From Roseibium aestuarii (GTDB taxonomy: Bacteria > Pseudomonadota > Alphaproteobacteria > Rhizobiales > Stappiaceae), in the NCBI RefSeq assembly GCF_008477545.1, contig NZ_VORA01000004.1, positions 124,001 to 188,000 of the forward strand: DNA of 64,000 bases, given 5' to 3'. The translations under genes were made by a program, and so were the position numbers. The notes under the pieces are model-generated. The model saw only the letters and a list, made by a program, of their open reading frames with translations. It was not told where the DNA came from and did no database searches. This document shows positions 1 through 64,000 of the stretch, piece by piece (position 1 is the stretch's first letter; the number at the start of each line of letters is the position of its first letter).

Positions 1-1799
1 GCGGACTTGGCGGCTTCCAGGTTCTCGATGCTGGATTCCAGCTGGGTCGAGCGATACTCGAGGCGGGACACGGTGGCACCCATTTCGGCGCGAGCCTGGG
101 ACACGGTGTTGATCGCGCTGTCGAGCACGGCAAGAGCTTCTTCTGCACCAGCCTGGGTCGCAACGTTCAGCTTGTCGATGCCCAGAGCCGAGGTGGTCAG
201 GGACTGGATCGTCAGGGTGATCGTGTCGGTGTAGTCGGAGCCCACGACAACGTCTGCACCGGTGGTGGTTGCGGCGGTTTCGGTGCCCGTGTCGGTGGTG
301 GCGGTCATGCCGAGGGTCGTCGCGCTGAAGGCGGTGGAACCATCGGTCGTGCCGGTGAAGTTGTCGATCGTGACGGTGGCCTTTTCGCCGGTGGCGCGAG
401 ACGCGATGCTCACTTCGCCGGTGGTTGCGTCCACGGAAGCCTTAAGATCGTACTTGCCCGCGTCGGCCAGAGCCGTCGTGATGGCGGAGGCAACGTCAGC
501 AGCCGAGAAGGTGGCCGCTGCGGTGCTGTCGGCGCTGCCGAACGAGACCTTGACGTCGTTGACGTCGAAGGAAACGACCTGACCGGCGGTCAGGGTGAAG
601 GCATCGCTTTCACCGGCCGCAGTCACTTCGCCAGCGGCGGTCTCGGTCAGGCCCAGGTCGGAGACGACGAAGGCATCGGACGAACCGTCGATGTTGCCGG
701 TGAAGTTGTCGATGGTGATGGTAGCAGCTGCGCCCTTGGCAGAGGAGGTGAACTCCAGGCCGCCGTTGGTGCCGGTTGCCACGGTCACGTCGGTGACGCC
801 GGCAGCGGTCAGGGCAGCCTGGATGTCGGTTGCCAGAGAGGCCGCAGTGTAGTCGGTGCCGCCGGATGCGCCGGTCAGTTCCACCTTGGTGCCGTTGACG
901 TCGAAGGAGACGGTCTCGCTGGCAGCGAGGGTGAACAGCGTGTCGGAGCCGTTAACGGTTTCGGTGTCGTCGGAGCCGGTGTCGGTGATGCCGAGCAGGG
1001 TGATGTCAGCTGCAACGGTGGAGGTGGTGCCGCCAGCGTTGTCGATGGTGATGGCAGCAGCAGCACCGGTTGCAGTGCTGGTCAGTTCCAGCTTGCCGGC
1101 GTTGAGGGCTGCGGTCACGCCGGAGTCGGCGCTCACGGCGTTGATGCCGTCGACCACGTCCTGCAGGGCGATGTTGCCGGAGCCGTCGGCGGTCAGGCTG
1201 ACGGTTTCACCGTTCACGTCGAAGGTGAAGGTCGAGCTTGCATCGACGGTGATGGCCGCGTTCAGCGAGGTGGACAGCACGGCAGCGGTGCCGGATCCGC
1301 CTTCGGTGGTCTTGGCGGCGCCGGTGATGCTGGTGGTCACTTCCGCTGCGGTTTTCACCGTGTCGTCGGAGAAGTCGGAGGTGCCGTCGAGCAGGGACTG
1401 GCCGTTGTAACGGGTTGCCGTGGAGATATCGTCGATTTCCTCCATCAGCTCTTCGAATTCAGCCTGGATGTAGGTGCGCTCGGTGTCGGTCACGGTGCCG
1501 GAAGCCGCCTGGGACGCCAGGGTCTTCATGCGCTCGAGGATGTCGGCGGTGTTGGATGCACCCGCGTCAGCGGTCTGCAGAATGGAGATACCGTGGGAGG
1601 CGTTGGTCGCGGCCTGCTCCAGGGCAGTCACGTCGGAGGACAGCTTGGTGGCAATGGCCAGACCTGCCGCATCATCGGACGCAGTGGTGATACGCGAACC
1701 CGAGGCCAGCTTGGCGAGCGACGCGGACTGGTCGGCGGAGTTCATGTTCAGGTAGCGAACGGCCGTGTTCGCTGCGGTGTTCGTCGAGATAACAGGCAT
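1..1799 (-). CDS. Flagellin, C-terminus cut by window edge
   Basis: Structural subunit of the flagellar filament, exported by the flagellar type III system. Read on the minus strand from ATG at 1799 (GGAG eight bases upstream), the product begins MPVISTNTAANTAVRYLN and carries the conserved N-terminal D0/D1 helices, including ASGSRITTASDDAAGLAIA. The segment nearest the window edge (SRLEYRSTQLESSIENLEAAKS) is the start of the C-terminal D1/D0 helices, so only the last few dozen residues are missing. Between these lies a long variable region, roughly residues 190-520, built from three related modules, each starting with an F-D-V-N motif and containing an A-T-I-T-I-D-N motif, in the manner of Flagellin_IN repeats. 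Expected full length is about 630 residues, longer than typical alphaproteobacterial flagellins. Confidence 0.93.
   Translation of the reverse strand, partial: MPVISTNTAANTAVRYLNMNSADQSASLAKLASGSRITTASDDAAGLAIATKLSSDVTALEQAATNASHGISILQTADAGASNTADILERMKTLASQAASGTVTDTERTYIQAEFEELMEEIDDISTATRYNGQSLLDGTSDFSDDTVKTAAEVTTSITGAAKTTEGGSGTAAVLSTSLNAAITVDASSTFTFDVNGETVSLTADGSGNIALQDVVDGINAVSADSGVTAALNAGKLELTSTATGAAAAITIDNAGGTTSTVAADITLLGITDTGSDDTETVNGSDTLFTLAASETVSFDVNGTKVELTGASGGTDYTAASLATDIQAALTAAGVTDVTVATGTNGGLEFTSSAKGAAATITIDNFTGNIDGSSDAFVVSDLGLTETAAGEVTAAGESDAFTLTAGQVVSFDVNDVKVSFGSADSTAAATFSAADVASAITTALADAGKYDLKASVDATTGEVSIASRATGEKATVTIDNFTGTTDGSTAFSATTLGMTATTDTGTETAATTTGADVVVGSDYTDTITLTIQSLTTSALGIDKLNVATQAGAEEALAVLDSAINTVSQARAEMGATVSRLEYRSTQLESSIENLEAAKS
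260..1260 (-). repeat. Three tandem flagellin modules (~107 codons each)
   Basis: The central flagellin region holds three diverged direct repeats. The DNA encoding F-D-V-N recurs near 1213-1233, 891-911 and 556-576, a spacing of about 320-340 bases. Each module also encodes an I-T-I-D-N segment and an L-G-[ILM]-T segment at comparable offsets. These surface-exposed insertion domains probably arose by internal duplication. Boundaries are approximate. Confidence 0.7.
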
Positions 1800-1936
1800 T
1801 ATCCACTCCAGTAACTAACGGGGCCACGCCCCATACACAGGCGTGGTTCAGGCACGGGAATCCGCGCACCTGTCGTTACAACGAGAGGAGTTGCCCAAAT
1901 CAGGCGGTATTATAGATGTGGAATTGCGGGCTATGC

Positions 1937-2629
1937 TTAACTGTTTGTAAACATCGCCAGTATCTCGCCGCCGTGATTTCGCAGCAAATGCCGTAGTTTC
2001 TGTCTTGCCCTCTTGAGCAGAGCTTCGACCGCGGACACCGATGTTTCCATGATTTCCGCGACTTCCGCGTTACTGAGATTCTCCGTGTAGGAGAGCACCA
2101 GGGCAATGCGCTGATGCTCGGGAAGGTCCTGGATGGCCTGGTTCAGAAGATCGCTCGCTTCTTGCCGTTCCAGCATCTCCATCTGGTCGCTGCTTTCGTC
2201 CTGCAGCTCGGGGAGATCGTCCATGACCTCCACTTTCGGACGGCGCAGCTGGTCGATGCAGCGGTTGGTGACGACCCGGTAGAGCCAGGTGGAGAACTTC
2301 GCCCGGCCGGTTTCCCACTTCTCGCGCTTCGTCCAGAGCTGCAGGAAGGCGTCCTGCACCACGTCTTCCGCATCCGTGCCGTTGTGCAGGATGCGCACCG
2401 CGACCGCATAGCCGCGATCCACGTGCCGCTCGACGAGCTGGCGGAAGGCGTCCTCGTCGCCGGTCTTGATCCGGACAAGAAGCTCGTCGTCGGTCATGCG
2501 GCGCCAATCGGTTGCTGAAAGACGGTGCGGAACAGCATTCGCAACGTCGCGCCCGTTCGCGTGCGGTGCCGCTGCAGGGTCGACCTGAGCGACTTCGGCG
2601 TGAGCCATGGACGTGTTGGCGATACCCAT
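1937..2629 (-). CDS. ECF-type RNA polymerase sigma factor
   Basis: Alternative sigma factor of the extracytoplasmic-function group, directing RNA polymerase to a small promoter set. The 230-residue product has a non-conserved N-terminus of about 45 residues, then region 2 (residues ~50-115, with DAEDVVQDAFLQLW and STWLYRVVTNRCIDQLRR) and region 4 (residues ~155-215, with DLPEHQRIALVLSY and a helix-turn-helix SNAEVAEIMETSVSAVEALL). No anti-sigma gene is adjacent: downstream on the same strand is flagellin, upstream the divergent macA-like gene. An internal in-frame start (about residue 8 or 46) is possible. The cognate signal cannot be inferred here. Confidence 0.92.
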   Translation of the reverse strand: MGIANTSMAHAEVAQVDPAAAPHANGRDVANAVPHRLSATDWRRMTDDELLVRIKTGDEDAFRQLVERHVDRGYAVAVRILHNGTDAEDVVQDAFLQLWTKREKWETGRAKFSTWLYRVVTNRCIDQLRRPKVEVMDDLPELQDESSDQMEMLERQEASDLLNQAIQDLPEHQRIALVLSYTENLSNAEVAEIMETSVSAVEALLKRARQKLRHLLRNHGGEILAMFTNS

Positions 2630-3389
2630 ACGGGGATCCCTCGCGAAAGTGACATTGCGGGCCTTGATGGATCCGCTTCCACACTTTCAACGGGGGCTAG
2701 AAAGAAATCAGGCGCAGAAAATGAAGTAATTTTTTGAGATTTACTAGGAAAATATTGCCGAGTTGTAGGAAATATATGCCTATGTTGGATAATGAATTGA
2801 TAAAATGCCGCATACATAAAGACGTAATTATGTATTGAGTGCGTATTGTACTCTTCGTTCCTTGCGGCGATGTGTCGGAGTGCGCAGGAGGACATAAGGG
2901 GCAAAGGTCGTCGCAAGAAAGGGAACGAAGAGGCATGACGTCAGGGTTAATAAAGCATTTAAACTTAAATGAGTTCCGGCGACAGGGCAGAACGTGAGGA
3001 GCGGACCTCTTTCCAGAGTTTTCACAATGGCGTGAAGAACGATCAGGCCCTGCAAGAGCCAGCGGTGACCCTGAAAAGACGAGGAAATTTGGGTGTTTTG
3101 CGGCAAATCATGTCCGCATGTTTCCCGTGCCGGTCTTGCGACGGGGACGATACAACTGGCGTGTTGCGGTTCGCGCGCAACAACGTAAATAGCTGATGAT
3201 CGACCCGGCAGGATGTGCCGCCCGGTGGAGCGAAAAGAATAATGATTTTTTTCGCCTGGTGCGCGCGCGGCGTCGAACCGGTCTCCCGCTCGAGGGTTTG
3301 CCCCAGGGTTCGGGCGACCCGGGACCGGCGAGGCGCGGTGGGTTTCCGCAGACCGGGTCACAGGGTGCCAGCAGGAAAGAACGGATTGA
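2630..3389. other. Long non-coding region between sigma factor and macA-like gene
   Basis: About 760 bases with no credible gene; open frames here are low-quality or shadows. The stretch 2700-2960 is strikingly AT-rich compared with its surroundings and presumably holds the sigma-gene promoter. A perfect 6-4-6 palindrome CATTTA-aact-TAAATG lies at 2956-2971. A weak AT-rich hairpin (GCGAAAA/TTTTCGC) lies at 3230-3255. No RNA gene is recognised. Confidence 0.6.
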
Positions 3390-4625
3390 ATGGCTGAAGT
3401 GAAATCGGGTCGCCGACCCGGCAAGCGGGGCTTGCGCTGGCTCCTGATCACCCTTGGCGCGGTGATCGTCGGCGCTCTTGCTCTCTGGCGCTCCGGCACC
3501 CTCTCGCCGCAGGATCCCCTCTCCGGACTGATGATCTCCACCGCGCGGATTGGCACGCTCGAACAGACGGTTCTGGCCACCGGCATCCTCAAGCCCCGCA
3601 GTCTCGTCGCCGTGGGCGCCCAGGTGTCGGGGCGCATCACCGCCGTGCACGTCGCTCTGGGGGATGAGGTCGCTGCCGGCGATCTTATCGCGGAGATCGA
3701 CAGCACGACCCAGACCAACGACCTGCGCACGGCCGAGGCCGCGCTCGCCCAGGTCCGCGCGCAGCTCGTCGAAAAGCAGGCCGACCTGCAGCTGGCGCGC
3801 AAGGTTCTGGAGCGCGAGAGGACCCTTTCGGATCAACGGGCCACCTCCGTTGCGGATCTGGAAAGTGCCGAGGCCGACGTGAAGGTGACAGAGGCTCAGA
3901 TCGCGGCCCTCGAAGCGCAGGTCCAGTCGGCTCAGGTGTCTGTGGAGACCGCACAGGCCAATCTGGGCTACACGCGCATCACCGCGCCCATGGCTGGCAC
4001 GGTTCTGGCCATCGTCAATCAGGAGGGGCAGACCGTGAATGCGGCCCAGTCCGCCCCCACCCTCGTGGTGCTCGGCGATCTGACGACCATGACCGTTCGC
4101 GCCGAAATTTCCGAGGCCGACGTGGTGCAGGTGAAACCCGGTCAGAAGGTCCGTTTCTCCATCATCGGCGAGCCGGACAAGGCTTACGAAAGCACGCTGG
4201 AAAGCATCGAGCCGGCGCCGGAGAGCATCACGTCCGACAGCGCGATCTCGTCGTCATCGTCCTCATCTTCCGACACGTCTGCGATCTACTACAACGGCAT
4301 CTTCCATATCGCCAATCCGGACGGACACCTGCGCACCTACATGACCGCCGAGGTGGAGATCATTCTCGGCGAGGCGCGGGACGTGGTGCTCGTGCCCACA
4401 TCTGCCGTGCAGAAGGGCGCGGGATTGGCCCGTCCCACTGTGAGCGTGGTCACCGCCTCCGGCTCGGTTGAACCGCGCGAGGTAGAGACCGGCCTCGACG
4501 ACAAGATCAACGTGGAAATCCGCTCCGGCATTTCCGAGGGCGAACGGATCGTCACCGGACAGGCTTCGGGCACTGGCGCTGCCGCATCTTCGGGCCGCAT
4601 GGGCCCGCCGCCCATGGGTCTGTGA
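3390..4625 (+). CDS. macA: MacA-like periplasmic adaptor of an ABC efflux pump
   Basis: Membrane-fusion protein (HlyD/RND-adaptor family) linking an inner-membrane ABC exporter to an outer-membrane channel. The 411-residue protein has a basic N-terminus and one membrane anchor (about residues 17-35). It is followed by a lipoyl/barrel half-motif near residues 65-100, a Q/A/E-rich coiled-coil hairpin (~105-190), the returning lipoyl half (GYTRITAPMAGTVLAI) and beta-barrel segments. A run of eight serines near residues 287-295 is an unusual low-complexity linker. It is followed 10 bases later by the MacB-type pump, so the two form an operon. Substrate unknown (macrolides, peptides or toxins in the family). 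No TolC gene lies nearby. Confidence 0.9.
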   Translation: MAEVKSGRRPGKRGLRWLLITLGAVIVGALALWRSGTLSPQDPLSGLMISTARIGTLEQTVLATGILKPRSLVAVGAQVSGRITAVHVALGDEVAAGDLIAEIDSTTQTNDLRTAEAALAQVRAQLVEKQADLQLARKVLERERTLSDQRATSVADLESAEADVKVTEAQIAALEAQVQSAQVSVETAQANLGYTRITAPMAGTVLAIVNQEGQTVNAAQSAPTLVVLGDLTTMTVRAEISEADVVQVKPGQKVRFSIIGEPDKAYESTLESIEPAPESITSDSAISSSSSSSSDTSAIYYNGIFHIANPDGHLRTYMTAEVEIILGEARDVVLVPTSAVQKGAGLARPTVSVVTASGSVEPREVETGLDDKINVEIRSGISEGERIVTGQASGTGAAASSGRMGPPPMGL

Positions 4626-4635
4626 GGGCGCTGCC

Positions 4636-6651
4636 ATGGGATCGCACGAAATCCTGACCCAGCCGACAGACGAAATACCATTGCTGACCCTGCGTGGCAT
4701 CGGCCGGGCGTTTCCCTCTGGCGATGGCGAGGTTGAGGTTCTTTCCGACATCGACCTGGACATCCGGCGCGGAGAGTTCGTTGCCATCATCGGTCAGTCC
4801 GGATCGGGCAAGTCCACCCTCATGAACATCCTCGGCTGTCTCGACCGGGCAAGCCGGGGCAGCTACCGGGTGGAAGGGGCCGAGACGGCGGATCTGGAGG
4901 CGGACGAGCTGGCGCGTCTGCGAAGGGAGCATTTCGGCTTCATCTTCCAGCGCTATCACCTGCTGAATGAATTGACGGCCCTGGAAAACGTCGAGATGCC
5001 GGCGATCTATGCTGGCCGCAGCCTTTCCGATCGCCAGTCCCGGGCAGCCGCGTTGCTGGAGCGTCTCGGTCTGGGAGATCGCACCCATCACCGGCCGACC
5101 CAGCTCTCTGGTGGACAGCAGCAGCGCGTGTCCATCGCGCGGGCTCTGATGAACGGCGGCGATATCATCCTGGCCGACGAGCCGACCGGCGCGCTCGACA
5201 GCCGCAGTGGCGAGGAGGTGCTGGCCGTGCTGAAGGAGCTGCATGCCTCCGGCCGCACCATCATTCTCGTCACCCACGACGCGGGCGTTGCCGCCATGGC
5301 GGAACGCATCGTCGAGATCAAGGACGGGCGCATCCAGTCCGACCTTCCCAACCCGGTCTCTGCCGACGCGCGTTTGCTTGAGACCGAGGCGGACATCGGC
5401 CCGAGCGGGTCTGAGCCCAGCGTCTCTTCGGGCGGTGGCTTCCGGCGCCGGATCGAGCAGGTCTCGGAGTCCTTCCGCATGGCCCTGCGCTCCATGCAGG
5501 CCCATCGGGTGCGTGCCCTGCTCACCATGCTGGGCATCATCATCGGCATTGCATCCGTCGTCTGCGTGGTTGCGCTCGGCACCGGGTCTCAGGAAAAGGT
5601 GCTGGAGAATATTTCGAGCCTCGGCACGAATACGCTCGAAATCTTCCCGGGCAAGAGTTACGGCGACGTGCGGTCCGGCAAGATCACCACCCTGTCCGTG
5701 GGCGACGCGGAACAGCTCGCCCGTCAGCCCTATGTGGCAGCCGTCACGCCGACGGTCTCGACCAGCCGCACCGCGCGCTACCGCGGCGAGGAGGCGTCCG
5801 CCCAGATCTCCGGGGTGGGGGAGGGCTATTTCGCCGCCAAGGGCTCGAGGCTTCTGGCCGGAAGCTTCTTCGACCGGTCCTCCGTGCGCAGCCGCGCCCT
5901 CGACGCCGTGATCGACGAGAACACCCTTGCCGCCCTCTTCGCCGATGATGCGTCACTGGCCCTCGGGGCGACGATTTTCCTCGGAGACATGCCGGCTCGG
6001 GTGATCGGCGTGGTGGAAACCCAGCAGGGGGGCTTTGGCGGCAGCCAGAACCTCGCGGTCTATGTCCCCTACACGACCCTGCAGACCCGAATGCTCGGCG
6101 ACCTGAGCCTGCGCAGCATCACGGTGCGGGTCTCCGACGAGGTGGACAGCGATCTGGCGGAAACGGCGGTGACCGAGTTCCTCACCCTGCGCCATGGCAC
6201 GAAGGACTTCTTCATTCTCAACACGGATGACATCCGCGAGACCATCACGGCCACCACCCAGACGCTGGCGCTGCTGATCGCGGCCATTGCGGTGATCTCG
6301 CTCTTCGTCGGGGGCATTGGCGTCATGAACATCATGCTGGTCACGGTCTCCGAGCGCGTGTCGGAAATCGGCGTGCGCATGGCGGTGGGCGCGCGGCGCG
6401 GCGACATCCTCCAGCAGTTCCTGATAGAGGCCGTTCTGGTCTGTCTCGTCGGCGGCGTTCTGGGCATCCTGCTGGCGCTGGCTTTCGGCTATGCCTTCTC
6501 GCTGCTCGGCTCCAGCTTCCGGCTCATTTACTCGACGGACTCCATGATCTGGGCCGTCGCCGTCTCCAGCCTCATCGGCATCGTCTTCGGCTATCTCCCG
6601 GCCCGCAACGCCTCGCGTCTGGACCCGGTCGCGGCGCTGTCCGGGGGCTGA
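4636..6651 (+). CDS. macB: MacB-type ABC exporter (ATPase fused to permease)
   Basis: Inner-membrane mechanotransmission ABC protein working as a dimer with the adjacent MacA-like adaptor. The 671-residue protein has an N-terminal ABC ATPase with Walker A GQSGSGKST (~residue 53), signature LSGGQQQR (~156) and Walker B ILADEPTGALDS (~178). It is followed by a membrane segment (~295-315), a large periplasmic MacB_PCD domain, and three C-terminal membrane helices in an FtsX-like domain (~545-665) with the motif GGIGVMNIMLVTVSER. Length matches the family. The ATG at 4636 follows the adaptor stop by ten bases. Substrate cannot be read from sequence. Confidence 0.93.
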   Translation: MGSHEILTQPTDEIPLLTLRGIGRAFPSGDGEVEVLSDIDLDIRRGEFVAIIGQSGSGKSTLMNILGCLDRASRGSYRVEGAETADLEADELARLRREHFGFIFQRYHLLNELTALENVEMPAIYAGRSLSDRQSRAAALLERLGLGDRTHHRPTQLSGGQQQRVSIARALMNGGDIILADEPTGALDSRSGEEVLAVLKELHASGRTIILVTHDAGVAAMAERIVEIKDGRIQSDLPNPVSADARLLETEADIGPSGSEPSVSSGGGFRRRIEQVSESFRMALRSMQAHRVRALLTMLGIIIGIASVVCVVALGTGSQEKVLENISSLGTNTLEIFPGKSYGDVRSGKITTLSVGDAEQLARQPYVAAVTPTVSTSRTARYRGEEASAQISGVGEGYFAAKGSRLLAGSFFDRSSVRSRALDAVIDENTLAALFADDASLALGATIFLGDMPARVIGVVETQQGGFGGSQNLAVYVPYTTLQTRMLGDLSLRSITVRVSDEVDSDLAETAVTEFLTLRHGTKDFFILNTDDIRETITATTQTLALLIAAIAVISLFVGGIGVMNIMLVTVSERVSEIGVRMAVGARRGDILQQFLIEAVLVCLVGGVLGILLALAFGYAFSLLGSSFRLIYSTDSMIWAVAVSSLIGIVFGYLPARNASRLDPVAALSGG

Positions 6652-6688
6652 GGGCAGGGAAAGGTTGGCGACCCTCCCCGAAACGCGA

Positions 6689-6716
6689 CAAGGCCCGGAA
6701 TTGCTCCCGGGCCTTG
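6689..6716. terminator. Bidirectional terminator between macB and dctM
   Basis: A perfect 10-bp stem, CAAGGCCCGG and CCGGGCCTTG, with an 8-base loop, is followed on the plus strand by TTCTTGTTG. It lies between two convergent genes (stops at 6651 and 6738) and can serve both. The same arm sequence recurs at 37671-37704. Confidence 0.85.
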
Positions 6717-6737
6717 TTCTTGTTGCTCATGATCGTG

Positions 6738-8093
6738 TCAGCCGTAGACCAGCCTTGGCAGCCAAGTCACGATCTCGGGGAAGAGCATGCAGAGCACCAA
6801 CCCCATGACCTGCAGCCCGAGGAAGGGCAGGGCGGACTTGAAGATGTCCGACATGGGGATGTCGGCCGGGGCCACGCCGCGCAGATAGAAGAGCGCATAG
6901 CCGAAGGGCGGTGACAGGAAGCTCATCTGCATATTGACCAGGTAGAGCACCCCGAACCACAGCACCAGGTCGTCCGGGCTGTCGAGGCCGAAGGCCTGGG
7001 CGCCGAGCGCCTTGATGATCGGCACGAAGATCGGCACGCAGAGCAGCAGGATGCCGACCCAGTCCAGGAACATGCCGAGGATGATCAGCACGATCTGCAT
7101 GATGATCAGGATGCCCCAGGGGCCGAGGCCCGTGGCTTCCAGCGCCCCTTGCACGAACTGCTGGCCGCCCTCGAGCACGTAGAGCCCGACGAAGATCGTC
7201 GCGCCGAACATGATCCAGATCACCATGGCCGAGGCCTTGAGGGTGGTGATCGAGGCTTCCCGCAGGGTCTGCCAGTCGAGATTGCGGTGGATCGCCGCCA
7301 CGATGATGGCACCGAAGGTTCCGATGCCGGCGGCTTCCACAGGGGTCGCCACACCGGTGAAGATCACCCCCAGCACGATGGCGATCAGCGCGATCGGGGC
7401 GGACATGCCCGACATCAGGCGGATCTTCTCCCGGGTCGAGACGCGCTCCTCCAGCGGGATCGGCGGGCCCTTCTTCGGGTCGATGTAGCTCATCACGATC
7501 ACGTAGACGATATACATGCCCGACAGCAGCAGGCCGGGAACGACGGCGCCGATGAAGAGCTCGCCCACCGACTGTTCCGCCACCACCGCATAGATGATCG
7601 CCAGGATCGACGGCGGGATGAGGATGCCCAGCGTTCCGCCGGCCATGATCGATCCCATCGCGATCTTCGGGTCATAGCCGCGCTTGAGCATGGCGGGCAG
7701 GGCGATGATGCCCATGGTGACCACGGCCGCGCCGATCACGCCCACCATTGCCGCCAGAACGGTCGAGGCGATGATCGTCGCCGCCGCAAGGCCGCCCTTC
7801 ACGCCGCCCAGCACCTTGTAGATGACGTCGAACATCTCGTTGATGATGCCCGCTCGCTCCAGCATGGAGGCCATGAAGATGAAGAGCGGGATCGCCGAGA
7901 GTTGATAGTTGGTCATCAGCGGGAAGATGCGCGAGGGGACGATGTTGAGCGCCCTCTCGTCGCCGAGGATGAACAGGAAGACACACGCGAGCCCCCCCGT
8001 GACGAAGGCCAGCGGCAGGCCTGCCATGAGCAGGACGAGCAGCGAGCCGAACATGATGAGTGTCAGCCACTCGATTCCGATATCAAGTCCCAT
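6738..8093 (-). CDS. dctM: TRAP transporter large permease (DctM)
   Basis: The main membrane subunit of a tripartite ATP-independent periplasmic transporter, carrying the ion-coupled translocation path. The 451-residue protein is strongly hydrophobic with about a dozen membrane segments and DctM hallmarks such as AIPLFIFMASMLERAGI and GGTLGILIPPSI. It starts 4 bases after the DctQ-type gene ends, so the two are co-translated, and the binding protein gene precedes them. The likely substrate is an organic acid, judged only from the solute-binding protein. Confidence 0.93.
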   Translation of the reverse strand: MGLDIGIEWLTLIMFGSLLVLLMAGLPLAFVTGGLACVFLFILGDERALNIVPSRIFPLMTNYQLSAIPLFIFMASMLERAGIINEMFDVIYKVLGGVKGGLAAATIIASTVLAAMVGVIGAAVVTMGIIALPAMLKRGYDPKIAMGSIMAGGTLGILIPPSILAIIYAVVAEQSVGELFIGAVVPGLLLSGMYIVYVIVMSYIDPKKGPPIPLEERVSTREKIRLMSGMSAPIALIAIVLGVIFTGVATPVEAAGIGTFGAIIVAAIHRNLDWQTLREASITTLKASAMVIWIMFGATIFVGLYVLEGGQQFVQGALEATGLGPWGILIIMQIVLIILGMFLDWVGILLLCVPIFVPIIKALGAQAFGLDSPDDLVLWFGVLYLVNMQMSFLSPPFGYALFYLRGVAPADIPMSDIFKSALPFLGLQVMGLVLCMLFPEIVTWLPRLVYG

Positions 8094-8097
8094 CGGC

Positions 8098-9420
8098 TCA
8101 AGCCTTCTCCGTCAGCGCGCGGAGATCCTGCGCGAATTTCGAGATACCCTGCAGCACCAGCAGCAGGCCGCCCAGAACCATGACCCACTTCATGGGCCAC
8201 AGCGGCACTTCCCATTCGTTGAAGCTGATCTCGCCCCAGCGGATGTTCGGATCGGTCCACTGCGCCAGATTGAGCGAGGCGATCATGTCGCCGAAGCTCA
8301 TGGAGCCGCGGGCCCAGTCGGAGATTACGGAATTGCCGGTCGGCACGGCGATCGCGTCGAAGGCAAAGATCCACGACGTGACGAGCAGGGTGCCGGCGAA
8401 GATGAAGAAGAAGACCGAGGTCAGCAGGTCGACGAGCGCCTTGCGGCGCTTCGACAGCGGTGCATAGAAGATGTCCACCCGCACATGGGCTTCCGTCAGC
8501 GCCGCATAGGCCCCGGCGATCAGATACTGCATCCCGAACATGAGATACATGGCTTCATGGGCCCAGTTGGTCGGGCTGCCGAAGACATAGCGGCTCATGA
8601 CTTCGAAATAATAGACGATCACCGCGATCACCGCCCAGTAGCTGACGAACTCACCGCAATAAAGCGAGAGCTTGTCGAGCTTGCCCGTCCAGCCGGTCGA
8701 GACGAAGCGGCTGTCCTCCTGGCGTTCCGCCGCCTCGATTTCCTTGAGCTTCAGCTCCTCCGGCGTGAGCGCACGCTCGGGCGGAATGTTGTCATTGGCC
8801 CGGCGAACAAGCCCGGGAAGCAGGAAGATGTCGATCAGCACGCCGGCCATCAGCAGCCAGAAGGCGTATTTCGCAACATTCGACCACTTGGCCAGATCCG
8901 CCTCGCTGGTTTCCAGCAGGGGGCGGGCGGCCGTTAGGTCGCCTTCGGCCTCGCTCACCCGTTCCCGGCCCTGTTCGATGCGCTGTTCGGCACGGCGCAG
9001 GTCCCGGTCGGCCCGCCGCGCGGCCATGGATCCCTGTTCGGCGGCCTGAACGGCGGCCTGAAGCGACGGAAGGTCGGCCTCGGCGGTCTTCACCCGCTCG
9101 CTCTCGCGCTCCAGCACCCGCTCGGCCTGACGCACCAGATTGGCGTTGTCAGAATAGACGGACCGGGCGTCATGGCCCTGGGAATTGGCATAGAGAATGA
9201 CGATGAAGACCGGGATGTAGACCAACCCGATCATGCTTTTCACGTAAAGACGGTGAAGGCCGAGAATCCCGCCGGTCACCAGAATGAAATAGCCGAGCAC
9301 GAGCGAATAGCGCCGCTCTTTCGGCTTGGGCCGCTTGGCGAGACTGGCGGCAATGATCGGAAAGATGATCAGGCCGAGCCAGTAGGCCCAGTGCGGCAGG
9401 GTGAAATCGATATGAGGCAT
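8098..9420 (-). CDS. dctQ: TRAP small permease (DctQ) with TM2-like and coiled-coil N-terminal extension
   Basis: The small integral subunit of the TRAP transporter. DctQ proteins normally have about 160-200 residues; this one has 440. The DctQ four-helix domain occupies roughly residues 250-430 (with YVFGSPTNWAHEAMYLMFGM and EAHVRVDIFYAPLS). The extra part has a membrane segment at ~13-27, a TM2-like hairpin at ~40-78 containing GGILGLHRLYV, an Ala/Glu/Arg-rich coiled coil at ~95-185, and another membrane segment at ~190-212. No frameshift is visible and the frame is open from ATG 9420, so this is a true fusion. The extension's role is unknown; it could scaffold or regulate the transporter. 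Confidence 0.9.
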   Translation of the reverse strand: MPHIDFTLPHWAYWLGLIIFPIIAASLAKRPKPKERRYSLVLGYFILVTGGILGLHRLYVKSMIGLVYIPVFIVILYANSQGHDARSVYSDNANLVRQAERVLERESERVKTAEADLPSLQAAVQAAEQGSMAARRADRDLRRAEQRIEQGRERVSEAEGDLTAARPLLETSEADLAKWSNVAKYAFWLLMAGVLIDIFLLPGLVRRANDNIPPERALTPEELKLKEIEAAERQEDSRFVSTGWTGKLDKLSLYCGEFVSYWAVIAVIVYYFEVMSRYVFGSPTNWAHEAMYLMFGMQYLIAGAYAALTEAHVRVDIFYAPLSKRRKALVDLLTSVFFFIFAGTLLVTSWIFAFDAIAVPTGNSVISDWARGSMSFGDMIASLNLAQWTDPNIRWGEISFNEWEVPLWPMKWVMVLGGLLLVLQGISKFAQDLRALTEKA

Positions 9421-9465
9421 GCCTCTGGCTTCCCTAAGGGTAGGAGCGGGCGTCCGAGGCGAATG

Positions 9466-9493
9466 GGGCCCGCGCAGTTGCCTGCGCGGGCCC
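9466..9493 (-). terminator. GC-rich hairpin after dctP (attenuator or mRNA stabiliser)
   Basis: A perfect 11-bp stem, GGGCCCGCGCA and TGCGCGGGCCC, with a 6-base loop, lies between the binding-protein gene and dctQM. There is no U-tract in the transcribed direction. It would fit partial termination or 3'-end protection, giving more binding protein than permease. Confidence 0.65.
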
Positions 9494-9531
9494 GCGGTCC
9501 CCGGGCGCGCTGGGGCGCAAAAGGAACGTGA

Positions 9532-10638
9532 TCAGAGCTTGAGCTCGAGTCCTTCGACCAGCTCGGGCGAGACGTAGCCGAGCGACCCGGACATCATGTA
9601 GTCCAGCTGGATCTTGAAGACCCGGGCGCTGTCCTTGTCGCGGTTCGCGTAGTTGAACCAGATCGGCACGGCGACCTCGGTCATCAGCTCCACGTCGTCC
9701 TGGCTGAGGCGGGTGATCTCGGTGCCGTCGGCCTCGAACTTGGCCCAGGCTTCCTGGTCTGCCTTCTGGATCGCCGCGTGATGCATGTCGGAGTAGACGT
9801 GGGTTTCCATTTCCACGAACTGCTGCATCTGCGGGCTGAGCTTGTTCCAGGCGCCCATGCCCACGGTGATGTCCATGATGTCCACCGGCTGGTAGAGGGA
9901 CATGAAGCCCGGAGGGCCCATGGAGATGTATTTGGTCACCTGGGAGAAGCCGAGGGCGTAGTTCACCGCCGGGCCCACATAGTCGGCCACGTCGATGGTG
10001 CCCTTTTCCAGCGCCGGGAAGATTTCAGATCCCGGAAGAACGGTGGTTTCCGCGCCCAGCTCGCTGAAGACTTCGGCCACCATGCCGCCCGGCAGACGCA
10101 TCTTGCGGCCACGGAAGTCATCGATGGAGCGGATCGGCACCTTGGAGTGGATGATGTTCGGACCGTGATGCACGGGGCCGACGAAATGCATGCCCTGGGC
10201 CGCATAGAGCTCGCGGGCAATCTCGAGACCGCCCAGCCCGTAGTAGAAGACGTCGAACTCATGCGGGTTGCGCAGGCCCAGCGGGATCGAGGTCAGGAAG
10301 GTGGCGGCGGGAATGATCCCCTGTGCGTAGATGGTGAAGGGGTTCACCGCGTCCAGCACGCCGTTCTTCACCGCGTCGAAGAGCTGGAAGTCCCCCACCA
10401 CGTCATTGGCGCCGAAGGGCTGGAAGGCGAGTTCGCCCCCGGTCTTCTCGACGATGGTCGCACACCAGTCCTTGAAGATCTGGAGACCGGCGCCACCGGG
10501 CCAGCTGGTCTGGATCTTCCAGGTGGTCGTCTGCGCCTGTGCCGAGGCAATGTGCGGGGCGGCAAGGGTTGCAGCACCGGCGGCACCGGCGCCGGCAAGG
10601 CTCCGCAGAGCCTGTCTGCGCGTTGCAAGCTGTTTCAT
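9532..10638 (-). CDS. dctP: TRAP transporter substrate-binding protein (DctP family)
   Basis: Periplasmic receptor of the TRAP system. I chose ATG at 10638 because GGGAGG sits just upstream and the protein then begins with a twin-arginine-type signal (ATRRQALRSLAGAG ... SAQA, about residues 1-33); the frame stays open further upstream but that part has no signal-peptide logic. The 368-residue product resembles the 2-oxo-acid/lactate branch of DctP proteins (TakP-like), with WKIQTSWPGG near the mature N-terminus and KMRLPGGMVAEVFSELGA around the substrate Arg region. Substrate assignment is an inference. It is the first gene of the dctPQM operon. Confidence 0.9.
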   Translation of the reverse strand: MKQLATRRQALRSLAGAGAAGAATLAAPHIASAQAQTTTWKIQTSWPGGAGLQIFKDWCATIVEKTGGELAFQPFGANDVVGDFQLFDAVKNGVLDAVNPFTIYAQGIIPAATFLTSIPLGLRNPHEFDVFYYGLGGLEIARELYAAQGMHFVGPVHHGPNIIHSKVPIRSIDDFRGRKMRLPGGMVAEVFSELGAETTVLPGSEIFPALEKGTIDVADYVGPAVNYALGFSQVTKYISMGPPGFMSLYQPVDIMDITVGMGAWNKLSPQMQQFVEMETHVYSDMHHAAIQKADQEAWAKFEADGTEITRLSQDDVELMTEVAVPIWFNYANRDKDSARVFKIQLDYMMSGSLGYVSPELVEGLELKL

Positions 10639-10996
10639 GTTTTCCTCCCATTCGGCCAGGAAGGAGAAACGGCGGGCAGGTATTGCGGAACATGAACGCC
10701 CTCCGGTCCTCCAACCGTCGGATGTCGACATTCCCTGCCCAGTGATTGTTCTGGGTCGCCGTGCGCTCCTCCAAGCTCCGGCGGGACAATCACTTGAAGC
10801 CTCCCTAGCGTGAACCAGTCTACAGCAGTTGCTCCTCCTCGCAAGCGGCAGTCGGTTTTGAGACATCTTTGCTTTCAGGGAACAAATGCGCTTGGTATTA
10901 CTGTCGAAATCGCCAAGCCGTAACGGGATTGATGCGGCGGGCGGCTTGGCCGGGCAAGAGCCGGGGACCAGTCGAGAGACCATGGAAGGGGAGCAC
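10639..10996. other. Divergent intergenic region dctP / LprI-like gene
   Basis: About 360 bases between divergent genes. It must hold the promoters of both, but I recognise no clear promoter hexamers, operator or RNA element. An upstream in-frame extension of the plus-strand gene (from 10886) exists but lacks a ribosome-binding site. Confidence 0.5.
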
Positions 10997-11788
10997 ATGA
11001 CGATGTGGATGCCGATGCGCGGAGCGATCCGCCTGCTGCCCCTTGCGGCGCTGGTCCTTGCGTCGCTGGTCTGGGCCGCGCCCGTGCAGGCGGGGGAGGC
11101 GACGGCCGATCCGTTCCGTGCCGGCCCCTCCTTCGATTGCGCCCGGGCCGCGACCCCGGACGAGAGGGCCATCTGCGCCGATCCCCTGCTCTCTGCGATC
11201 GACCGGACGGCCGCCGAAGCCTATGGCACCTATCAGGGCGAGTTCCTGCACCGGGACGAGGTCGCCCGGCGCTTTCTCTCCGACCGGGCGCTCTGCGGCG
11301 AGGACCGCGCCTGTCTGGCCGGGGTGATGAGCCGCGCTTACACCACCTATCTGGATGTGATGGAAGGCAAGGTCGCCCGCTGGATCGACCGTTACGCCGA
11401 GGCGCTGGTGGCGGCCAAGGCGCAGGGGCTTGCCGAGGATGCGCTCCGGTCGCGCTCAGCCTGGCTTCAACGCGCCCCGCAAGTCGTTGGCCAATGTGCC
11501 CTGACCCGCATTGCCGAAGTCACGACCCGGTTCGGTGCGCCCGCCAGCTGGGAGAACGAGAGCGAGGGTACGGCCATCCGCTATGAGAACGAGATCTGGC
11601 AGGTGTCCTATGATCGGGTGGGTCTCGATGAGGCGCAGGCCGGTCACCGTGTTGTTCTCTGCCTCGTGAGCCGGCCGCATGACTGTCCGGAAGGCGACAC
11701 GCGCGGGGTTCTCTACTACACGCTCGACGTGGATGCCCGCCGCGACTGGGTGCTCGGCGACAGCCAGCATTTCTGTGGTGGCGCCTGA
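10997..11788 (+). CDS. Secreted LprI/DUF1311-like protein
   Basis: A probable periplasmic protein of 263 residues. ATG at 10997 is preferred over the upstream in-frame start because GGAAGGGGAG lies just before it and a typical signal peptide follows (RLLPLAALVLASLVWAAPVQAG, split here as RLLPLAALVLASLVW and AAPVQAG, residues ~10-32). Residues ~40-110 match the LprI/YecT-type domain (FDCARAATPDERAICADP, ALCGEDRACLAGVM, cysteine pairs), a family that includes lysozyme inhibitors. The remaining ~140 residues, with further cysteines, are not recognised. It stands alone, divergent from dctP; its role may be envelope protection. Confidence 0.75.
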   Translation: MTMWMPMRGAIRLLPLAALVLASLVWAAPVQAGEATADPFRAGPSFDCARAATPDERAICADPLLSAIDRTAAEAYGTYQGEFLHRDEVARRFLSDRALCGEDRACLAGVMSRAYTTYLDVMEGKVARWIDRYAEALVAAKAQGLAEDALRSRSAWLQRAPQVVGQCALTRIAEVTTRFGAPASWENESEGTAIRYENEIWQVSYDRVGLDEAQAGHRVVLCLVSRPHDCPEGDTRGVLYYTLDVDARRDWVLGDSQHFCGGA

Positions 11789-12229
11789 CACCGGCCCCTC
11801 GTCCCTGATACGCCGGCAAAAGACCCTGCTGCGATTCTAGGCATTATTGCTTATTTTTTGAGCGAGGCGCAGGGTGAGGAAGCGCCTGTCGCGGCTCCCG
11901 TTCGGCGACGGGCGGAAATCCTGCGGGTTTCTCAATCCGACCGGGCGCATGACCTGCCGGGGGGTTTTTCCGCCCCTTCCGGAGGATGCAAGCCACGGGT
12001 GGTCGTCGCGGCACTGCACGACCCTTGGGCGTGGCGATTCTTTGTGCGTGCGCAACATTGACAATTCTGGCGGGCTTCGCGATGCTGATTATTACATAGC
12101 GGCCTCACGTGCCGCACGGCAATTGCGCCCCGATCTTTCGCGTGCCCCCACCGGGCAGCGGGTCGGGGTTTTTTTATGCCTGATGTCCGGCGGATCCCGA
12201 TCCGCCTCATCGGGCCGGAGAGGCGGGAC
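11789..12229. other. Leader/promoter region of the amide operon
   Basis: About 440 bases without a gene. A consensus -35 hexamer TTGACA lies at 12058-12063; the -10 is not clear. The transcribed leader then contains a short GC stem-loop (12099-12115) and an intrinsic terminator (12145-12175). A 7-bp hairpin GGCGGAT/ATCCGCC follows at 12189-12206, before the amiC start. Confidence 0.6.
12145..12175 (+). terminator. Leader terminator upstream of amiC (probable AmiR antitermination target)
   Basis: The stem pairs CCCC-ACC with GGT-GGGG around one C/C mismatch, with an 8-base loop (12145-12168), followed by seven T residues (12169-12175). It lies before any gene of the operon, so it would block expression unless bypassed. 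A competing stem TGCCC/GGGCA (12143-12147 with 12153-12157) overlaps the terminator's left arm. The operon itself encodes an ANTAR antiterminator, so control of this site by AmiR is a reasonable inference. I could not identify the twin hexaloop ANTAR motif by eye. Confidence 0.7.
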
Positions 12230-13453
12230 ATGACGGACAGGGTCATTCCGATCGGCGTTTTATTTTCCAGCACCGGGTCCTACTCGGTGATTGGCCGTGA
12301 GGGCCACGAGGGCGCGATGACCGCCATCGCGGAAGTGAATGCCTCCGACCTCTTCGACTTCACCTTCGAGGCGGTCGCCGCCGACCCTGCCTGCCGCGCC
12401 GAGCAATACGCCGTGCTCGCGAACCGCATGCTGGGTCAGGACAGGTGCCGCCACATCATCGGCTGTCAGACCTCCTGGAGCCGCAAGGAACTGCTGCCCG
12501 TGCTGGAGCGCCATCAGGGCCTGCTCTGGTATTCCGTGCCCTATGAAGGGTTCGAGAGCCATGACCGGGTGATCTATTCCGGCGCCTGCCCGAACCAGAA
12601 CGTGGTGCCGCTCTTTGCACAGATCCTGCCCCATTACGGCAAGCGCGCCTTCCTGCTCGGTTCCAACTACATCTGGGGCTGGGAGATGAACCGCATCGCC
12701 CGCGAGCTGCTGGCCGCCGAGGATGGCGCCGTGCTGGGCGAGCGCTATGTGGCGCTGGGCGATGTGGAGATCGACCATCTGATCGCCGAGATCTGCGACA
12801 CCCGGCCGGACTTCATCTTCAACAATCTGATCGGGGACAGCAGCTACGCCTTCCTGCGTGCCCTGCGCCGTCTGGGCGAGGCGGATCCGGCCTTCAGTGC
12901 CGACGTGATGCCGGTGCTGAGCTGCAACCTGACAGAAGCCGAGCTGCCGATCATCGGCAAGGCGGCCGAAGGGGTCATCTCCACCGCCTCCTATTTCGAG
13001 AGCGCGGCCTACCCGAAGAACCGGGAGTTCGTTCAGCGGATGCACGCGCTGCGCGGGCGCTCGCGCGGTGTGTCGGCCATGTTCACCGGGCCCTATCAGG
13101 CGGTCTGGGCCTTGGCTCAGGCAATCCAGACCTGCGGCTCGCCGGATCCGGACATCGTTCGCGACATCCTGCCGACCCTGCCCCTGCCGACACCCGTCGG
13201 CGATTTGACGATCGACCGCTCCACCCAGCATGCCACGCTCACGCCCTTCATCGGGGTGGTGGAAAGCGCCGAGGCTCTGGGAGATGTGAAGGCCGGTTTC
13301 CGCATGCTCAATCCGCAGGCCCGCCGCCTCGCGCCCGACCCCTATCTGGTCAACCTGAATGCGGAGCGTCAGGAACGCGATTTCGCCGCGCCCATGCGCT
13401 CGGGGAAGGAGCCGGACGAGCCCGGCCGCAGCTTTCTGAGGGTGGTCAAATGA
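12230..13453 (+). CDS. amiC: AmiC-like cytoplasmic amide sensor (periplasmic-binding-protein fold)
   Basis: A ligand-binding protein of the branched-chain amino acid/amide (Peripla_BP) group. In Pseudomonas AmiC binds short-chain amides in the cytoplasm and holds AmiR inactive. The 407-residue product starts at ATG 12230 (AGGCGGG upstream) with VIPIGVLFSSTGSYSVIGREG, so it has no signal peptide. That fits a cytoplasmic sensor rather than a transporter receptor. Its stop overlaps the start of the ANTAR-domain gene by four bases, the arrangement expected for amiC-amiR. The ATG at 12176, abutting the terminator U-tract, has no ribosome-binding site and was not used. Confidence 0.88.
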   Translation: MTDRVIPIGVLFSSTGSYSVIGREGHEGAMTAIAEVNASDLFDFTFEAVAADPACRAEQYAVLANRMLGQDRCRHIIGCQTSWSRKELLPVLERHQGLLWYSVPYEGFESHDRVIYSGACPNQNVVPLFAQILPHYGKRAFLLGSNYIWGWEMNRIARELLAAEDGAVLGERYVALGDVEIDHLIAEICDTRPDFIFNNLIGDSSYAFLRALRRLGEADPAFSADVMPVLSCNLTEAELPIIGKAAEGVISTASYFESAAYPKNREFVQRMHALRGRSRGVSAMFTGPYQAVWALAQAIQTCGSPDPDIVRDILPTLPLPTPVGDLTIDRSTQHATLTPFIGVVESAEALGDVKAGFRMLNPQARRLAPDPYLVNLNAERQERDFAAPMRSGKEPDEPGRSFLRVVK

Positions 13454-14061
13454 GACTGAAGGCCTTCAAGACACCGAATTTCCGCGGCCTGCACGCCGTC
13501 GTGCTGCACCGGCCCCACACGGATCTCGACCGGCTGACCCGGCAGCTGGAGCGGCTCGGCATGGTGGTGACCTGCGCCTGGCCTGCCCTGGCAGCCGAGC
13601 ATCGCGACGCGGACATCGTACTCTTCGATGCGGACATGGGTCACGAGGAGCAGTTCCCCTGGCCCCAGTCCGAGCTGCCCATGCCCATGGTCGCCCTCAT
13701 CGGCTCGGAAGCGCCGGGCCGGGTGGAATGGGCGATCCAGCGCGGTGCCGGAGCACACCTCAGCAAGCCGGTCGGCTCGACGGGCGTCTTCGGCGCTCTC
13801 GTGGTGGCGGTCCGGTCCTTCCAGACCCACTGGGAATCCGTGAACCGGATTTCCGATCTGGAATCCAGGCTCGCGCGCCGGCCCAACGTGGTGGAGGCGG
13901 TGCTCTTCCTCATGGACGTGCACAAGTGCGGATCGGAAGAGGCCTACGGCCACCTCAGGTCCCTGGCCATGACGGGCCGGGTGTCGATCGAGGATGCCGC
14001 GGATGCGCTGGTGGATCAGGCCCGCGGACGCAATTCGGAAATCAAGCGGGGAAGGGAATGA
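13450..14061 (+). CDS. amiR: AmiR-like ANTAR-domain transcription antiterminator
   Basis: An RNA-binding regulator that prevents termination in the leader of amide operons. The 203-residue product has a pseudo-receiver domain (about residues 10-125, LHAVVLHRPHTDLDRL ... without a canonical phospho-Asp pocket), a coiled coil near 130-145 (SVNRISDLESRLARR), and a C-terminal ANTAR domain at ~145-195 (VEAVLFLMDVHKCGSEEAYG, RVSIEDAADALVDQ). Length agrees with Pseudomonas AmiR. It overlaps amiC (ATGA) and the following permease gene (ATGA), so sensor, antiterminator and transporter are translationally coupled. Confidence 0.88.
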   Translation: MRLKAFKTPNFRGLHAVVLHRPHTDLDRLTRQLERLGMVVTCAWPALAAEHRDADIVLFDADMGHEEQFPWPQSELPMPMVALIGSEAPGRVEWAIQRGAGAHLSKPVGSTGVFGALVVAVRSFQTHWESVNRISDLESRLARRPNVVEAVLFLMDVHKCGSEEAYGHLRSLAMTGRVSIEDAADALVDQARGRNSEIKRGRE

Positions 14062-14957
14062 GCGTGGTCGAAATCGCCGTGACACAAGCACCGGCGCAAG
14101 AGGTGGAGAAGGGAGCCTTCGCGCGTCTTCTGACGCGAAAGCTCGCCCTCTTTGCCCTCGTTCTCATCGCCGTCATCGTCGGTGCCGCGCTCTTCGCGCC
14201 CTGGGTCGCGCCATTTGATCCGAACGAACAGTTCTTCGAGGGCCTGACCCTGGAAGGCGCGCCACTTCCGCCCGGCGCCACCTTCTGGCTCGGGACCGAC
14301 CTTCTGGGGCGTGACCTGCTGTCCCGCCTGATCTACGGGGCGCAGACCTCGCTCATCATCGGCGTGGTGGCCAACGGAGTTGCCGCTCTGGTCGGCGCAT
14401 CGGTCGGCATTCTGGCCGGCTTCTTCCGGGGCTGGGTCGAGACCGTGCTCATGCGCTTCACCGATCTGATGATGGCCTTCCCCGCCCTGCTGCTCGCGAT
14501 CACCCTGGCCGCTCTCTTCCGTCCGTCGCTCTGGATCGTGGCCATGGTGATCGCCATGGTGAACTGGGTGCAGATGGCGCGCGTGGTCTATACGGAGACC
14601 CGCTCCCTGTCCGAGCGCGAGTTCATCACCGCCGAGCGCTCCATGGGGGCCGGGACCTTCCGCATCCTCTTCCGCCACATCCTGCCACACCTGCTGTCGT
14701 CCATTCTGGTCTTCGGAACACTCGGCATTTCGACCACGGTGCTGCTGGAGGCGACGCTGAGCTATCTCGGCATCGGCGTGCAGCCGCCCACCCCCTCCTG
14801 GGGCAACATCATCTACGAGAACCAGACCTACTTCACCTCCGCGCCCTGGCTCGTCTTCTTCCCCGGGCTTGCGATCATCGCGCTGGCTCTCGGCTTCAAC
14901 CTGCTCGGCGACGCCCTGCGCGAGGTGCTCGACCCGACCCAGAAGGGGAGGCACTGA
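14058..14957 (+). CDS. Dipeptide-type ABC permease (DppC family)
   Basis: Inner-membrane permease of a peptide/nickel-type importer. The 299-residue product begins at ATG 14058, overlapping the amiR stop; the longer open frame upstream is an artefact of amiR in another frame. It has an N-terminal OppC_N segment with one membrane helix (~28-48), then the permease core with TFWLGTDLLGRDLLSRLIYG and a characteristic ATPase-docking loop (TAERSMGAGTFRILFRHILP). Placed between amiR and the second permease, it probably takes up amides or amide-containing oligomers. Confidence 0.92.
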   Translation: MSVVEIAVTQAPAQEVEKGAFARLLTRKLALFALVLIAVIVGAALFAPWVAPFDPNEQFFEGLTLEGAPLPPGATFWLGTDLLGRDLLSRLIYGAQTSLIIGVVANGVAALVGASVGILAGFFRGWVETVLMRFTDLMMAFPALLLAITLAALFRPSLWIVAMVIAMVNWVQMARVVYTETRSLSEREFITAERSMGAGTFRILFRHILPHLLSSILVFGTLGISTTVLLEATLSYLGIGVQPPTPSWGNIIYENQTYFTSAPWLVFFPGLAIIALALGFNLLGDALREVLDPTQKGRH

Positions 14958-14960
14958 CCC

Positions 14961-15881
14961 ATGGGCAGCTACGTCCTGCGCCGCGCCCTGCAGTCGCTCC
15001 TGATCCTGCTCGGCATCTCCTTCTTCACCTTCGTGCTGCTCTATCTGATCCCGGCCGACCCGGCGCGGCAGATCGCGGGCCGCTCGGCGACCACCCAGAC
15101 GGTCGAGAACATCCGTGAGCAGCTGGGCCTGAACCTGCCCTTCTACGAGCAGTATTTCCGCTATCTGTCTGGCCTCGTTCAGGGCGATCTCGGCCGCTCC
15201 TATCTGCAGAAGACGGAAGTGGGCGAGCTGATCGCCTCGCGCCTGCCCGCAACCCTGCTGCTCATGGTCGGGGCCATTGTCTGCGAGCTGCTCATCGGCC
15301 TCACCATGGGGCTCGTGGCGGCGCTCCGGCGCAACACGCCCACCGACACCTCGCTCATGGTGCTGTCCTTCGTCGGGGTCTCCTCGCCGCAATTCGTGAT
15401 CGGCATCCTGCTGCTTTATGTCTTCGCGGTGAAGCTGGGCTGGTTCCCGATCGGCGGCTACGGCACCTTCATGCACATGGTCCTGCCCTCGCTGACCCTC
15501 GGGTTCCTGGGGGCCGGCTGGTACTCCCGCATGATGCGCTCGTCGATGATCGACGTTCTGCGCCAGGACTTCATCCGCACGGCCCGCGCCAAGGGCCTGA
15601 AGCGCTGGCAGGTTCTCTTCGGCCACGCGTTGCCCAACGCGCTCTTGCCCATCATCGCCATGATCGGCATCGACATCGGCCTCTTCATGAGTGGCATCGT
15701 CGTGGTGGAGAGCGTGTTCGGCTGGCCGGGCATCGGCCAGCTCGCTTGGCAGGCCATTCAGCGCGTCGACATTCCCATCATCATGGGCGTCACCCTCGTG
15801 TCCGCCTTCGCGATCGTCCTCGGCAACTTCCTCGCCGATCTGGTCGCTCCCCTCATTGATCCCAGGATCAAGCTGCGCTGA
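14961..15881 (+). CDS. Dipeptide-type ABC permease (DppB family)
   Basis: The partner permease of the preceding gene, 306 residues with six predicted helices. It shows the DppB N-terminus (VLRRALQSLLILLGISFFTF), the loop LIPADPARQIAG, and the EAA docking motif (TARAKGLKRWQVLFGHALPN). It begins 3 bases after the DppC-type stop, so it is co-translated. It forms the heterodimeric channel with that protein; the ATPase is encoded further downstream at 18579. Confidence 0.92.
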   Translation: MGSYVLRRALQSLLILLGISFFTFVLLYLIPADPARQIAGRSATTQTVENIREQLGLNLPFYEQYFRYLSGLVQGDLGRSYLQKTEVGELIASRLPATLLLMVGAIVCELLIGLTMGLVAALRRNTPTDTSLMVLSFVGVSSPQFVIGILLLYVFAVKLGWFPIGGYGTFMHMVLPSLTLGFLGAGWYSRMMRSSMIDVLRQDFIRTARAKGLKRWQVLFGHALPNALLPIIAMIGIDIGLFMSGIVVVESVFGWPGIGQLAWQAIQRVDIPIIMGVTLVSAFAIVLGNFLADLVAPLIDPRIKLR

Positions 15882-15955
15882 GGCGCAACCCCGGGCCGGC
15901 AAGCACCCGAACAAGAGCGCACCGGACCACAGACACCGAACCGGAGGTATTTGAA

Positions 15956-17578
15956 ATGAAGAAGGCCCTTCTGGCAGGAGCAACCGCTCTGCTCGCCGCC
16001 ACCGCCATGACGCCGGCCCACGCCGACGACATCAAGCAGGGTGGCTCCATGGTCGTCACCTACAAGGATGACGTCTCCACCCTCGACCCGGCCATCGGCT
16101 ACGACTGGCAGAACTGGTCCATGATCAAGAGCCTGTTCGACGGCCTGATGGACTATGAGCCCGGCACGACCAACCTGATGAAGGATCTGGCCGAGGACTA
16201 CACCATCTCCGAGGATGGCACCGTCTTCACCTTCAAGCTGCGCGAAGGCGTGAAGTTCCACAACGGCCGCGAGATGACCGCGGAAGACGTGAAATACTCC
16301 CTCGACCGCGTCACCAACCCGAAGACCCAGAGCCCCGGCGCCGGCTTCTTCGGCTCCATCAAGGGCTTCGATGCGGTTGCCGCCGGCGAGACCGAGAGCC
16401 TGGAAGGCGTCACCGTCGTCGATCCCTACACGGTGAAGATCGAGCTGTCCCGCCCGGATGCGACATTCCTGCATGTAATGGCCATCAACTTCTCCTCCAT
16501 CGTCCCGAAGGAAGAAGTCGAGAAGTGGGGTGCCGATTTCGGCAAGCATCCGGTCGGCACCGGCGCCTTCTCCCTGGAAGACTGGACCCTCGGCCAGCAC
16601 CTGATCTTCAAGCGCAACGAAGCCTACTGGCGCGCCGGCGTGCCGAAGCTCGACCAGATCACCTTCGAGGTCGGCCAGGAGCCGGTGGTGGCCCTGCTGC
16701 GCCTGCAGCGCGGCGAAGCCGACATTCCCGGTGACGGCATTCCGCCGGCGAAGTTCCTCGAAGTGACCCAGGATCCCCAGTACAAGGACCTGATCATCGA
16801 GGGCGGCCAGCTGCACACCGGCTATGTCACGATGAACGTGAAGATGCCCCCCTTCGACAAGCTGGAAGTCCGTCAGGCCGTGAACATGGCCATCAATAAG
16901 GACCGGGTGATCCGCATCATCAATGGCCGCGCCGTGGCTGCAAACCAGCCGCTGCCGCCGTCCATGCCGGGCTACGACACGGCCTACGAAGGCTACAAGT
17001 ACGATCCGGAAGGGGCCAAGACCCTGCTGGCCAAGGCCGGTCTCGGCGACGGGTTCGAAACCGAACTCTACGTCTACAACACCGACCCGAACCCGCGCAT
17101 TGCCCAGTCCATCCAGGCCGATCTCGCCGCCATCGGCATCAAGGTCGAGATCAAGGCGCTGGCTCAGGCCAACGTGATCGCGGCCGGCGGCGAAGCCGAT
17201 CAGGCCCCGATGATCTGGTCCGGCGGCATGGCCTGGATCGCCGACTTCCCGGATCCGTCCAACTTCTACGGCCCGATCCTCGGTTGTTCCGGCGCCGTTC
17301 AGGGCGGCTGGAACTGGTCCTGGTACTGCAACGAGGACCTGGACAAGCTGGCGACCGAAGCCGACAGCATCACCGACCCGGCCAAGAAGGCCGAGCGTGA
17401 GGAACTGTGGCGCAAGATCTTCATCTCCGTGATGGACGACGCGCCCTGGGCTCCGGTCTTCCACGAGCAGCGCTTCACCATGCGGTCCGAGCGGCTGGGT
17501 GGCCCCGACGCCATCTTCGTCGATCCGGTCCACATTCCCGTCAACTACGACTACGTCTGGGCGAAAGATGTGCAGTAA
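15956..17578 (+). CDS. ABC transporter substrate-binding protein (SBP family 5)
   Basis: The periplasmic receptor of the amide-operon transporter. The 540-residue protein has a Sec signal peptide (KKALLAGATALLAATAM, cleavage near AHA-DD) and family 5 (DppA/OppA) features such as YTISEDGTVFTFKLREGVKF and a two-lobed fold. A GGAGG motif precedes ATG 15956. The 3' end overlaps the acetamidase gene by 11 bases. In this context its ligand may be a short amide or amide-bearing compound rather than a peptide, but sequence alone does not settle this. Confidence 0.92.
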   Translation: MKKALLAGATALLAATAMTPAHADDIKQGGSMVVTYKDDVSTLDPAIGYDWQNWSMIKSLFDGLMDYEPGTTNLMKDLAEDYTISEDGTVFTFKLREGVKFHNGREMTAEDVKYSLDRVTNPKTQSPGAGFFGSIKGFDAVAAGETESLEGVTVVDPYTVKIELSRPDATFLHVMAINFSSIVPKEEVEKWGADFGKHPVGTGAFSLEDWTLGQHLIFKRNEAYWRAGVPKLDQITFEVGQEPVVALLRLQRGEADIPGDGIPPAKFLEVTQDPQYKDLIIEGGQLHTGYVTMNVKMPPFDKLEVRQAVNMAINKDRVIRIINGRAVAANQPLPPSMPGYDTAYEGYKYDPEGAKTLLAKAGLGDGFETELYVYNTDPNPRIAQSIQADLAAIGIKVEIKALAQANVIAAGGEADQAPMIWSGGMAWIADFPDPSNFYGPILGCSGAVQGGWNWSWYCNEDLDKLATEADSITDPAKKAEREELWRKIFISVMDDAPWAPVFHEQRFTMRSERLGGPDAIFVDPVHIPVNYDYVWAKDVQ

Positions 17579-18521
17579 CTGCAAGGCAGCCGCCTATACC
17601 ATCCACTCGGCACAACACCATTTCGGCTGGGACAACTCGCTTGTCCCGGCCCAGAAGGTGACGCCGGGCACGGTTCTGGAATTCGAGTGTCTCGACAGCT
17701 CCGCCGGTCAGCTGACCCCGCAGAGCACGGTCCAGGACGTGGCCGACATGGACTTCGGCAAGATCAATCCGGTCAATGGCCCCATCTATGTGGATGGGGC
17801 CGAGCCGGGGGATTCCCTCGTGGTCAAGATTCACGAGTTCAAGCCCTCCGGCTTCGGCTGGACCGCCAACATTCCCGGCTTCGGCCTGCTGGCGGACCAG
17901 TTCAAGGAACCGGCCCTGCATGTCTGGTCCTATGACAAGGACAAGCTGGGGACCTCGGCCTATGCGCCCTTCGGCAAGGTTCCGCTCAAGCCCTTCGCCG
18001 GCACCATCGGGGTCGCTCCGGCCGAGGCCGGCCTGCATTCCATCGTCCCGCCCCGGCGGGTCGGCGGCAACCTCGACATCCGCGATCTTGCGGCCGGCAC
18101 CACGCTCTACCTGCCGGTGGAAGTGGCGGGCGCCCTGTTCTCCATCGGCGATACCCACGCCGCCCAGGGGGACGGGGAAGTCTGCGGAACGGCCATCGAA
18201 AGCCCGATGAACGTTGTCGTGGAGCTGGACCTGATCAAGGGCGAGAACCTGAAGATGCCGCGCTTCGAAACCCCCGGCCCGGTGACCCGTCACCTGGACG
18301 AGATGGGCTACGAAGTGACCACCGGCATTGGCACGGATCTCTACGCCGGAGCTCAGGCTGCCGTCTCCAACATGATCGACCTCCTCTGCGCTCGCTACAA
18401 CTACAGCGCGGTCGAGGCCTACATGCTGTGTTCCGTCTGTGGCGATCTGCGGATCTCCGAGATCGTGGACATGCCGAACTGGGTCGTTTCCTTCTACTTC
18501 CCGAAGGTCGTCCTGAACTAA
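17568..18521 (+). CDS. Acetamidase/formamidase family hydrolase
   Basis: A hydrolase releasing ammonia from short amides (FmdA_AmdA family). ATG at 17568 overlaps the preceding stop and gives 317 residues, the usual family length; the frame is open further upstream but only inside the SBP gene. Near the N-terminus it has IHSAQHHFGWDN, then FGKINPVNGPIYVDGAEPGD and an internal GDTHAAQGDGEVCGTAIES, the conserved metal/active-site region. It is cytoplasmic (no signal peptide). In the amiC-amiR operon it is the likely catabolic enzyme, consuming the imported amide. Confidence 0.9.
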   Translation: MCSNCKAAAYTIHSAQHHFGWDNSLVPAQKVTPGTVLEFECLDSSAGQLTPQSTVQDVADMDFGKINPVNGPIYVDGAEPGDSLVVKIHEFKPSGFGWTANIPGFGLLADQFKEPALHVWSYDKDKLGTSAYAPFGKVPLKPFAGTIGVAPAEAGLHSIVPPRRVGGNLDIRDLAAGTTLYLPVEVAGALFSIGDTHAAQGDGEVCGTAIESPMNVVVELDLIKGENLKMPRFETPGPVTRHLDEMGYEVTTGIGTDLYAGAQAAVSNMIDLLCARYNYSAVEAYMLCSVCGDLRISEIVDMPNWVVSFYFPKVVLN

Positions 18522-18528
18522 CCCCAAC

Positions 18529-18556
18529 TGGCCGGGCTTCGGTCCGGCCATTTTTT
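18529..18556 (+). terminator. Strong intrinsic terminator between acetamidase and ABC ATPase
   Basis: A 7-bp stem TGGCCGG/CCGGCCA with an 8-base loop is followed directly by TTTTTT at 18551-18556. It separates the acetamidase gene from the ATPase gene that the transporter needs, so the ATPase is either made by read-through or antitermination or from its own promoter. Confidence 0.85.
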
Positions 18557-18578
18557 CCCGTCACTTTCCGGATTTGCC

Positions 18579-20387
<1,809 letters not shown>

Positions 20388-20390
20388 GAA

Positions 20391-20418
20391 AAACCCGGCG
20401 GAACAGTCCGCCGGGTTT
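20391..20418. terminator. Bidirectional terminator
   Basis: A perfect 12-bp stem AAACCCGGCGGA/TCCGCCGGGTTT with loop ACAG lies between the ABC ATPase gene and the convergent VPLPA-CTERM gene. A-rich and T-rich flanks let it act in both directions. Confidence 0.88.
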
Positions 20419-20444
20419 CGTCATTCGTGGAGAGCCTTGCGTGC

Positions 20445-21041
20445 TCAGGCGGCAGCAGCCTTGCGGCGACGGCCGACGAGCGCCAGACCGCCGAGCCCGG
20501 CAAGCCCGAGAAGGGCGCCAGCGGGCAGCGGAACCGCAGTCACATTGCCGAAGGCCGTGATGTGGCTCAGGCCGCTGTGCTCCGTCAGCTGCGTGAAGGT
20601 CAGATCCAGCTGGCCACCGCTCAGATTGTGGATCATGGCCATGTTGTAGGTCTTGCCGCCACCGATCTTGAGCAGGAGGTATTCCGCCGTGGTCGAGAAG
20701 ATGCTGCCGACGCCGTTGTCCTTGGTCCCACCGCTGAAGGCGGTGCTGCCGGTCTGGAGGTTGGCGTTGACGAAGTTCAACTCGTTCTCCTCGTTGGGCG
20801 GATGAACGGTGAAGACAGTCCCAAGCAGAGCGGCGGTGGAGTCGAACACGCCGGACAGGTTGACCAGAACCTCGAACGCATTGTCCTGCGTCGCGGTCAG
20901 CGTGAAGCGCGCCGTCGCCGAGTTTGAAACGTCATTGTAAAAAGTTGCAATAGTGCTGGCCTGGCTTGCGCTGGCTGCTGCAACCAGTGCAAGGCCTGCG
21001 ATCGCCAGAAGTCTGAAATTCTTGAAGAAATTGCTCATCAT
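20445..21041 (-). CDS. VPLPA-CTERM sorting-signal surface protein
   Basis: A secreted protein of 198 residues. The first of two adjacent ATGs (21041) is chosen because GGGGAG lies seven bases upstream. A signal peptide (LLAIAGLALVAAASASQAS) leads a Ser/Thr/Asn-rich beta-type body. The C-terminus has VPLPAG, a hydrophobic helix (ALLGLAGLGGLALVG) and an RRRK tail, the tripartite signal of the VPLPA-CTERM/PEP-CTERM class processed by exosortases. No exosortase gene lies in the window. Function unknown; such proteins are usually tied to exopolysaccharide or biofilm. Confidence 0.85.
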   Translation of the reverse strand: MMSNFFKNFRLLAIAGLALVAAASASQASTIATFYNDVSNSATARFTLTATQDNAFEVLVNLSGVFDSTAALLGTVFTVHPPNEENELNFVNANLQTGSTAFSGGTKDNGVGSIFSTTAEYLLLKIGGGKTYNMAMIHNLSGGQLDLTFTQLTEHSGLSHITAFGNVTAVPLPAGALLGLAGLGGLALVGRRRKAAAA

Positions 21042-21245
21042 TTCGACGCTCCCCGTCAAAGGGTACCTTACGGAAATATCGCAAATCTCCTATATCCGGG
21101 GCGCTCGTCAAGCTCTTAGTGATCCGTTAACCATGAATATTTGACGGCTACTGTTCCAATCTGTGTTCGCTGTCTCGAAATGCCGCCTGGGCAATGATCA
21201 GGGCGGGCAATTCACGGCATTTCATCTTTCGCGCGCAATGTCCAA

Positions 21246-22241
21246 TCACGCAGATTTCAGCTCCTGGGATGCGTGTTCCGCCGCAAGCACGCAGGCGGCC
21301 GTGTGACCGTTGCCGAGGTCTGCGACCGGCGGCAGGCCGGCAAGGCAGGCGGGGCGGACATGAGCGCAGCGCGGCGCGAAGGAGCAGGCGGTGGGCGGGG
21401 TTTCCAGGGCGGGCGGCGACCCGGGAATGGCATCGAGACGCGCGCCCTTCACCGCGCCATGGAGATTGGCCGCAAGCAGCCCGCGCGTATAGGGATGCCG
21501 CGGGTTCTTGATCACGTCGCGCGTGGTGCCGGTTTCGACCAGATTGCCCGCATACATCACCGCGATCCGGTCCGAGACTTCAACGGCCACGCCGATGTCA
21601 TGGGTGACGAAGATCACCCCCATTCCGAATTCCTTCTGCAGCTCGCGTAGCAGCAGCAGGATCTGGATCTGAACGGTCGCATCAAGGGCAGTGGTCGGTT
21701 CGTCGGCCAGCAGCAGCTTGGGGCGGCAGGAAAGCGCCAGGGCGATCATCGCCCGCTGCCGCATGCCGCCCGACATCTCGTGCGGATAGGCCTTCAGACG
21801 CCGCTCGGGCGAGGGGATGCGCACCCGGGTCAGCATGTCGAGGGCCACGTCCATGGCGGCCGTCTTGCTGATCCCCTTGTGACGCATGACGGTCTCGGCA
21901 ATCTGATCGCCGATCGTGTAGACCGGGTCGAGCGCCAGCGCCGGTTCCTGGAAGATCATCGAGACCTGGCTGCCCCGGAAGGCCGAGAGCTTGCGCCCGG
22001 AAAGCGACATGATGTCCGTGCCGTTCACCCGGATCGAGCCCTCGATCTCCGTGCGCTTGGGCGGCAGAAGCCGCAGCAGGGTCTTGAGCGTCACGCTCTT
22101 GCCCGAGCCGGATTCCCCCAGCAGTCCCAGCATCTCGCCCTGGCCCAGGCTCAGCGTCAGACCGTTGATCGCATGCACCGTGCGGTCGCCCTTGAAACGG
22201 ACCTTCAGGTGATCGAAATCGACGAGAGGAGTGGCGCTCAT
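21246..22241 (-). CDS. Oligopeptide-type ABC ATPase (DppD family)
   Basis: ATP-binding subunit of a peptide/nickel-type importer, 331 residues, with Walker A GESGSGKS, signature MSGGMRQR, Walker [12 protein letters not shown] and the oligopeptide C-terminal extension with a Cys-containing motif ([17 protein letters not shown]). It is the last gene of the five-gene minus-strand transporter operon starting at 26875, overlapping the previous ATPase gene by four bases. Confidence 0.93.
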
Positions 22242-23290
22242 TCGGCAGCCTCCTTCAGGGCAAGGGAATGACCGGAGGCGGCGTCATGCATGTGGCAGGC
22301 CGCCAGATGGTCCGCATCGCCGCCGATGGTCGCGAGCTTCGGCTTGCGGCTGGCGCAGACCCCTTCCGCAAAGCGGCAGCGGGTGTGGAAGCGGCAGCCG
22401 CTCGGCGGGTTGATCGGGTTGGGCGGATCTCCGGCGAGCGGCGGTTCTTCGGTGCGATTGTCCGGATCCATGGAGGGCATCGCGGCAAAGAGAGAGGCCG
22501 TGTAGGGATGGGCCTGGGTCTCGTAGATCGACTCCACCGGCCCGACTTCCACGACTTCACCCAGATACATCACCAGCACCCGGTCGGAGATGTAGCGCAC
22601 CACGTTGAGGTCGTGGGAGATGAACACATAGGTGAGGCCCAGCTCCTCGCGCAGGTCATTGAGCAGGTTGAGCACCTGTGCCTCGACCGACTTGTCGAGC
22701 GCGGAGACCGCCTCGTCCAGGATCACCAGCCGCGGCGACATGGCAAGCGCACGAGCGATGTTGACCCGCTGTCGCTGGCCGCCGGAAAGCTCGTGCGGAT
22801 AGCGATGGGCAAAGCGGTCCGGATCGAGCCCCACGCGCCCGAGCAGGTTGCGGGCGATCCCGGCCGGGTCCTTCAGCCCGTGGAGTTTTGGTCCGAAGGC
22901 AACGGAATCGAGGATCGTCAGCCGCGGATTGAGCGAGGCATAGCTGTCCTGGAACACCATCTGCACGCCACGGCGCAGCTCCTTCAGCGAGATGTCCGAG
23001 CCCAGCTTGTCGCCGTCGAAGATGATCGAGCCATCGTCCAGCTCGATCAGGCCGATGAGCAGGCGGGCGGTGGTGGACTTGCCGCAGCCGCTTTCGCCCA
23101 CGATGCCGAGCGTCTCGCCCTTCTTCACCTCGAAGGACACGCCGTCGACGGCGTGGACCGTCGCGGTCTGCCGGTTCAGCAGGCCGGAGCGCACGGGGAA
23201 GTGCTTCTTCAGGCCGCTGGCGATGATCAGTGGCTGATGCGGTCCGCCGCGATCGGCAGCGGGTGTCGTATCGGTCTCAGTCTTTGACAT
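22238..23290 (-). CDS. Oligopeptide-type ABC ATPase (DppF family)
   Basis: Second ATPase of the importer, 350 residues, with Walker A GESGCGKS, signature LSGGQRQR, Walker B VILDEAVSALD and a C-terminal cysteine motif (CRFHTRCRFAEGVCASRKP). It pairs with the DppD-type subunit. Its start overlaps the end of the DppC-type permease gene by 14 bases, indicating translational coupling. Confidence 0.93.
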   Translation of the reverse strand: MSKTETDTTPAADRGGPHQPLIIASGLKKHFPVRSGLLNRQTATVHAVDGVSFEVKKGETLGIVGESGCGKSTTARLLIGLIELDDGSIIFDGDKLGSDISLKELRRGVQMVFQDSYASLNPRLTILDSVAFGPKLHGLKDPAGIARNLLGRVGLDPDRFAHRYPHELSGGQRQRVNIARALAMSPRLVILDEAVSALDKSVEAQVLNLLNDLREELGLTYVFISHDLNVVRYISDRVLVMYLGEVVEVGPVESIYETQAHPYTASLFAAMPSMDPDNRTEEPPLAGDPPNPINPPSGCRFHTRCRFAEGVCASRKPKLATIGGDADHLAACHMHDAASGHSLALKEAAE

Positions 23291-24164
23291 TCATGGCACT
23301 CCGGAGACCGTCGCTGAGAAGGTTCAGGCAGAGGGACGTGATGAAGATCATCAGGCCGGGAAGGGCGGCGACCCAGGGATTGACGTAGATGGCCGTGCGC
23401 AGGGTGTTGAGCATGAGCCCCCATTCCGGCTCGGGCGGGCGCACGCCGATGCCCAGGAACGACAAGCCGGCGGCCAGGATCATGCAGACGCTCGTCAGGC
23501 TGGTGGCATAGACGAAGATCGGGCCCAGAACGTTGCCCAGCACATGCACCCGCACGATGGTGAGCGCGCCGCCGCCGGACGCCCGTGCCGCATCGATATA
23601 ATCGAGCGAGCGGACACTCGCCGTCGCGCTTTCCGCCACACGGGCGATGGGTGGAATGAAGACGATGGTGAGGGACACGAGCGAGTTGACGATGCCTGCT
23701 CCCAGCGCGCTGGAAATGGCAATGGCCAGAAGCACGGAAGGGAAGGCGAAGAAGATGTCCACCGTGCGCATGATCACCGTGTTGACCCAGCCGCCCACAT
23801 AGCCCGCGATCAGCCCGAGGGTGGAGCCGAAGACGAAGGCCAGAACCACGGGAACGAGCCCGACGAACAGGGTCAGCCGCCCGCCATAGATGAGGCGGGC
23901 CAGCATGTCGCGGCCCTGCTCGTCGGTGCCCAGCGGGAAGCCCGGATAGCCGATGGGCTTCAGGCGCTTGATCATGCTGGCCTTGTACGGGTCGTTGAGA
24001 CCGAGATAGGGGGCGAAGATCGCGGCGAGGATCAGCAGCAGCACGATGACGGTGCAGGTGACGGCGACCGGATCCTTGAGGAAGCGGCGGAACACGCCGC
24101 TCCAGTAGCCAGGTGCCTTGCGCACCGGTTCGGCGAGATCGGCCTGATCGGCGGTAAGCGTCAT
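23277..24164 (-). CDS. Dipeptide-type ABC permease (DppC family)
   Basis: Inner-membrane permease, 295 residues, with an OppC_N helix near residues 35-55, the motif GFPLGTDEQGRDMLARLIYG, and a docking loop around DYIDAARASGGGALTIVRVH. It follows the DppB-type gene by 2 bases and is part of the FadR-flanked operon. Confidence 0.92.
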   Translation of the reverse strand: MTLTADQADLAEPVRKAPGYWSGVFRRFLKDPVAVTCTVIVLLLILAAIFAPYLGLNDPYKASMIKRLKPIGYPGFPLGTDEQGRDMLARLIYGGRLTLFVGLVPVVLAFVFGSTLGLIAGYVGGWVNTVIMRTVDIFFAFPSVLLAIAISSALGAGIVNSLVSLTIVFIPPIARVAESATASVRSLDYIDAARASGGGALTIVRVHVLGNVLGPIFVYATSLTSVCMILAAGLSFLGIGVRPPEPEWGLMLNTLRTAIYVNPWVAALPGLMIFITSLCLNLLSDGLRSAMNVKD

Positions 24165-24166
24165 GG

Positions 24167-25120
24167 TCAGGACCTCTTGATGCGCGGATCGATGGCGGCC
24201 TGCGCCACGTCGACGATCAGGTTCATCGTCACAAAGAACAGGGCCAGCACGAGGATGGTCCCCTGCAGCAGGGGCAGGTCACGCTGGAAGATGGCGTTGG
24301 ACAGCAGGAAGCCGGAGCCCGGCCAGTTGAAGACCGTCTCGATCAGGATGGAGCCGCCGAGCAGATAGCCGAGCTGCAGGCCCATGACCGAGAGCGCCGT
24401 GGGTGCCGCGTTGCGGATGACGTGGCGCAGCACGTCCAGCGGGCGCATGCCCTTGGCCTGAAGCGCCTGAACGAAGTCCATAGAGAAGATGTCCCCGACG
24501 AGCGCCCGCACCGTCCGGGCAACAATGCCGATCGGCACCACGGCCAGCGTCACGGAAGGAAGGATCAGGTGCTTGATATGGGCAAAGTCCCAGGCCCAGG
24601 CACCGGAGCCGCCAGGGCCGGCGCCCATGGACGGCAGCCAGCCGAGGGTCACGGAGAAGATGATCACCAGCACAATGCCGAGCCAGTAGTTAGGCACCGA
24701 CACGCCGGTGATCGCAAAGGCCGTCACCGCCCGGTCGATCAGCGTGTCGCGGAAATAGCCCGCGACGAAGCCGAGGAAGAGACCGATGGGGAAGGCGATC
24801 ACGCTGGCGGTGAAGGCGAGCAGCAGCGAGTTCTTGACCGCAGCGAAGACCTCGTCGGCGACGGGGCGTCCGGTGGCAATCGACTTGCCCAGGTCCCCGG
24901 TGACTGCCTTGCCCACCCAGATCGCGTATTGCACGGGGAGCGGCTTGTCGAGACCATAAGCGGCGCGCATGGCCGCCTGCTCCTCCTGGGTCGCATCCAC
25001 GGGCATGATGGCCGTCAGCGGATCGCCCGGGGCAATATGCACGAGCAGGAAACAGATGATGCTGACGCCGATGGCGACGGGCAGCACGTAGATCAGGCGG
25101 CGAACGAGATAGGCGAACAT
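24167..25120 (-). CDS. Dipeptide-type ABC permease (DppB family)
   Basis: Inner-membrane permease of 317 residues when started at ATG 25120 (MFAYLVRRLIYVLPVAIGVS). A longer frame from TTG 25156 is open but adds only a hydrophilic leader and has no better ribosome site. It has the DppB hallmark HIAPGDPLTAIMP and docking loop around QALQAKGMRPLDVLRHVIRN. It lies downstream of the binding-protein gene after a hairpin. Confidence 0.9.
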   Translation of the reverse strand: MFAYLVRRLIYVLPVAIGVSIICFLLVHIAPGDPLTAIMPVDATQEEQAAMRAAYGLDKPLPVQYAIWVGKAVTGDLGKSIATGRPVADEVFAAVKNSLLLAFTASVIAFPIGLFLGFVAGYFRDTLIDRAVTAFAITGVSVPNYWLGIVLVIIFSVTLGWLPSMGAGPGGSGAWAWDFAHIKHLILPSVTLAVVPIGIVARTVRALVGDIFSMDFVQALQAKGMRPLDVLRHVIRNAAPTALSVMGLQLGYLLGGSILIETVFNWPGSGFLLSNAIFQRDLPLLQGTILVLALFFVTMNLIVDVAQAAIDPRIKRS

Positions 25121-25222
25121 GGAGACCGCTGGTCCTGAGAGTGGCTGGGCCGGCAAGGCACCGGCGCGGGGCTGAGCTGGCTGGCAGCCGGTCGGCGGGC
25201 GGATCGGTGCCCGGAAAGGAAA

Positions 25223-25252
25223 GGTCCGCGGAAGGTCTCCCCGCCGCGGACC
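25223..25252 (-). terminator. GC-rich hairpin after the SBP gene
   Basis: A perfect 9-bp stem GGTCCGCGG/CCGCGGACC with a 12-base loop lies between the binding-protein gene and the permease genes. There is no U-tract, so partial attenuation or mRNA 3'-end stabilisation is more likely than full termination. Confidence 0.6.
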
Positions 25253-25261
25253 CGTTGAGGC

Positions 25262-26875
25262 TTATTCCTCGATCGTGATGCCGGAGAAGTTCTGGTACCA
25301 GTTCTGCGCCTGCACGAAGCCCTTGACCTTGGCGCTCATGGCGCGCGGGGCAACGTCGTGGGTGACCATCAGGAAGAGCGCGTCGTTGACGTACTTCTCG
25401 TGGGTCTTGCGCAGCACTCCATCCTGAGCTTCCGGATCGAAGGTGGTCTTGATCTGCTTGAACAGGTCCTGCATCTCGTCGTCGCAATAATGACCCCAGT
25501 TGGTGCCATTGGGCGCGATCAGGTCGCAGGACAGGTGGCGGATCAGACCGGTAAACGGATCCTGGATGAAGTAGGTGAAGTTGATGGACTGGGAGCCGTC
25601 GACGCTCGGATCCGCAGCACCAGCGCGCCACAGATTGATCATCTGGTTCCACTCGACCACCATGAACTCGACCTCGATGCCCACTTCGGCGAGGCTCTGC
25701 TGCACATATTCGTTCATGGGCAGCGGAAGCATCTGGCCGGAGCCGGAGGGCGAGATCAGCGCCTTCACCTTCAGCGGGTTCTCGGGGCCGTAGCCGGCTT
25801 CCTTCATCAGCGCGAGCGCTGCTTCCGGATCATACTTCACTTCGAAGGTCGGGTTGCCGAACCACTGGCTGGAGGGCGGCAGGAAGCCCTTGGCCGGCAC
25901 GGCCAGACCGCCGAGCAGTTCCTTCAGGCCTTCCCGGTCGATGGCGAGGTTCGCCGCCTTGCGGACGCGGATGTCGTTCCACGGCGACCCTTCCAGGCGG
26001 GAGAGATGCCAGGTCCAGTTGTGCGGATAGGCGTTGGAGACGATCTCGAAGCCATTGCCGGTGAGGGCCGGAATGGTGTCCGGAGCCGGCGCCTCGATCC
26101 AGTCGACCTGACCGGACAGCAGGGCCGCGGTGCGTGCATTCGGCTCGGGCAGCGGCATCAGCACCATCTTGTCGAGCTTCGGGATGCGGGTTTCATCCCA
26201 GTAGTCGGCGTTCGGCACCATTTCGGCGCGTTCGCGCGGCACGAAGCTGGAGAGCTTCCACGGGCCCGTACCGGACGGTTCCTTGGCCACTTCTTCCCAG
26301 TTCTTGCCATGGGCTTCCCAGTTGGCCTTGGAGGACATCAGGATCCAGGCGAGCTGGTAGGGCAGGGTGGCGTCCGGCTCCTTGGTGATGATTTCCAGCG
26401 TGGTGTCGTCGACGGCCTTGTAGGAGGCGACGGCCGGAATGCGCGACTTGCCCTGGGCGGACTGGCGCGGATCATACTGCTCGCTGTCCGGGTTCAGCAG
26501 CTTTTCGAAGTTCCAGACGACGTCATGGGCGGTGAAGGCGCTGCCGTCGTGGAACTTGACCCCTTCGCGGATCTTGAAGACCCACTTGGTCTTGTCCTCG
26601 GCGTCGACGGCCCATTCGGTCGCAAGACCGGGGGTCAGGACGGAAGGCTTGTCGGCGCTGGTCATGTCCCATTCGACAAGGCTGTCATAGACCGTATAGC
26701 CCATGAAGCGCATGCCTTCGCCGCCCTGGTCGGTCTGGCCGGTGGTCAGCGGAATGTCGGAGGCGGTCATGCCCACGCGCAGGGTGCCGGCCGCCAGTGC
26801 GTCCAGCGATGCGCCCGCGAGGGCTGCGAGGGAAAGGGCGGCGAGGGCTGCCCCCCGGAATTTCCTGAATGCCAT
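25262..26875 (-). CDS. ABC transporter substrate-binding protein (SBP family 5)
   Basis: Periplasmic receptor leading the five-gene importer operon. The 537-residue product has a Sec signal peptide (GAALAALSLAALAGASLDA, cleavage near LAA) and family 5 features (AVDAEDKTKWVFKIREGVKF). AAGGA precedes the ATG. It is transcribed away from the FadR-type regulator at 27211. The shared control region and the catabolic genes beyond that regulator suggest a ligand such as a carbamoylated or acylated amino acid, but this is inference. Confidence 0.92.
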   Translation of the reverse strand: MAFRKFRGAALAALSLAALAGASLDALAAGTLRVGMTASDIPLTTGQTDQGGEGMRFMGYTVYDSLVEWDMTSADKPSVLTPGLATEWAVDAEDKTKWVFKIREGVKFHDGSAFTAHDVVWNFEKLLNPDSEQYDPRQSAQGKSRIPAVASYKAVDDTTLEIITKEPDATLPYQLAWILMSSKANWEAHGKNWEEVAKEPSGTGPWKLSSFVPRERAEMVPNADYWDETRIPKLDKMVLMPLPEPNARTAALLSGQVDWIEAPAPDTIPALTGNGFEIVSNAYPHNWTWHLSRLEGSPWNDIRVRKAANLAIDREGLKELLGGLAVPAKGFLPPSSQWFGNPTFEVKYDPEAALALMKEAGYGPENPLKVKALISPSGSGQMLPLPMNEYVQQSLAEVGIEVEFMVVEWNQMINLWRAGAADPSVDGSQSINFTYFIQDPFTGLIRHLSCDLIAPNGTNWGHYCDDEMQDLFKQIKTTFDPEAQDGVLRKTHEKYVNDALFLMVTHDVAPRAMSAKVKGFVQAQNWYQNFSGITIEE

Positions 26876-27143
26876 TGCAATCGTCCTTCTTCAAAACACC
26901 TGGCCGCGCATGGCCATGCCTCGGGCCGCGCGCCAGTCGAACCATCCTCCGGACGCGTTCCCCCTGAATGAAACCCGATATCCCTGAGAAGAGAGGTCTC
27001 GGGGTGCGACGAAGAGACAAAGTATTCGAGTATCGGCATGAGTTGCCGTTCGCGAAAACCGGCCGGCCTTCATCGTCTGAATTCGTCGAAACTCAATTTT
27101 TGCTTGGTTCTTGCTTTTGATTTGGCGCTCAGGCTATGACTTT

Positions 27144-27162
27144 CATCTGGCCTGACCAGATG
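27144..27162. promoter_or_regulatory. Putative FadR-family operator
   Basis: A perfect inverted repeat, CATCTGG-CCTGA-CCAGATG. Its core TGGCCTGACCA matches the TGGTCnGACCA-like sites bound by many FadR-subfamily GntR regulators such as LldR. It lies 49 bases before the regulator start and upstream of the divergent transporter. Confidence 0.72.
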
Positions 27163-27179
27163 ACCGTATTTTCCGGTCA
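27161..27179. promoter_or_regulatory. Second inverted repeat next to the FadR-type operator
   Basis: TGACCG-tattttc-CGGTCA, a 6-7-6 inverted repeat sharing two bases with the first palindrome. It reuses the TGACC half-site, so it may be a secondary site or part of a cooperative operator. Confidence 0.45.
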
Positions 27180-27210
27180 ATTTCTATGCAAGACGATTTA
27201 TTGAGCAAAA

Positions 27211-27957
27211 GTGACTAAGATCGCGCCAGACCCCGCCCGTTCCCAGCCCGTTGTCCCGGTGCTTGAGAATTTGTCAGCCGACGAAGCATCTGTGCCCGCC
27301 CGCGTTGCGCGCTGGGTGCAAGGGCATATTCGCGACGCGGGTCTTTCCGCCGGCGATCCCTTGCCGTCCCAGCGCGAGCTCAGCGTTCTTCTCGGGGTCT
27401 CGCGCCCTTCCGTGCGCGAGGGGCTGTCCATGCTGGAAACCCTGGGACTAGTGCGCATCGAGCAGCGGCGCGGCATCTTCGTGTCCTCGACCTCGGACGG
27501 GCGCCCCGCCGACTTCTGGCCGTTCGAGAAAGGCTACGACCTGCGCGACGTCTATCGCTTCCGCGCCGATTTCGAGCCCTCGGCTCTCGCGCTCGCGGTT
27601 GTCGATGCCCGGCGGCTGGCGCAACTGGAGGCTTCCGTTCAAGCCCTCGTCAATGCTGCCGCCATCGGGGATGCAGTCGCTGCCGCCGAACAGGACACGC
27701 TCTTTCACGATCTCCTGTTCGAGGCCTGCCCGAACCGGCTCTACCGCGACATCCGGCGTCACCTGGCCAAGGTGATGCAGGACAGCCAATGGGTGCCCAT
27801 GGTGCTGGTGGAGCGCATTGGCGACACGGCTCGGGAGCATGCCGAAATCGTCACCCATCTGGCGGCCGGCGACATTCCGGCCGCCTGTGCGGCCCTGCGC
27901 AACCACATCCGTCTCGCGGCTCTGCGCTGCGATATCGACCTTTCCCTCGGCGGCTGA
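27211..27957 (+). CDS. GntR/FadR-family transcriptional regulator
   Basis: Ligand-responsive DNA-binding regulator, 248 residues from GTG 27211. The frame is closed upstream by the TAA overlapping the GTG region and no ATG precedes it; the ribosome-binding site is weak. A GntR winged helix lies at ~28-90 (SQRELSVLLGVSRPSVREGL, LGLVRIEQRRGIFVS) and an all-helical FCD ligand domain at ~105-235, with the usual Asp/His metal-ligand candidates (DTLFHDLLFEAC, EHAEIVTHL). It sits between the divergent importer and the amidase/DAP-lyase genes and probably controls both through the palindrome at 27144. Confidence 0.92.
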   Translation: MTKIAPDPARSQPVVPVLENLSADEASVPARVARWVQGHIRDAGLSAGDPLPSQRELSVLLGVSRPSVREGLSMLETLGLVRIEQRRGIFVSSTSDGRPADFWPFEKGYDLRDVYRFRADFEPSALALAVVDARRLAQLEASVQALVNAAAIGDAVAAAEQDTLFHDLLFEACPNRLYRDIRRHLAKVMQDSQWVPMVLVERIGDTAREHAEIVTHLAAGDIPAACAALRNHIRLAALRCDIDLSLGG

Positions 27958-27992
27958 TCAAATCCGAGACTGCCGCCTTTCCGTTGCTCCTG

Positions 27993-28028
27993 CCCAGCCC
28001 CAACCCAAGCCCCCAGCCCCCAGCCCCT
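27993..28028 (-). repeat. C-rich tract with G-quadruplex-forming complement
   Basis: The minus strand reads as five successive G-runs of three to five Gs with 2-3 base loops (CT, CT, CTT, TT), just upstream of the amidase start at 28039. On the plus strand it is a CAGCCCC-type low-complexity repeat. It fits the G3+N1-7 quadruplex pattern on the template strand. Confidence 0.6.
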
Positions 28029-28038
28029 GCGAGGACCC

Positions 28039-29214
28039 ATGATCGCCGATACCGTTGCCGCCTTCTCCGAAATCCTCGACACGCCGCTGCACTCCGGGGC
28101 CGGGGCGCTCGATGGCCTGACCTTTGCCGCCAAGGACAATTACGAGCTCGCCGGTCGCGTCGCCGGCAACGGGACGCCGGACTGGAAGACAAGCCACGGG
28201 CCTTCCACCCTCACCGCGCCGGTGGTGCAGACCCTGCTGGACGCGGGCGCATCCCTTGCCGGTTTCGTGCACATGGACGAAATCGCCTACAGCATCATCG
28301 GCGCCAATCATTATTACGGAACGCCGGTCAATTCCGCCGCGCCCGACCGGGTGCCGGGCGGCTCTTCGTCCGGGTCTGCCTCTGCCGTGGCGGCCGGGCT
28401 GGTGGACTTTGCCCTGGGAACGGACACGGGCGGCTCCGTGCGCGCACCGGCCTCTTTCTGCGGTCTCTACGGATTGCGGCCGACCCATGGACGCCTGTCG
28501 GCACAAGGGATCCTGCCGCTGGCGATCGGCTTCGATGTGCCGGGCTGGTTCGCCGCCGACTGGTCGGTCTTTGCACGCGTCGGCGCCGCACTCGGCATCG
28601 AGGCCGGGAAGGGCGTGGCCCCGACACGTCTCTGGGCGCCCGCGACGGTCTGGGACAGCGTGGCGCCCTCCGTTCGCGAGGCGCTGGCCCCCATGCTCTC
28701 CCGTCTGGAAGCGTTGGTCGGGCCGGCCGTGACGACCCCGCTGCCCCAGCCGGATCTTGCCGGCTGGTATGAGGCCTTCCGCATCATCCAGGCGCGCGAA
28801 GTCTGGGAAGCGCTGGGCGCGTGGGTCGAGAGCACGTCGCCCACCTTCGGGCCGGGCGTCGGCGACCGGATCGAGATCGCGCGTGCCATTACCGACCTGC
28901 AGGTGGCACAGGCCAAGGCCGTTCAGGCCAGCATCCGCGCCGACATGGACGCGCTGCTGGGCGCAGGCACTGTTCTTGTCATGCCCACGTCGCCCGGTCC
29001 TGCCCCGCTGCGCGCGGCCTCACAGGAGGATCTGGGCGTCTTCCGTGCCGCCATCATGCAGCACACCTGCATTGCCGGGCTGAATGGCTATCCGGAGCTC
29101 ACCGTCCCCGGTGCTCGGGTCGACGGTGCCCCGGTCGGCCTTTCCCTGATCGGCTCGCGCGGTGCCGATCAGGATCTGCTTGCCCTCGCCGGCGCCCTGT
29201 CGGAGACCCTCTGA
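28039..29214 (+). CDS. Amidase-signature-family hydrolase
   Basis: Amide-bond hydrolase of the Ser-cisSer-Lys (amidase signature) family, 391 residues. The catalytic Lys lies in LTFAAKDNYEL (~residue 32), the glycine/serine-rich core in PGGSSSGSASAVAAG (~109-123), and the nucleophilic Ser region in DTGGSVRAPASFCGLYG (~133-149). It is cytoplasmic. The stop overlaps the start of the DAP ammonia-lyase gene by one base, so the products are made together. It may free an amino group of an acylated diaminopropionate or an amide side chain; the true substrate is unknown. Confidence 0.9.
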   Translation: MIADTVAAFSEILDTPLHSGAGALDGLTFAAKDNYELAGRVAGNGTPDWKTSHGPSTLTAPVVQTLLDAGASLAGFVHMDEIAYSIIGANHYYGTPVNSAAPDRVPGGSSSGSASAVAAGLVDFALGTDTGGSVRAPASFCGLYGLRPTHGRLSAQGILPLAIGFDVPGWFAADWSVFARVGAALGIEAGKGVAPTRLWAPATVWDSVAPSVREALAPMLSRLEALVGPAVTTPLPQPDLAGWYEAFRIIQAREVWEALGAWVESTSPTFGPGVGDRIEIARAITDLQVAQAKAVQASIRADMDALLGAGTVLVMPTSPGPAPLRAASQEDLGVFRAAIMQHTCIAGLNGYPELTVPGARVDGAPVGLSLIGSRGADQDLLALAGALSETL

Positions 29215-30461
29215 TGATCGCGCTGCCCGCACTTGCGGATCAGGTGATCAACGCGGCCGCAGATCCCGCCTGTCTCTATGGCCCGATTCAGCAAGAGATC
29301 CTGAATGACGAGGCCTTCGCCCGGGCGCTGGCGGCGGTGTCTTCCTGGCCAGGCTATGCGCCGACCCCTCTGGTCGAGCTTGCCGGTCTCGCCCGGCAGG
29401 CCGGTCTTGCCCGGCTCGCCTACAAGGATGAAGGCGCACGCTTCGGCCTCGGCAGCTTCAAGGCCCTGGGTGGCGCCTATGCCGTCTGGCAGGTGCTTCG
29501 CCGCTCGGCGCAGGCCGCCGGAATTGCCCCGGACGACGCGGACCGGATGCGCCTCCATGCGGCGGGCCTCACGGTCTGTTGCGCGACGGATGGCAATCAC
29601 GGTCGCTCGGTCGCCTGGGGAGCCCGGACCTTCGGCTCTGCCTGCGTCATCTTCATCCACGAAACCGTGAGCGAAGGCCGCAAGGCAGCGATCGAGGCGT
29701 TTGGCGCGCAGGTCGTCCGCACCCCGGGCACCTATGACGACAGCGTTCGCGAGGCCCAGAGACGGGCGTCCGAAGAGGGATGGGTCGTGGTCTCGGATAC
29801 GTCCTATCCGGGCTATCGCGACATCCCGAAGGATGTGATGCAGGGCTACGAGATCATGGCGCACGAGGCCCTTGCCCAGTGGGAAGCGCGTTGGGGGGCG
29901 GACAGTCCTCCGACCCATGTCTTCCTGCAGACGGGCGTCGGCGGCATGGCGGCTGCGGTCGCCGCACACCTCTGGCGCCGGTTTGGCGCTGCCCGTCCCG
30001 TCATCGTGCTGGCCGATCCTGATCGCGCCGCCTGTTGGGTCGAGAGTTTGCGGGCGGGCCACCCTGTCCCCGTTCACGGGGCGCTCGACACGTTGATGGC
30101 GGGTCTTGCCTGCGGAGAGGTCTCCGAGCTCGCCTGGGAGATCCTGTGCACAGCCGCCGATGGCGCGGTCGCGGTCTGCGACGAGGCTGCCGTCGCCCTC
30201 ATGCGTCTGCTGGCCGAAGGTGTCGACGGCGATCCCGCGCTGGTCGCCGGGGAATCCGCCGTCGCGGGGTTGGCGGCCTGTCTGACGATTTCCCCCCTCC
30301 TGTCCGGAGCCTCGGCCACGGCCTTCGGCCTCACGCCCCAATCGCGGGTGCTGGTCTTCGGCACGGAAGGGGCCACGGACGCTGAACTTTACCATCAGAT
30401 CGTCGGCGCACCCGTGCCGCATCAACCAGCCGTTTCCCAGAACCCGGAGCCCCTGCCGTGA
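29214..30461 (+). CDS. dpaL: 2,3-diaminopropionate ammonia-lyase
   Basis: PLP enzyme (fold type II) converting 2,3-diaminopropionate to pyruvate and two ammonia. ATG 29214 overlaps the amidase stop and gives 415 residues, the family length; the longer upstream frame is only amidase DNA in another frame. The PLP lysine is in GLGSFKALGGAYAVW (about residue 83), and the two acid residues used in E. coli YgeX have counterparts in CCATDGNHGRSVAWGA and VVSDTSYPGYRDIP. YgeX accepts both D- and L-isomers, which matters because the next gene is a D-carbamoylase-like enzyme. Confidence 0.9.
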   Translation: MIALPALADQVINAAADPACLYGPIQQEILNDEAFARALAAVSSWPGYAPTPLVELAGLARQAGLARLAYKDEGARFGLGSFKALGGAYAVWQVLRRSAQAAGIAPDDADRMRLHAAGLTVCCATDGNHGRSVAWGARTFGSACVIFIHETVSEGRKAAIEAFGAQVVRTPGTYDDSVREAQRRASEEGWVVVSDTSYPGYRDIPKDVMQGYEIMAHEALAQWEARWGADSPPTHVFLQTGVGGMAAAVAAHLWRRFGAARPVIVLADPDRAACWVESLRAGHPVPVHGALDTLMAGLACGEVSELAWEILCTAADGAVAVCDEAAVALMRLLAEGVDGDPALVAGESAVAGLAACLTISPLLSGASATAFGLTPQSRVLVFGTEGATDAELYHQIVGAPVPHQPAVSQNPEPLP

Positions 30462-31381
30462 CCCGAAGCCTCAGGATTGCCGCTGCCCAGCTGGGCCCCA
30501 TCGCCCGCACCGAGACCCGCGCGCAGGTAGTCGAACGCATGACTGCCCTGATGCGCGCAGCAAATGCGCGCGGCGCGGAGCTTGTCGTCTATCCGGAACT
30601 AGCCCTGACCACGTTCTTTCCGCGCTGGTACATCGAAGACCAGACCGAGGTCGACGCCTTTTTCGAGACGGAAATGCCCTCGGACGAGACCGCCCCGCTG
30701 TTCCGCGCGGCCGCAGAACTGGGGGTGGCCTTCAGCTTCGGTTATGCGGAGCTGGTGCGGGAAGGGGAAGGGCGGATCCGGCGCTTCAACACGTCGGTTC
30801 TGGTCTCCTCTCAAGGCGAGATCCTGCTGAAATACCGCAAGATCCATCTGCCCGGTCACCGGGACCATGAGGCGTGGCGTCCCTTCCAGCATCTGGAAAA
30901 GCGCTACTTCGAGGTTGGGGATCTGGGCTTCCCCGTCGCGGACGCTCTCGGCGGGCGCATCGGCAGCGCCATCTGCAACGACCGGCGCTGGCCCGAAACA
31001 TTCCGCATGCTCGGTCTGCAGAACGCGGAGCTGGTGCTGATCGGCTACAACACGCCGCAGCATTATCCTCCCGCACCCGAGCATGACCATCTGCAGGACT
31101 TTCACAACCATCTGTGTCTGCAGGCAGGGGCCTATCAGAACGGGACATGGGTGGTCGGCGTTGCGAAGGCCGGGCTGGAAGAGGGCTGCGAGCTGATCGG
31201 CGGCAGTTGCATCATCGCGCCCACGGGCGAGATCGTTGCCCGTTGCCTCACGCGGGGCGACGAGGTCGCCGTCGCCGATTGCGATCTCGACCGCTGCCGC
31301 GAGATCCAGGACAACATCTTCAGCTTCGAGAAGCACCGCCAGCCGGACCAGTACGGGCTGCTGGTCAAGCCGGGGACCTGA
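30458..31381 (+). CDS. N-carbamoyl-D-amino-acid hydrolase (nitrilase superfamily)
   Basis: Carbon-nitrogen hydrolase removing a carbamoyl group to give amino acid, CO2 and ammonia. It starts at GTG 30458, overlapping the DAP-lyase stop (GTGA). The 307-residue protein has Glu47 (VVYPELALTTFFPRW), Lys128 (KYRKIHLPGH) and Cys173 (AICNDRRWPE), matching Glu47/Lys127/Cys172 of D-carbamoylases. It also has the HRDHEAWRPFQHLEKRYF segment carrying the substrate-binding histidines and arginines of that group. In this operon it would supply diaminopropionate from an N-carbamoyl precursor. Confidence 0.88.
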   Translation: MTRSLRIAAAQLGPIARTETRAQVVERMTALMRAANARGAELVVYPELALTTFFPRWYIEDQTEVDAFFETEMPSDETAPLFRAAAELGVAFSFGYAELVREGEGRIRRFNTSVLVSSQGEILLKYRKIHLPGHRDHEAWRPFQHLEKRYFEVGDLGFPVADALGGRIGSAICNDRRWPETFRMLGLQNAELVLIGYNTPQHYPPAPEHDHLQDFHNHLCLQAGAYQNGTWVVGVAKAGLEEGCELIGGSCIIAPTGEIVARCLTRGDEVAVADCDLDRCREIQDNIFSFEKHRQPDQYGLLVKPGT

Positions 31382-31382
31382 G

Positions 31383-32096
31383 GTGGCGCCGGGCGGGGTG
31401 AGGGGCGGAGCGCCGGGCGGGGCATCAGCGCCTGAGCGCAGGATCGTCCTGATCAATCCTAACACCAGTGCGGCGACCACCCAGGCGATGGTGGGGATCG
31501 CCCGCGAGGTGCAGGCGGGGGAAGGCAGTTTCGAGCTCGTCGGCCTGACCGCGCCCTCCGGCCCGCCGATCATCTCGACCCCGGCGGAACTGGCGGCGGC
31601 CGGAGACGTGGTCGCAGGGCTGGTGGCGGAGCTTGAGGGCAACTGTGCCGGCGCGATCGTCTCTGCCTTCGGCGATCCGGGGCTTCAGCGTCTTCGCGAG
31701 CGCCTGAGCGTCCCCGTGGTGGGGATTGCAGAGGCCGGCATGCGCGCCGCGGCGGCGGGTGGCCGCCGCTTTGCCATCGTCACCACCACTCCTGATCTCG
31801 TCGCGCCGATCACGGCGCGGGCGCAAGCCTATGGCGTGGGGCGCCAGCTCTGCGGAACCTTTCTCACCGAAGGGTCGCTTGCCGAGGTGATGGCGGCTCC
31901 GGAGCGGTTGCGGGAGGCTCTGGCGAAGACGATCAGGCGCGCGCTCGGGGCCACCGACGCCGGGGCAATCGTCATCGGCGGCGGTCCGCTGGCGCGCGCC
32001 GCCCGTGAGCTCGGCTCCACCTGCACTGTGCCCCTGATCGAGCCGGTGCCCGAAGCCTGCCGCGCCCTTCTGCGCCAGATCATGCCTTTGCGCTAG
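31383..32096 (+). CDS. Asp/Glu/hydantoin racemase-family protein lacking both usual cysteines
   Basis: A member of the cofactor-independent racemase superfamily, about 237 residues. No ATG is near; GTG 31383 or GTG 31398 are the possible starts, giving a Gly/Ala/Pro-rich leader before RRIVLINPNTSAATTQAM. The positions that hold the two catalytic cysteines in hydantoin racemases (ACFGDPGL and LGCAGM types) read SAFGDPGLQ and VIGGGPLARA here. Racemisation by the two-cysteine mechanism is therefore unlikely and another reaction is possible. It directly follows the carbamoylase gene in the same operon. Confidence 0.75.
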   Translation: MAPGGVRGGAPGGASAPERRIVLINPNTSAATTQAMVGIAREVQAGEGSFELVGLTAPSGPPIISTPAELAAAGDVVAGLVAELEGNCAGAIVSAFGDPGLQRLRERLSVPVVGIAEAGMRAAAAGGRRFAIVTTTPDLVAPITARAQAYGVGRQLCGTFLTEGSLAEVMAAPERLREALAKTIRRALGATDAGAIVIGGGPLARAARELGSTCTVPLIEPVPEACRALLRQIMPLR

Positions 32097-32283
32097 CTCG
32101 CGAAGCGCTCACTCAAGGCGCTCCAGAAGCCATCCTGCAGGCCATCTGGCAAAGTTTTTTCCCGCCCTTTGACGCTGCGGAGACAGCGGATTGCGCCGTG
32201 CTGAGACACCCGGCGCCTGCGTGCATCTGCCTGAAATATTGACAGGGGTTACAGAGTGATCAATTATTAAAAATGAAGAAAAC

Positions 32284-32304
32284 AATTCTCGAAAAATGAG
32301 AATT
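32284..32304. promoter_or_regulatory. Palindrome just before the IclR-type gene (putative operator)
   Basis: AATTCTC-gaaaaat-GAGAATT, a perfect 7-7-7 inverted repeat ending four bases before the ATG at 32309, in an AT-rich promoter region. Its place suggests autoregulation by the IclR-type protein. Confidence 0.5.
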
Positions 32305-32308
32305 CAAG

Positions 32309-33076
32309 ATGTCCGCTGCCGAACGCGTCCTCGACGCTCTCATTGCCATCACCAGCTCGCCGCGCGCCATGACGGCGGCAGAGCTTGCCCAGCAGCTGGA
32401 CGTACCCGTCTCCTCGGTCTACCGGCACATCGCACTCCTCAAGCAATATGATCTGGTGGCGGACATGGGTCGCGATGGGGGCTTTGCGCCTGGGCCTGCC
32501 TGCTGGCGCATCGGTCAGAGCTTCGACGGTCTGCAGCTGATCTCCGCCATCGCCCGCCCGGTCATGGTCGCCCTCTCCGAGACGACTCAGGAGAGCGTCG
32601 GCCTGATGCAGGCAGTGGCGACCGATGTGGTCTGCGTCGAGATGGTGGAAAGCTCCCAGTCGCTCCGCTGTTCCTTCGCCAAGGGGCGCTCCCAGCCGCT
32701 GCGGGCAGGGGCCTCCGCCAAGCTGCTTCTTGCCTATCAGCCCGAAGTCGTCCGCCGCCTCGTGCAGCAGGGCGCGCTCCGTCGCGATGCCCTGGAAGCG
32801 CTCGAGGCCGAGCTGGCTTCCATCCGCGCCCAGGGTCATGCCCAGAGCGAGAGCGAGGTCGACATGGGCGTCTGGGGCGTGAGCGCTCCCGTCTTCGACA
32901 GCGCCGGCCGGCTGGTCTGCGGCCTCAGCCTCATGGCGCCGGTCGTGCGCGTGGGCACAAGGACACAGGAATTTGTCGCGGCAACCGTCAAGGCTGCGGC
33001 GGATATCACTCGGCGTCTCGCCGAGAGCATCGATAACCAGAACCAGAACCAGAACCAGAATGGGAACAGTCAATGA
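32309..33076 (+). CDS. IclR-family transcriptional regulator
   Basis: Regulator of 255 residues with an N-terminal winged helix (~1-65, MTAAELAQQLDVPVSSVYRH) and a C-terminal IclR effector domain (~75-245, FAKGRSQPLRAGASAKLLLA). The C-terminus ends in an Asn-Gln repeat encoded by four copies of AACCAG (33035-33058). Its stop overlaps the ATG of the binding-protein gene by four bases (ATGA), so it is in the same operon as the amino-acid transporter and hutG/hutF and likely governs them in response to a histidine-derived effector (inference). Confidence 0.9.
   Translation: MSAAERVLDALIAITSSPRAMTAAELAQQLDVPVSSVYRHIALLKQYDLVADMGRDGGFAPGPACWRIGQSFDGLQLISAIARPVMVALSETTQESVGLMQAVATDVVCVEMVESSQSLRCSFAKGRSQPLRAGASAKLLLAYQPEVVRRLVQQGALRRDALEALEAELASIRAQGHAQSESEVDMGVWGVSAPVFDSAGRLVCGLSLMAPVVRVGTRTQEFVAATVKAAADITRRLAESIDNQNQNQNQNGNSQ
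33035..33058 (+). repeat. Hexanucleotide tandem repeat (AACCAG)x4
   Basis: Four perfect copies near the 3' end of the IclR-type gene, coding for alternating Asn-Gln. Unit changes would alter tail length without shifting frame, and also the spacing to the overlapping downstream start. Confidence 0.85.
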
Positions 33077-33816
33077 AGATGATCAAGAAACTCGCCCTCG
33101 GCGTCGTGTGTGCCCTGTCGCTGGCAGGTGCCGCTCAGGCCCAGGATACCAAGACCCTCAACGTCGCGACCGACGCCACCTTCCCGCCCTTCGAATATTT
33201 CGACAACAACGTCCGCACCGGCTTTGACGTGGAAATGGTCGAAGCCCTGGCTGCCAAGATGGGCCGTCAGGTCAACTGGACGCAGATCGACTTCAAGGGC
33301 CTGATCCCGGGCCTCGTCGCCAAGCGTTTCGATGTGGCGGTTTCCGCCATCTACATCACCGACGAGCGCAAGAAGGTCGTTGACTTCACCAATTCCTACT
33401 ATCCGGGCGGTCTCGTGGTCCTCGGCAAGGCCGATGATGCCTCCATCACCGGTCCGGAAGACCTCAAGGGCAAGAAGGTTTCCGTCCAGGTCGGCACCAA
33501 GTCCGTGGCCTATCTGAAGGAACATTATCCGGAAGCTCAGCTCGTCGAAGTCGAGAAGAACGAAGAAATGTTCAACCTGCTGCTGACCGGCCGCGTGGAT
33601 GCTGCCGTGACCGGCAAGCCGGCTGCCCTGCTCTTCGCCAGCAAGAACGACGCGGTGCACGTGCTGCCCAAGCAGGTCACCACCGAGGAATACGGCATCG
33701 CCGTGCGCAAGGACCTGGCCGACCTGACCGCAGAACTGAACGCGGCGCTCGACGCCATCAAGGCCGACGGCACCTATGATGCCCTGGTCAGCAAGTGGTT
33801 CGGCGGCGTCAAGTAA
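33073..33816 (+). CDS. Polar amino-acid ABC transporter substrate-binding protein
   Basis: Periplasmic receptor (SBP family 3) of 247 residues with a Sec signal (KKLALGVVCALSLAGAAQAQ) and the family opening TLNVATDATFPPFEYFD, then GFDVEMVEALAAKMG and the hinge-proximal RFDVAVSAIYITDERKKVVD. It overlaps the IclR-type gene and precedes one permease and one ATPase. Downstream hutG and hutF suggest histidine or an intermediate such as formiminoglutamate as ligand, but this is not shown by sequence. Confidence 0.92.
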   Translation: MKMIKKLALGVVCALSLAGAAQAQDTKTLNVATDATFPPFEYFDNNVRTGFDVEMVEALAAKMGRQVNWTQIDFKGLIPGLVAKRFDVAVSAIYITDERKKVVDFTNSYYPGGLVVLGKADDASITGPEDLKGKKVSVQVGTKSVAYLKEHYPEAQLVEVEKNEEMFNLLLTGRVDAAVTGKPAALLFASKNDAVHVLPKQVTTEEYGIAVRKDLADLTAELNAALDAIKADGTYDALVSKWFGGVK

Positions 33817-33849
33817 GCCCTCGAACGCAAGAATAACAGGAGTTCTCCG

Positions 33850-34514
33850 ATGGAACTGGATTTCTCGCCGGTCTGGCGAGGCTGGCCTGACCTTCTTCAC
33901 GGTGCGTCTGTCACCGTGGAGATCACCGTGGCATCGCTCGTCCTGAGCATCATCGTGGGTCTGTGCGTGGGCATGGCCCGCCTCGATCCGGGCAAGCGCA
34001 TTCTCTACGGCACGGCCTCCGCCTACGTCCTGTTCTTTCGGGGAACGCCCCTGCTGGTTCAGCTCTTCCTGCTGTTCTTCGGCCTTCCCCAGTTCGACAT
34101 CCTGCTGCCTGCCTTTGTCTGCGGCGTGATCGGTCTCGGGCTCTATTCCGGCTCCTATGTCTCCGAGGTGGTGCGCGGCGCGATCCAGTCCATCGACCGG
34201 GGCCAGATGGAAGCCGCCCGCTCCATGGGCATGTCCTATGCCCATGCCATGCGCTACATCATCCTGCCTCAGGCGGTGCTGCGCATGGTGCCGCCGCTGG
34301 GCAACGAATTCATCGCCCTCATCAAGAACTCCGCTCTCGTGTCCCTGCTGACCATCTCGGACCTGATGCACGAGGGGCAGAAGATCATCTCGGTCAGCTA
34401 CCGCTCGCTGGAAGTCTACATCGCCGTGGCCCTCATCTATCTGGTCCTGACCACCCTGGCCGGACAGACCCTGCGGCTCATCGAAAAGCGCCTGCGCGTG
34501 GGAGGAATGGTGCA

Positions 34515-34518
<4 letters not shown>
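33850..34518 (+). CDS. Polar amino-acid ABC permease
   Basis: Inner-membrane permease of the HisMQ/GlnP type, 222 residues with about five helices. It has the conserved [21 protein letters not shown] region and the EAA loop ([24 protein letters not shown]). AACAGGAG precedes ATG 33850. Being single, it probably acts as a homodimer. It overlaps the ATPase gene by four bases. Confidence 0.93.
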
Positions 34519-35279
<761 letters not shown>

Positions 35280-35352
35280 GCGTGCCGGGGCTTTGCGGGT
35301 TGCACCGCCGAGCCCTCGCGCCGCACAAGCCGACCGTCACAGGACCCATCTC

Positions 35353-36180
35353 ATGACCGATCATCCGTCGCCGTCCGCCCCCTTCGAGATCCGCCGCGGG
35401 TCCTCGCCCGTAATTCTGGGCATGCCCCACACTGGCACCCATGTGCCGCAGGACATTGCAGCCCGGCTCAACGCCCATGGCCGCACCGTCGGGGACACCG
35501 ACTGGCACATCCACCGGCTCTATGAGGATCTGCTGCCCGAAGCGACCGTGGTGCGGGCGACCTTCAGCCGTTATGTCATCGACGCCAACCGGGATCCCTC
35601 CGGCCACAGTCTCTATCCGGGCCAGAACACCACGTCCCTCGTGCCCCTGACCGACTTCGACGACGTGCCGATCTGGCGCGACGGCGAAGCGCCGACCGAC
35701 ACCGACATTGCCGAACGCATCGCCGGGTTCCACCGTCCCTATCATGCGGCCATCGAGGCAGAGATCGCCCGGGTCAAGGCAGAGCACGGGGTGGCCGTTC
35801 TCTTCGACTGTCATTCCATCCGGTCGAAGATCCCGTTCCTTTTCGAGGGTGTCCTGCCGGCCCTGAACCTCGGTACCGACGGTGGCCTGACCTGTGACGC
35901 GGCCATCGAATCCGTCGCTGTCGAGGTGGCGAAGGCCTCCGGCTTCAGCCACGTGCTGAACGGCCGCTTCCGCGGCGGCTGGACCACCCGTCACTACGGC
36001 AAGCCGGAAGACGGCGTCCACGCCATCCAGCTGGAACTGGCCCAGTCCACCCATCTGGCAAGCGAGAGCCTGCCCTATGACTACGATCCCGAGAAGGCGG
36101 CCTCCCTGCGCCCCGTGCTGGCACGGATGCTGTCGGAGATCGAGGCCGCAGCCCTCCGCCTGGCGGGCAAGAGCGCGTAA
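35353..36180 (+). CDS. hutG: N-formylglutamate deformylase
   Basis: Hydrolyses N-formyl-L-glutamate to glutamate and formate, the last step of the two-step branch of histidine degradation. ATG 35353 has AGGA eight bases upstream; an upstream GTG/ATG-like extension from 35293 is not needed. The 275-residue protein has family motifs ILGMPHTGTHVPQD, GDTDWHIHRLYED, DCHSIRSKIPFLFEG and the C-terminal VHAIQLELAQSTHL. It is followed 100 bases later by hutF, which makes its substrate. Confidence 0.92.
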   Translation: MTDHPSPSAPFEIRRGSSPVILGMPHTGTHVPQDIAARLNAHGRTVGDTDWHIHRLYEDLLPEATVVRATFSRYVIDANRDPSGHSLYPGQNTTSLVPLTDFDDVPIWRDGEAPTDTDIAERIAGFHRPYHAAIEAEIARVKAEHGVAVLFDCHSIRSKIPFLFEGVLPALNLGTDGGLTCDAAIESVAVEVAKASGFSHVLNGRFRGGWTTRHYGKPEDGVHAIQLELAQSTHLASESLPYDYDPEKAASLRPVLARMLSEIEAAALRLAGKSA

Positions 36181-36279
36181 GGCCCAAGGCGCCAGCCTTG
36201 GCCCGCCCCATTGCGAGACAGACAACAGAACCGGCCGGCCCCAATCGGCAACCGGCCGCACCTTGAGGAAATCCTCCAA

Positions 36280-37644
36280 ATGACCGTCGAGACGTTCCAC
36301 GCCCGTCAGGCCCTTCTGGCCGAGGGATGGGCCGAGGACACCCGCATCTCCGTTCAGGACGGGATCATCACCGGCATCGAGAGCGGCGTTGCGCCGGCCG
36401 AAGGCGACCAGCGTGTCGACCATCTGCTGCCGGCCATGAGCAATCATCACAGCCATGCCTTCCAGCGGGCCATGTCCGGTCTGGCAGAAACCCGCGGCTC
36501 CGGCACGGACACGTTCTGGACCTGGCGCGATGTCATGTACCGCTTTGCCCTGGCCATGGATCCGGACCAGATGGAGGCCGTTGCCACGCAGCTCTACATG
36601 GAAATGCTGGAGGCGGGCTTCGTCCAGGTGGGCGAGTTCCACTATCTCCACCATGACCGGGACGGCCGTCCCTATGCGGAGATCGGCGAGATGTCGGAAC
36701 GGCTGGTGGCCGCCGCTGAGGCGACCGGCATCGGTCTCACCCTTCTGCCGTCCTTCTATGCCCACTCGACCTTTGGCGGCCTGCCGCCGGTGGAAGGACA
36801 GCGCCGCTTCATCTGCGATCCCGATGGCTTCGCGCGGATCCTGGAGCGGTGCCGCGCCCTGGCAGCGTCACGAGCTGGTGTGAACGTCGGCGTGGCCCCC
36901 CACAGCCTGCGGGCCGTCACGCCTGCCGAGCTGGAACAGGTGCTGGCCATGGCCGACGGCGCGCCGGTGCATATGCATGTGGCCGAGCAGATCAAGGAAG
37001 TGGACGACTGCGTGGCCTGGTCGGGCCTGCGTCCGGCCGAATGGCTGCTTCAGAACGCGCCTCTCGATGATCGCTGGTGCTTCATCCACGCCACCCACCT
37101 GACCGAAGCGGAGCTCGAAGGCCTGCTTGCAGCCGGGGTGCACATGGGCCTTTGCCCGATCACCGAGGGCAATCTGGGCGATGGCATTTCACGCAGCCGC
37201 GCGGTTTTCGAGCAGGGCGGCTCCTTCGGCATCGGAACGGATTCCAACGTCTCCATCAGCATTCCCGACGAGTTGCGTCAGTTGGAGTATTCCCAGCGTC
37301 TGACCCATCACAATCGAGCCGTCATTGCCCGTCAGGGCGCCTCGACCGGTCGAGAGCTCTATCAGGGCGCCCGCGCCGGCGGCAGTGCGGCCCTTGGGGT
37401 CAGCACCGATCTGGGGGCAGGGGCACCGGCCACCTTCCTTGCCTTTGACACCGCGCGCGAACCCTGGCTGCAGCGCGACCGGCTGATGGATCGCTGGATC
37501 TTCGGCACGGCACTGCGTCCCGACGGGCTCTGGGTGCGGGGACGTCAGGTCGTCCGCTCGGGCACCCATGTGGAGCGCGAGCGCATCGAACCTCGATTCC
37601 GCGCCACCATGACGGAGCTCATGTCGGTGACCGGGCTCATCTGA
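36280..37644 (+). CDS. hutF: Formimidoylglutamate deiminase
   Basis: Amidohydrolase converting N-formimidoyl-L-glutamate to N-formyl-L-glutamate and ammonia. ATG 36280 follows GAGGAA. The 454-residue protein has the metal motif MSNHHSHAFQRAMSG, later metal histidines in VHMHVAEQIKEVDD and FIHATHLTEAEL, and the catalytic Asp in GIGTDSNVSIS. With hutG it forms the terminal half of the histidine pathway; hutH, hutU and hutI are not in this cluster. Confidence 0.93.
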   Translation: MTVETFHARQALLAEGWAEDTRISVQDGIITGIESGVAPAEGDQRVDHLLPAMSNHHSHAFQRAMSGLAETRGSGTDTFWTWRDVMYRFALAMDPDQMEAVATQLYMEMLEAGFVQVGEFHYLHHDRDGRPYAEIGEMSERLVAAAEATGIGLTLLPSFYAHSTFGGLPPVEGQRRFICDPDGFARILERCRALAASRAGVNVGVAPHSLRAVTPAELEQVLAMADGAPVHMHVAEQIKEVDDCVAWSGLRPAEWLLQNAPLDDRWCFIHATHLTEAELEGLLAAGVHMGLCPITEGNLGDGISRSRAVFEQGGSFGIGTDSNVSISIPDELRQLEYSQRLTHHNRAVIARQGASTGRELYQGARAGGSAALGVSTDLGAGAPATFLAFDTAREPWLQRDRLMDRWIFGTALRPDGLWVRGRQVVRSGTHVERERIEPRFRATMTELMSVTGLI

Positions 37645-37670
37645 GCAGGTTCCTTCGCAGCTGAAATCCT

Positions 37671-37704
37671 CAAGGCCCGGTTCTCCCCATGGAACCGGGC
37701 CTTG
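37671..37704 (+). terminator. Terminator after hutF
   Basis: A perfect 13-bp stem CAAGGCCCGGTTC/GAACCGGGCCTTG with an 8-base loop, followed by TCGTTTCG. The outer ten bases of each arm are identical to the terminator at 6689-6716. Confidence 0.85.
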
Positions 37705-37910
37705 TCGTTTCGACTTGGAAACAGGAAGTGAGTGCTGTCGCATCCCTGTGACAGGTCCATGGTCTTGTTGGGCAATTGCATGCCCCGCCGAAAACGTTAG
37801 ATTGGGCCCGACGCGGGAGAGACATGCGCCTCGCGATGCTCTACAGGGGCGCGGCGGCAACCGACGCACGTGCCTTGTCCCTTCTGCCCCGTTCCCATTA
37901 GGATAACGCG

Positions 37911-40199
37911 ATGAAATTTCGTTTCCCCATTGTCATCATCGACGAAGACTTTCGCTCCGAGAATTCCTCCGGTCTGGGCATCCGGGCGATGGCCCAGGCG
38001 ATCGAGGCAGAGGGGTTCGAGGTTCTCGGGGTGACGAGCTACGGGGATCTGTCGCAGTTCGCCCAGCAGCAGTCGCGCGCCAGCGCCTTCGTTCTCTCCA
38101 TCGACGACGAGGAGTTCACCTCCGGCCCGGATCTGGATCCGGCCGTGGTCAACCTGCGCAGCTTCATCGAGGAAGTGCGCTGGAAGAACGCCGACGTGCC
38201 GATCTACGTCTATGGCGAGACCAAGACCTCCCGCCACCTGCCGAACGACATCCTGCGCGAGCTGCATGGTTTCATCCACGCCTTCGAGGACACGCCGGAA
38301 TTCGTCGCGCGCCACATCATCCGCGAAGCCAAGAGCTATCTGGAGAGCATCCAGCCGCCCTTCTTCAAGGCGCTGCTCGACTATGCCGAGGACGGGTCCT
38401 ATTCCTGGCACTGCCCGGGTCACTCCGGCGGCGTGGCCTTCCTGAAGTCGCCCATCGGCCAGATGTATCACCAGTTCTACGGTGAAAACATGCTGCGCGC
38501 CGACGTCTGCAACGCGGTGGAGGAGCTCGGTCAGCTGCTCGATCACAACGGTGCCATCGGTGCCTCCGAGCGCAACGCGGCCCGCATCTTCAACGCCGAC
38601 CACTGCTTCTTCGTCACCAACGGCACCTCGACCTCCAACAAGATGGTCTGGCACCACACGGTGGCACCGGGCGATGTGGTCGTTGTCGACCGCAACTGCC
38701 ACAAGTCGATCCTGCACTCGATCATCATGACCGGAGCGGTGCCGGTCTTCCTGAAGCCGACCCGCAATCACTACGGCATCATCGGGCCGATCCCCCATGC
38801 CGAGTTCGAGGTGGAAAGCATCAAGGCGAAGATCCGCGCCAACCCGTTGCTGGAAGGGGTGGATGCCGACACGGTCAAGCCGCGCATCATGACCCTGACC
38901 CAGTCCACCTATGACGGGGTGCTCTACAACACCGAGACCATCAAGGGCCTGCTCGACGGTTATGTCGACAATCTCCACTTCGATGAGGCCTGGCTGCCGC
39001 ACGCCTCCTTCCACCCGTTCTATGGCAGCTACCATGCCATGGGCCGCAAGCGGGGCCGCACCAAGGAATCGGTGACCTACGCCACCCAGTCGATCCACAA
39101 GCTGCTGGCCGGCATCAGCCAGGCCAGCCACGTGCTGGTGCAGGACAGCGAGAACACCAAGCTCGACCGGCATCTCTTCAACGAATCCTACCTGATGCAC
39201 ACCTCCACCAGCCCGCAATATTCCATCATCGCCTCGTGCGATGTGGCTGCGGCCATGATGGAGCCCCCCGGCGGCACGGCGCTGGTGGAGGAATCCATTC
39301 TCGAGGCCCTCGATTTCCGCCGCGCCATGCGCAAGGTGGACGCGGAGTTCGGCAAGGACGACTGGTGGTTCCAGGTCTGGGGTCCGGACGAGCTGGAGGA
39401 GGAAGGCATCGGCCGCAACAAGGACTGGGTCCTGCGCCGCACCGACAGCGAAGGCGTCCAGCGCGATGGCGAGGACAGCTGGCATGGCTTCGGCGACATG
39501 GCGCCGGGCTTCAACATGCTCGACCCGATCAAGGCCACCATCATCACCCCGGGCCTGAACCTGGATGGCCGCTTCGAGGAAACCGGCATTCCGGCCTCCA
39601 TCGTGTCGAAATACCTGGCCGAGCATGGGGTGGTTGTCGAGAAGACCGGGCTCTACTCGTTCTTCATCATGTTCACCATCGGCATCACCAAGGGCCGCTG
39701 GAACACGCTGCTGGCCGCGCTGCAGCAGTTCAAGGACGATTACGACAAGAACCATCCCCTGTGGCGGACCATGCCGGAATTCTGCGCCAAGCATCCGCGC
39801 TACGAGCAGATGGGCCTGCGCGATCTCTGCCAGCACGTCCATGCGCTCTATGCCAAGTATGACGTGGCGATCCTCTCCACCGAGATGTATCTGAGCGACC
39901 TTCAGCCGGCCATGAAGCCCTCCGACGCCTTCTCCCACATCGCCCGGCGCACCACCCAGCGCGTGCCGATCGACGAACTGGAAGGCCGCATCACCACCAG
40001 CCTTGTCACCCCTTACCCGCCGGGCATTCCGCTGCTCATCCCGGGCGAGGTCTTCAACAAGCGCATTGTCGAGTATCTGAAGTTCAACCGGGAATTCGCT
40101 CGCGAATGCCCGGGCTTCGAGACCGACATCCACGGCCTCGTCCAGGAAGTCGGCGCCGACGGCCAGGTGCATTACTTCGCCGATTGCGTGGCGGAGTAA
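37911..40199 (+). CDS. Orn/Lys/Arg decarboxylase (fold type I, biodegradative arginine decarboxylase-like)
   Basis: PLP decarboxylase of 762 residues, close to E. coli AdiA in length. An N-terminal wing/receiver-like domain (~1-125) is followed by the large PLP domain with SYSWHCPGHSGGVAF, the aspartate motif HFDEAWLPHASFHPFY and the Schiff-base lysine in YATQSIHKLLAGISQASH. The C-terminal domain has PYPPGIPLLIPGE. AGGAT precedes the ATG. Arginine, giving agmatine, is the likely substrate by similarity, but lysine or ornithine cannot be excluded. Convergent puuB-puuA genes handle putrescine, which suits a polyamine role. Confidence 0.88.
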   Translation: MKFRFPIVIIDEDFRSENSSGLGIRAMAQAIEAEGFEVLGVTSYGDLSQFAQQQSRASAFVLSIDDEEFTSGPDLDPAVVNLRSFIEEVRWKNADVPIYVYGETKTSRHLPNDILRELHGFIHAFEDTPEFVARHIIREAKSYLESIQPPFFKALLDYAEDGSYSWHCPGHSGGVAFLKSPIGQMYHQFYGENMLRADVCNAVEELGQLLDHNGAIGASERNAARIFNADHCFFVTNGTSTSNKMVWHHTVAPGDVVVVDRNCHKSILHSIIMTGAVPVFLKPTRNHYGIIGPIPHAEFEVESIKAKIRANPLLEGVDADTVKPRIMTLTQSTYDGVLYNTETIKGLLDGYVDNLHFDEAWLPHASFHPFYGSYHAMGRKRGRTKESVTYATQSIHKLLAGISQASHVLVQDSENTKLDRHLFNESYLMHTSTSPQYSIIASCDVAAAMMEPPGGTALVEESILEALDFRRAMRKVDAEFGKDDWWFQVWGPDELEEEGIGRNKDWVLRRTDSEGVQRDGEDSWHGFGDMAPGFNMLDPIKATIITPGLNLDGRFEETGIPASIVSKYLAEHGVVVEKTGLYSFFIMFTIGITKGRWNTLLAALQQFKDDYDKNHPLWRTMPEFCAKHPRYEQMGLRDLCQHVHALYAKYDVAILSTEMYLSDLQPAMKPSDAFSHIARRTTQRVPIDELEGRITTSLVTPYPPGIPLLIPGEVFNKRIVEYLKFNREFARECPGFETDIHGLVQEVGADGQVHYFADCVAE

Positions 40200-40387
40200 G
40201 TTAAGAGCATCTGATTGGCAGCGGGGGCCCAATGGCGCCCGAGGTCCTCGACAGTCGGTATGCCCCTTTTTTGGGTCCTCAACTCCGATTATCGGATGGT
40301 ATTTCGGATGCTGCAATGCTGAGGGCTGGCGGACTCGAACACGGCTGGGGGAGCTCGCCTCCGTCAGGAGAAGGCACGGCGAAATTT

Positions 40388-40531
40388 ACCTCTCCCGGGA
40401 TCGGGAGCGGTCGACGCAACGCGTCGGGTGAGGATCGACAAGGGCGTGGTAATGTTCCGGAGCATGCGGGGATGATGGTTTCAACCCTCACCCGGACTTG
40501 TCAGTCCGACCTCTCCCAGCTTGGGAGAGGT
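40388..40531. repeat. Composite palindromic intergenic element
   Basis: Two arms face each other around a ~50-base centre. The left arm runs ACCTCTCCC, GGTCGAC, GCGTCGGGTGAGG (40388-40433). The right arm runs CCTCACCCGGAC, GTCCGACC, TCTCCC, GGGAGAGGT (40485-40531). Each arm itself folds into sub-hairpins. This resembles rhizobial RIME-type intergenic mosaic elements. No coding capacity. Confidence 0.7.
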
Positions 40532-40583
40532 AACGCCGCTTCCCGATTCGCAAGGCAGTGCTACCAGACGCCGCCCTATCAGG

Positions 40584-40628
40584 TCGTCATTCCGGATCTC
40601 CGGCTTCGCCATTCTTCCGGGATGACGA
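40584..40628. repeat. Palindromic repeat of the CGTCATTCCGGA type
   Basis: TCGTCATTCCGGA (40584-40596) pairs with TCCGGGATGACGA (40616-40628), with one non-Watson-Crick pair and a 19-base loop. It is a separate hairpin-forming unit from the neighbouring composite element. Confidence 0.65.
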
Positions 40629-40649
40629 TGGAAAGGTTTTTCAAACTTC

Positions 40650-40671
40650 ACGGGCGCCCTTGGGCGCCCGT
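40650..40671. terminator. Bidirectional terminator between decarboxylase and puuB
   Basis: ACGGGCGCC/GGCGCCCGT stem with a CTTG loop, followed on the plus strand by TTTTC and on the minus strand by an A/T-containing stretch. It sits 35 bases from the puuB stop. Confidence 0.78.
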
Positions 40672-40705
40672 TTTCATCTCGATCCGCTGTGGCGGCCGGA
40701 CCTGA

Positions 40706-42016
40706 TCAGACACCCAGCCGGTCGCGCAGGGCGTACCACCAGGAGCCGACGACCGAGTAGGGCACCCGGAACATGCGTCCGCCGGGGAAGGGGAACCACG
40801 GCACCTTCTCGAACACGTCGAAGCGGGTACGGTCGCCGCTGATCGCCTCGGCCAGAATGCGGCCGAAGGTGTGCGAGCCCGTCACCCCGTGACCACTGTA
40901 GCCATGGGCGAAATAGGTGTTGTCTCCCAGGCGGCCCATCTGCGGCACCCGCGAGAAGGACAGCGCGAAGTTGCCGCTCCAGGCATAGTCGATCTTCACC
41001 GACTTCAGCTGCGGGAACACCTTGTGCAGGTTCGGCAGGATCTTTGCCTTGATGTCGTGCGGATCCGTGCCGCCATAGACCAGGCCGCCGCCGAAGATCA
41101 GCCGCTTGTCGCCGGACAGGCGGTAATAGTCGAGGATGTAGCGCACGTCCTCCACGCAGACATCCGTCGGCAGCAGGTCATGGGCGCGGGCATCGCCCAG
41201 CGGCTCCGTGGCCAGCATCTGGGTGGAGACGGGCATGACCCGGCTCTCCAGCGCGGGCACCACGTGGCCCAGATAGGCGTTGCCGCAGAGCACCAGCGTC
41301 TTGCAGGTCATCGTGCCGCCGCGCGTGCGCACCACGGGCCGGGGGGCATCCGTGTCGACGGACGTGACCACCGTGTTCTCATAGATCGTGCCGCCCAGGC
41401 TCTCGAAGGCCGCAGCCTCCCCGAGCGCCAGGTTCAGCGGATGCATGTGCCCGCCCGAGTGGTCGATCACGCCGCCCGCATAGACGTCCGAGTTGATGTG
41501 CCGCCGCAGCTGGTCCTTGTCGAGCATCTCCTGGTTCTTGATGCCGTAGCTTTCCCACAGCTTCACCCGCTCTTCCAGGTCGCGCATGTGGGCGCCGGTG
41601 AAGGCGGCAAAGACGTTGCCCTCCTTCAGGTCGCACTGGATGTTATAGGTCTTGATGCGCTCGCGGATGATCTCGCCGCCTTCCTGGACGAGACCGGCCA
41701 CGAAAGTCGCCGTGTCGGCGCCATAGCGCTTGCGGATCGTCTGCAGACTGGCGTTCAGGCCGTTGACGATCTGGCCGCCATTGCGCCCCGAGGCGCCCCA
41801 GCCGACGCGGGCTGCCTCGATGATGGCGACCTTGTAGCCCTTCTCCACCAGATGCAGGCCGGTCGACAGACCGCTGTAGCCGGCCCCCACGATGCAGATG
41901 TCGATCTCATGGTCGCCGGAAAGGGCCGGACGCTCGGGCGAGGGGTTGGCACTCGCCGCGTAATAGCTCGAGGTATGGGGGGTGATGCCGGTTGCGGCAA
42001 AGTCCTGTCGCGCCAT
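40706..42016 (-). CDS. puuB: Gamma-glutamylputrescine oxidoreductase (FAD)
   Basis: Flavoenzyme of the DAO family oxidising gamma-glutamylputrescine to the aldehyde. ATG 42016 has GGAGG seven bases upstream and overlaps the puuA stop by one base. The 436-residue protein has the FAD dinucleotide-binding motif ICIVGAGYSGLSTGLHL (~residues 40-56), then ASGRNGGQIVNGLN and the C-terminal GYSGHGVTGSHTFG. Its tight coupling to puuA supports the Puu assignment. puuC and puuD are not nearby. Confidence 0.88.
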   Translation of the reverse strand: MARQDFAATGITPHTSSYYAASANPSPERPALSGDHEIDICIVGAGYSGLSTGLHLVEKGYKVAIIEAARVGWGASGRNGGQIVNGLNASLQTIRKRYGADTATFVAGLVQEGGEIIRERIKTYNIQCDLKEGNVFAAFTGAHMRDLEERVKLWESYGIKNQEMLDKDQLRRHINSDVYAGGVIDHSGGHMHPLNLALGEAAAFESLGGTIYENTVVTSVDTDAPRPVVRTRGGTMTCKTLVLCGNAYLGHVVPALESRVMPVSTQMLATEPLGDARAHDLLPTDVCVEDVRYILDYYRLSGDKRLIFGGGLVYGGTDPHDIKAKILPNLHKVFPQLKSVKIDYAWSGNFALSFSRVPQMGRLGDNTYFAHGYSGHGVTGSHTFGRILAEAISGDRTRFDVFEKVPWFPFPGGRMFRVPYSVVGSWWYALRDRLGV

Positions 42017-43371
42017 CACACGACCTCCAGATAGGTGTCATACTCGAAGTCGGTCACGTGCCGGGCAAAGCGCTGCAGTTCCTGGATCTTGCTTTCCACG
42101 AGCATCGTCTGCAGGCGCTTCGAGTAGATGTCCTTGACGTTCTTGCCCCGCCGGAAGGCCTCGATCGCGGTCGCCCAGTCGAGCGGCAGGTGGTCGAGCT
42201 TCATGGAATAGGCGTCGCCCGTGATCGGGGCTTCGGGCTCCATCTTGCGCTCGATGCCAATGAGCGCCCCACCCAGAATGCTGGCCAGAACCAGATAGGG
42301 GTTGGCGTCCGCGCCGGCGACCCGGTGCTCGATGCGCCGGGCCTTCGGGCTGCCGCCGGGAATGCGGATGGCCGCCGTCCGGTTTTCATATCCCCAGGCG
42401 ACGCTGGTCGGCGCATGGGCCCCGGGCAGCAGTCGGCGATAGGAGTTCTCGTGCGGGGCAAAGGTCAGGGTGTTTTCCTGCATGGTGGCCAGCAGGCCCG
42501 CCACCGCGTTCAGCATCAGCGGCGTTCCTTCGTCGCCGCCATTGTCGAAGAGGTTCACGCCGTTCTCGTCCACCAGCGAGAAATGCACGTGGAAGCCGCT
42601 GCCCGAGCGCACGCCATAGGGTTTGGCCATGAAGGTTGCCGCCAGCCCGTGCTTGCGGGCAATGCCGCGCACAAGCCGCTTGAAGAGAACCGCGTCGTCA
42701 GCGGCCTTCAGCGCATCGTCCACGTGCATCATGTTGATTTCGAACTGGCCGGCGCCGTTCTCCGAAATCGCCGCATCGGCGGGAATGCCCTGTTCGGCGC
42801 AGGCGTCATAGACGTCGTCGAGGAACTCGTCGAAGTGTTGCAGCTCGTCGAGGGACAGCGCCCCATCCGAGCCGAGCCGCTTCTGGGTGATCGGCGAGCA
42901 GGGGGGCTCCGGCTGGGTGCCGCTCGGGTCGTAGAGATAGAATTCCAGCTCGGTCGCCACCACCGGGGTCAGGCCGAGTGCCTTGTAGCGTTCGACCACC
43001 CGGGCCAGCGCGCGGCGCGGATCGCCGGCAAAGGGATCGCCGTTTTCCTCGCGCATCCACAGCATGGCCAGAGCCGACGGCCGGTTGGTCCAGCTGATGA
43101 GCACGATCGGCCGTCCGGTGAATTCGCAGATGCCGTCTGCATCGCCCGTCTCGAAGACCAGCTCGTTGCGCTCCACGTCCTCGCCCCAGATGTCGACGTT
43201 CAAGATCGACAGGGGCATGCGCAACCCGCCCCCGAGGATCTTCGCGGCCTGCTCCACCGGCAGGCGCTTGCCGCGCAGGGTGCCGTTCAGGTCACACACG
43301 CAGGCGAAGACGGTTTCCACCTCGGGCCGCTCTTGCAGCCACTCGTTCAGATTGTCGACAGACACGCTCAA
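42016..43371 (-). CDS. puuA: Glutamine-synthetase-family gamma-glutamylputrescine synthetase
   Basis: ATP-dependent ligase joining glutamate to an amine, of the PuuA branch of glutamine synthetases. The 451-residue protein has an N-terminal beta-grasp domain and a catalytic domain with NGAGQFEINMMH, GSGFHVHFSLVD and NRTAAIRIPGG. It is cytoplasmic. It is the first gene of the puuAB pair, 90 bases downstream of a LacI-type gene on the same strand. Putrescine is the expected amine, but related enzymes accept other amines. Confidence 0.87.
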   Translation of the reverse strand: MSVSVDNLNEWLQERPEVETVFACVCDLNGTLRGKRLPVEQAAKILGGGLRMPLSILNVDIWGEDVERNELVFETGDADGICEFTGRPIVLISWTNRPSALAMLWMREENGDPFAGDPRRALARVVERYKALGLTPVVATELEFYLYDPSGTQPEPPCSPITQKRLGSDGALSLDELQHFDEFLDDVYDACAEQGIPADAAISENGAGQFEINMMHVDDALKAADDAVLFKRLVRGIARKHGLAATFMAKPYGVRSGSGFHVHFSLVDENGVNLFDNGGDEGTPLMLNAVAGLLATMQENTLTFAPHENSYRRLLPGAHAPTSVAWGYENRTAAIRIPGGSPKARRIEHRVAGADANPYLVLASILGGALIGIERKMEPEAPITGDAYSMKLDHLPLDWATAIEAFRRGKNVKDIYSKRLQTMLVESKIQELQRFARHVTDFEYDTYLEVV

Positions 43372-43461
43372 GCCCTACTCCAGCCTGGAAGAGATGGCTC
43401 AGGTTACGCTGATTTGTGATCACTTGTCGCGAACTTCCTTTAGGGGCGGACCCGATGGAGC

Positions 43462-44478
43462 TCAGTGAGTCAGCCGAGGAACGAATTCCGGCCGGATGCG
43501 GACAAGCTCGGCGGGAGCCGAAGGGGTGTCGAGCCGGCGCGCGAGCAGGCGCATCATTTGCGACACGGTTTCCTCGATGTCATTGCGGATTGTGGTCAGA
43601 CCGAAGCTCGGCCACCGGGCCAGCGCGATGTCGTCAAAGCCGATGATCGAGAGCGTCTCGGGGACTCGGCGTTTCATTTCACCGGTTGCCACAGCAAGGG
43701 CGCCCAGGGCCATCGCATCATTGGCGCAAAACAGTCCGTCGATCTCGGGATGCTGCTCCAGCAGGGAGCGTGTGCTTTCAAGCCCGCCGTCATAGCTGTA
43801 GTTGCCGGTCGTCAGGGCAACTGGCGCGAGTCCCGCCGCTGCCATGGCCGAAAGAAAGCCGGCCCGCCGCTCGCGCTCGGAACTCAGATCCGCCTGACCA
43901 CCGAGATAGGCGATGCGACGGCGCCCCTTTTCGACCAGCGCCTGCACCGCCAGCGCCGCACCCTGTTCGCTCTCGCAACACACGGAATCGATCCCAGGAT
44001 GATCGAGAATGCGGCCGGAGACGATCATGGGGATCTGCAGCTTGGCGCAGTGGTCCACCACCTCGTCCGGCACGGATCCCCCGCGCACGATCATCGCATC
44101 GAGCGGAAACCCGAGCACGGCCATCACGTCAGCCTCCGGCACATCGTCGCCTCCAAGGACGACCGGCCATTTTCCCTGGGCAATGAGCTGCTGAACCAGG
44201 CGCGACAGGATCTCGCTATCGTAGAAGTTCTCGAGGCTTCCGGTGACGATGGCGACCAGATGGGAGCGGCCCTTTCCCTGAAGCACGGCCGCCAGCGCAT
44301 TCGGACGGTAACCGAGCTCTGCTGCGACCTTGAGGATGTGTTCCCGCTTGTCCTGATGCAGATAGGCCCCCGGTGTGAAGGCGCGCGACACGGCAGATCG
44401 CGACACCCCCGCCTGGTGGGCGACATCGGCGGCGGTGACCCGGTGCGGTCGCGGCTGGACAGGTGTGTCTTGCGCCAT
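43462..44478 (-). CDS. LacI-family transcriptional regulator
   Basis: Regulator of 338 residues from ATG 44478 (AAGGA upstream). Upstream in-frame ATG and GTG starts exist but lack a ribosome-binding site and would overlap the operator. The LacI headpiece is at ~10-60 (RVTAADVAHQAGVSRSAVSR) and the sugar-binding-protein-like effector domain covers the rest (VAIVTGSLENFYDSEILSRL, GLFCANDAMALGALAV, IIGFDDIALARW). It is divergent from the ABC importer at 44583, which it probably represses through the palindrome at 44532. Confidence 0.92.
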   Translation of the reverse strand: MAQDTPVQPRPHRVTAADVAHQAGVSRSAVSRAFTPGAYLHQDKREHILKVAAELGYRPNALAAVLQGKGRSHLVAIVTGSLENFYDSEILSRLVQQLIAQGKWPVVLGGDDVPEADVMAVLGFPLDAMIVRGGSVPDEVVDHCAKLQIPMIVSGRILDHPGIDSVCCESEQGAALAVQALVEKGRRRIAYLGGQADLSSERERRAGFLSAMAAAGLAPVALTTGNYSYDGGLESTRSLLEQHPEIDGLFCANDAMALGALAVATGEMKRRVPETLSIIGFDDIALARWPSFGLTTIRNDIEETVSQMMRLLARRLDTPSAPAELVRIRPEFVPRLTH

Positions 44479-44531
44479 ATTGTCTGCATTCCTTCTTGCT
44501 GGCGTCATAACGGTGTCATGGGAGGCCGGTA

Positions 44532-44549
44532 TGTGAACACGTGTGCACA
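44532..44549. promoter_or_regulatory. Putative LacI-family operator
   Basis: TGTGAACACGTGTGCACA, an 18-base palindrome with a central CG and a single mismatched pair, as expected for LacI-type operators. It lies 34 bases before the importer's first start codon and 54 bases before the regulator start. A related half-site (GAACGTGTCACA) lies at 44569-44580. Confidence 0.75.
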
Positions 44550-44582
44550 ACTTGTGTAGCAGCTTTATGAACGTGTCACAGA

Positions 44583-45752
44583 ATGATTGGTCGCCCCATG
44601 CCCCAGGAAGGCAAATCTCCCGCCCTTGGATCCGGTATCGCCCTGAAAGATCTGCACCTCGGCTATGAGAGGGCTGACGTGATCTCCGGACTTTCGCTGG
44701 ATGTCGCAGCAGGGGAGTTCATCGCGCTCCTGGGGGCGTCCGGCTGTGGCAAGACGACCCTGTTGCGGGCGCTGGCGGGCTTCGTTCCCGTGCGTCGCGG
44801 CGAGATCCTTCTCGATGGACGCGACCTCAGCCAGACCCCGCCGGAGGGGCGCGGCATGGCGATGATGTTCCAGTCCTATGCCCTGTGGCCCCACATGAGC
44901 GTTGCCGAGAACATCGCCTACGGGCTCAAGCTGCGGGGGTGGTCGAAGGAGCGGATCCGCGACCGGGTAGCGGAAATGGCGGCACTGGTTGGATTGGAGG
45001 GCCTGACCGCCCGCCGGATTGCCGCGCTGTCCGGTGGTCAGAAGCAGCGGGTGGCGCTTGCGCGCGCCCTTGCCGTTTCCCCGCCCGTTCTCCTTCTCGA
45101 CGAGCCTCTGTCCAATCTCGATGCAGGTATCCGCGCAACCATGCGCCACGAGATCCGCGCTCTCCAGCAGCGTCTGGGCCTGACCACGATCCTCGTGACC
45201 CACGACCGGGAGGAAGCCATGTCCATGGCCGACCGGGTGGTCATCCTGAACAAGGGCGAGATCGCCCAGGCGGGCACGCCGGAACAGGTCTATCACCGGC
45301 CGGACAACGCTTATGTCGCCCGCTTCATGGGCGCGGAAAACACCCTGCCGGTGGGGGTGACAGTCGAAGGCGACCTGCGCCTGCCGGACGGGAAGACCCT
45401 GCGTCTGGCCCCGGACGCCATGCACATCCCTCAAGCCATTCGCAGCGGCTCGGCGGACCTGATCTTTCGGGCCGATGCCGCGAGCTTCGACCCCGTCTCG
45501 CGGTCGATGCAGGACAGGGCGCCGGAGCCGGATCTGCGCTTGCGCGGGCAGGTTCGCCAGCAAGCCTATCTCGGCTCGGTCTATCGCCACGAAATCGAAA
45601 TCGGAGCGCATCGCATTCTCGTCGATGCCCCCCGGAAAATGCCCATCGGCGCTGTCGTCGAGGCATGTATCCCGGCCACGGCCTTATGTCTGTTTCCTGC
45701 AAGATCCCAGACGACCGTGACCGGGCAAGAGGCGGCAGCTCACGCCGCATGA
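44583..45752 (+). CDS. ABC importer ATPase (MalK/PotA/FbpC type)
   Basis: ATPase of 389 residues with Walker A GASGCGKTT (~residue 51), Q-loop MMFQSYALWPHMS, signature LSGGQKQR, Walker B LLLDEPLSNLD and a C-terminal OB-like TOBE domain (~285-370). No good ribosome site precedes either ATG 44583 or ATG 44598, so the start is uncertain. It leads a four-gene importer operon; in such operons the ATPase is more often last, so the gene order is slightly unusual. Confidence 0.9.
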   Translation: MIGRPMPQEGKSPALGSGIALKDLHLGYERADVISGLSLDVAAGEFIALLGASGCGKTTLLRALAGFVPVRRGEILLDGRDLSQTPPEGRGMAMMFQSYALWPHMSVAENIAYGLKLRGWSKERIRDRVAEMAALVGLEGLTARRIAALSGGQKQRVALARALAVSPPVLLLDEPLSNLDAGIRATMRHEIRALQQRLGLTTILVTHDREEAMSMADRVVILNKGEIAQAGTPEQVYHRPDNAYVARFMGAENTLPVGVTVEGDLRLPDGKTLRLAPDAMHIPQAIRSGSADLIFRADAASFDPVSRSMQDRAPEPDLRLRGQVRQQAYLGSVYRHEIEIGAHRILVDAPRKMPIGAVVEACIPATALCLFPARSQTTVTGQEAAAHAA

Positions 45753-45779
45753 CACCTCTGAACTCTTCGGAGAAACACC

Positions 45780-46919
45780 ATGGCACCTAAAATTGCAAAG
45801 CTTTTCGCCTCGGTCGCGATGGCGCTGGTCACCACCGGCGCGGCGCATGCCGAGACCCTTTATGTCGCCACCGGCGGCAGCCAGAACATGGTCGACTACG
45901 TGACCGACTATCTGGGCCCGCTCTTCACCGAGCATAACCCGGGCTGGACCGTCCAGGCCGTGGGTACCGGCCCCGGCGACGCCGGCAGCCAGGCCATTCT
46001 GGAAAAGCTGAGCGCCCAGAAGGATCAGGATGTCTGGGATACCGACGTGATCGTCGTCAACCAGCTCAAGACCGCGGAAATGGTCGAGGCCGGCCTGCTG
46101 CAGAAGTACCGCTCCGACATCAAGACCGGTGACATGGTCACCTCCGACGTCTCCCGCAAGGCTCTGGGCACCGACGTCGATGGCTTCGTCATGCCGATGT
46201 TCTCGTCCCAGACGGCGATTGCCTACAACCCGGACATGGTCGAGCAGGTGCCGCAGAGCCTTGAGGAGATCAAGGCTTGGGCCTCTGCCCATCCGGGCGC
46301 CTTCGGCTATAACGGCATCAAGAACGGCATGTCCGGCGTCGCTTTCGCCACTGCCTGGATCTACGCCTTCGGTGGCGACGCCGCCAAGCTGATCGACGGT
46401 CCCTATGACAAGGCCGACGAAGCCGGCTGGGATCAGGCCTTCGCCGACCTCAAGGCCTTCAACCAGACCGTCACCTTCACCCCGGGCAATGCCGGCACCC
46501 TGGACATGCTGAACCGAGGCGAAATCGTCATGGGTCCGGTCTGGGTCGACATGTTCTACACCTGGCAGGCCGATGGCCGCCTGAACCCGAACCTGAAGCT
46601 CATGCTGCCGGAACCGGGCATGCCGGGCCAGCCCTACTACTACGCGATCCCCGCCAAGGCCGCCCATGCCGAAGCCGCCCGCAAGTTCATCGAACTGGCG
46701 ACGTCCCCGGAAGTCCAGGCCGAGGGCATCGTGAAGAAGTTCAACTGGTACCCGGGCATCGACGCCAAGCACCTCGAGGGCATTCTCGATCAGGCATCCT
46801 GGGACAAGCTCTTCACCGACGTGTCGCCGGAAGATCTGGCCGCCAAGGCCAAGCCCTTCCCGCTCGGAGCCTATTTCTCCGACCTGCTGGAACAGTACGA
46901 AACCAAGGTCTCCAACTGA
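45780..46919 (+). CDS. ABC transporter extracellular solute-binding protein
   Basis: Periplasmic receptor of 379 residues with a Sec signal (KLFASVAMALVTTGAAHAE) and a family 1-like type II fold, including a hinge-proximal MPMFSSQTAIAYNPDMV. GGAGAAA precedes the ATG. Its closest family cannot be fixed by eye; related clusters import polyamines, iron, sugars or phosphonates. A LacI-type regulator would favour a sugar or polyol, but that is weak evidence. Confidence 0.86.
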   Translation: MAPKIAKLFASVAMALVTTGAAHAETLYVATGGSQNMVDYVTDYLGPLFTEHNPGWTVQAVGTGPGDAGSQAILEKLSAQKDQDVWDTDVIVVNQLKTAEMVEAGLLQKYRSDIKTGDMVTSDVSRKALGTDVDGFVMPMFSSQTAIAYNPDMVEQVPQSLEEIKAWASAHPGAFGYNGIKNGMSGVAFATAWIYAFGGDAAKLIDGPYDKADEAGWDQAFADLKAFNQTVTFTPGNAGTLDMLNRGEIVMGPVWVDMFYTWQADGRLNPNLKLMLPEPGMPGQPYYYAIPAKAAHAEAARKFIELATSPEVQAEGIVKKFNWYPGIDAKHLEGILDQASWDKLFTDVSPEDLAAKAKPFPLGAYFSDLLEQYETKVSN

Positions 46920-46928
46920 GGCCCGGGC

Positions 46929-46951
46929 CGCGGGGCGGCAATCGCCCCGCG
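46929..46951 (+). terminator. GC-rich hairpin after the SBP gene
   Basis: A perfect 9-bp stem CGCGGGGCG/CGCCCCGCG with loop GCAAT between the binding-protein and permease genes, no U-tract. Third example in this window of a hairpin directly after an SBP gene. Confidence 0.62.
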
Positions 46952-46972
46952 ATCCTCTTCCGGACACTGACG

Positions 46973-47812
46973 ATGATTTCACGCAAGGCTTCCCTGGTGC
47001 TCGTCGGGCCTGCATTGGCCCTGATGGCAACCCTGTTCCTCCTGCCTCTCGGCTATTCCCTCATCTGGGCCTTCCGCGAGGAAGAGGCTGACCGCTGGGG
47101 GCTTGGCAACTTCGCCAAGGCTTGGGAGTTCTACTCCGCCGACATCCTGTTTTCCCTGGTCATCGTTACCCTGTCGACGGTCCTGATCGGGATCTTTTCC
47201 ATCGCGATCGCCGGCTATTTGACCCTCGGCCGCATCCCTTGGGCCGTGGCCCTCTTGCGCTGGCTTTATCGCTGGCCGCTCTTCATTCCCTTCGTTGTCG
47301 CCGCGCAGGTGATGCGGACCTTCCTTGCCAAGAACGGCATGATGAACAACGCCCTGGTCGAACTGGGCCTGCTGACCCCGTTCCAGACCGCGAGCTTTCT
47401 CGACTGGCGCGGAATTGTGATCACATTTGTCTGGAAACAGACACCCTTCGTCACGCTCTTGGTCGCCGGCGCGATGGCGTCCCTTGACCGATCCATGATC
47501 GAGGCCGCTCAGAATCTTGGCGCCCGGCGCGGGCGCATTCTCTTCGGCATCGTGGTCCCGCAGGTCGCCCAGACCCTCATGGTGGGGCTCATCCTCAGCT
47601 ATGTGACCATGATGTCGGTGCTTTCGGTGCCGATGATGATCAACGCCCAGCAGCCGACCATGCTGACGGTCGACATGGCCTGGCGGATCAATGCCTATGG
47701 CGATTATGGCGTGGCCAATGCCCTTGGCTTCATCGCCTATCTCATGACCGCCTGCGTGACGTGGGTCTACCTGCGCAAGGAACTGCGCGAACGCGGAGCA
47801 CATGCCCGATGA
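46973..47812 (+). CDS. ABC transporter permease (first)
   Basis: Inner-membrane permease of the binding-protein-dependent type, 279 residues with six helices and the EAA loop (MIEAAQNLGARRGRILFGIV). It shares ATGA overlap with the second permease and pairs with it to form the channel of the 44583-48615 importer. Confidence 0.9.
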   Translation: MISRKASLVLVGPALALMATLFLLPLGYSLIWAFREEEADRWGLGNFAKAWEFYSADILFSLVIVTLSTVLIGIFSIAIAGYLTLGRIPWAVALLRWLYRWPLFIPFVVAAQVMRTFLAKNGMMNNALVELGLLTPFQTASFLDWRGIVITFVWKQTPFVTLLVAGAMASLDRSMIEAAQNLGARRGRILFGIVVPQVAQTLMVGLILSYVTMMSVLSVPMMINAQQPTMLTVDMAWRINAYGDYGVANALGFIAYLMTACVTWVYLRKELRERGAHAR

Positions 47813-48615
47813 CCTCACTCCTGCGCTCCGGCCTCGTCGGCCTGGCCCTTGCTCTTCTGGCTTCGGCGATCTTCGGCCCGATCTCGAACATCCTGCTCTG
47901 GGCCTTCACCGAGCAATGGTATTTTCCGGCAAAGCTGCCGCAGGCCTTCGGCTTCTCGTTCTGGGAGCGTGTCTTCCGGCCGCAGGGCAATGCCTTTGCG
48001 TCGCTGCTCAATTCGGTGGTCATCGCGATGATGACCGTGGCCGTGTCTCTTGCGATCGCCATTCCGGCAGGCCTTGCCCTGGGGCGCGGACGCCTGCCGC
48101 TGCGTGTTCTCTTCCTGCTGGTCTTCCTGCTGCCGCAGGCGTTCCCGTCGCTTGCGGTTCACATGAACATCGCGCGGATCTTCTACACTCTCGGCCTCAA
48201 TGGCACATTCCTCGGCGTCGTTCTCGTGCACGCGCTGCAGGGAATGGTCTTCTCGGTCTGGATCGCTGCCGCGGCCTTCGCAGCGGTCGATCCCCAGCTC
48301 GAAGAGGCTGCATCGAACATGGGAGCGACACCATTCACGGTGTTCCGCACGGTGACATTGCCTCTCGCATTGCCCGGTGTCATGGCCAGCGCCATCTTCG
48401 TATTCCTCATCTCCCTCGACGAGTTCACGGGCACCTATTTCGTGGGCGTTCCCGACATCACCACCATGCCGTTGCTGCTCTTCACGGCGGCTATGGAGGG
48501 CAACTACCAGATCGCCTCGATCACGGCACTTCTGCTTCTGGTTCCCTCGATCGGCTTCATGCTGGTGATCGAACGGTTCCTCAAGGCGGATGTTCTGGCC
48601 AAGGTCGGCCACTAG
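47809..48615 (+). CDS. ABC transporter permease (second)
   Basis: Permease of 268 residues from ATG 47809 (overlapping the previous stop); an upstream frame to 47761 is only the preceding gene out of frame. It has an EAA loop (LEEAASNMGATPFTVFRTVT) and six helices. Its stop lies only 16 bases from the stop of the convergent kinase gene, with at most a 5-bp hairpin between them. Confidence 0.9.
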   Translation: MTSLLRSGLVGLALALLASAIFGPISNILLWAFTEQWYFPAKLPQAFGFSFWERVFRPQGNAFASLLNSVVIAMMTVAVSLAIAIPAGLALGRGRLPLRVLFLLVFLLPQAFPSLAVHMNIARIFYTLGLNGTFLGVVLVHALQGMVFSVWIAAAAFAAVDPQLEEAASNMGATPFTVFRTVTLPLALPGVMASAIFVFLISLDEFTGTYFVGVPDITTMPLLLFTAAMEGNYQIASITALLLLVPSIGFMLVIERFLKADVLAKVGH

Positions 48616-48631
48616 CGGGTGGCGTCCGCGC

Positions 48632-49771
48632 CTAGCTCTCGTCGAAGGTGCGGGGCAGGGTGATGGTGAAGGTGCAGCCGCGGCTGGGACCTTCGCTGTC
48701 CACGGTGATCCGTCCGTCATGCAGCTCCACCAGCTGCTTGACCAGCGCCAGCCCGATGCCCAGCCCGCCACGGGCGTGGATCAGATGGCCTTCCACCTGC
48801 TCGAACATGCGGAACACGGCACTGGAGGATTCCGGCGTCAGGCCAAGTCCGTTGTCGACCACGGTGATTTGCAGCCGCTGCTCGCTCACGGTCACGGTCA
48901 GGTCGATGTGTCCGCTATCGGGAGTGTATTTGGCGGAGTTGTTCAGCAGGTTGGCGATGCACTGGGTGATGCGCACCTGATCGGCCACAAGCTCGGCCGG
49001 CCGGTCCGGCAGGTTCACCGTGAGCACATGGCCCTTGCTGTCGATGATCGGGCGCGTCATCTCGATGGCCGCATTCACCGCGTCGCGCAGGTCGAACCGG
49101 GCGCGCCGCAGGGTGATCTTGCCCTTGGTGATGCGGGAAATGTCCAGAAGATCGTCCACCAGATGCACGATGTGGGACATCTGGTAACGCATGAGGTCGG
49201 CGATGGTCGGTGCGTCCGGTCCATCGGGCTTGCGCAGCAACAGCTTCATGCCCCCCTGCAGGGCGGCGAGCGGGTTGCGCAGCTCGTGCGCCAGAACCGC
49301 CAGGAACTCGTCCTTGCGCCGGTCGGCGATCTTCAGCTCTTCGGTGAGCGCCTGAAGCGCGTCGCGCTGCTCGGCAATCAGCTGGCGCTGGCGGTAGATC
49401 TCGAAGAAGACCTCGGCCTTGCTGCGCAGGATGTCCGGCTCTATGGGCTTCTGGATGAAGTCCACGGCGCCCGCCTCGTAGCCCTGGAACCGCCGCTCCG
49501 AACTGTGGCTGCCGGCGGTGACGAAGATGATGGGGATCCGGCGGGTGCGCTCGTTGCCGCGCATCAGTTCCGCCAGCTCGAACCCGTTGAGCCCCGGCAT
49601 CTGCACGTCGATCAGGGCCAGTGCCACGTCATGATGCAGGAGCAGCTCCAGCGCTTCGTCGCCGGACCGCGCCTTGAGAAGCTCCAGGTCATCGCGGCGC
49701 AGCAGCGCCTCCAGCGAGAGCAGGTTCTCTGCCAGGTCGTCGACAAGAAGGAATTTGACCGGTGTTGTCAT
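48632..49771 (-). CDS. Receiver domain-histidine kinase hybrid
   Basis: A cytoplasmic kinase with an N-terminal receiver, 379 residues from ATG 49771. The receiver spans ~4-125 with phospho-Asp in ALIDVQMPGLNGFE. A coiled linker leads to HisKA (~155-220, FLAVLAHELRNPLAAL, His near 165) and an HATPase domain (~260-375, NLLNNSAKYTPDSG, VVDNGLGL, GGLGIGLALVKQLVE). Its ATG overlaps the CheB-type stop (ATGA). It is the last gene of the four-gene operon starting near 54670 and probably passes the signal on. Confidence 0.92.
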   Translation of the reverse strand: MTTPVKFLLVDDLAENLLSLEALLRRDDLELLKARSGDEALELLLHHDVALALIDVQMPGLNGFELAELMRGNERTRRIPIIFVTAGSHSSERRFQGYEAGAVDFIQKPIEPDILRSKAEVFFEIYRQRQLIAEQRDALQALTEELKIADRRKDEFLAVLAHELRNPLAALQGGMKLLLRKPDGPDAPTIADLMRYQMSHIVHLVDDLLDISRITKGKITLRRARFDLRDAVNAAIEMTRPIIDSKGHVLTVNLPDRPAELVADQVRITQCIANLLNNSAKYTPDSGHIDLTVTVSEQRLQITVVDNGLGLTPESSSAVFRMFEQVEGHLIHARGGLGIGLALVKQLVELHDGRITVDSEGPSRGCTFTITLPRTFDES

Positions 49772-50340
49772 CGCGGAGCACTCAACAGGTAATCGGTGAT
49801 CCCGGACAGAGACAGCACCTTGGCTTGCGGGCAGGCCGCGATGGCAGCCTCGGGCATGGCGCGCGCATAGGCGCCCTCGGGGGTCTGCACCAGGGCGGTG
49901 CCGCCGCCGCGCAGGATGGTCGCGAGCCCTCTCGATCCGTCGTGATTGGCGCCGGTGAGCACCACGCCGATGAGATTGCTGCCCCATGCCTCGGCCGCAC
50001 TCTCGAAGGCCACGTCGATGGAGGGACGGGAGAACAGGACTTCTTCCTCAGTCGTCAGGGCGATGCTGCCTGTATCTTCCAGAAGCAGGTGATAGTTCGG
50101 CGGGGCGAAATAGATGACCCCCGACTGCACCGGCTCCTTGTCCTCCGCCTCGATAACGGGAAGGGCGCAGCGCGCGGCGAAGATATCGGCCAGAACGCTG
50201 CGCTTGTCCGGCGGCACATGGACCACCACGAAGACGGGCAGGGGATAGTCTGCCGGCAGCGCCGGAAGGATCTCGGTCAGCGCATCAAGCGCTCCCGCAG
50301 AGGCTCCGATGATGACGGCAGACGGGGTCAGGTCGGACAT
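49768..50340 (-). CDS. Stand-alone CheB-type methylesterase domain protein
   Basis: A 190-residue protein from ATG 50340 that consists only of the CheB catalytic domain, without the usual receiver. The catalytic Ser is in VIIGASAGALDAL, the His in VFVVVHVPPDKRS and the Asp in VVLTGANHDGSRGL. In this operon it may remove methyl groups from, or otherwise act with, the hybrid kinase rather than a chemoreceptor, since no MCP or CheA gene is present. It overlaps the CheR-type gene by 13 bases. Confidence 0.88.
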   Translation of the reverse strand: MSDLTPSAVIIGASAGALDALTEILPALPADYPLPVFVVVHVPPDKRSVLADIFAARCALPVIEAEDKEPVQSGVIYFAPPNYHLLLEDTGSIALTTEEEVLFSRPSIDVAFESAAEAWGSNLIGVVLTGANHDGSRGLATILRGGGTALVQTPEGAYARAMPEAAIAACPQAKVLSLSGITDYLLSAPR

Positions 50341-51170
50341 TTCTCTGTCCTCTGATAGATCTTCTCCTCCCGCACGAACTCCCTGAAGGAGTCCGCATGC
50401 TCGGAAAAGCGAAGGGTTTCCTTCGCGCCGAGCCCGAGGAAGCCGTTGCGCGGCAGGGCGTCGCGAAACAGCCCGATAGCCCGGTCCTGCAGCGCCCTGT
50501 CGAAATAGATCATCACATTCCGGCAGGAGACGAAATGCATTTCGCCGAACACCTGATCCGTGACCAGGCTGTGGTCGGAAAAGACGACGTTCCGCCGCAG
50601 GCTCTTGTCCAGAATGCACTGGTTGTAGCCGCTGTGATAATAGTCCGAGAGCGAGGTCTTGCCCCCCGCATTGCGATGGTTCTCGGTGAAGAGCCGCATC
50701 CGGTCCACGTCATAGATCCCGGCTTCCGCCTGGGTCAGGGCCTCCGGGCTGATGTCCGTCGCATAGAAGATCGTCCGGTCCTCGAGCCCTTCCTCCCGGA
50801 ACAGGATCACGAAGGAATAGAGTTCCTCGCCCGTGCTGCAGCCGGCGATCCAGACCTTGAGCGAGGGATAGGTGCGCAGATGCGGCACCACCTTCTCCCG
50901 GATCGCCCGGAAGTAGCTCGGGTCGCGGAACATCTCGCTGACCTGGACCGTCAGATAGCGCAGCAGCTGGGGCAGCATGTCGGGATCATGCAGCACCTTT
51001 TCCTGGATGGCGGTGATGGTCGCCAGGCCAAAGTCCTCCCGCGCCTGACGCAGCCGCCGCCGGATGGACGACATGGCATAGTTGCGGAAGTCGTAGTGAT
51101 AGCGGTGATAGAGGGCTTCCAGCAGCAGCCGGATCTCGACGTCCTCGATCCTTTCGAACGTTCCGGTCAT
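50328..51170 (-). CDS. CheR-type SAM-dependent methyltransferase
   Basis: Protein-glutamate methyltransferase family, 280 residues from ATG 51170, whose first base overlaps the hybrid kinase stop. It has a helical N-terminal domain with YHYDFRNYAMSSIRRRLR, the motif VSEMFRDPSYF, the SAM-binding loop VWIAGCSTGEELYSF and the later CRNVMIYFD. There are no tetratricopeptide repeats. Its partner CheB follows directly. A likely target is a Glu/Gln-rich coiled coil such as that in the hybrid kinase (inference). Confidence 0.9.
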   Translation of the reverse strand: MTGTFERIEDVEIRLLLEALYHRYHYDFRNYAMSSIRRRLRQAREDFGLATITAIQEKVLHDPDMLPQLLRYLTVQVSEMFRDPSYFRAIREKVVPHLRTYPSLKVWIAGCSTGEELYSFVILFREEGLEDRTIFYATDISPEALTQAEAGIYDVDRMRLFTENHRNAGGKTSLSDYYHSGYNQCILDKSLRRNVVFSDHSLVTDQVFGEMHFVSCRNVMIYFDRALQDRAIGLFRDALPRNGFLGLGAKETLRFSEHADSFREFVREEKIYQRTEKCPT

Positions 51171-54100
51171 CAGGGCATCCACACGCGCACGAGCGACAGG
51201 AGCTTCTCCACGTCGAGGGGCTTGGCCATGTAGTCATTGGCGCCGGCCTCGATGCAGCGCTGCTGGTCATCGGGCATGGCCTTGGCGGTCAGGGTAATCA
51301 CGGGCAGCTTCTTCCAGGCCGGGTTGTTGCGGATCAGGCGGGTGGCCGTGAGGCCGTCCATCACCGGCATCATCACGTCCATCAGCACCAGATCGATGCG
51401 GCGATCCGGCTCGGACTGGACAGCCTCCAGCTTTTGCAGCGCTTCCTCGCCGTTGCGGGCAATCTCCACGATGGCACCGCGCGGTTCGAGAATGTTGGTA
51501 AGCGCATAGACGTTGCGAACGTCGTCTTCCACGATCAGGATCCGGCGCCCTTCCAGCAGGGCATCGCGGTTGCGCGCCTTGCGGATCATCTTCTGCTGCT
51601 CGTCGGGCAGCTCGGAGACCACCTGGTGCAGGAAGAGGGTCACTTCGTCCAGCAGACGCTCGGGCGACTTGGCACCCTTGATGATGATGGACTTGGAGTA
51701 GCGCCGCAGCTTCTGCTCCTCTTCCGCCGTCAGCACGCGGCCCGTGTAGACGATGACGGGCGGGAAGGAGTGGGCGTGGTCCTCGCTGATGGTCTCCAGC
51801 AGGGCATAGCCGGAGGCATCGGGCAGGGACAGATCCAGCACCATGCAGTCGAAGGTCTGCTCGCGCAGGAGCGACAGGCATTCTGCGGCGGTACCCGCGC
51901 CGATGGTTTCCACGTCATGGGAGCTGATGAGCTTGCTCATGGCGTCGCGCTGGACCTCGTTGTCCTCGACGATCAGCACGCGGCGGACATTCTGAGAGAT
52001 CTTGGCATCAAGCGACTTCAGCACGTCGACAAGCTGATCCCGTTGCACGGGCTTCAGGGCATAACCGACGGCGCCCAGCGACAGGGCGCGCTCCGCATAA
52101 TCCTCGGCCGAGACGATGTGGATCGGGATGTGGCTGGTGCGCACGTCCCGCTTCAGCCGGTCGAGGACCGAGAGCCCCGACTGGTCCGGCAGGCCCACGT
52201 CCAGCACGATGGCGCTGGGCATCTGCTCGCGGGCAAGGTCGAGCGCTTCCTGCGCCGTGCCGGCGACAATCGCGCGGAAATTCAGCTCCCGGGCAAGATC
52301 GCGCAGGATCAGGGCGAAGGACTGGTCGTCCTCGATGATCAGCAGCTTGCGCGAGGTCTCGTCAGTGAGGTGCCGGTCATCCTCGATGATCCCAAGGGAC
52401 CGGGGCGGCGCGCTGGCCGGCCGGGACGGAGCGGACGCCGGTCGGGGGATCGCCGTCCCGAGCGGGTCGCCGAGTGAGAGGCCCATGGGGCTCGCCGGAG
52501 CGGATCCGACACTCTCGGCCAGCGTCTGGATATCGGGCGCCGGAACGCGCACGGCGCCGGGCGTGAAGATCTGCGGCAGGACGACCGTGAACGTGCTGCC
52601 CTTGCCCGGCGTGCTCTTGAGATGGAGCGTGCCGCCCAGCAGGCGGACCAGCTCGCGCGAGATCGACAGGCCGAGCCCCGTGCCGCCGAACTTGCGGCTG
52701 ATCGTGCCATCGGCCTGGTGGAAGGCCTCGAAGATCCGCTGTTGCTGTTCTTCGGCAATGCCGATGCCGGTGTCCGTCACCGACATGGCGATCTGGTTGT
52801 CGCTCAAGGGGCGTACACTCAAGGTCACGCCGCCTTTTTCGGTAAACTTGATGGCATTGGCGATCAGGTTCTTCAGCACCTGTTCCAGCCGCTGCGGATC
52901 GGTTTCCAGCACCGGCACCACATCCTCGGCCACATCGAGCGAGAAGGAGAGTCCCTTGGTGTCGGCCAGCGGATCGAAGAGCTGGCGGATCGAACTGGTC
53001 ATGCGCTCGATCGACACCGGCTCCGGGTGGATCTCCACGTGGCCGGCCTCGATCTTGGACAGGTCCAGGATGTCGTTGATGAGATTGAGCAGGTCGTTGC
53101 CCGACGACTGGATGGTCTGGGCATATTTCACCTGTTCCGGCGTCAGGTTCTCGTCCGGATTGTCGGCCAGAAGCTTGGCGAGGATCAGCGACGAATTGAG
53201 CGGTGTGCGCAGCTCGTGGGACATGTTCGCCAGGAAGTCCGATTTGTAGCGGCTGGCCTGCTCCACCTCGCGCGCCTTCTGGACGATGGCATCATTCGCC
53301 CGTTCCAGATCGTCGCGCTGGCGTTCCAGCTCCTGGGTCTGTTCTTCCAGCTGGCTGTTGGTCTGTTCCAGCTCCACCTGCTGCTGCTCCAGACGCGCCT
53401 GGGATTCCTTCAGCGCACGGCCCTGCTCTTCCAGCTCTTCGTTGGAAACGCGCAGTTCCTCGCCCTGCACCTGCAGCTCTTCGGCCTGGCGCTGGGTCTC
53501 GCGCAGCAGCTTCTGCAACTGGGTGCGGAACTCGGCAGAGCCGATGGCGGCGGCAATGGTTCCCGATGTCTGTTCCAGAAGTGAAAGCACGTGGTCGCCA
53601 ATCGGCAGCAGGAAGCCGAGTTCGAAGACGGCCTTGACCTCCCCATCGGAAATCGCCGGTGCAAGGGTCAGATAGCGTGGCTTCTGCTGTCCGAGGCCGG
53701 AGCCGAAGGTGATGTAGCCATCCGGCACTTCGCCCACAGCAATCGGCCTGTGATCCTGCAGCACATGGGAGAACAGGCTGTCGCTCTGTCCGAAATAGCC
53801 CGGCAGATTGGCGTCCGCAGGAACCCCGTGGACGGCGGCAAGGCTGTACTTGCCCTCGTCCTCCACATAGATCGCCCCGGCAACCGCGCCGAGATAGCTC
53901 GTGAGGAAGCGCAGGATGTTCTCGCCCACCTCACGGGTCGATTGTTCGCCGATGACGACGGAGGCCAGACCCACCTGTGCGTCCTGCATCCACTGTTCCC
54001 GTCGCCGCGCCATGGAGGCGTTGCGCAGCATGGCGCCGACAATGAGCGTCAGGCCGATGCCCAGGCCCCCCGACAGCAGGCTGGTGACGAAGGCCACCGC

Positions 54101-54670
54101 ATAGGCACTGTTCATCTCGGCGATCTGCTCGGACCGCGCGTTGGTTTCGGCGTCGCGAAGCTCACCTATGAGCCGGCGGACGGCGTCCATGTCTGCCCTG
54201 CCGCGATCGGTGTTGATGATCGCAAGGGCGGCGGCCTGACCTTCGGTCTTGTAGACCTCGAGGGTCTTGTCCATCTCGCGGAACTTGGAGGCGACGTAGC
54301 CCCGAAGCTCGTCGAAGCGCGGGCGTTGAGCGCTTTGCAGCGGTATCAGTTCGTCGACCTGTGCCAGCCGGGACTGGACCTGGGAGACGGCCCGGTAATA
54401 GGGCGTCAGATAGCTGTCATCACCGGTGAGCAGATATCCGCGCTGTCCCGTCTCCGCGTCCTGGACATCCGCCATCAGCAGGTCGATGGCGACGATCACC
54501 CGATGGGTCTGAACCACATCCTCGTTGCTCTGGCGCAGGAGGCGGGTGATGTGCACCGCGACGACCGTGCTGACGATGAAGAAGAGGACTGCGACGGCCA
54601 GTCCGATGATGACCGTGGGTTCAAGGCCAAGGCGGCCCTTCGCGGTGACTGCGGCGCTTTTCCGGTGCAT
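51170..54670 (-). CDS. CHASE3/GAF hybrid histidine kinase with three receivers
   Basis: Membrane sensor kinase of about 1,166 residues (ATG 54670; a GTG nine bases further upstream is also possible). In order: membrane helix (~18-42), CHASE3 sensor (~47-185), second helix (~190-215), GAF (~230-385), and a long Glu/Gln-rich coiled coil (~385-470). These are followed by HisKA with FLANMSHELRTPLNS (His ~485), HATPase (~585-705; NLIANAIKFTEKGG, GTGLGLSISRELV), a Pro/Ala/Ser linker, and three receivers (~785-900, 905-1020, 1045-1165; phospho-Asp in IVLDVGLPD, VLDLSLPD, LMDVMMPVMDG). It leads the operon with CheR and CheB-type proteins. Confidence 0.93.
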   Translation of the reverse strand: MHRKSAAVTAKGRLGLEPTVIIGLAVAVLFFIVSTVVAVHITRLLRQSNEDVVQTHRVIVAIDLLMADVQDAETGQRGYLLTGDDSYLTPYYRAVSQVQSRLAQVDELIPLQSAQRPRFDELRGYVASKFREMDKTLEVYKTEGQAAALAIINTDRGRADMDAVRRLIGELRDAETNARSEQIAEMNSAYAVAFVTSLLSGGLGIGLTLIVGAMLRNASMARRREQWMQDAQVGLASVVIGEQSTREVGENILRFLTSYLGAVAGAIYVEDEGKYSLAAVHGVPADANLPGYFGQSDSLFSHVLQDHRPIAVGEVPDGYITFGSGLGQQKPRYLTLAPAISDGEVKAVFELGFLLPIGDHVLSLLEQTSGTIAAAIGSAEFRTQLQKLLRETQRQAEELQVQGEELRVSNEELEEQGRALKESQARLEQQQVELEQTNSQLEEQTQELERQRDDLERANDAIVQKAREVEQASRYKSDFLANMSHELRTPLNSSLILAKLLADNPDENLTPEQVKYAQTIQSSGNDLLNLINDILDLSKIEAGHVEIHPEPVSIERMTSSIRQLFDPLADTKGLSFSLDVAEDVVPVLETDPQRLEQVLKNLIANAIKFTEKGGVTLSVRPLSDNQIAMSVTDTGIGIAEEQQQRIFEAFHQADGTISRKFGGTGLGLSISRELVRLLGGTLHLKSTPGKGSTFTVVLPQIFTPGAVRVPAPDIQTLAESVGSAPASPMGLSLGDPLGTAIPRPASAPSRPASAPPRSLGIIEDDRHLTDETSRKLLIIEDDQSFALILRDLARELNFRAIVAGTAQEALDLAREQMPSAIVLDVGLPDQSGLSVLDRLKRDVRTSHIPIHIVSAEDYAERALSLGAVGYALKPVQRDQLVDVLKSLDAKISQNVRRVLIVEDNEVQRDAMSKLISSHDVETIGAGTAAECLSLLREQTFDCMVLDLSLPDASGYALLETISEDHAHSFPPVIVYTGRVLTAEEEQKLRRYSKSIIIKGAKSPERLLDEVTLFLHQVVSELPDEQQKMIRKARNRDALLEGRRILIVEDDVRNVYALTNILEPRGAIVEIARNGEEALQKLEAVQSEPDRRIDLVLMDVMMPVMDGLTATRLIRNNPAWKKLPVITLTAKAMPDDQQRCIEAGANDYMAKPLDVEKLLSLVRVWMP

Positions 54671-54679
54671 GGGGCTCAC

Positions 54680-55103
54680 ATTCTGGAGAAATCGGCACCC
54701 TGCCGCGGGTCATGGGCTCGGGGGCGTTGCGGGAGCAGGAGAGGGGCGGCTCAGGGAACCGGATCCGGTCAGGCCGACCACGAGGAGGCTGGTCGGCGGA
54801 CGAGGGCTGGACGCTAGAACCTGATGGGAGCCTGCCACGACGGAGCAGCCCTTCGCCGTAAATGCCGGTCGATATATGTCGCGCGTGCCATGTTCTCTCG
54901 CCCCTGTTCCTCTGGTCACGAACGCTCCGGCATCTCTTCAGCCTGATGCCGTCTGCCTCTCCTTCCCGAGGCGCGCCCGGGTGCGGATTTGTGACCAATT
55001 CCGAACCAATTCGCGAGTTGCGGTTTGGTTCCCGAGGAAGAGAACTTTTTTCATTCTGGGCCGGGCGGCCCCATCGGTTTCGGCCGTCAAAGGGGCCGAT
55101 TGG
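54680..55103. other. Intergenic region upstream of the hybrid kinase
   Basis: About 425 bases between nnrS and the kinase gene, both on the minus strand. It should contain the kinase operon promoter. A short hairpin TCGGCC/GGCCGA lies at 55080-55099 just after nnrS, without a U-tract. I see no credible gene or known RNA motif. Confidence 0.5.
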
Positions 55104-56279
55104 TCATCGGGTCCGGAACAACACCGGGAAATAGCCGATGGCGAAGAGCAGGTAGCCTCCGGCCCAAAGTCCCGCAGCGGCCTGAAGGGCATGCATCATG
55201 CCCGTGTCCGCCAGCGGTGCGAACACTCTGGCGATGGTGCCAAGTACGATGCAGCAGAAGATCGCGATATCGAGACGTCCCGCCGTCAGGGGCTGGCCTG
55301 AATGGCCGCGGCTGGCGCGTGTCATCACGGCAAGGGTCATCAGACCGATCGTGCCTGCGGTCCAGATGTGCAGGGCGGAAGCAGCAGGGATCGCATCCGT
55401 CATCGTCGAGACGGCGAGCGCGAGGAACCCGAAGGGAATGGTGGCAAAGGCCAGGTGGAGGATCAGAAGCAGCGGCTCGCGCGTCGTATGAAGTCCGCAC
55501 CAGCGCGACAGCCGCCAGATGTTGAGGCCGCCGGCAAGCGCAAGGACCAAGGGCACCTCGGGCGAACCAGCCACCGCAGACCAGAGAACGAGCGCTGCCA
55601 GAGAGACGACAAGCGACGCCGCATCCCCCTTGCCGAAGTCCGGCGGAAGGTGCAGATGGCCCTCCCGTTTCAGCCAGTTGCGGGTGAAGGCAGGGATGAT
55701 GCGCCCGCCGATCACCATGATCATGACCAGGACGATCGACACACCGGCGCGCGTCGCATGGTCGGCGGAGCCGGTGAGCAGGCTTTCCAGATGAAATGCG
55801 AGGTTGCAGGCGCCCAGCAGGGCCACGAGGGCGACGATCCGCAGGTTCCTCAGGTTTCCGCTCTTGACCACCTCCCGGCCGAAAACGAGAGACAGGGAGA
55901 GCGGGAAGAGCAGGTCGAGCGGGACGGCAAGAACAGGGCCGATGAGGGCGGAGGTGGAGACCGCCACCCGCCCGATGCACCAAGCCAGGATCAGCAGGAG
56001 CAAGGGCGTTCCGGAGACCGGGGGACGGCCGGTCCAGTTGCTCACCGCCGTCAGGGCAAAGCCCGCAACGATCGCTGGAACGCCGCCGAACAGCAGGGTG
56101 TGGATGTGCCAGTCGCGCGGGGAGAAAAAGGTCGGGAGGTTCACGCCCCCGAGAAGGACCGGGATCCAGATCAGCACCGAACCGGCCATGGCAAGGGCGC
56201 CGAGGAAGAAGAAGGGCCGCAAGCCGAGCGAGAGCCAGAGCGGAGGCTGAACGGCTTCGGGGGCGACATGGTCATGCAT
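55104..56279 (-). CDS. nnrS: NnrS family membrane protein
   Basis: A polytopic membrane protein of the NnrS family, linked to protection from nitric oxide stress and usually co-regulated with denitrification. ATG 56279 (GGAG seven bases upstream) gives 391 residues with about twelve helices; the longer upstream frame has no membrane logic and overlaps the nirK promoter. Family motifs include [14 protein letters not shown] near the N-terminus, [20 protein letters not shown], and [11 protein letters not shown]. It is divergent from nirK. Confidence 0.92.
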
Positions 56280-56459
56280 CGGGAGGCTCCGGCTTGGGAG
56301 GAAGGATCGCGCGCCAGGGCGATCGGCCGTCGCTCCACGACGGATCGGTCTGGCATCTCCGGAAGGCTTATCCCGTCTCTCCCGGTCCGGTCCTTGTCGC
56401 CGCACAAACTCAGGTCTCGCACCTGTCGCCAGGAGCGCGCGCCGCTGCCAGCACGAACC

Positions 56460-56473
56460 TTGCTCTGGCGCAA
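56460..56473 (+). promoter_or_regulatory. NnrR/FNR-type box before nirK
   Basis: TTGCTCTGGCGCAA, a TTGC-N6-GCAA palindrome. A -10-like TATGGT lies at 56496-56501, whose centre is 32 bases from the box centre, the spacing of a class-II FNR-type promoter. The predicted transcript starts about 41 bases before the nirK ATG. Confidence 0.75.
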
Positions 56474-56548
56474 CGTTGGGCTCTGCAACTCTGCCTATGG
56501 TCCGCCTCGACGCTCTTCCAAGAGGTCTCAATCGAAAGGAGACACAAG

Positions 56549-57697
56549 ATGCTTACCCGTAGAGCCACACTGATGGGAGCCGCCGGTCTCGCCGCCGTTC
56601 CCTTCGTCATCAAGGCTGCCCAGTCCGAAGAGATCATGGACACGTCCATGGCCCCTCCCGCAGATCTTTCGAAGCTCAAGCGGGTCAAGCACAAGCTGGT
56701 GCGGCCGCCCTTCGTGCATGAGCATGAGCAGGAAGCCCCCGAAGAGCCGCGCATCGTCGAATTCGAGATGAAGATCGTCGAGAAGGAAATCCAGATCGCG
56801 GACGATGCCTATCTTCAGGCGATGACCTTCCATGGGTCGGTCCCCGGTCCGATGATGATCGTGCATGAGGGCGACTATGTGGAGCTGACGCTCTACAACA
56901 GTCACGAGAACCAGATGCAGCACAACATCGACTTCCACTCCGCCACCGGCGCGCTCGGTGGCGGGTCGCTGACCCTGGTCAATCCGGGTGAGAAGACGAC
57001 GCTGCGCTTCAAGGCAACCCGCCCCGGCACCTTCGTCTATCATTGCGCTCCCGGCGGCCCGATGATCCCCTGGCACGTGGTGTCCGGCATGTCCGGCTGC
57101 ATCATGATCCTGCCGCGCAACGGGCTGCGCGACCCGGAAGGCAATCCGGTGCGCTACGACCGGGTCTTCTACATCGGCGAGAACGACTTCTACGTGCCGA
57201 AGGACGAAGACGGCAATTACAAGCGCTTCGAGGATCCGGGCGACAGTTATGCCGACACGCTCGAAGTCATGAACGGACTCATTCCGAGCCACGTGGTCTT
57301 CAACGGCAAGGTCGGCGCCCTGACCGGCGACAACGCCCTCAAGGCCAATCAGGGCGAAAAGGTCCTCTTCGTGCATAGCCAGGCCAATCGGGACAGCCGT
57401 CCGCATCTGATCGGTGGCCACGGCGACCTTGTCTGGGAACACGGCAAGTTCAACAACCCGCCGGTGCGCGACATGGAAACCTGGTTCATTCGCGGCGGTT
57501 CGGCCGGTGCGGCGCTCTACGAGTTCCTGCAGCCGGGTGTCTATGCCTACGTCAATCACAACCTCATCGAGGCCGTGAACCTCGGCGCCACCGCCCACGT
57601 GCTGGTGGAGGGCAAGTGGAACAATGACCTGATGGAACAGGTGACCGCGCCCGTAGCCTTCGACGCCGCCCACGAAGGCAAGACCGCCCTGCCGTGA
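56549..57697 (+). CDS. nirK: Copper-containing nitrite reductase
   Basis: Periplasmic enzyme reducing nitrite to nitric oxide. ATG 56549 has AAAGGAG upstream; the 382-residue precursor begins with a Tat signal ([19 protein letters not shown]). Two cupredoxin domains follow. Type 1 copper ligands are visible in [12 protein letters not shown] (His) and [20 protein letters not shown] (Cys, His, Met). Type 2 ligands include further histidines (DFHSATG, YHCAPGG) and one in the C-terminal domain. Electrons probably come from the pseudoazurin encoded at 58788. Confidence 0.96.
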
Positions 57698-57726
57698 GGC
57701 AAGGCGTAAGGTTGCGAAACGACAGG

Positions 57727-57758
57727 AAGGGGGGAGGCGCTCGCACGCCTTCCCCCTT
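57727..57758 (+). terminator. Hairpin between nirK and nirV
   Basis: A 13-bp stem with one G-T pair (AAGGGGGGAGGCG with CGCCTTCCCCCTT) and a 6-base loop. No strong U-tract follows, so it may only reduce read-through into nirV or protect the nirK message. Confidence 0.68.
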
Positions 57759-57796
57759 CGCATCAAGGGCCCGCTCGAATGTGAGGAGGACTGGTG

Positions 57797-58648
57797 ATGA
57801 GAAGAAAAGTTGCCCTGGAAGTCTTCGCGCTCCTGGCGCTGTCTGCCGGTTCGATGGCCATCATTGCCGCGCCCCGGTTGTCCCGGCCGACCAGCGAGCC
57901 TCTTGCGGAGACCGTGACCATCCCGGCAGGAGAGTTCGCCTACCGTCCTGCAGCGAAATACCGGCTCTACGGCAAGCTGATCGACCCGCCGCTGGAAAGG
58001 GTGCGGGCGGAAAAGCCGCTTCAGATCATGCGTTTTCAGGTCAGCCGGGCCCAGTATGCCCGCTGTGTGCTGGCGTCGGCCTGCACGGCGGCCGAGGGGA
58101 TGCCGGCCCCGACGTCTCCTTACTCTGAAGACGACCCGCAGGGACGCCTGCCGCAGACAGGTGTGAACTGGTACGACGCGAGGGATTTCGCCGACTGGTA
58201 CTCGCGCCAGACGGGCATCGTCTGGCGCCTGCCCGATGATGTCGAGTGGCAGCGCGCCGCCGTGGAGCGGTTTGTCGATGACGCCCTCGATGTGGACCAG
58301 GGCCTCGATCCGGCGCAGCGCTGGCTTGCAGCCTATCGCCGGAATGTCGAAAGCCGACAGGATATGGTGACCGGCCCTCAGCCTCTCGGGGCCTTCGGGG
58401 CGAATTCCGCAGGGCTGATGGATCTGGGCGGCAATGTCTGGGAATGGACCTCCAGCTGCGTGGAAAGCGTGGTCGTCTCCGCAGATCGCGAAACGAAGCT
58501 CGGAGACACGAGCTTCTGCGGTGCTCACATCGCGGAGGGGCGCCATCGCGCCGTTGTGGTGGATCTTGTCCGCAATCCCAAGGTCGGAGGCTGTGCGGCG
58601 GGCGTGCCACCGGACTTCGTCGGCTTCCGCCTCGTGCGCGACGAGTGA
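57797..58648 (+). CDS. nirV: NirV, formylglycine-generating-enzyme-like (SUMF1) protein
   Basis: A protein commonly encoded directly after nirK, of unknown exact role. ATG 57797 has GAGGAGG seven bases upstream. The 283-residue product has an N-terminal membrane/signal segment (~9-28) and an FGE-sulfatase/SUMF1 domain with ETVTIPAGEFAYRPA, WRLPDDVEWQRAA, GANSAGLMDLGGNVWEW and FVGFRLVRDE. It lies in the periplasm. Its position downstream of nirK past a hairpin supports the name. Confidence 0.9.
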   Translation: MRRKVALEVFALLALSAGSMAIIAAPRLSRPTSEPLAETVTIPAGEFAYRPAAKYRLYGKLIDPPLERVRAEKPLQIMRFQVSRAQYARCVLASACTAAEGMPAPTSPYSEDDPQGRLPQTGVNWYDARDFADWYSRQTGIVWRLPDDVEWQRAAVERFVDDALDVDQGLDPAQRWLAAYRRNVESRQDMVTGPQPLGAFGANSAGLMDLGGNVWEWTSSCVESVVVSADRETKLGDTSFCGAHIAEGRHRAVVVDLVRNPKVGGCAAGVPPDFVGFRLVRDE

Positions 58649-58733
58649 TTTCGCATCTCTGATCGACCTGCCGCCGGTGCCATCGTCTGCCGGCCGGCCT
58701 TATGTGTTCGCCAACAGCAGCGTGACAACGAAA

Positions 58734-58761
58734 GAAGCGGCTCCGTCTCCGAAGCCGCTTC
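58734..58761 (-). terminator. Terminator after the pseudoazurin gene
   Basis: A perfect 9-bp stem GAAGCGGCT/AGCCGCTTC with a 10-base loop. In the minus direction it is followed by TTTCGTTGTC. It also lies after nirV on the other strand. Confidence 0.75.
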
Positions 58762-58787
58762 CCTGTTCGCAAAAAGTCTGCGCGAGA

Positions 58788-59216
58788 TCAGTTGGCCTTG
58801 GCGAAGATCTCTTCGAAACGGGCCTTGGCCTTTCCGGTCTGCTTGACGGCCTTTGCGGCTTCCAGGTCCGCATCACCGACCTTGATCAGCGCAACCATGC
58901 CCATGCCGTAGTGCGGCGTGCACTTCACGCCATAGGCACCCACCTTCTCGACCACCAGCTCGAAGTCCTTGTTCATCTTGCTCTTGAAGGCCTCGACCCC
59001 TTCCGGGATCATGTCCTTGATGCTTTCCACATTGTGGCCCTTGTCGGTCGCGACAAAGTGGATCGTGTCACCCGGCTGCGCAGCGATGAAGCTGGGTTCG
59101 AACACCATCGATCCGGATTCGCCCTTGTTGAGCATCTTCACTTCGAAGGTTTCGGCGAAGGCGCCGCCGCTGAGGAGGCAAAGGGCGGCAACTGCCAGGC
59201 ACGTACGCTTAAACAT
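58788..59216 (-). CDS. Pseudoazurin (blue copper electron carrier)
   Basis: A small periplasmic type 1 copper protein that gives electrons to NirK. ATG 59216 has AAAGGA upstream; the 142-residue precursor has a Sec signal ([15 protein letters not shown]). Copper ligands are His in [10 protein letters not shown] and Cys-His-Met in [14 protein letters not shown]. The C-terminal helical tail ([20 protein letters not shown]) is typical of pseudoazurins. It is divergent from nnrR, with an NnrR box between them at the right spacing to activate this gene. Confidence 0.94.
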
Positions 59217-59287
59217 CTGATGTTCCTTTCTGAAATGCCAGTGTTTGTCTTCGCGAACGGTTATGCGGTAAGAAAGCTCTGCGCTCT

Positions 59288-59301
59288 TTGAGCAAAAGCA
59301 A
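59288..59301. promoter_or_regulatory. NnrR/FNR-type box between pseudoazurin and nnrR
   Basis: TTGAGCAAAAGCAA fits TTG-N8-CAA. Read towards pseudoazurin, a -10-like CATAAC lies at 59265-59260, 32 bases from the box centre, again class-II spacing. For nnrR the box is only 15 bases before the ATG, so there it could act as a repressor site. Confidence 0.72.
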
Positions 59302-59315
59302 ACTCGGGTGGGGTT

Positions 59316-60011
59316 ATGAGCAGAATCGACGAGAGCCTTCTCACGGGCATTCCCCCATTCCGGAAGCTGGAGCGCAGCCAGATCCGCGAGATCCTGGATC
59401 TGGCGACGGTCCGGCGTTACGAGGAGGGCGAGACCATCTTCGAGGAGGGCCTCGCTGCGGATCGCTTCTTCCTTCTGCTTGATGGCTACATTCGCGTGAC
59501 CCGCAACACGCCCGCCGGAGATCAGATCATCGTGCTGCACATCGCTTCCGGTCAGCTCTTCGGGATTGCTCCGGCTCTTGGCCGCGACACCTATCCGGCC
59601 ACCGCGACGGCGGCGGTCGAAAGCATCTCCCTGTGCTGGCCACGCCGACACTGGCACGAGTTCGCGGAGAAATACGAAGGCTTCGCGACCGAGACCTACA
59701 AGGTCGTCGGCGAGCGCATGCAGGGGCTTCATGATCAGGTGGTCGAACTGGCCACCAAGGCCGTCGAGCAACGCCTCGCCTCTGCACTCTTGCGCATGGT
59801 GAACCAGTCGGGCCGCAAGACGGACCAGGGCATCGAGATTGCGTTCCCGGTCACGCGCCAGAACATCTCGGAGATGACGGGCACGACCCTGCATACGGTC
59901 AGCCGCCTGCTGAGCGCCTGGCAGAAACAGGGCATCGTCGCGAGCACCCGCCGCCACATTGTCGTCACCCAGCCTCATCAGCTGGTGCTGTTGAGCGACG
60001 CCATCGCCTAG
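59316..60011 (+). CDS. nnrR: NnrR-like Crp/Fnr-family regulator
   Basis: Nitric-oxide-responsive regulator of denitrification genes. The 231-residue protein has a cyclic-nucleotide-type sensor domain (~15-130) and a Crp-type helix-turn-helix near 175-205 ([20 protein letters not shown]). There are no N-terminal cysteines for an FeS cluster, so it is not a classical FNR. Location between pseudoazurin and nor genes and the nearby TTG-N8-CAA boxes support NnrR. Confidence 0.9.
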
Positions 60012-60024
60012 ACCGGAGCGGCGG

Positions 60025-60291
60025 TCATCCCGTCGGGTCTGTTCGGGAGAAGGTCTCTCCCGGCTCTGCGGCCATGCGCAACTCGGCACGGAATTCGGCT
60101 TCTTCCAGACCATACTCCGCCACGGCATCCAGCACGGTGTGGAACCGGGCCACGGGACAGCCGTAGCACAGCATCTGGCGGCGGATGAAGACGCCCGGTG
60201 TCTCCGGCCAGCGGGCAAAGAGGCACGCCAGCGTCATCGCCGGATCGTCGATACAGCCTGCGCAAGGCTCTGGGGTCGGGGATGGGAACAT
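60025..60291 (-). CDS. Small DUF1858-like protein of the denitrification cluster
   Basis: An 88-residue protein from ATG 60291 (GAGG eight bases upstream). It has an N-terminal CAGC pair and a core [20 protein letters not shown] followed by [13 protein letters not shown]. This is the DUF1858 pattern with conserved Cys-x-Gly-Cys, found near nor and hybrid-cluster-protein genes. It may bind a metal or FeS centre. It lies convergent to nnrR with 13 bases between stops, and divergent from norC. Function unknown. Confidence 0.75.
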
Positions 60292-60384
60292 GCGCTCAAC
60301 CTCATGGGTACGGACCCGTTCTGCGGGTCTCCGGTTTTCTCCCCTCCTGCCGCCCATCCTTCCCATGACAAATCGCTGCGGTCT

Positions 60385-60398
60385 TTGTGCTTGAACAA
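60385..60398 (+). promoter_or_regulatory. NnrR/FNR-type box before norC
   Basis: TTGTGCTTGAACAA fits TTG-N8-CAA. A weak -10-like TAGGTT lies at 60421-60426, 32 bases from the box centre, giving a start about 27 bases before the norC ATG. Confidence 0.68.
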
Positions 60399-60426
60399 CA
60401 TCTGACGCAACGCAAGCCCCTAGGTT

Positions 60427-60440
60427 TTGCCGGTCCGCAA
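60427..60440 (+). promoter_or_regulatory. Second NnrR-like box overlapping the norC promoter start region
   Basis: TTGCCGGTCCGCAA, a TTGC-N6-GCAA palindrome like the nirK box. It lies only 20 bases before the norC ATG, too close to activate norC, so it may limit expression or be fortuitous. Confidence 0.5.
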
Positions 60441-60459
60441 CTCAAGATGGGACCGGCTC

Positions 60460-60912
60460 ATGTCAGAGATCCTAACAAAGTCGCGGGCCAGGAACGTTTT
60501 CTACGGGGGATCTCTCTTCTTCGTGGCGGTGTTCGTGGTCCTCACAATCCAAAGTCACAACTACGTCGTGTCGACCTCGACGTCCGATCTGCCGCTCACC
60601 GACGAGGTGAAGCTCGGCAAGGAGGTCTGGGAGCGACACAGCTGCATCAACTGCCACACGCTGCATGGCGAGGGGGCGTATTTCGCGCCCGAGCTGGGCA
60701 ACGTGATGACCCGCTGGGGCGTCTATGACGATCCGCAGGGCGCCTACGAAACCCTCGACGCCTGGATGAAGGCGCAGCCCTCAGGCATCGAAGGCCGTCG
60801 CCAGATGCCCTCCTTCGACATCACGGACGAGGAAATGCGCGGCCTGGCCGAGTTCCTGCGCTGGGCGGATCACACCGATACCCAGGACTGGCCGCCGAAT
60901 GACGCGGGCTGA
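60460..60912 (+). CDS. norC: Nitric oxide reductase cytochrome c subunit
   Basis: Membrane-anchored c-type cytochrome passing electrons to NorB. ATG 60460 is chosen because the upstream TTG extension overlaps a regulatory box. The 150-residue protein has one N-terminal helix (~15-35) and a periplasmic haem c domain with CINCHTLHGEGAYFAPELGN, and a methionine ligand probably in RRQMPSFDITDEE. It is followed by norB after 12 bases. Confidence 0.95.
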   Translation: MSEILTKSRARNVFYGGSLFFVAVFVVLTIQSHNYVVSTSTSDLPLTDEVKLGKEVWERHSCINCHTLHGEGAYFAPELGNVMTRWGVYDDPQGAYETLDAWMKAQPSGIEGRRQMPSFDITDEEMRGLAEFLRWADHTDTQDWPPNDAG

Positions 60913-60924
60913 GGGAGGTTCATC

Positions 60925-62280
60925 ATGAAATACGCATCCCAGAAGGTCGCTCTCGCCTATTTTCTCGTGGCGATGGCCCTGTTCGCGATCCAGGTGCTGG
61001 GCGGTCTGCTCGCAGGCTGGATCTACGTCTCTCCAAACACGTTGTCGGAGCTTCTGCCCTTCAATGTCATCCGCATGCTCCACACCAACTCACTGATCGT
61101 GTGGTTGCTGCTCGGGTTCTTCGGTGCCGCCTACTATCTGGTGCCCGAGGAAAGCGAGCGTGAGCTCTATTCGGTGAAACTGGCCTGGATCCAGCTGGCG
61201 ATCCTCGTGGTGGGCACGCTGGGCGCCGTGGTCAGTTATCTGGTCGGCATCCACGGTGGCCGCGAGTTTCTCGAACAGCCCCTGTGGGTCAAGCTCGGCA
61301 TTCTCGTCGCGGCGGTGATCTTCCTCGTCAACATCTCGCTGACCGTTCTGGCCGGGCGCAAGACGGCAATCACCAACGTGCTCCTCATGGGGCTGTGGAT
61401 GCTGTCGCTGCTGTGGATCTTTGCCTTCATCAATCCCTCGAACCTCAGCCTCGACAAGATGTACTGGTGGTTCATTGTCCATCTGTGGGTGGAAGGCACC
61501 TGGGAACTGGTGATGGCCGCGATCCTGGCCTTCCTGCTTCTGAAGCTGACCGGTGTCGACCGGGAAGTCATCGAGAAGTGGCTCTATGTGATCGTGGCCA
61601 CCGCCCTGTTCTCGGGCATTCTGGGAACCGGTCACCACTTCTACTGGATCGGTCTGCCGGCCTATTGGCAGTGGATCGGCTCCATCTTCTCGACGCTGGA
61701 AGTCGCCCCGTTCTTCGCCATGATGAGCTTTGCCTTTCTCATGGTCTGGAAGGGCCGTCGCAACCATCCCAACAAGGCCGCGCTCCTGTGGTCGCTCGGT
61801 TCGTCGACGGTTGCCTTCTTTGGCGCGGGTGTCTGGGGCTTCCTGCACACCCTGCACGGGGTCAACTACTACACCCACGGCACTCAGGTGACGGCAGCCC
61901 ACGGGCACCTGGCGTTCTATGGCGCCTATGTCGCCCTGAACCTGGCGATCTTCACCTATGCCATGCCGGTCCTGCGCGGGCGGGAGCCCTACAATCAGGT
62001 CCTCAACATGGCCAGCTTCTGGCTCATGACCGGGGGCGTGGCCTTCATGACCTTCGTTCTCACCTTCGCCGGCACGATCCAGACCCATCTGCAGCGGGTG
62101 ATGGGCGACTATTACATGGACGTGCAGAGCCAGCTCGACCTCTTCTACATGATGCGCTTCGGCGCCGGGGTCGCGGTGGTTCTGGGGGCTCTCCTGTTCA
62201 TCTACAGCCTGCTTGTGCCGGGTCGTGAACTCGTCGCCCAGGGCAAGGCCGAACAGGCTCCGGAGGGAGGTGCAGCATGA
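60925..62280 (+). CDS. norB: Nitric oxide reductase catalytic subunit
   Basis: Integral membrane haem-copper-oxidase-family enzyme reducing two NO to N2O. The 451-residue protein has twelve helices and conserved histidines in VIRMLHTNSLIVWLLLGFF (low-spin haem), GTGHHFYWIG (FeB site) and GTQVTAAHGHLAFYGAY. It overlaps norQ by four bases and is in the norCBQD operon. Confidence 0.96.
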   Translation: MKYASQKVALAYFLVAMALFAIQVLGGLLAGWIYVSPNTLSELLPFNVIRMLHTNSLIVWLLLGFFGAAYYLVPEESERELYSVKLAWIQLAILVVGTLGAVVSYLVGIHGGREFLEQPLWVKLGILVAAVIFLVNISLTVLAGRKTAITNVLLMGLWMLSLLWIFAFINPSNLSLDKMYWWFIVHLWVEGTWELVMAAILAFLLLKLTGVDREVIEKWLYVIVATALFSGILGTGHHFYWIGLPAYWQWIGSIFSTLEVAPFFAMMSFAFLMVWKGRRNHPNKAALLWSLGSSTVAFFGAGVWGFLHTLHGVNYYTHGTQVTAAHGHLAFYGAYVALNLAIFTYAMPVLRGREPYNQVLNMASFWLMTGGVAFMTFVLTFAGTIQTHLQRVMGDYYMDVQSQLDLFYMMRFGAGVAVVLGALLFIYSLLVPGRELVAQGKAEQAPEGGAA

Positions 62281-63083
62281 ACGCCATCCCCTCGCCCCTG
62301 CATCGTACCGACGTGCCGTTCTATCGACCCGTCGGGAATGAGTGCACGCTCTTCGAAACCGCTTACACCAATGGTTTGCCCCTTCTTCTGAAGGGGCCGA
62401 CCGGCTGCGGGAAAACCCGGTTTGTCGAGCACATGGCCGCACGCCTTGGCCGGCCCCTCTACACCGTCGCCTGCCATGACGACCTGTCGGCGGCGGATCT
62501 GATCGGTCGCTACCTGCTGCGTGGGGGCGAAACCGAATGGGTGGACGGACCTCTTACGAGGGCCGTCCGGGAAGGGGCAATCTGCTATCTCGACGAGGTG
62601 GTGGAAGCCCGCAAGGACGTCACGGTGGTTCTCCATCCGCTGACGGACAACCGGCGCGTCCTTCCCATCGACCGCACGGGAGAGCTGCTCCAGGCGCCGC
62701 CGGAGTTCATGCTGGTTGCCAGCTACAACCCGGGCTACCAGAACATTCTGAAGCGTCTGAAGCCCTCCACGCGCCAGCGCTTCCTGTCCATCGGCTTCAC
62801 CTTCCCGGATCCGGCCACGGAAACCGCGGTCGTCGCACGCGAGAGCGGCCTTTCGGACGACCGCGTGGCGGTTCTGGTGCGGCTCGCGGGGCGCATCCGG
62901 ACTCTCTCGGGCATGGATCTGGAAGAGGGGGTCTCCACGCGCCTTCTGATCTATGCGGCCACGCTGATCGCAGGCGGACTGTCCGTCGATCGGGCGCTCG
63001 AGGCCGCCGTGATCGAGCCCATGACCGATGAACCCGACGTGCAGCAGGCCCTGCGGGACCTGATCGCCTCGGTCTACGGCTAG
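62277..63083 (+). CDS. norQ: NorQ, MoxR-type AAA+ ATPase
   Basis: Chaperone-like ATPase needed with NorD to activate nitric oxide reductase by inserting its non-haem iron. The 268-residue protein has Walker A GPTGCGKTRFVEH (~residue 39), Walker B AICYLDEVVEARKD and sensor region FMLVASYNPGYQN. ATG overlaps the norB stop (ATGA). norD follows after nine bases. Confidence 0.95.
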   Translation: MNAIPSPLHRTDVPFYRPVGNECTLFETAYTNGLPLLLKGPTGCGKTRFVEHMAARLGRPLYTVACHDDLSAADLIGRYLLRGGETEWVDGPLTRAVREGAICYLDEVVEARKDVTVVLHPLTDNRRVLPIDRTGELLQAPPEFMLVASYNPGYQNILKRLKPSTRQRFLSIGFTFPDPATETAVVARESGLSDDRVAVLVRLAGRIRTLSGMDLEEGVSTRLLIYAATLIAGGLSVDRALEAAVIEPMTDEPDVQQALRDLIASVYG

Positions 63084-63092
63084 GAGGTGGCC

Positions 63093-64000
63093 ATGTTCAA
63101 TCCCCTCGATCTGCTGGAACCCGAGGAGGCGGTCGGCAATCTGTGGCACGACTGGGCAAGCCGCCTGGCTGCCGAGCGTGGGAACGAGGCTGAAGCCGTC
63201 CATCTCGATCAGGTCCGGACCAGCGTTGCCGTGCTCTTTCGGGCGCTCGGTGGTGAAGGGGGGATCGAAATCTGCGAGGCGGTTCCGGTGCCCGCTCGTC
63301 ACCGCCTGAGCGTGGCGCACCGGCTTGGCGATTCCCGGCAGATGGTGACCCCGGCCCGTTTCGACGGAAGCCGGCTCCACCTGCCGGCGCGGATCGATAC
63401 CTTCTCCTCCGCCGGGTTGAACCGGGCCGCCTATCTCTGGATCGCTGCGCTGGCAGCCCGCACCGAGCAGCTGCCGCTCTGGCCGGAGGATCCGCTGGCG
63501 GCCGACGTGGCGCAGGTCCGCGCGCTCGGGCGCGCGACCGCGCAGGTGGTCGCTGCATGTCCGGGCCTGCTCAAGGCCTATGTCGAGCTGAAACGGGAGC
63601 TTCTCGATCTGTGGCGGCCCGATCCCCATGGCGCGGACGAGGTCGCCCTTTGCGAATTGGTTCGGCACGCGCTTGGCGGGGATGCGCCCCAGACCGCGAG
63701 GGCCGACGTGCTGGAGCATCTGGATCTGAAGGACATCAGGTCGTCCGGATCCTACCAATCGCCCCCCGACATCCCCATCTGGCCGCGCCTCGGTGGCAGG
63801 TCGGCCGTCGCGGGGGCCTGTCCCGACGACCCTGGTCAGGCGCCTCCGGGTGCGGCCACCACGACCAGGAAGATGGCCCGCCGCGAGAACCGCGACCAGA
63901 CAAACCGTCGGGACAGTTTCATTGTCTATCGGTTCGAGGCCATCCTGAGCTGGGTCGAGAGCCTCAACCTGCATCGTCCGGTGGAAGACGACGACGAGGA
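63093..64000 (+). CDS. norD: NorD, cut by window edge
   Basis: Partner of NorQ in nitric oxide reductase activation. ATG 63093 has AGGAGG five bases upstream. Only the first ~302 residues are in the window; the protein should be roughly twice as long, with a C-terminal von Willebrand A domain not yet reached. The visible part begins MAMFNPLDLLEPEEAVGNLW, contains NRAAYLWIAALAAR, and ends in an acidic stretch (PVEDDDEE). No frameshift seen. Confidence 0.9.
   Translation, partial: MFNPLDLLEPEEAVGNLWHDWASRLAAERGNEAEAVHLDQVRTSVAVLFRALGGEGGIEICEAVPVPARHRLSVAHRLGDSRQMVTPARFDGSRLHLPARIDTFSSAGLNRAAYLWIAALAARTEQLPLWPEDPLAADVAQVRALGRATAQVVAACPGLLKAYVELKRELLDLWRPDPHGADEVALCELVRHALGGDAPQTARADVLEHLDLKDIRSSGSYQSPPDIPIWPRLGGRSAVAGACPDDPGQAPPGAATTTRKMARRENRDQTNRRDSFIVYRFEAILSWVESLNLHRPVEDDDE

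Follow-up and report, generated by a model that had tools for sequence, protein, structure and literature searches.

A TRAP small permease subunit of Roseibium aestuarii with an N-terminal TM2-type domain and a predicted coiled-coil hairpin

The protein described here is best compared with the small permease subunit DctQ (PF04290) of TRAP transporters, of which SiaQ is an example. In the cryo-EM account of SiaQM, both the N terminus and the C terminus of SiaQ lie in the cytoplasm; its authors propose that Q enlarges the scaffold, allowing SiaQM to function as a monomer, and predict contacts of both periplasmic loops of SiaQ with the P subunit (PMC9971032). The fused DctQM permeases and the TAXI-TRAP systems represent another enlargement of TRAP membrane subunits. 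The source that describes them reports that the binding protein TTHA0766 of Thermus thermophilus binds lactate and dimerises back to back, calls the effect of TRAP binding-protein dimerisation on the work with DctQM unclear, and treats the role of DctQ as not established (PMC5812351). Animal TM2 proteins, in turn, are described as having two transmembrane domains and an intracellular loop, and the molecular function of the TM2 domain in these proteins is called unknown (PMC8714088).

The window analyzed here is a stretch of 64,000 nucleotides of Roseibium aestuarii (contig NZ_VORA01000004.1, positions 124,001 to 188,000). Its dctQ gene stands between dctP, located upstream, and dctM, located downstream. 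These neighbors, together with a core (residues 246-436) that scores over the PF04290 cut-off, are what the window DctQ shares with ordinary DctQ proteins. In contrast to the latter, the window protein adds in front of its core a helix with an LPHW motif, a TM2-type domain and a predicted coiled-coil hairpin, and the loop between its core helices 3 and 4 is longer. Whereas Q is joined to M in the fused DctQM permeases, Q and M are separate in the window and the addition is N-terminal to Q. The features are listed below with their coordinates in the window.

6738..8093, minus strand: dctM, large permease subunit, 451 amino acids (PF06808, 279.8 bits; TIGR00786, 313.7 bits)
8098..9420, minus strand: dctQ, 440 amino acids, with an LPHW helix, a TM2-type domain apparently split by a coiled-coil hairpin, and a DctQ core (open reading frame; PF04290, 68.9 bits)
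9340..9399, minus strand: TM1, residues 8-27, with the LPHWxYW motif, shared with relatives that lack the TM2-type domain and coil (invariance in 81 rows)
9181..9309, minus strand: first part of the TM2-type domain, h1 with GGxxGxHRxY and h2, residues 38-80 (PF05154 in relatives)
8875..9180, minus strand: predicted coiled-coil hairpin between h2 and h3, residues 81-182, turn at 127-131 (3.5-residue period; AlphaFold2)
8803..8874, minus strand: last part of the TM2-type domain, h3 (IDxFLLPGLVRR), residues 183-206, with the invariant D197 (h3 profile matches TM2 frames)
8686..8802, minus strand: acidic linker, residues 207-245, probably cytoplasmic and poorly conserved
8113..8685, minus strand: DctQ core, four hydrophobic helices, residues 246-436 (PF04290; 7qha_A, E 3.3e-4)
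8236..8343, minus strand: extra stretch of 36 residues, 360-395, between DctQ helices 3 and 4, expected to be periplasmic (loop lengths)
9532..10644, minus strand: dctP, solute-binding protein, 370 amino acids, TTHA0766 (lactate-binding) type (PF03480, 143.6 bits; 2zzv_A, E 1.6e-115)

The reading that we favor, with a probability of roughly 0.4, is that a TM2-type domain and a coil were inserted into the DctQ of a TTHA0766-type transporter, and that the resulting hairpin is a periplasmic post that positions DctP. The TM2-type domain would have been inserted between an older N-terminal LPHW helix (N-out) and the four-helix DctQ core, and the coiled-coil hairpin would then have been inserted into the h2-h3 loop of the TM2-type domain. 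The TM2-type domain would enlarge the immobile scaffold that DctQ gives to DctM, and the rigid hairpin would stand as a post beside the docking face of DctP, capturing or orienting it. The anatomy of the extended DctQ is itself highly probable; the docking or positioning of DctP is put forward as a tentative mechanism.

The dctQ frame runs uninterrupted from an ATG at 9420 to a stop at 8098-8100 and encodes 440 amino acids. The domain search proposed in the preliminary description placed the C-terminal half of the protein over the curated PF04290 cut-off (68.9 bits against 28.3, best stretch residues 267-356), and PF04290 matched all 81 members of alignment A1. The core also matched the solved TRAP small permease 7qha_A (E 3.3e-4), and its hydropathy peaks lie at residues 251, 290, 329 and 405. 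DctQ is encoded at 19 places in the Roseibium genome (4.35 Mb, 21 contigs). Read from the first ATG, by which the starts of some of the longer proteins may be over-called, the other 18 DctQ proteins have 161-331 amino acids with a median of 182, confirming that the window DctQ is more than twice the usual size. Another enlarged DctQ of this genome (L165:448-1440, plus strand, on G000:C20) has 331 amino acids and a different N-terminal region of about 180 residues, for which Pfam gave nothing credible. A RYVFxSPT stretch of the window DctQ is present in yet another DctQ of the same genome (L153).

Named loci were obtained by a contig scan with peptide patterns of the window DctQ, keeping the best 80 of 193 related places; built on this protein, the scan is biased towards near kin. 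The whole extended DctQ was encoded in 80 of the 80 kept loci, with lengths of 433-464 amino acids and identities of 59-79%. By their titles, these loci belong to Labrenzia/Roseibium, Stappia, many Rhodobacteraceae and Roseobacter genera, and a few Rhizobiaceae or Phyllobacteriaceae. Thirteen further genomes encode an extended DctQ of 363-406 amino acids, in which the coil is equal or shorter. The N-terminal half matched 14 of 289 genomes of the class, including the genome of the window itself, and 25 of 101 near relatives, about 21 of these with the whole module (the TM2-type domain and coil). Across the phylum, 41 of 398 genomes matched, only six with the whole module and the remainder partially. 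In a plasmid collection, 161 records matched DctQ, one of them over at least 80% of the query; this record, an unannotated Sinorhizobium plasmid, was also the single one that matched DctP at an E value of at most 1e-60.

These comparisons rule out a separate N-terminal gene read from an internal start, which had been considered at the outset, since each locus holds one uninterrupted frame and M1 and L8-P9-H10-W11 are invariant in 81 rows. A one-off fusion or an assembly error is likewise ruled out by the 80 kept loci and the 13 further genomes. The fusion of a TM2-like part to DctQ, a single frame that is intact in all 80 named loci, was thus correctly recognized from the first, and the extended DctQ is real and conserved and no local oddity. 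The order dctP-dctQ-dctM on one strand was found in 80/80 named loci and in 13/13 of the others, with 78-307 bases between dctP and dctQ in the named loci. Median identity to the window was 63% for DctQ, 89% for DctP and 88% for DctM in the named loci, and 38%, 73% and 78%, respectively, in the 13 others. When flanks were compared (at least 2 kb upstream in 73 and downstream in 75 of the 80 loci), no gene family beside the operon recurred in more than 10 of the 80. Searches of open-licence PMC by full-text words found no paper with a TM2 domain and a TRAP transporter together, none with DctQ, a TRAP transporter and a coiled coil together, and none on a long or extended DctQ; the anatomy of the window DctQ is found in none of the open-licence PMC papers searched.

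The hallmark of a TM2 domain is a glycine-rich GxxGxHRxY turn between two hydrophobic segments. Residues 50-60 of the window DctQ read GGILGLHRLYV, and in alignment A2, which holds 24 diverse rows, the invariant residues are L8, P9, H10, F20, P21, A24, Y44, G51, G54, H56, R57, Y59, S90 and D197, the last of which is also invariant in A1. The profile search on which the TM2 similarity had been made to depend gave a divided answer. For the full window protein, Pfam TM2 (PF05154) was unreported at an E value of up to 10, and the isolated window segment reached 18.6 bits (E 0.0023), below the cut-off of 27.9, so that the window protein is called TM2-type only through its orthologues. The orthologues did match, some of them over the cut-off. 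PF05154 was found at an E value of up to 10 in 76 of the 81 members of A1 (best E 6.2e-5), and at an E value of up to 1 in each of the 10 compared among the 13 other relatives (8.3e-7 to 0.011), among which L016 lies over the cut-off (29.6 bits) and the other nine lie below it. A PF05154 search of 142 genomes recovered six extended DctQ proteins; G079 (35.4 bits) and G016 (28.7 bits) score over the cut-off and the other four below it. The matches in A1 and in the other relatives support the TM2 relationship that had been read from the motif. A BatA match, seen in 36 of the 81 members (best E 5e-4) and presumably due to the first helix, was set aside as uninformative.

The closest counterparts of this part of the protein are stand-alone bacterial TM2 proteins (PF05154) with three helices, a grouping of our own, in which h3 ends in IDxFLIPG(M/L)VRR. 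They share with the window DctQ the GxxGxHRxY helix, h2, and an h3 with the Asp and the Leu/Ile-Pro. The third helix of one such protein (L115) reads WLLIDAFYIPALARKR, and the helix after the coil in the window DctQ reads VLIDIFLLPGLVRRAN. A profile of DctQ residues 183-212 was compared with 1363 open frames of TM2 loci, 23 of which are TM2 frames; it found eight distinct frames at an E value below 0.1, all eight of them TM2 frames (best E 2.6e-9 and 2e-8), with the main match 26-40 residues after HRxY. Because profile A2 includes h3 and had led to the loci of eight of the 23 stand-alone TM2 frames, the comparison was also made with the loci found through Pfam TM2 alone; there, 5 of 865 frames matched at an E value below 0.1, and all five were TM2 frames.

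Joining h3 to h1-h2 gave a consistent gain with profiles of the stand-alone proteins. With a profile of the 23 unselected rows, the joined segment of every one of the 94 sequences outscored all five versions with shuffled h3, and a profile of 10 rows picked by the h3 motif again placed joined above shuffled in 94/94. Median scores with the 23-row profile were 38.4 for the joined segment, 28.8 without h3, 25.4 with shuffled h3, and, with helix Q1 or Q3 in place of h3, 23.5 or 20.0, respectively. The Pfam TM2 model gained nothing from the addition of h3 (16.6 joined against 18.6 alone for the window, and lower in 3/3 pairs); it matched the joined segments only to position 40-42 of its 51. Collectively, these scores indicate that residues 38-80 and 183-206 together form a single TM2-type domain into which the coil is inserted. 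The further helix named in the preliminary description is present after the coil, but it appears to be the third helix of this same domain and no separate element. The stand-alone TM2 proteins have few or no charges between h2 and h3, whereas the window DctQ has a coil of about 100 residues at this place and is fused to DctQ. The third-helix motif IDxFLIP occurs in 10 of the 23 stand-alone bacterial TM2 frames (loci L183-L212 and L115-L127); in the comparisons made, the 51-position Pfam model did not reach this helix, and it may be short for such a subtype.

The location of the coil was considered from the orientation of SiaQ and from the distribution of charge. The cytoplasmic N terminus of SiaQ, together with the one helix that precedes the core in module-free relatives, implies that TM1 would run out-to-in and that the following stretch would be cytoplasmic; the module would then begin and end in the cytoplasm and cross the membrane an even number of times. 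Per sequence, the 81 long forms have on average 4.5 K+R in the 13 residues of loop A, 2.0 in the 8 residues of the HRxY loop and 2.2 in the 11 residues after TM4, against 1.2 in 16 and 1.5 in 13 residues on the two coil-proximal flanks. In the short forms the contrast is weaker, with 3.1 K+R in the 16 residues of the first coil-proximal flank. AlphaFold2 breaks h1 at residue 54. If h1 (residues 40-59) dips into the membrane without crossing it, and h2 and TM4 cross, the three positive loops would be inside and the coil periplasmic. The parity argument depends on an h1 of this kind, whereas the two transmembrane domains described for animal TM2 proteins (PMC8714088) speak for an h1 that crosses. 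In the latter case TM1 must flip, yet the connection of the coil to TM4 and the DctQ core would keep it on the periplasmic side. Among 10 stand-alone TM2 proteins, all 10 have K/R in the N flank and in the HRxY loop, and nine have at most one charge in the h2-h3 stretch; only four, in contrast, have a net positive charge over the six residues that follow h3, which weakens the charge argument. On balance, charge and parity would place the coil in the periplasm.

A periplasmic coil makes a link to the cytoskeleton, as suggested at first, unlikely: loop A, the HRxY loop and the residues that follow TM4 carry positive charge and DctQ is N-in, all of which points to the periplasmic side. It would follow from a different arrangement, with TM1, h1 and h2 crossing the membrane and TM4 not, that the coil is cytoplasmic and binds a cytoskeletal, metabolic or similar partner, and a weak match to the crescentin rod (E 0.062), of a kind typical of coiled coils, would suit such a role. 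However, only one hydropathy peak is higher than that of TM4 (2.25), TM4 is followed by basic residues and the N-in DctQ core, and the positive HRxY loop would end up outside, making a cytoplasmic coil most improbable.

The coil itself was recognized by its periodicity and by structure prediction. Of the periods tried, 3.5 residues carried the most power in the hydrophobicity of each arm, and AlphaFold2 predicted a helix at residues 63-126, a turn at 127-131 and a helix at 132-210, with pLDDT values of 84-95 in the coil blocks. The whole model had a mean pLDDT of 77.4 and a pTM of 0.60, with 45-85 in the blocks of the DctQ core, and the module modeled alone showed the same helices at a mean of 84.2. 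A charged coiled coil of about 90 residues had been expected; the period and the predicted helices bear out the coiled coil, while its length is closer to 100. The turn and the hairpin-like fold matches suggest that the arms pack antiparallel, as a two-stranded hairpin. Outside the membrane helices the arms measure 46 and 51 residues, or roughly 70 Å at 1.5 Å per residue. A fold search of the whole model against the PDB gave nothing at an E value of up to 0.001 and yielded coiled-coil and helical matches only, and residues 1-215 gave nothing at this threshold against the PDB and BFVD. Matches from VIA-align were long helical hairpins and coiled coils, with a best Z of 11.3 that is commonplace for such models; no TM2 structure was among the fold matches, which says nothing about the fold. 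Weak Pfam and NCBIfam matches of the coil (HAUS5, crescentin rod, ExoVII, SMC and others) were rejected as uninformative.

The length of the coil was followed through the span from S90 to D197. Of the 81 long forms, 72 have a span of 108 residues and the other nine one of 109-112. The span is 108 in 3/3 mid forms and 74 in 10/10 short forms; in eight further relatives it is 67, 68, 74 (four times), 89 or 108. Within the coil region, R86, S90, N94, R143 and W179 are invariant in 81/81, a stripe at R97, R101, R105 and R109 is K/R in 74-80 of 81, and E128 and S131 at the turn are conserved, as are alanines. The module may be an aid to folding or stability, with the TM2-type domain helping QM insertion or stability and the coil acting as a spacer of drifting length. 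The variation of the span from 67 to 112 between lineages is in line with this, as is the faster evolution of DctQ than of DctP and DctM; however, the near constancy of the span within lineages (108 in 72/81 long forms, 74 in 10/10 short forms) and the five residues invariant in all 81 sequences render it quite unlikely.

Coiled coils commonly self-associate, and this general property would favor an oligomerization or clustering device, in which neighboring hairpins pack as a periplasmic four-helix bundle that fixes the scaffold or forms arrays. The conservation of E128, S131 and the alanines is compatible with such packing, and a further anchor would fit the scaffold role proposed for DctQ (PMC9971032). 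Against this, a single chain already models as a confident two-stranded hairpin, a weak point since it comes from a single-chain model, and the best conserved stripes of the coil are arginines. We regard clustering, one of the roles suggested at first, as unlikely.

The partner binding protein bears most directly on the proposed post. The window DctP matched TTHA0766 (2zzv_A) over its full length (residues 8-368, E 1.6e-115) and, more distantly, TakP (2hzk, E 2e-24); the likeness to these two known systems concerns DctP, as both are binding proteins. Judged from DctP similarity alone, the window transporter would be of the TTHA0766 type, with lactate or another small carboxylate as substrate. 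Speaking against lactate, an ABC system is listed for lactic acid in Ruegeria pomeroyi (PMC9870897). Given that the loops of SiaQ are predicted to lie at the P subunit, a periplasmic hairpin and a longer Q loop would lie where DctP docks. The conserved arginine stripe of the coil and the constant dctP-dctQ-dctM order are further points in favor of the post. Two observations count against a docking post: DctP relatives that are 46-57% identical go with module-free DctQ, and DctQ, coil included, is less conserved than DctP and DctM. The first of these implies that the module is dispensable for such a DctP, and it weakens a strict link to dimeric binding proteins. It is doubtful that a coil hairpin from a captured TM2 domain holds a dimeric DctP on DctQM, with one protomer loading while the other delivers.

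The coil could also be a periplasmic sensor, or a signaling arm for the state of the binding protein or of the envelope. A DctP homologue 43% identical to that of the window adjoins an open reading frame resembling the TorS sensor (L147), which would speak for a signaling role; however, Pfam found no output domain in the window protein, none of the gene families beside the operon recurs in over 10 of the named loci (n = 80), and we consider a sensor arm very unlikely. The open reading frame in question (L147:3-1340, minus strand), which lies beside the DctP homologue (L147:1498-2646, minus strand) and is not a dctQ, has a TorS-sensor-like periplasmic domain whose match (E 9.9e-6, 25.7 bits) is just below the cut-off of 27. 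Its position suggests that such binding proteins can work with an all-helical periplasmic partner, and this DctP homologue is perhaps a TRAP-type binding protein used for sensing. At another locus, a divergent GntR/FCD regulator is encoded upstream of a dctP of the same family (L145:463-1221, minus strand; FCD 85.5 bits, GntR 71.1 bits), and L146 holds an open reading frame similar to this regulator.

Between the module and the core, the acidic linker has a net charge of about -6 over residues 216-241 in the long forms. The loop at residues 357-407 has 51 residues in the long forms and 15 in the mid forms, the short forms and L139. All 81 long forms have the additional 36 residues, whereas L139 lacks them despite its long coil, so that the lengthening of the coil and the growth of the loop look like separate events.

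The N-terminal helix is more widespread than the module. L8, P9, H10, W11 and Y13 are invariant in 81 rows, and a phylum search found DctQ proteins of 231-234 amino acids that matched through the first helix alone. The neighbors of DctP relatives were inspected in 12 of 398 phylum genomes (E value of at most 1e-60) and in 16 of 274 genomes of the class of G347 (E value of at most 1e-70). Of these 28 loci, 11 had a DctQ with the TM2 motif (L136-L139, L141, L142 and L167-L171) and 15 had a DctQ without TM2 motif and coil; at the remaining two (L140 and L147), no DctQ was seen beside the DctP relative. All 15 module-free DctQ proteins have PHWxYW near the N terminus and a single helix before the DctQ core.

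To place the origin of the module, a DctP tree of 48 rows was used, 32 with extended DctQ (including 12 of the more than 80 long forms) and 15 without the module. The label "short" in this tree covers S90-D197 spans of 67, 68, 74 and 89, and two distant paralogues of the Roseibium genome, with branches of 8.6 and 9.4 in a 50-row tree, were left out. One branch (99/98) split extended from non-extended DctQ, 32 against 15 rows, and all 200 bootstrap trees had a single change between the two states. In the 50-row tree, L007 fell among the extended rows, and the label "noext" had two changes and "short" three, with "long" and "mid" single. With the L147 DctP (43% identical) as the outside row, non-extended DctQ was paraphyletic, which favors one gain of the module. 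As the L147 branch is long and the 48-row tree carries a long-branch warning, it is likely, at the strength that such a tree allows, that the module was gained once rather than lost.

With the extended proteins, the TM2 domain acquires a definite position within a transporter whose architecture is known. Moreover, the grades of DctQ (no module, short coil, long coil), found with recognizably the same DctP and DctM families, amount to a natural experiment, in which deletion or swap can ask what DctQ adds. At five further loci (L174, L178, L179, L180 and L181), DctQ frames of 472-498 amino acids run off the end of the locus and are perhaps DctQ-DctM fusions that start with the PHW helix.
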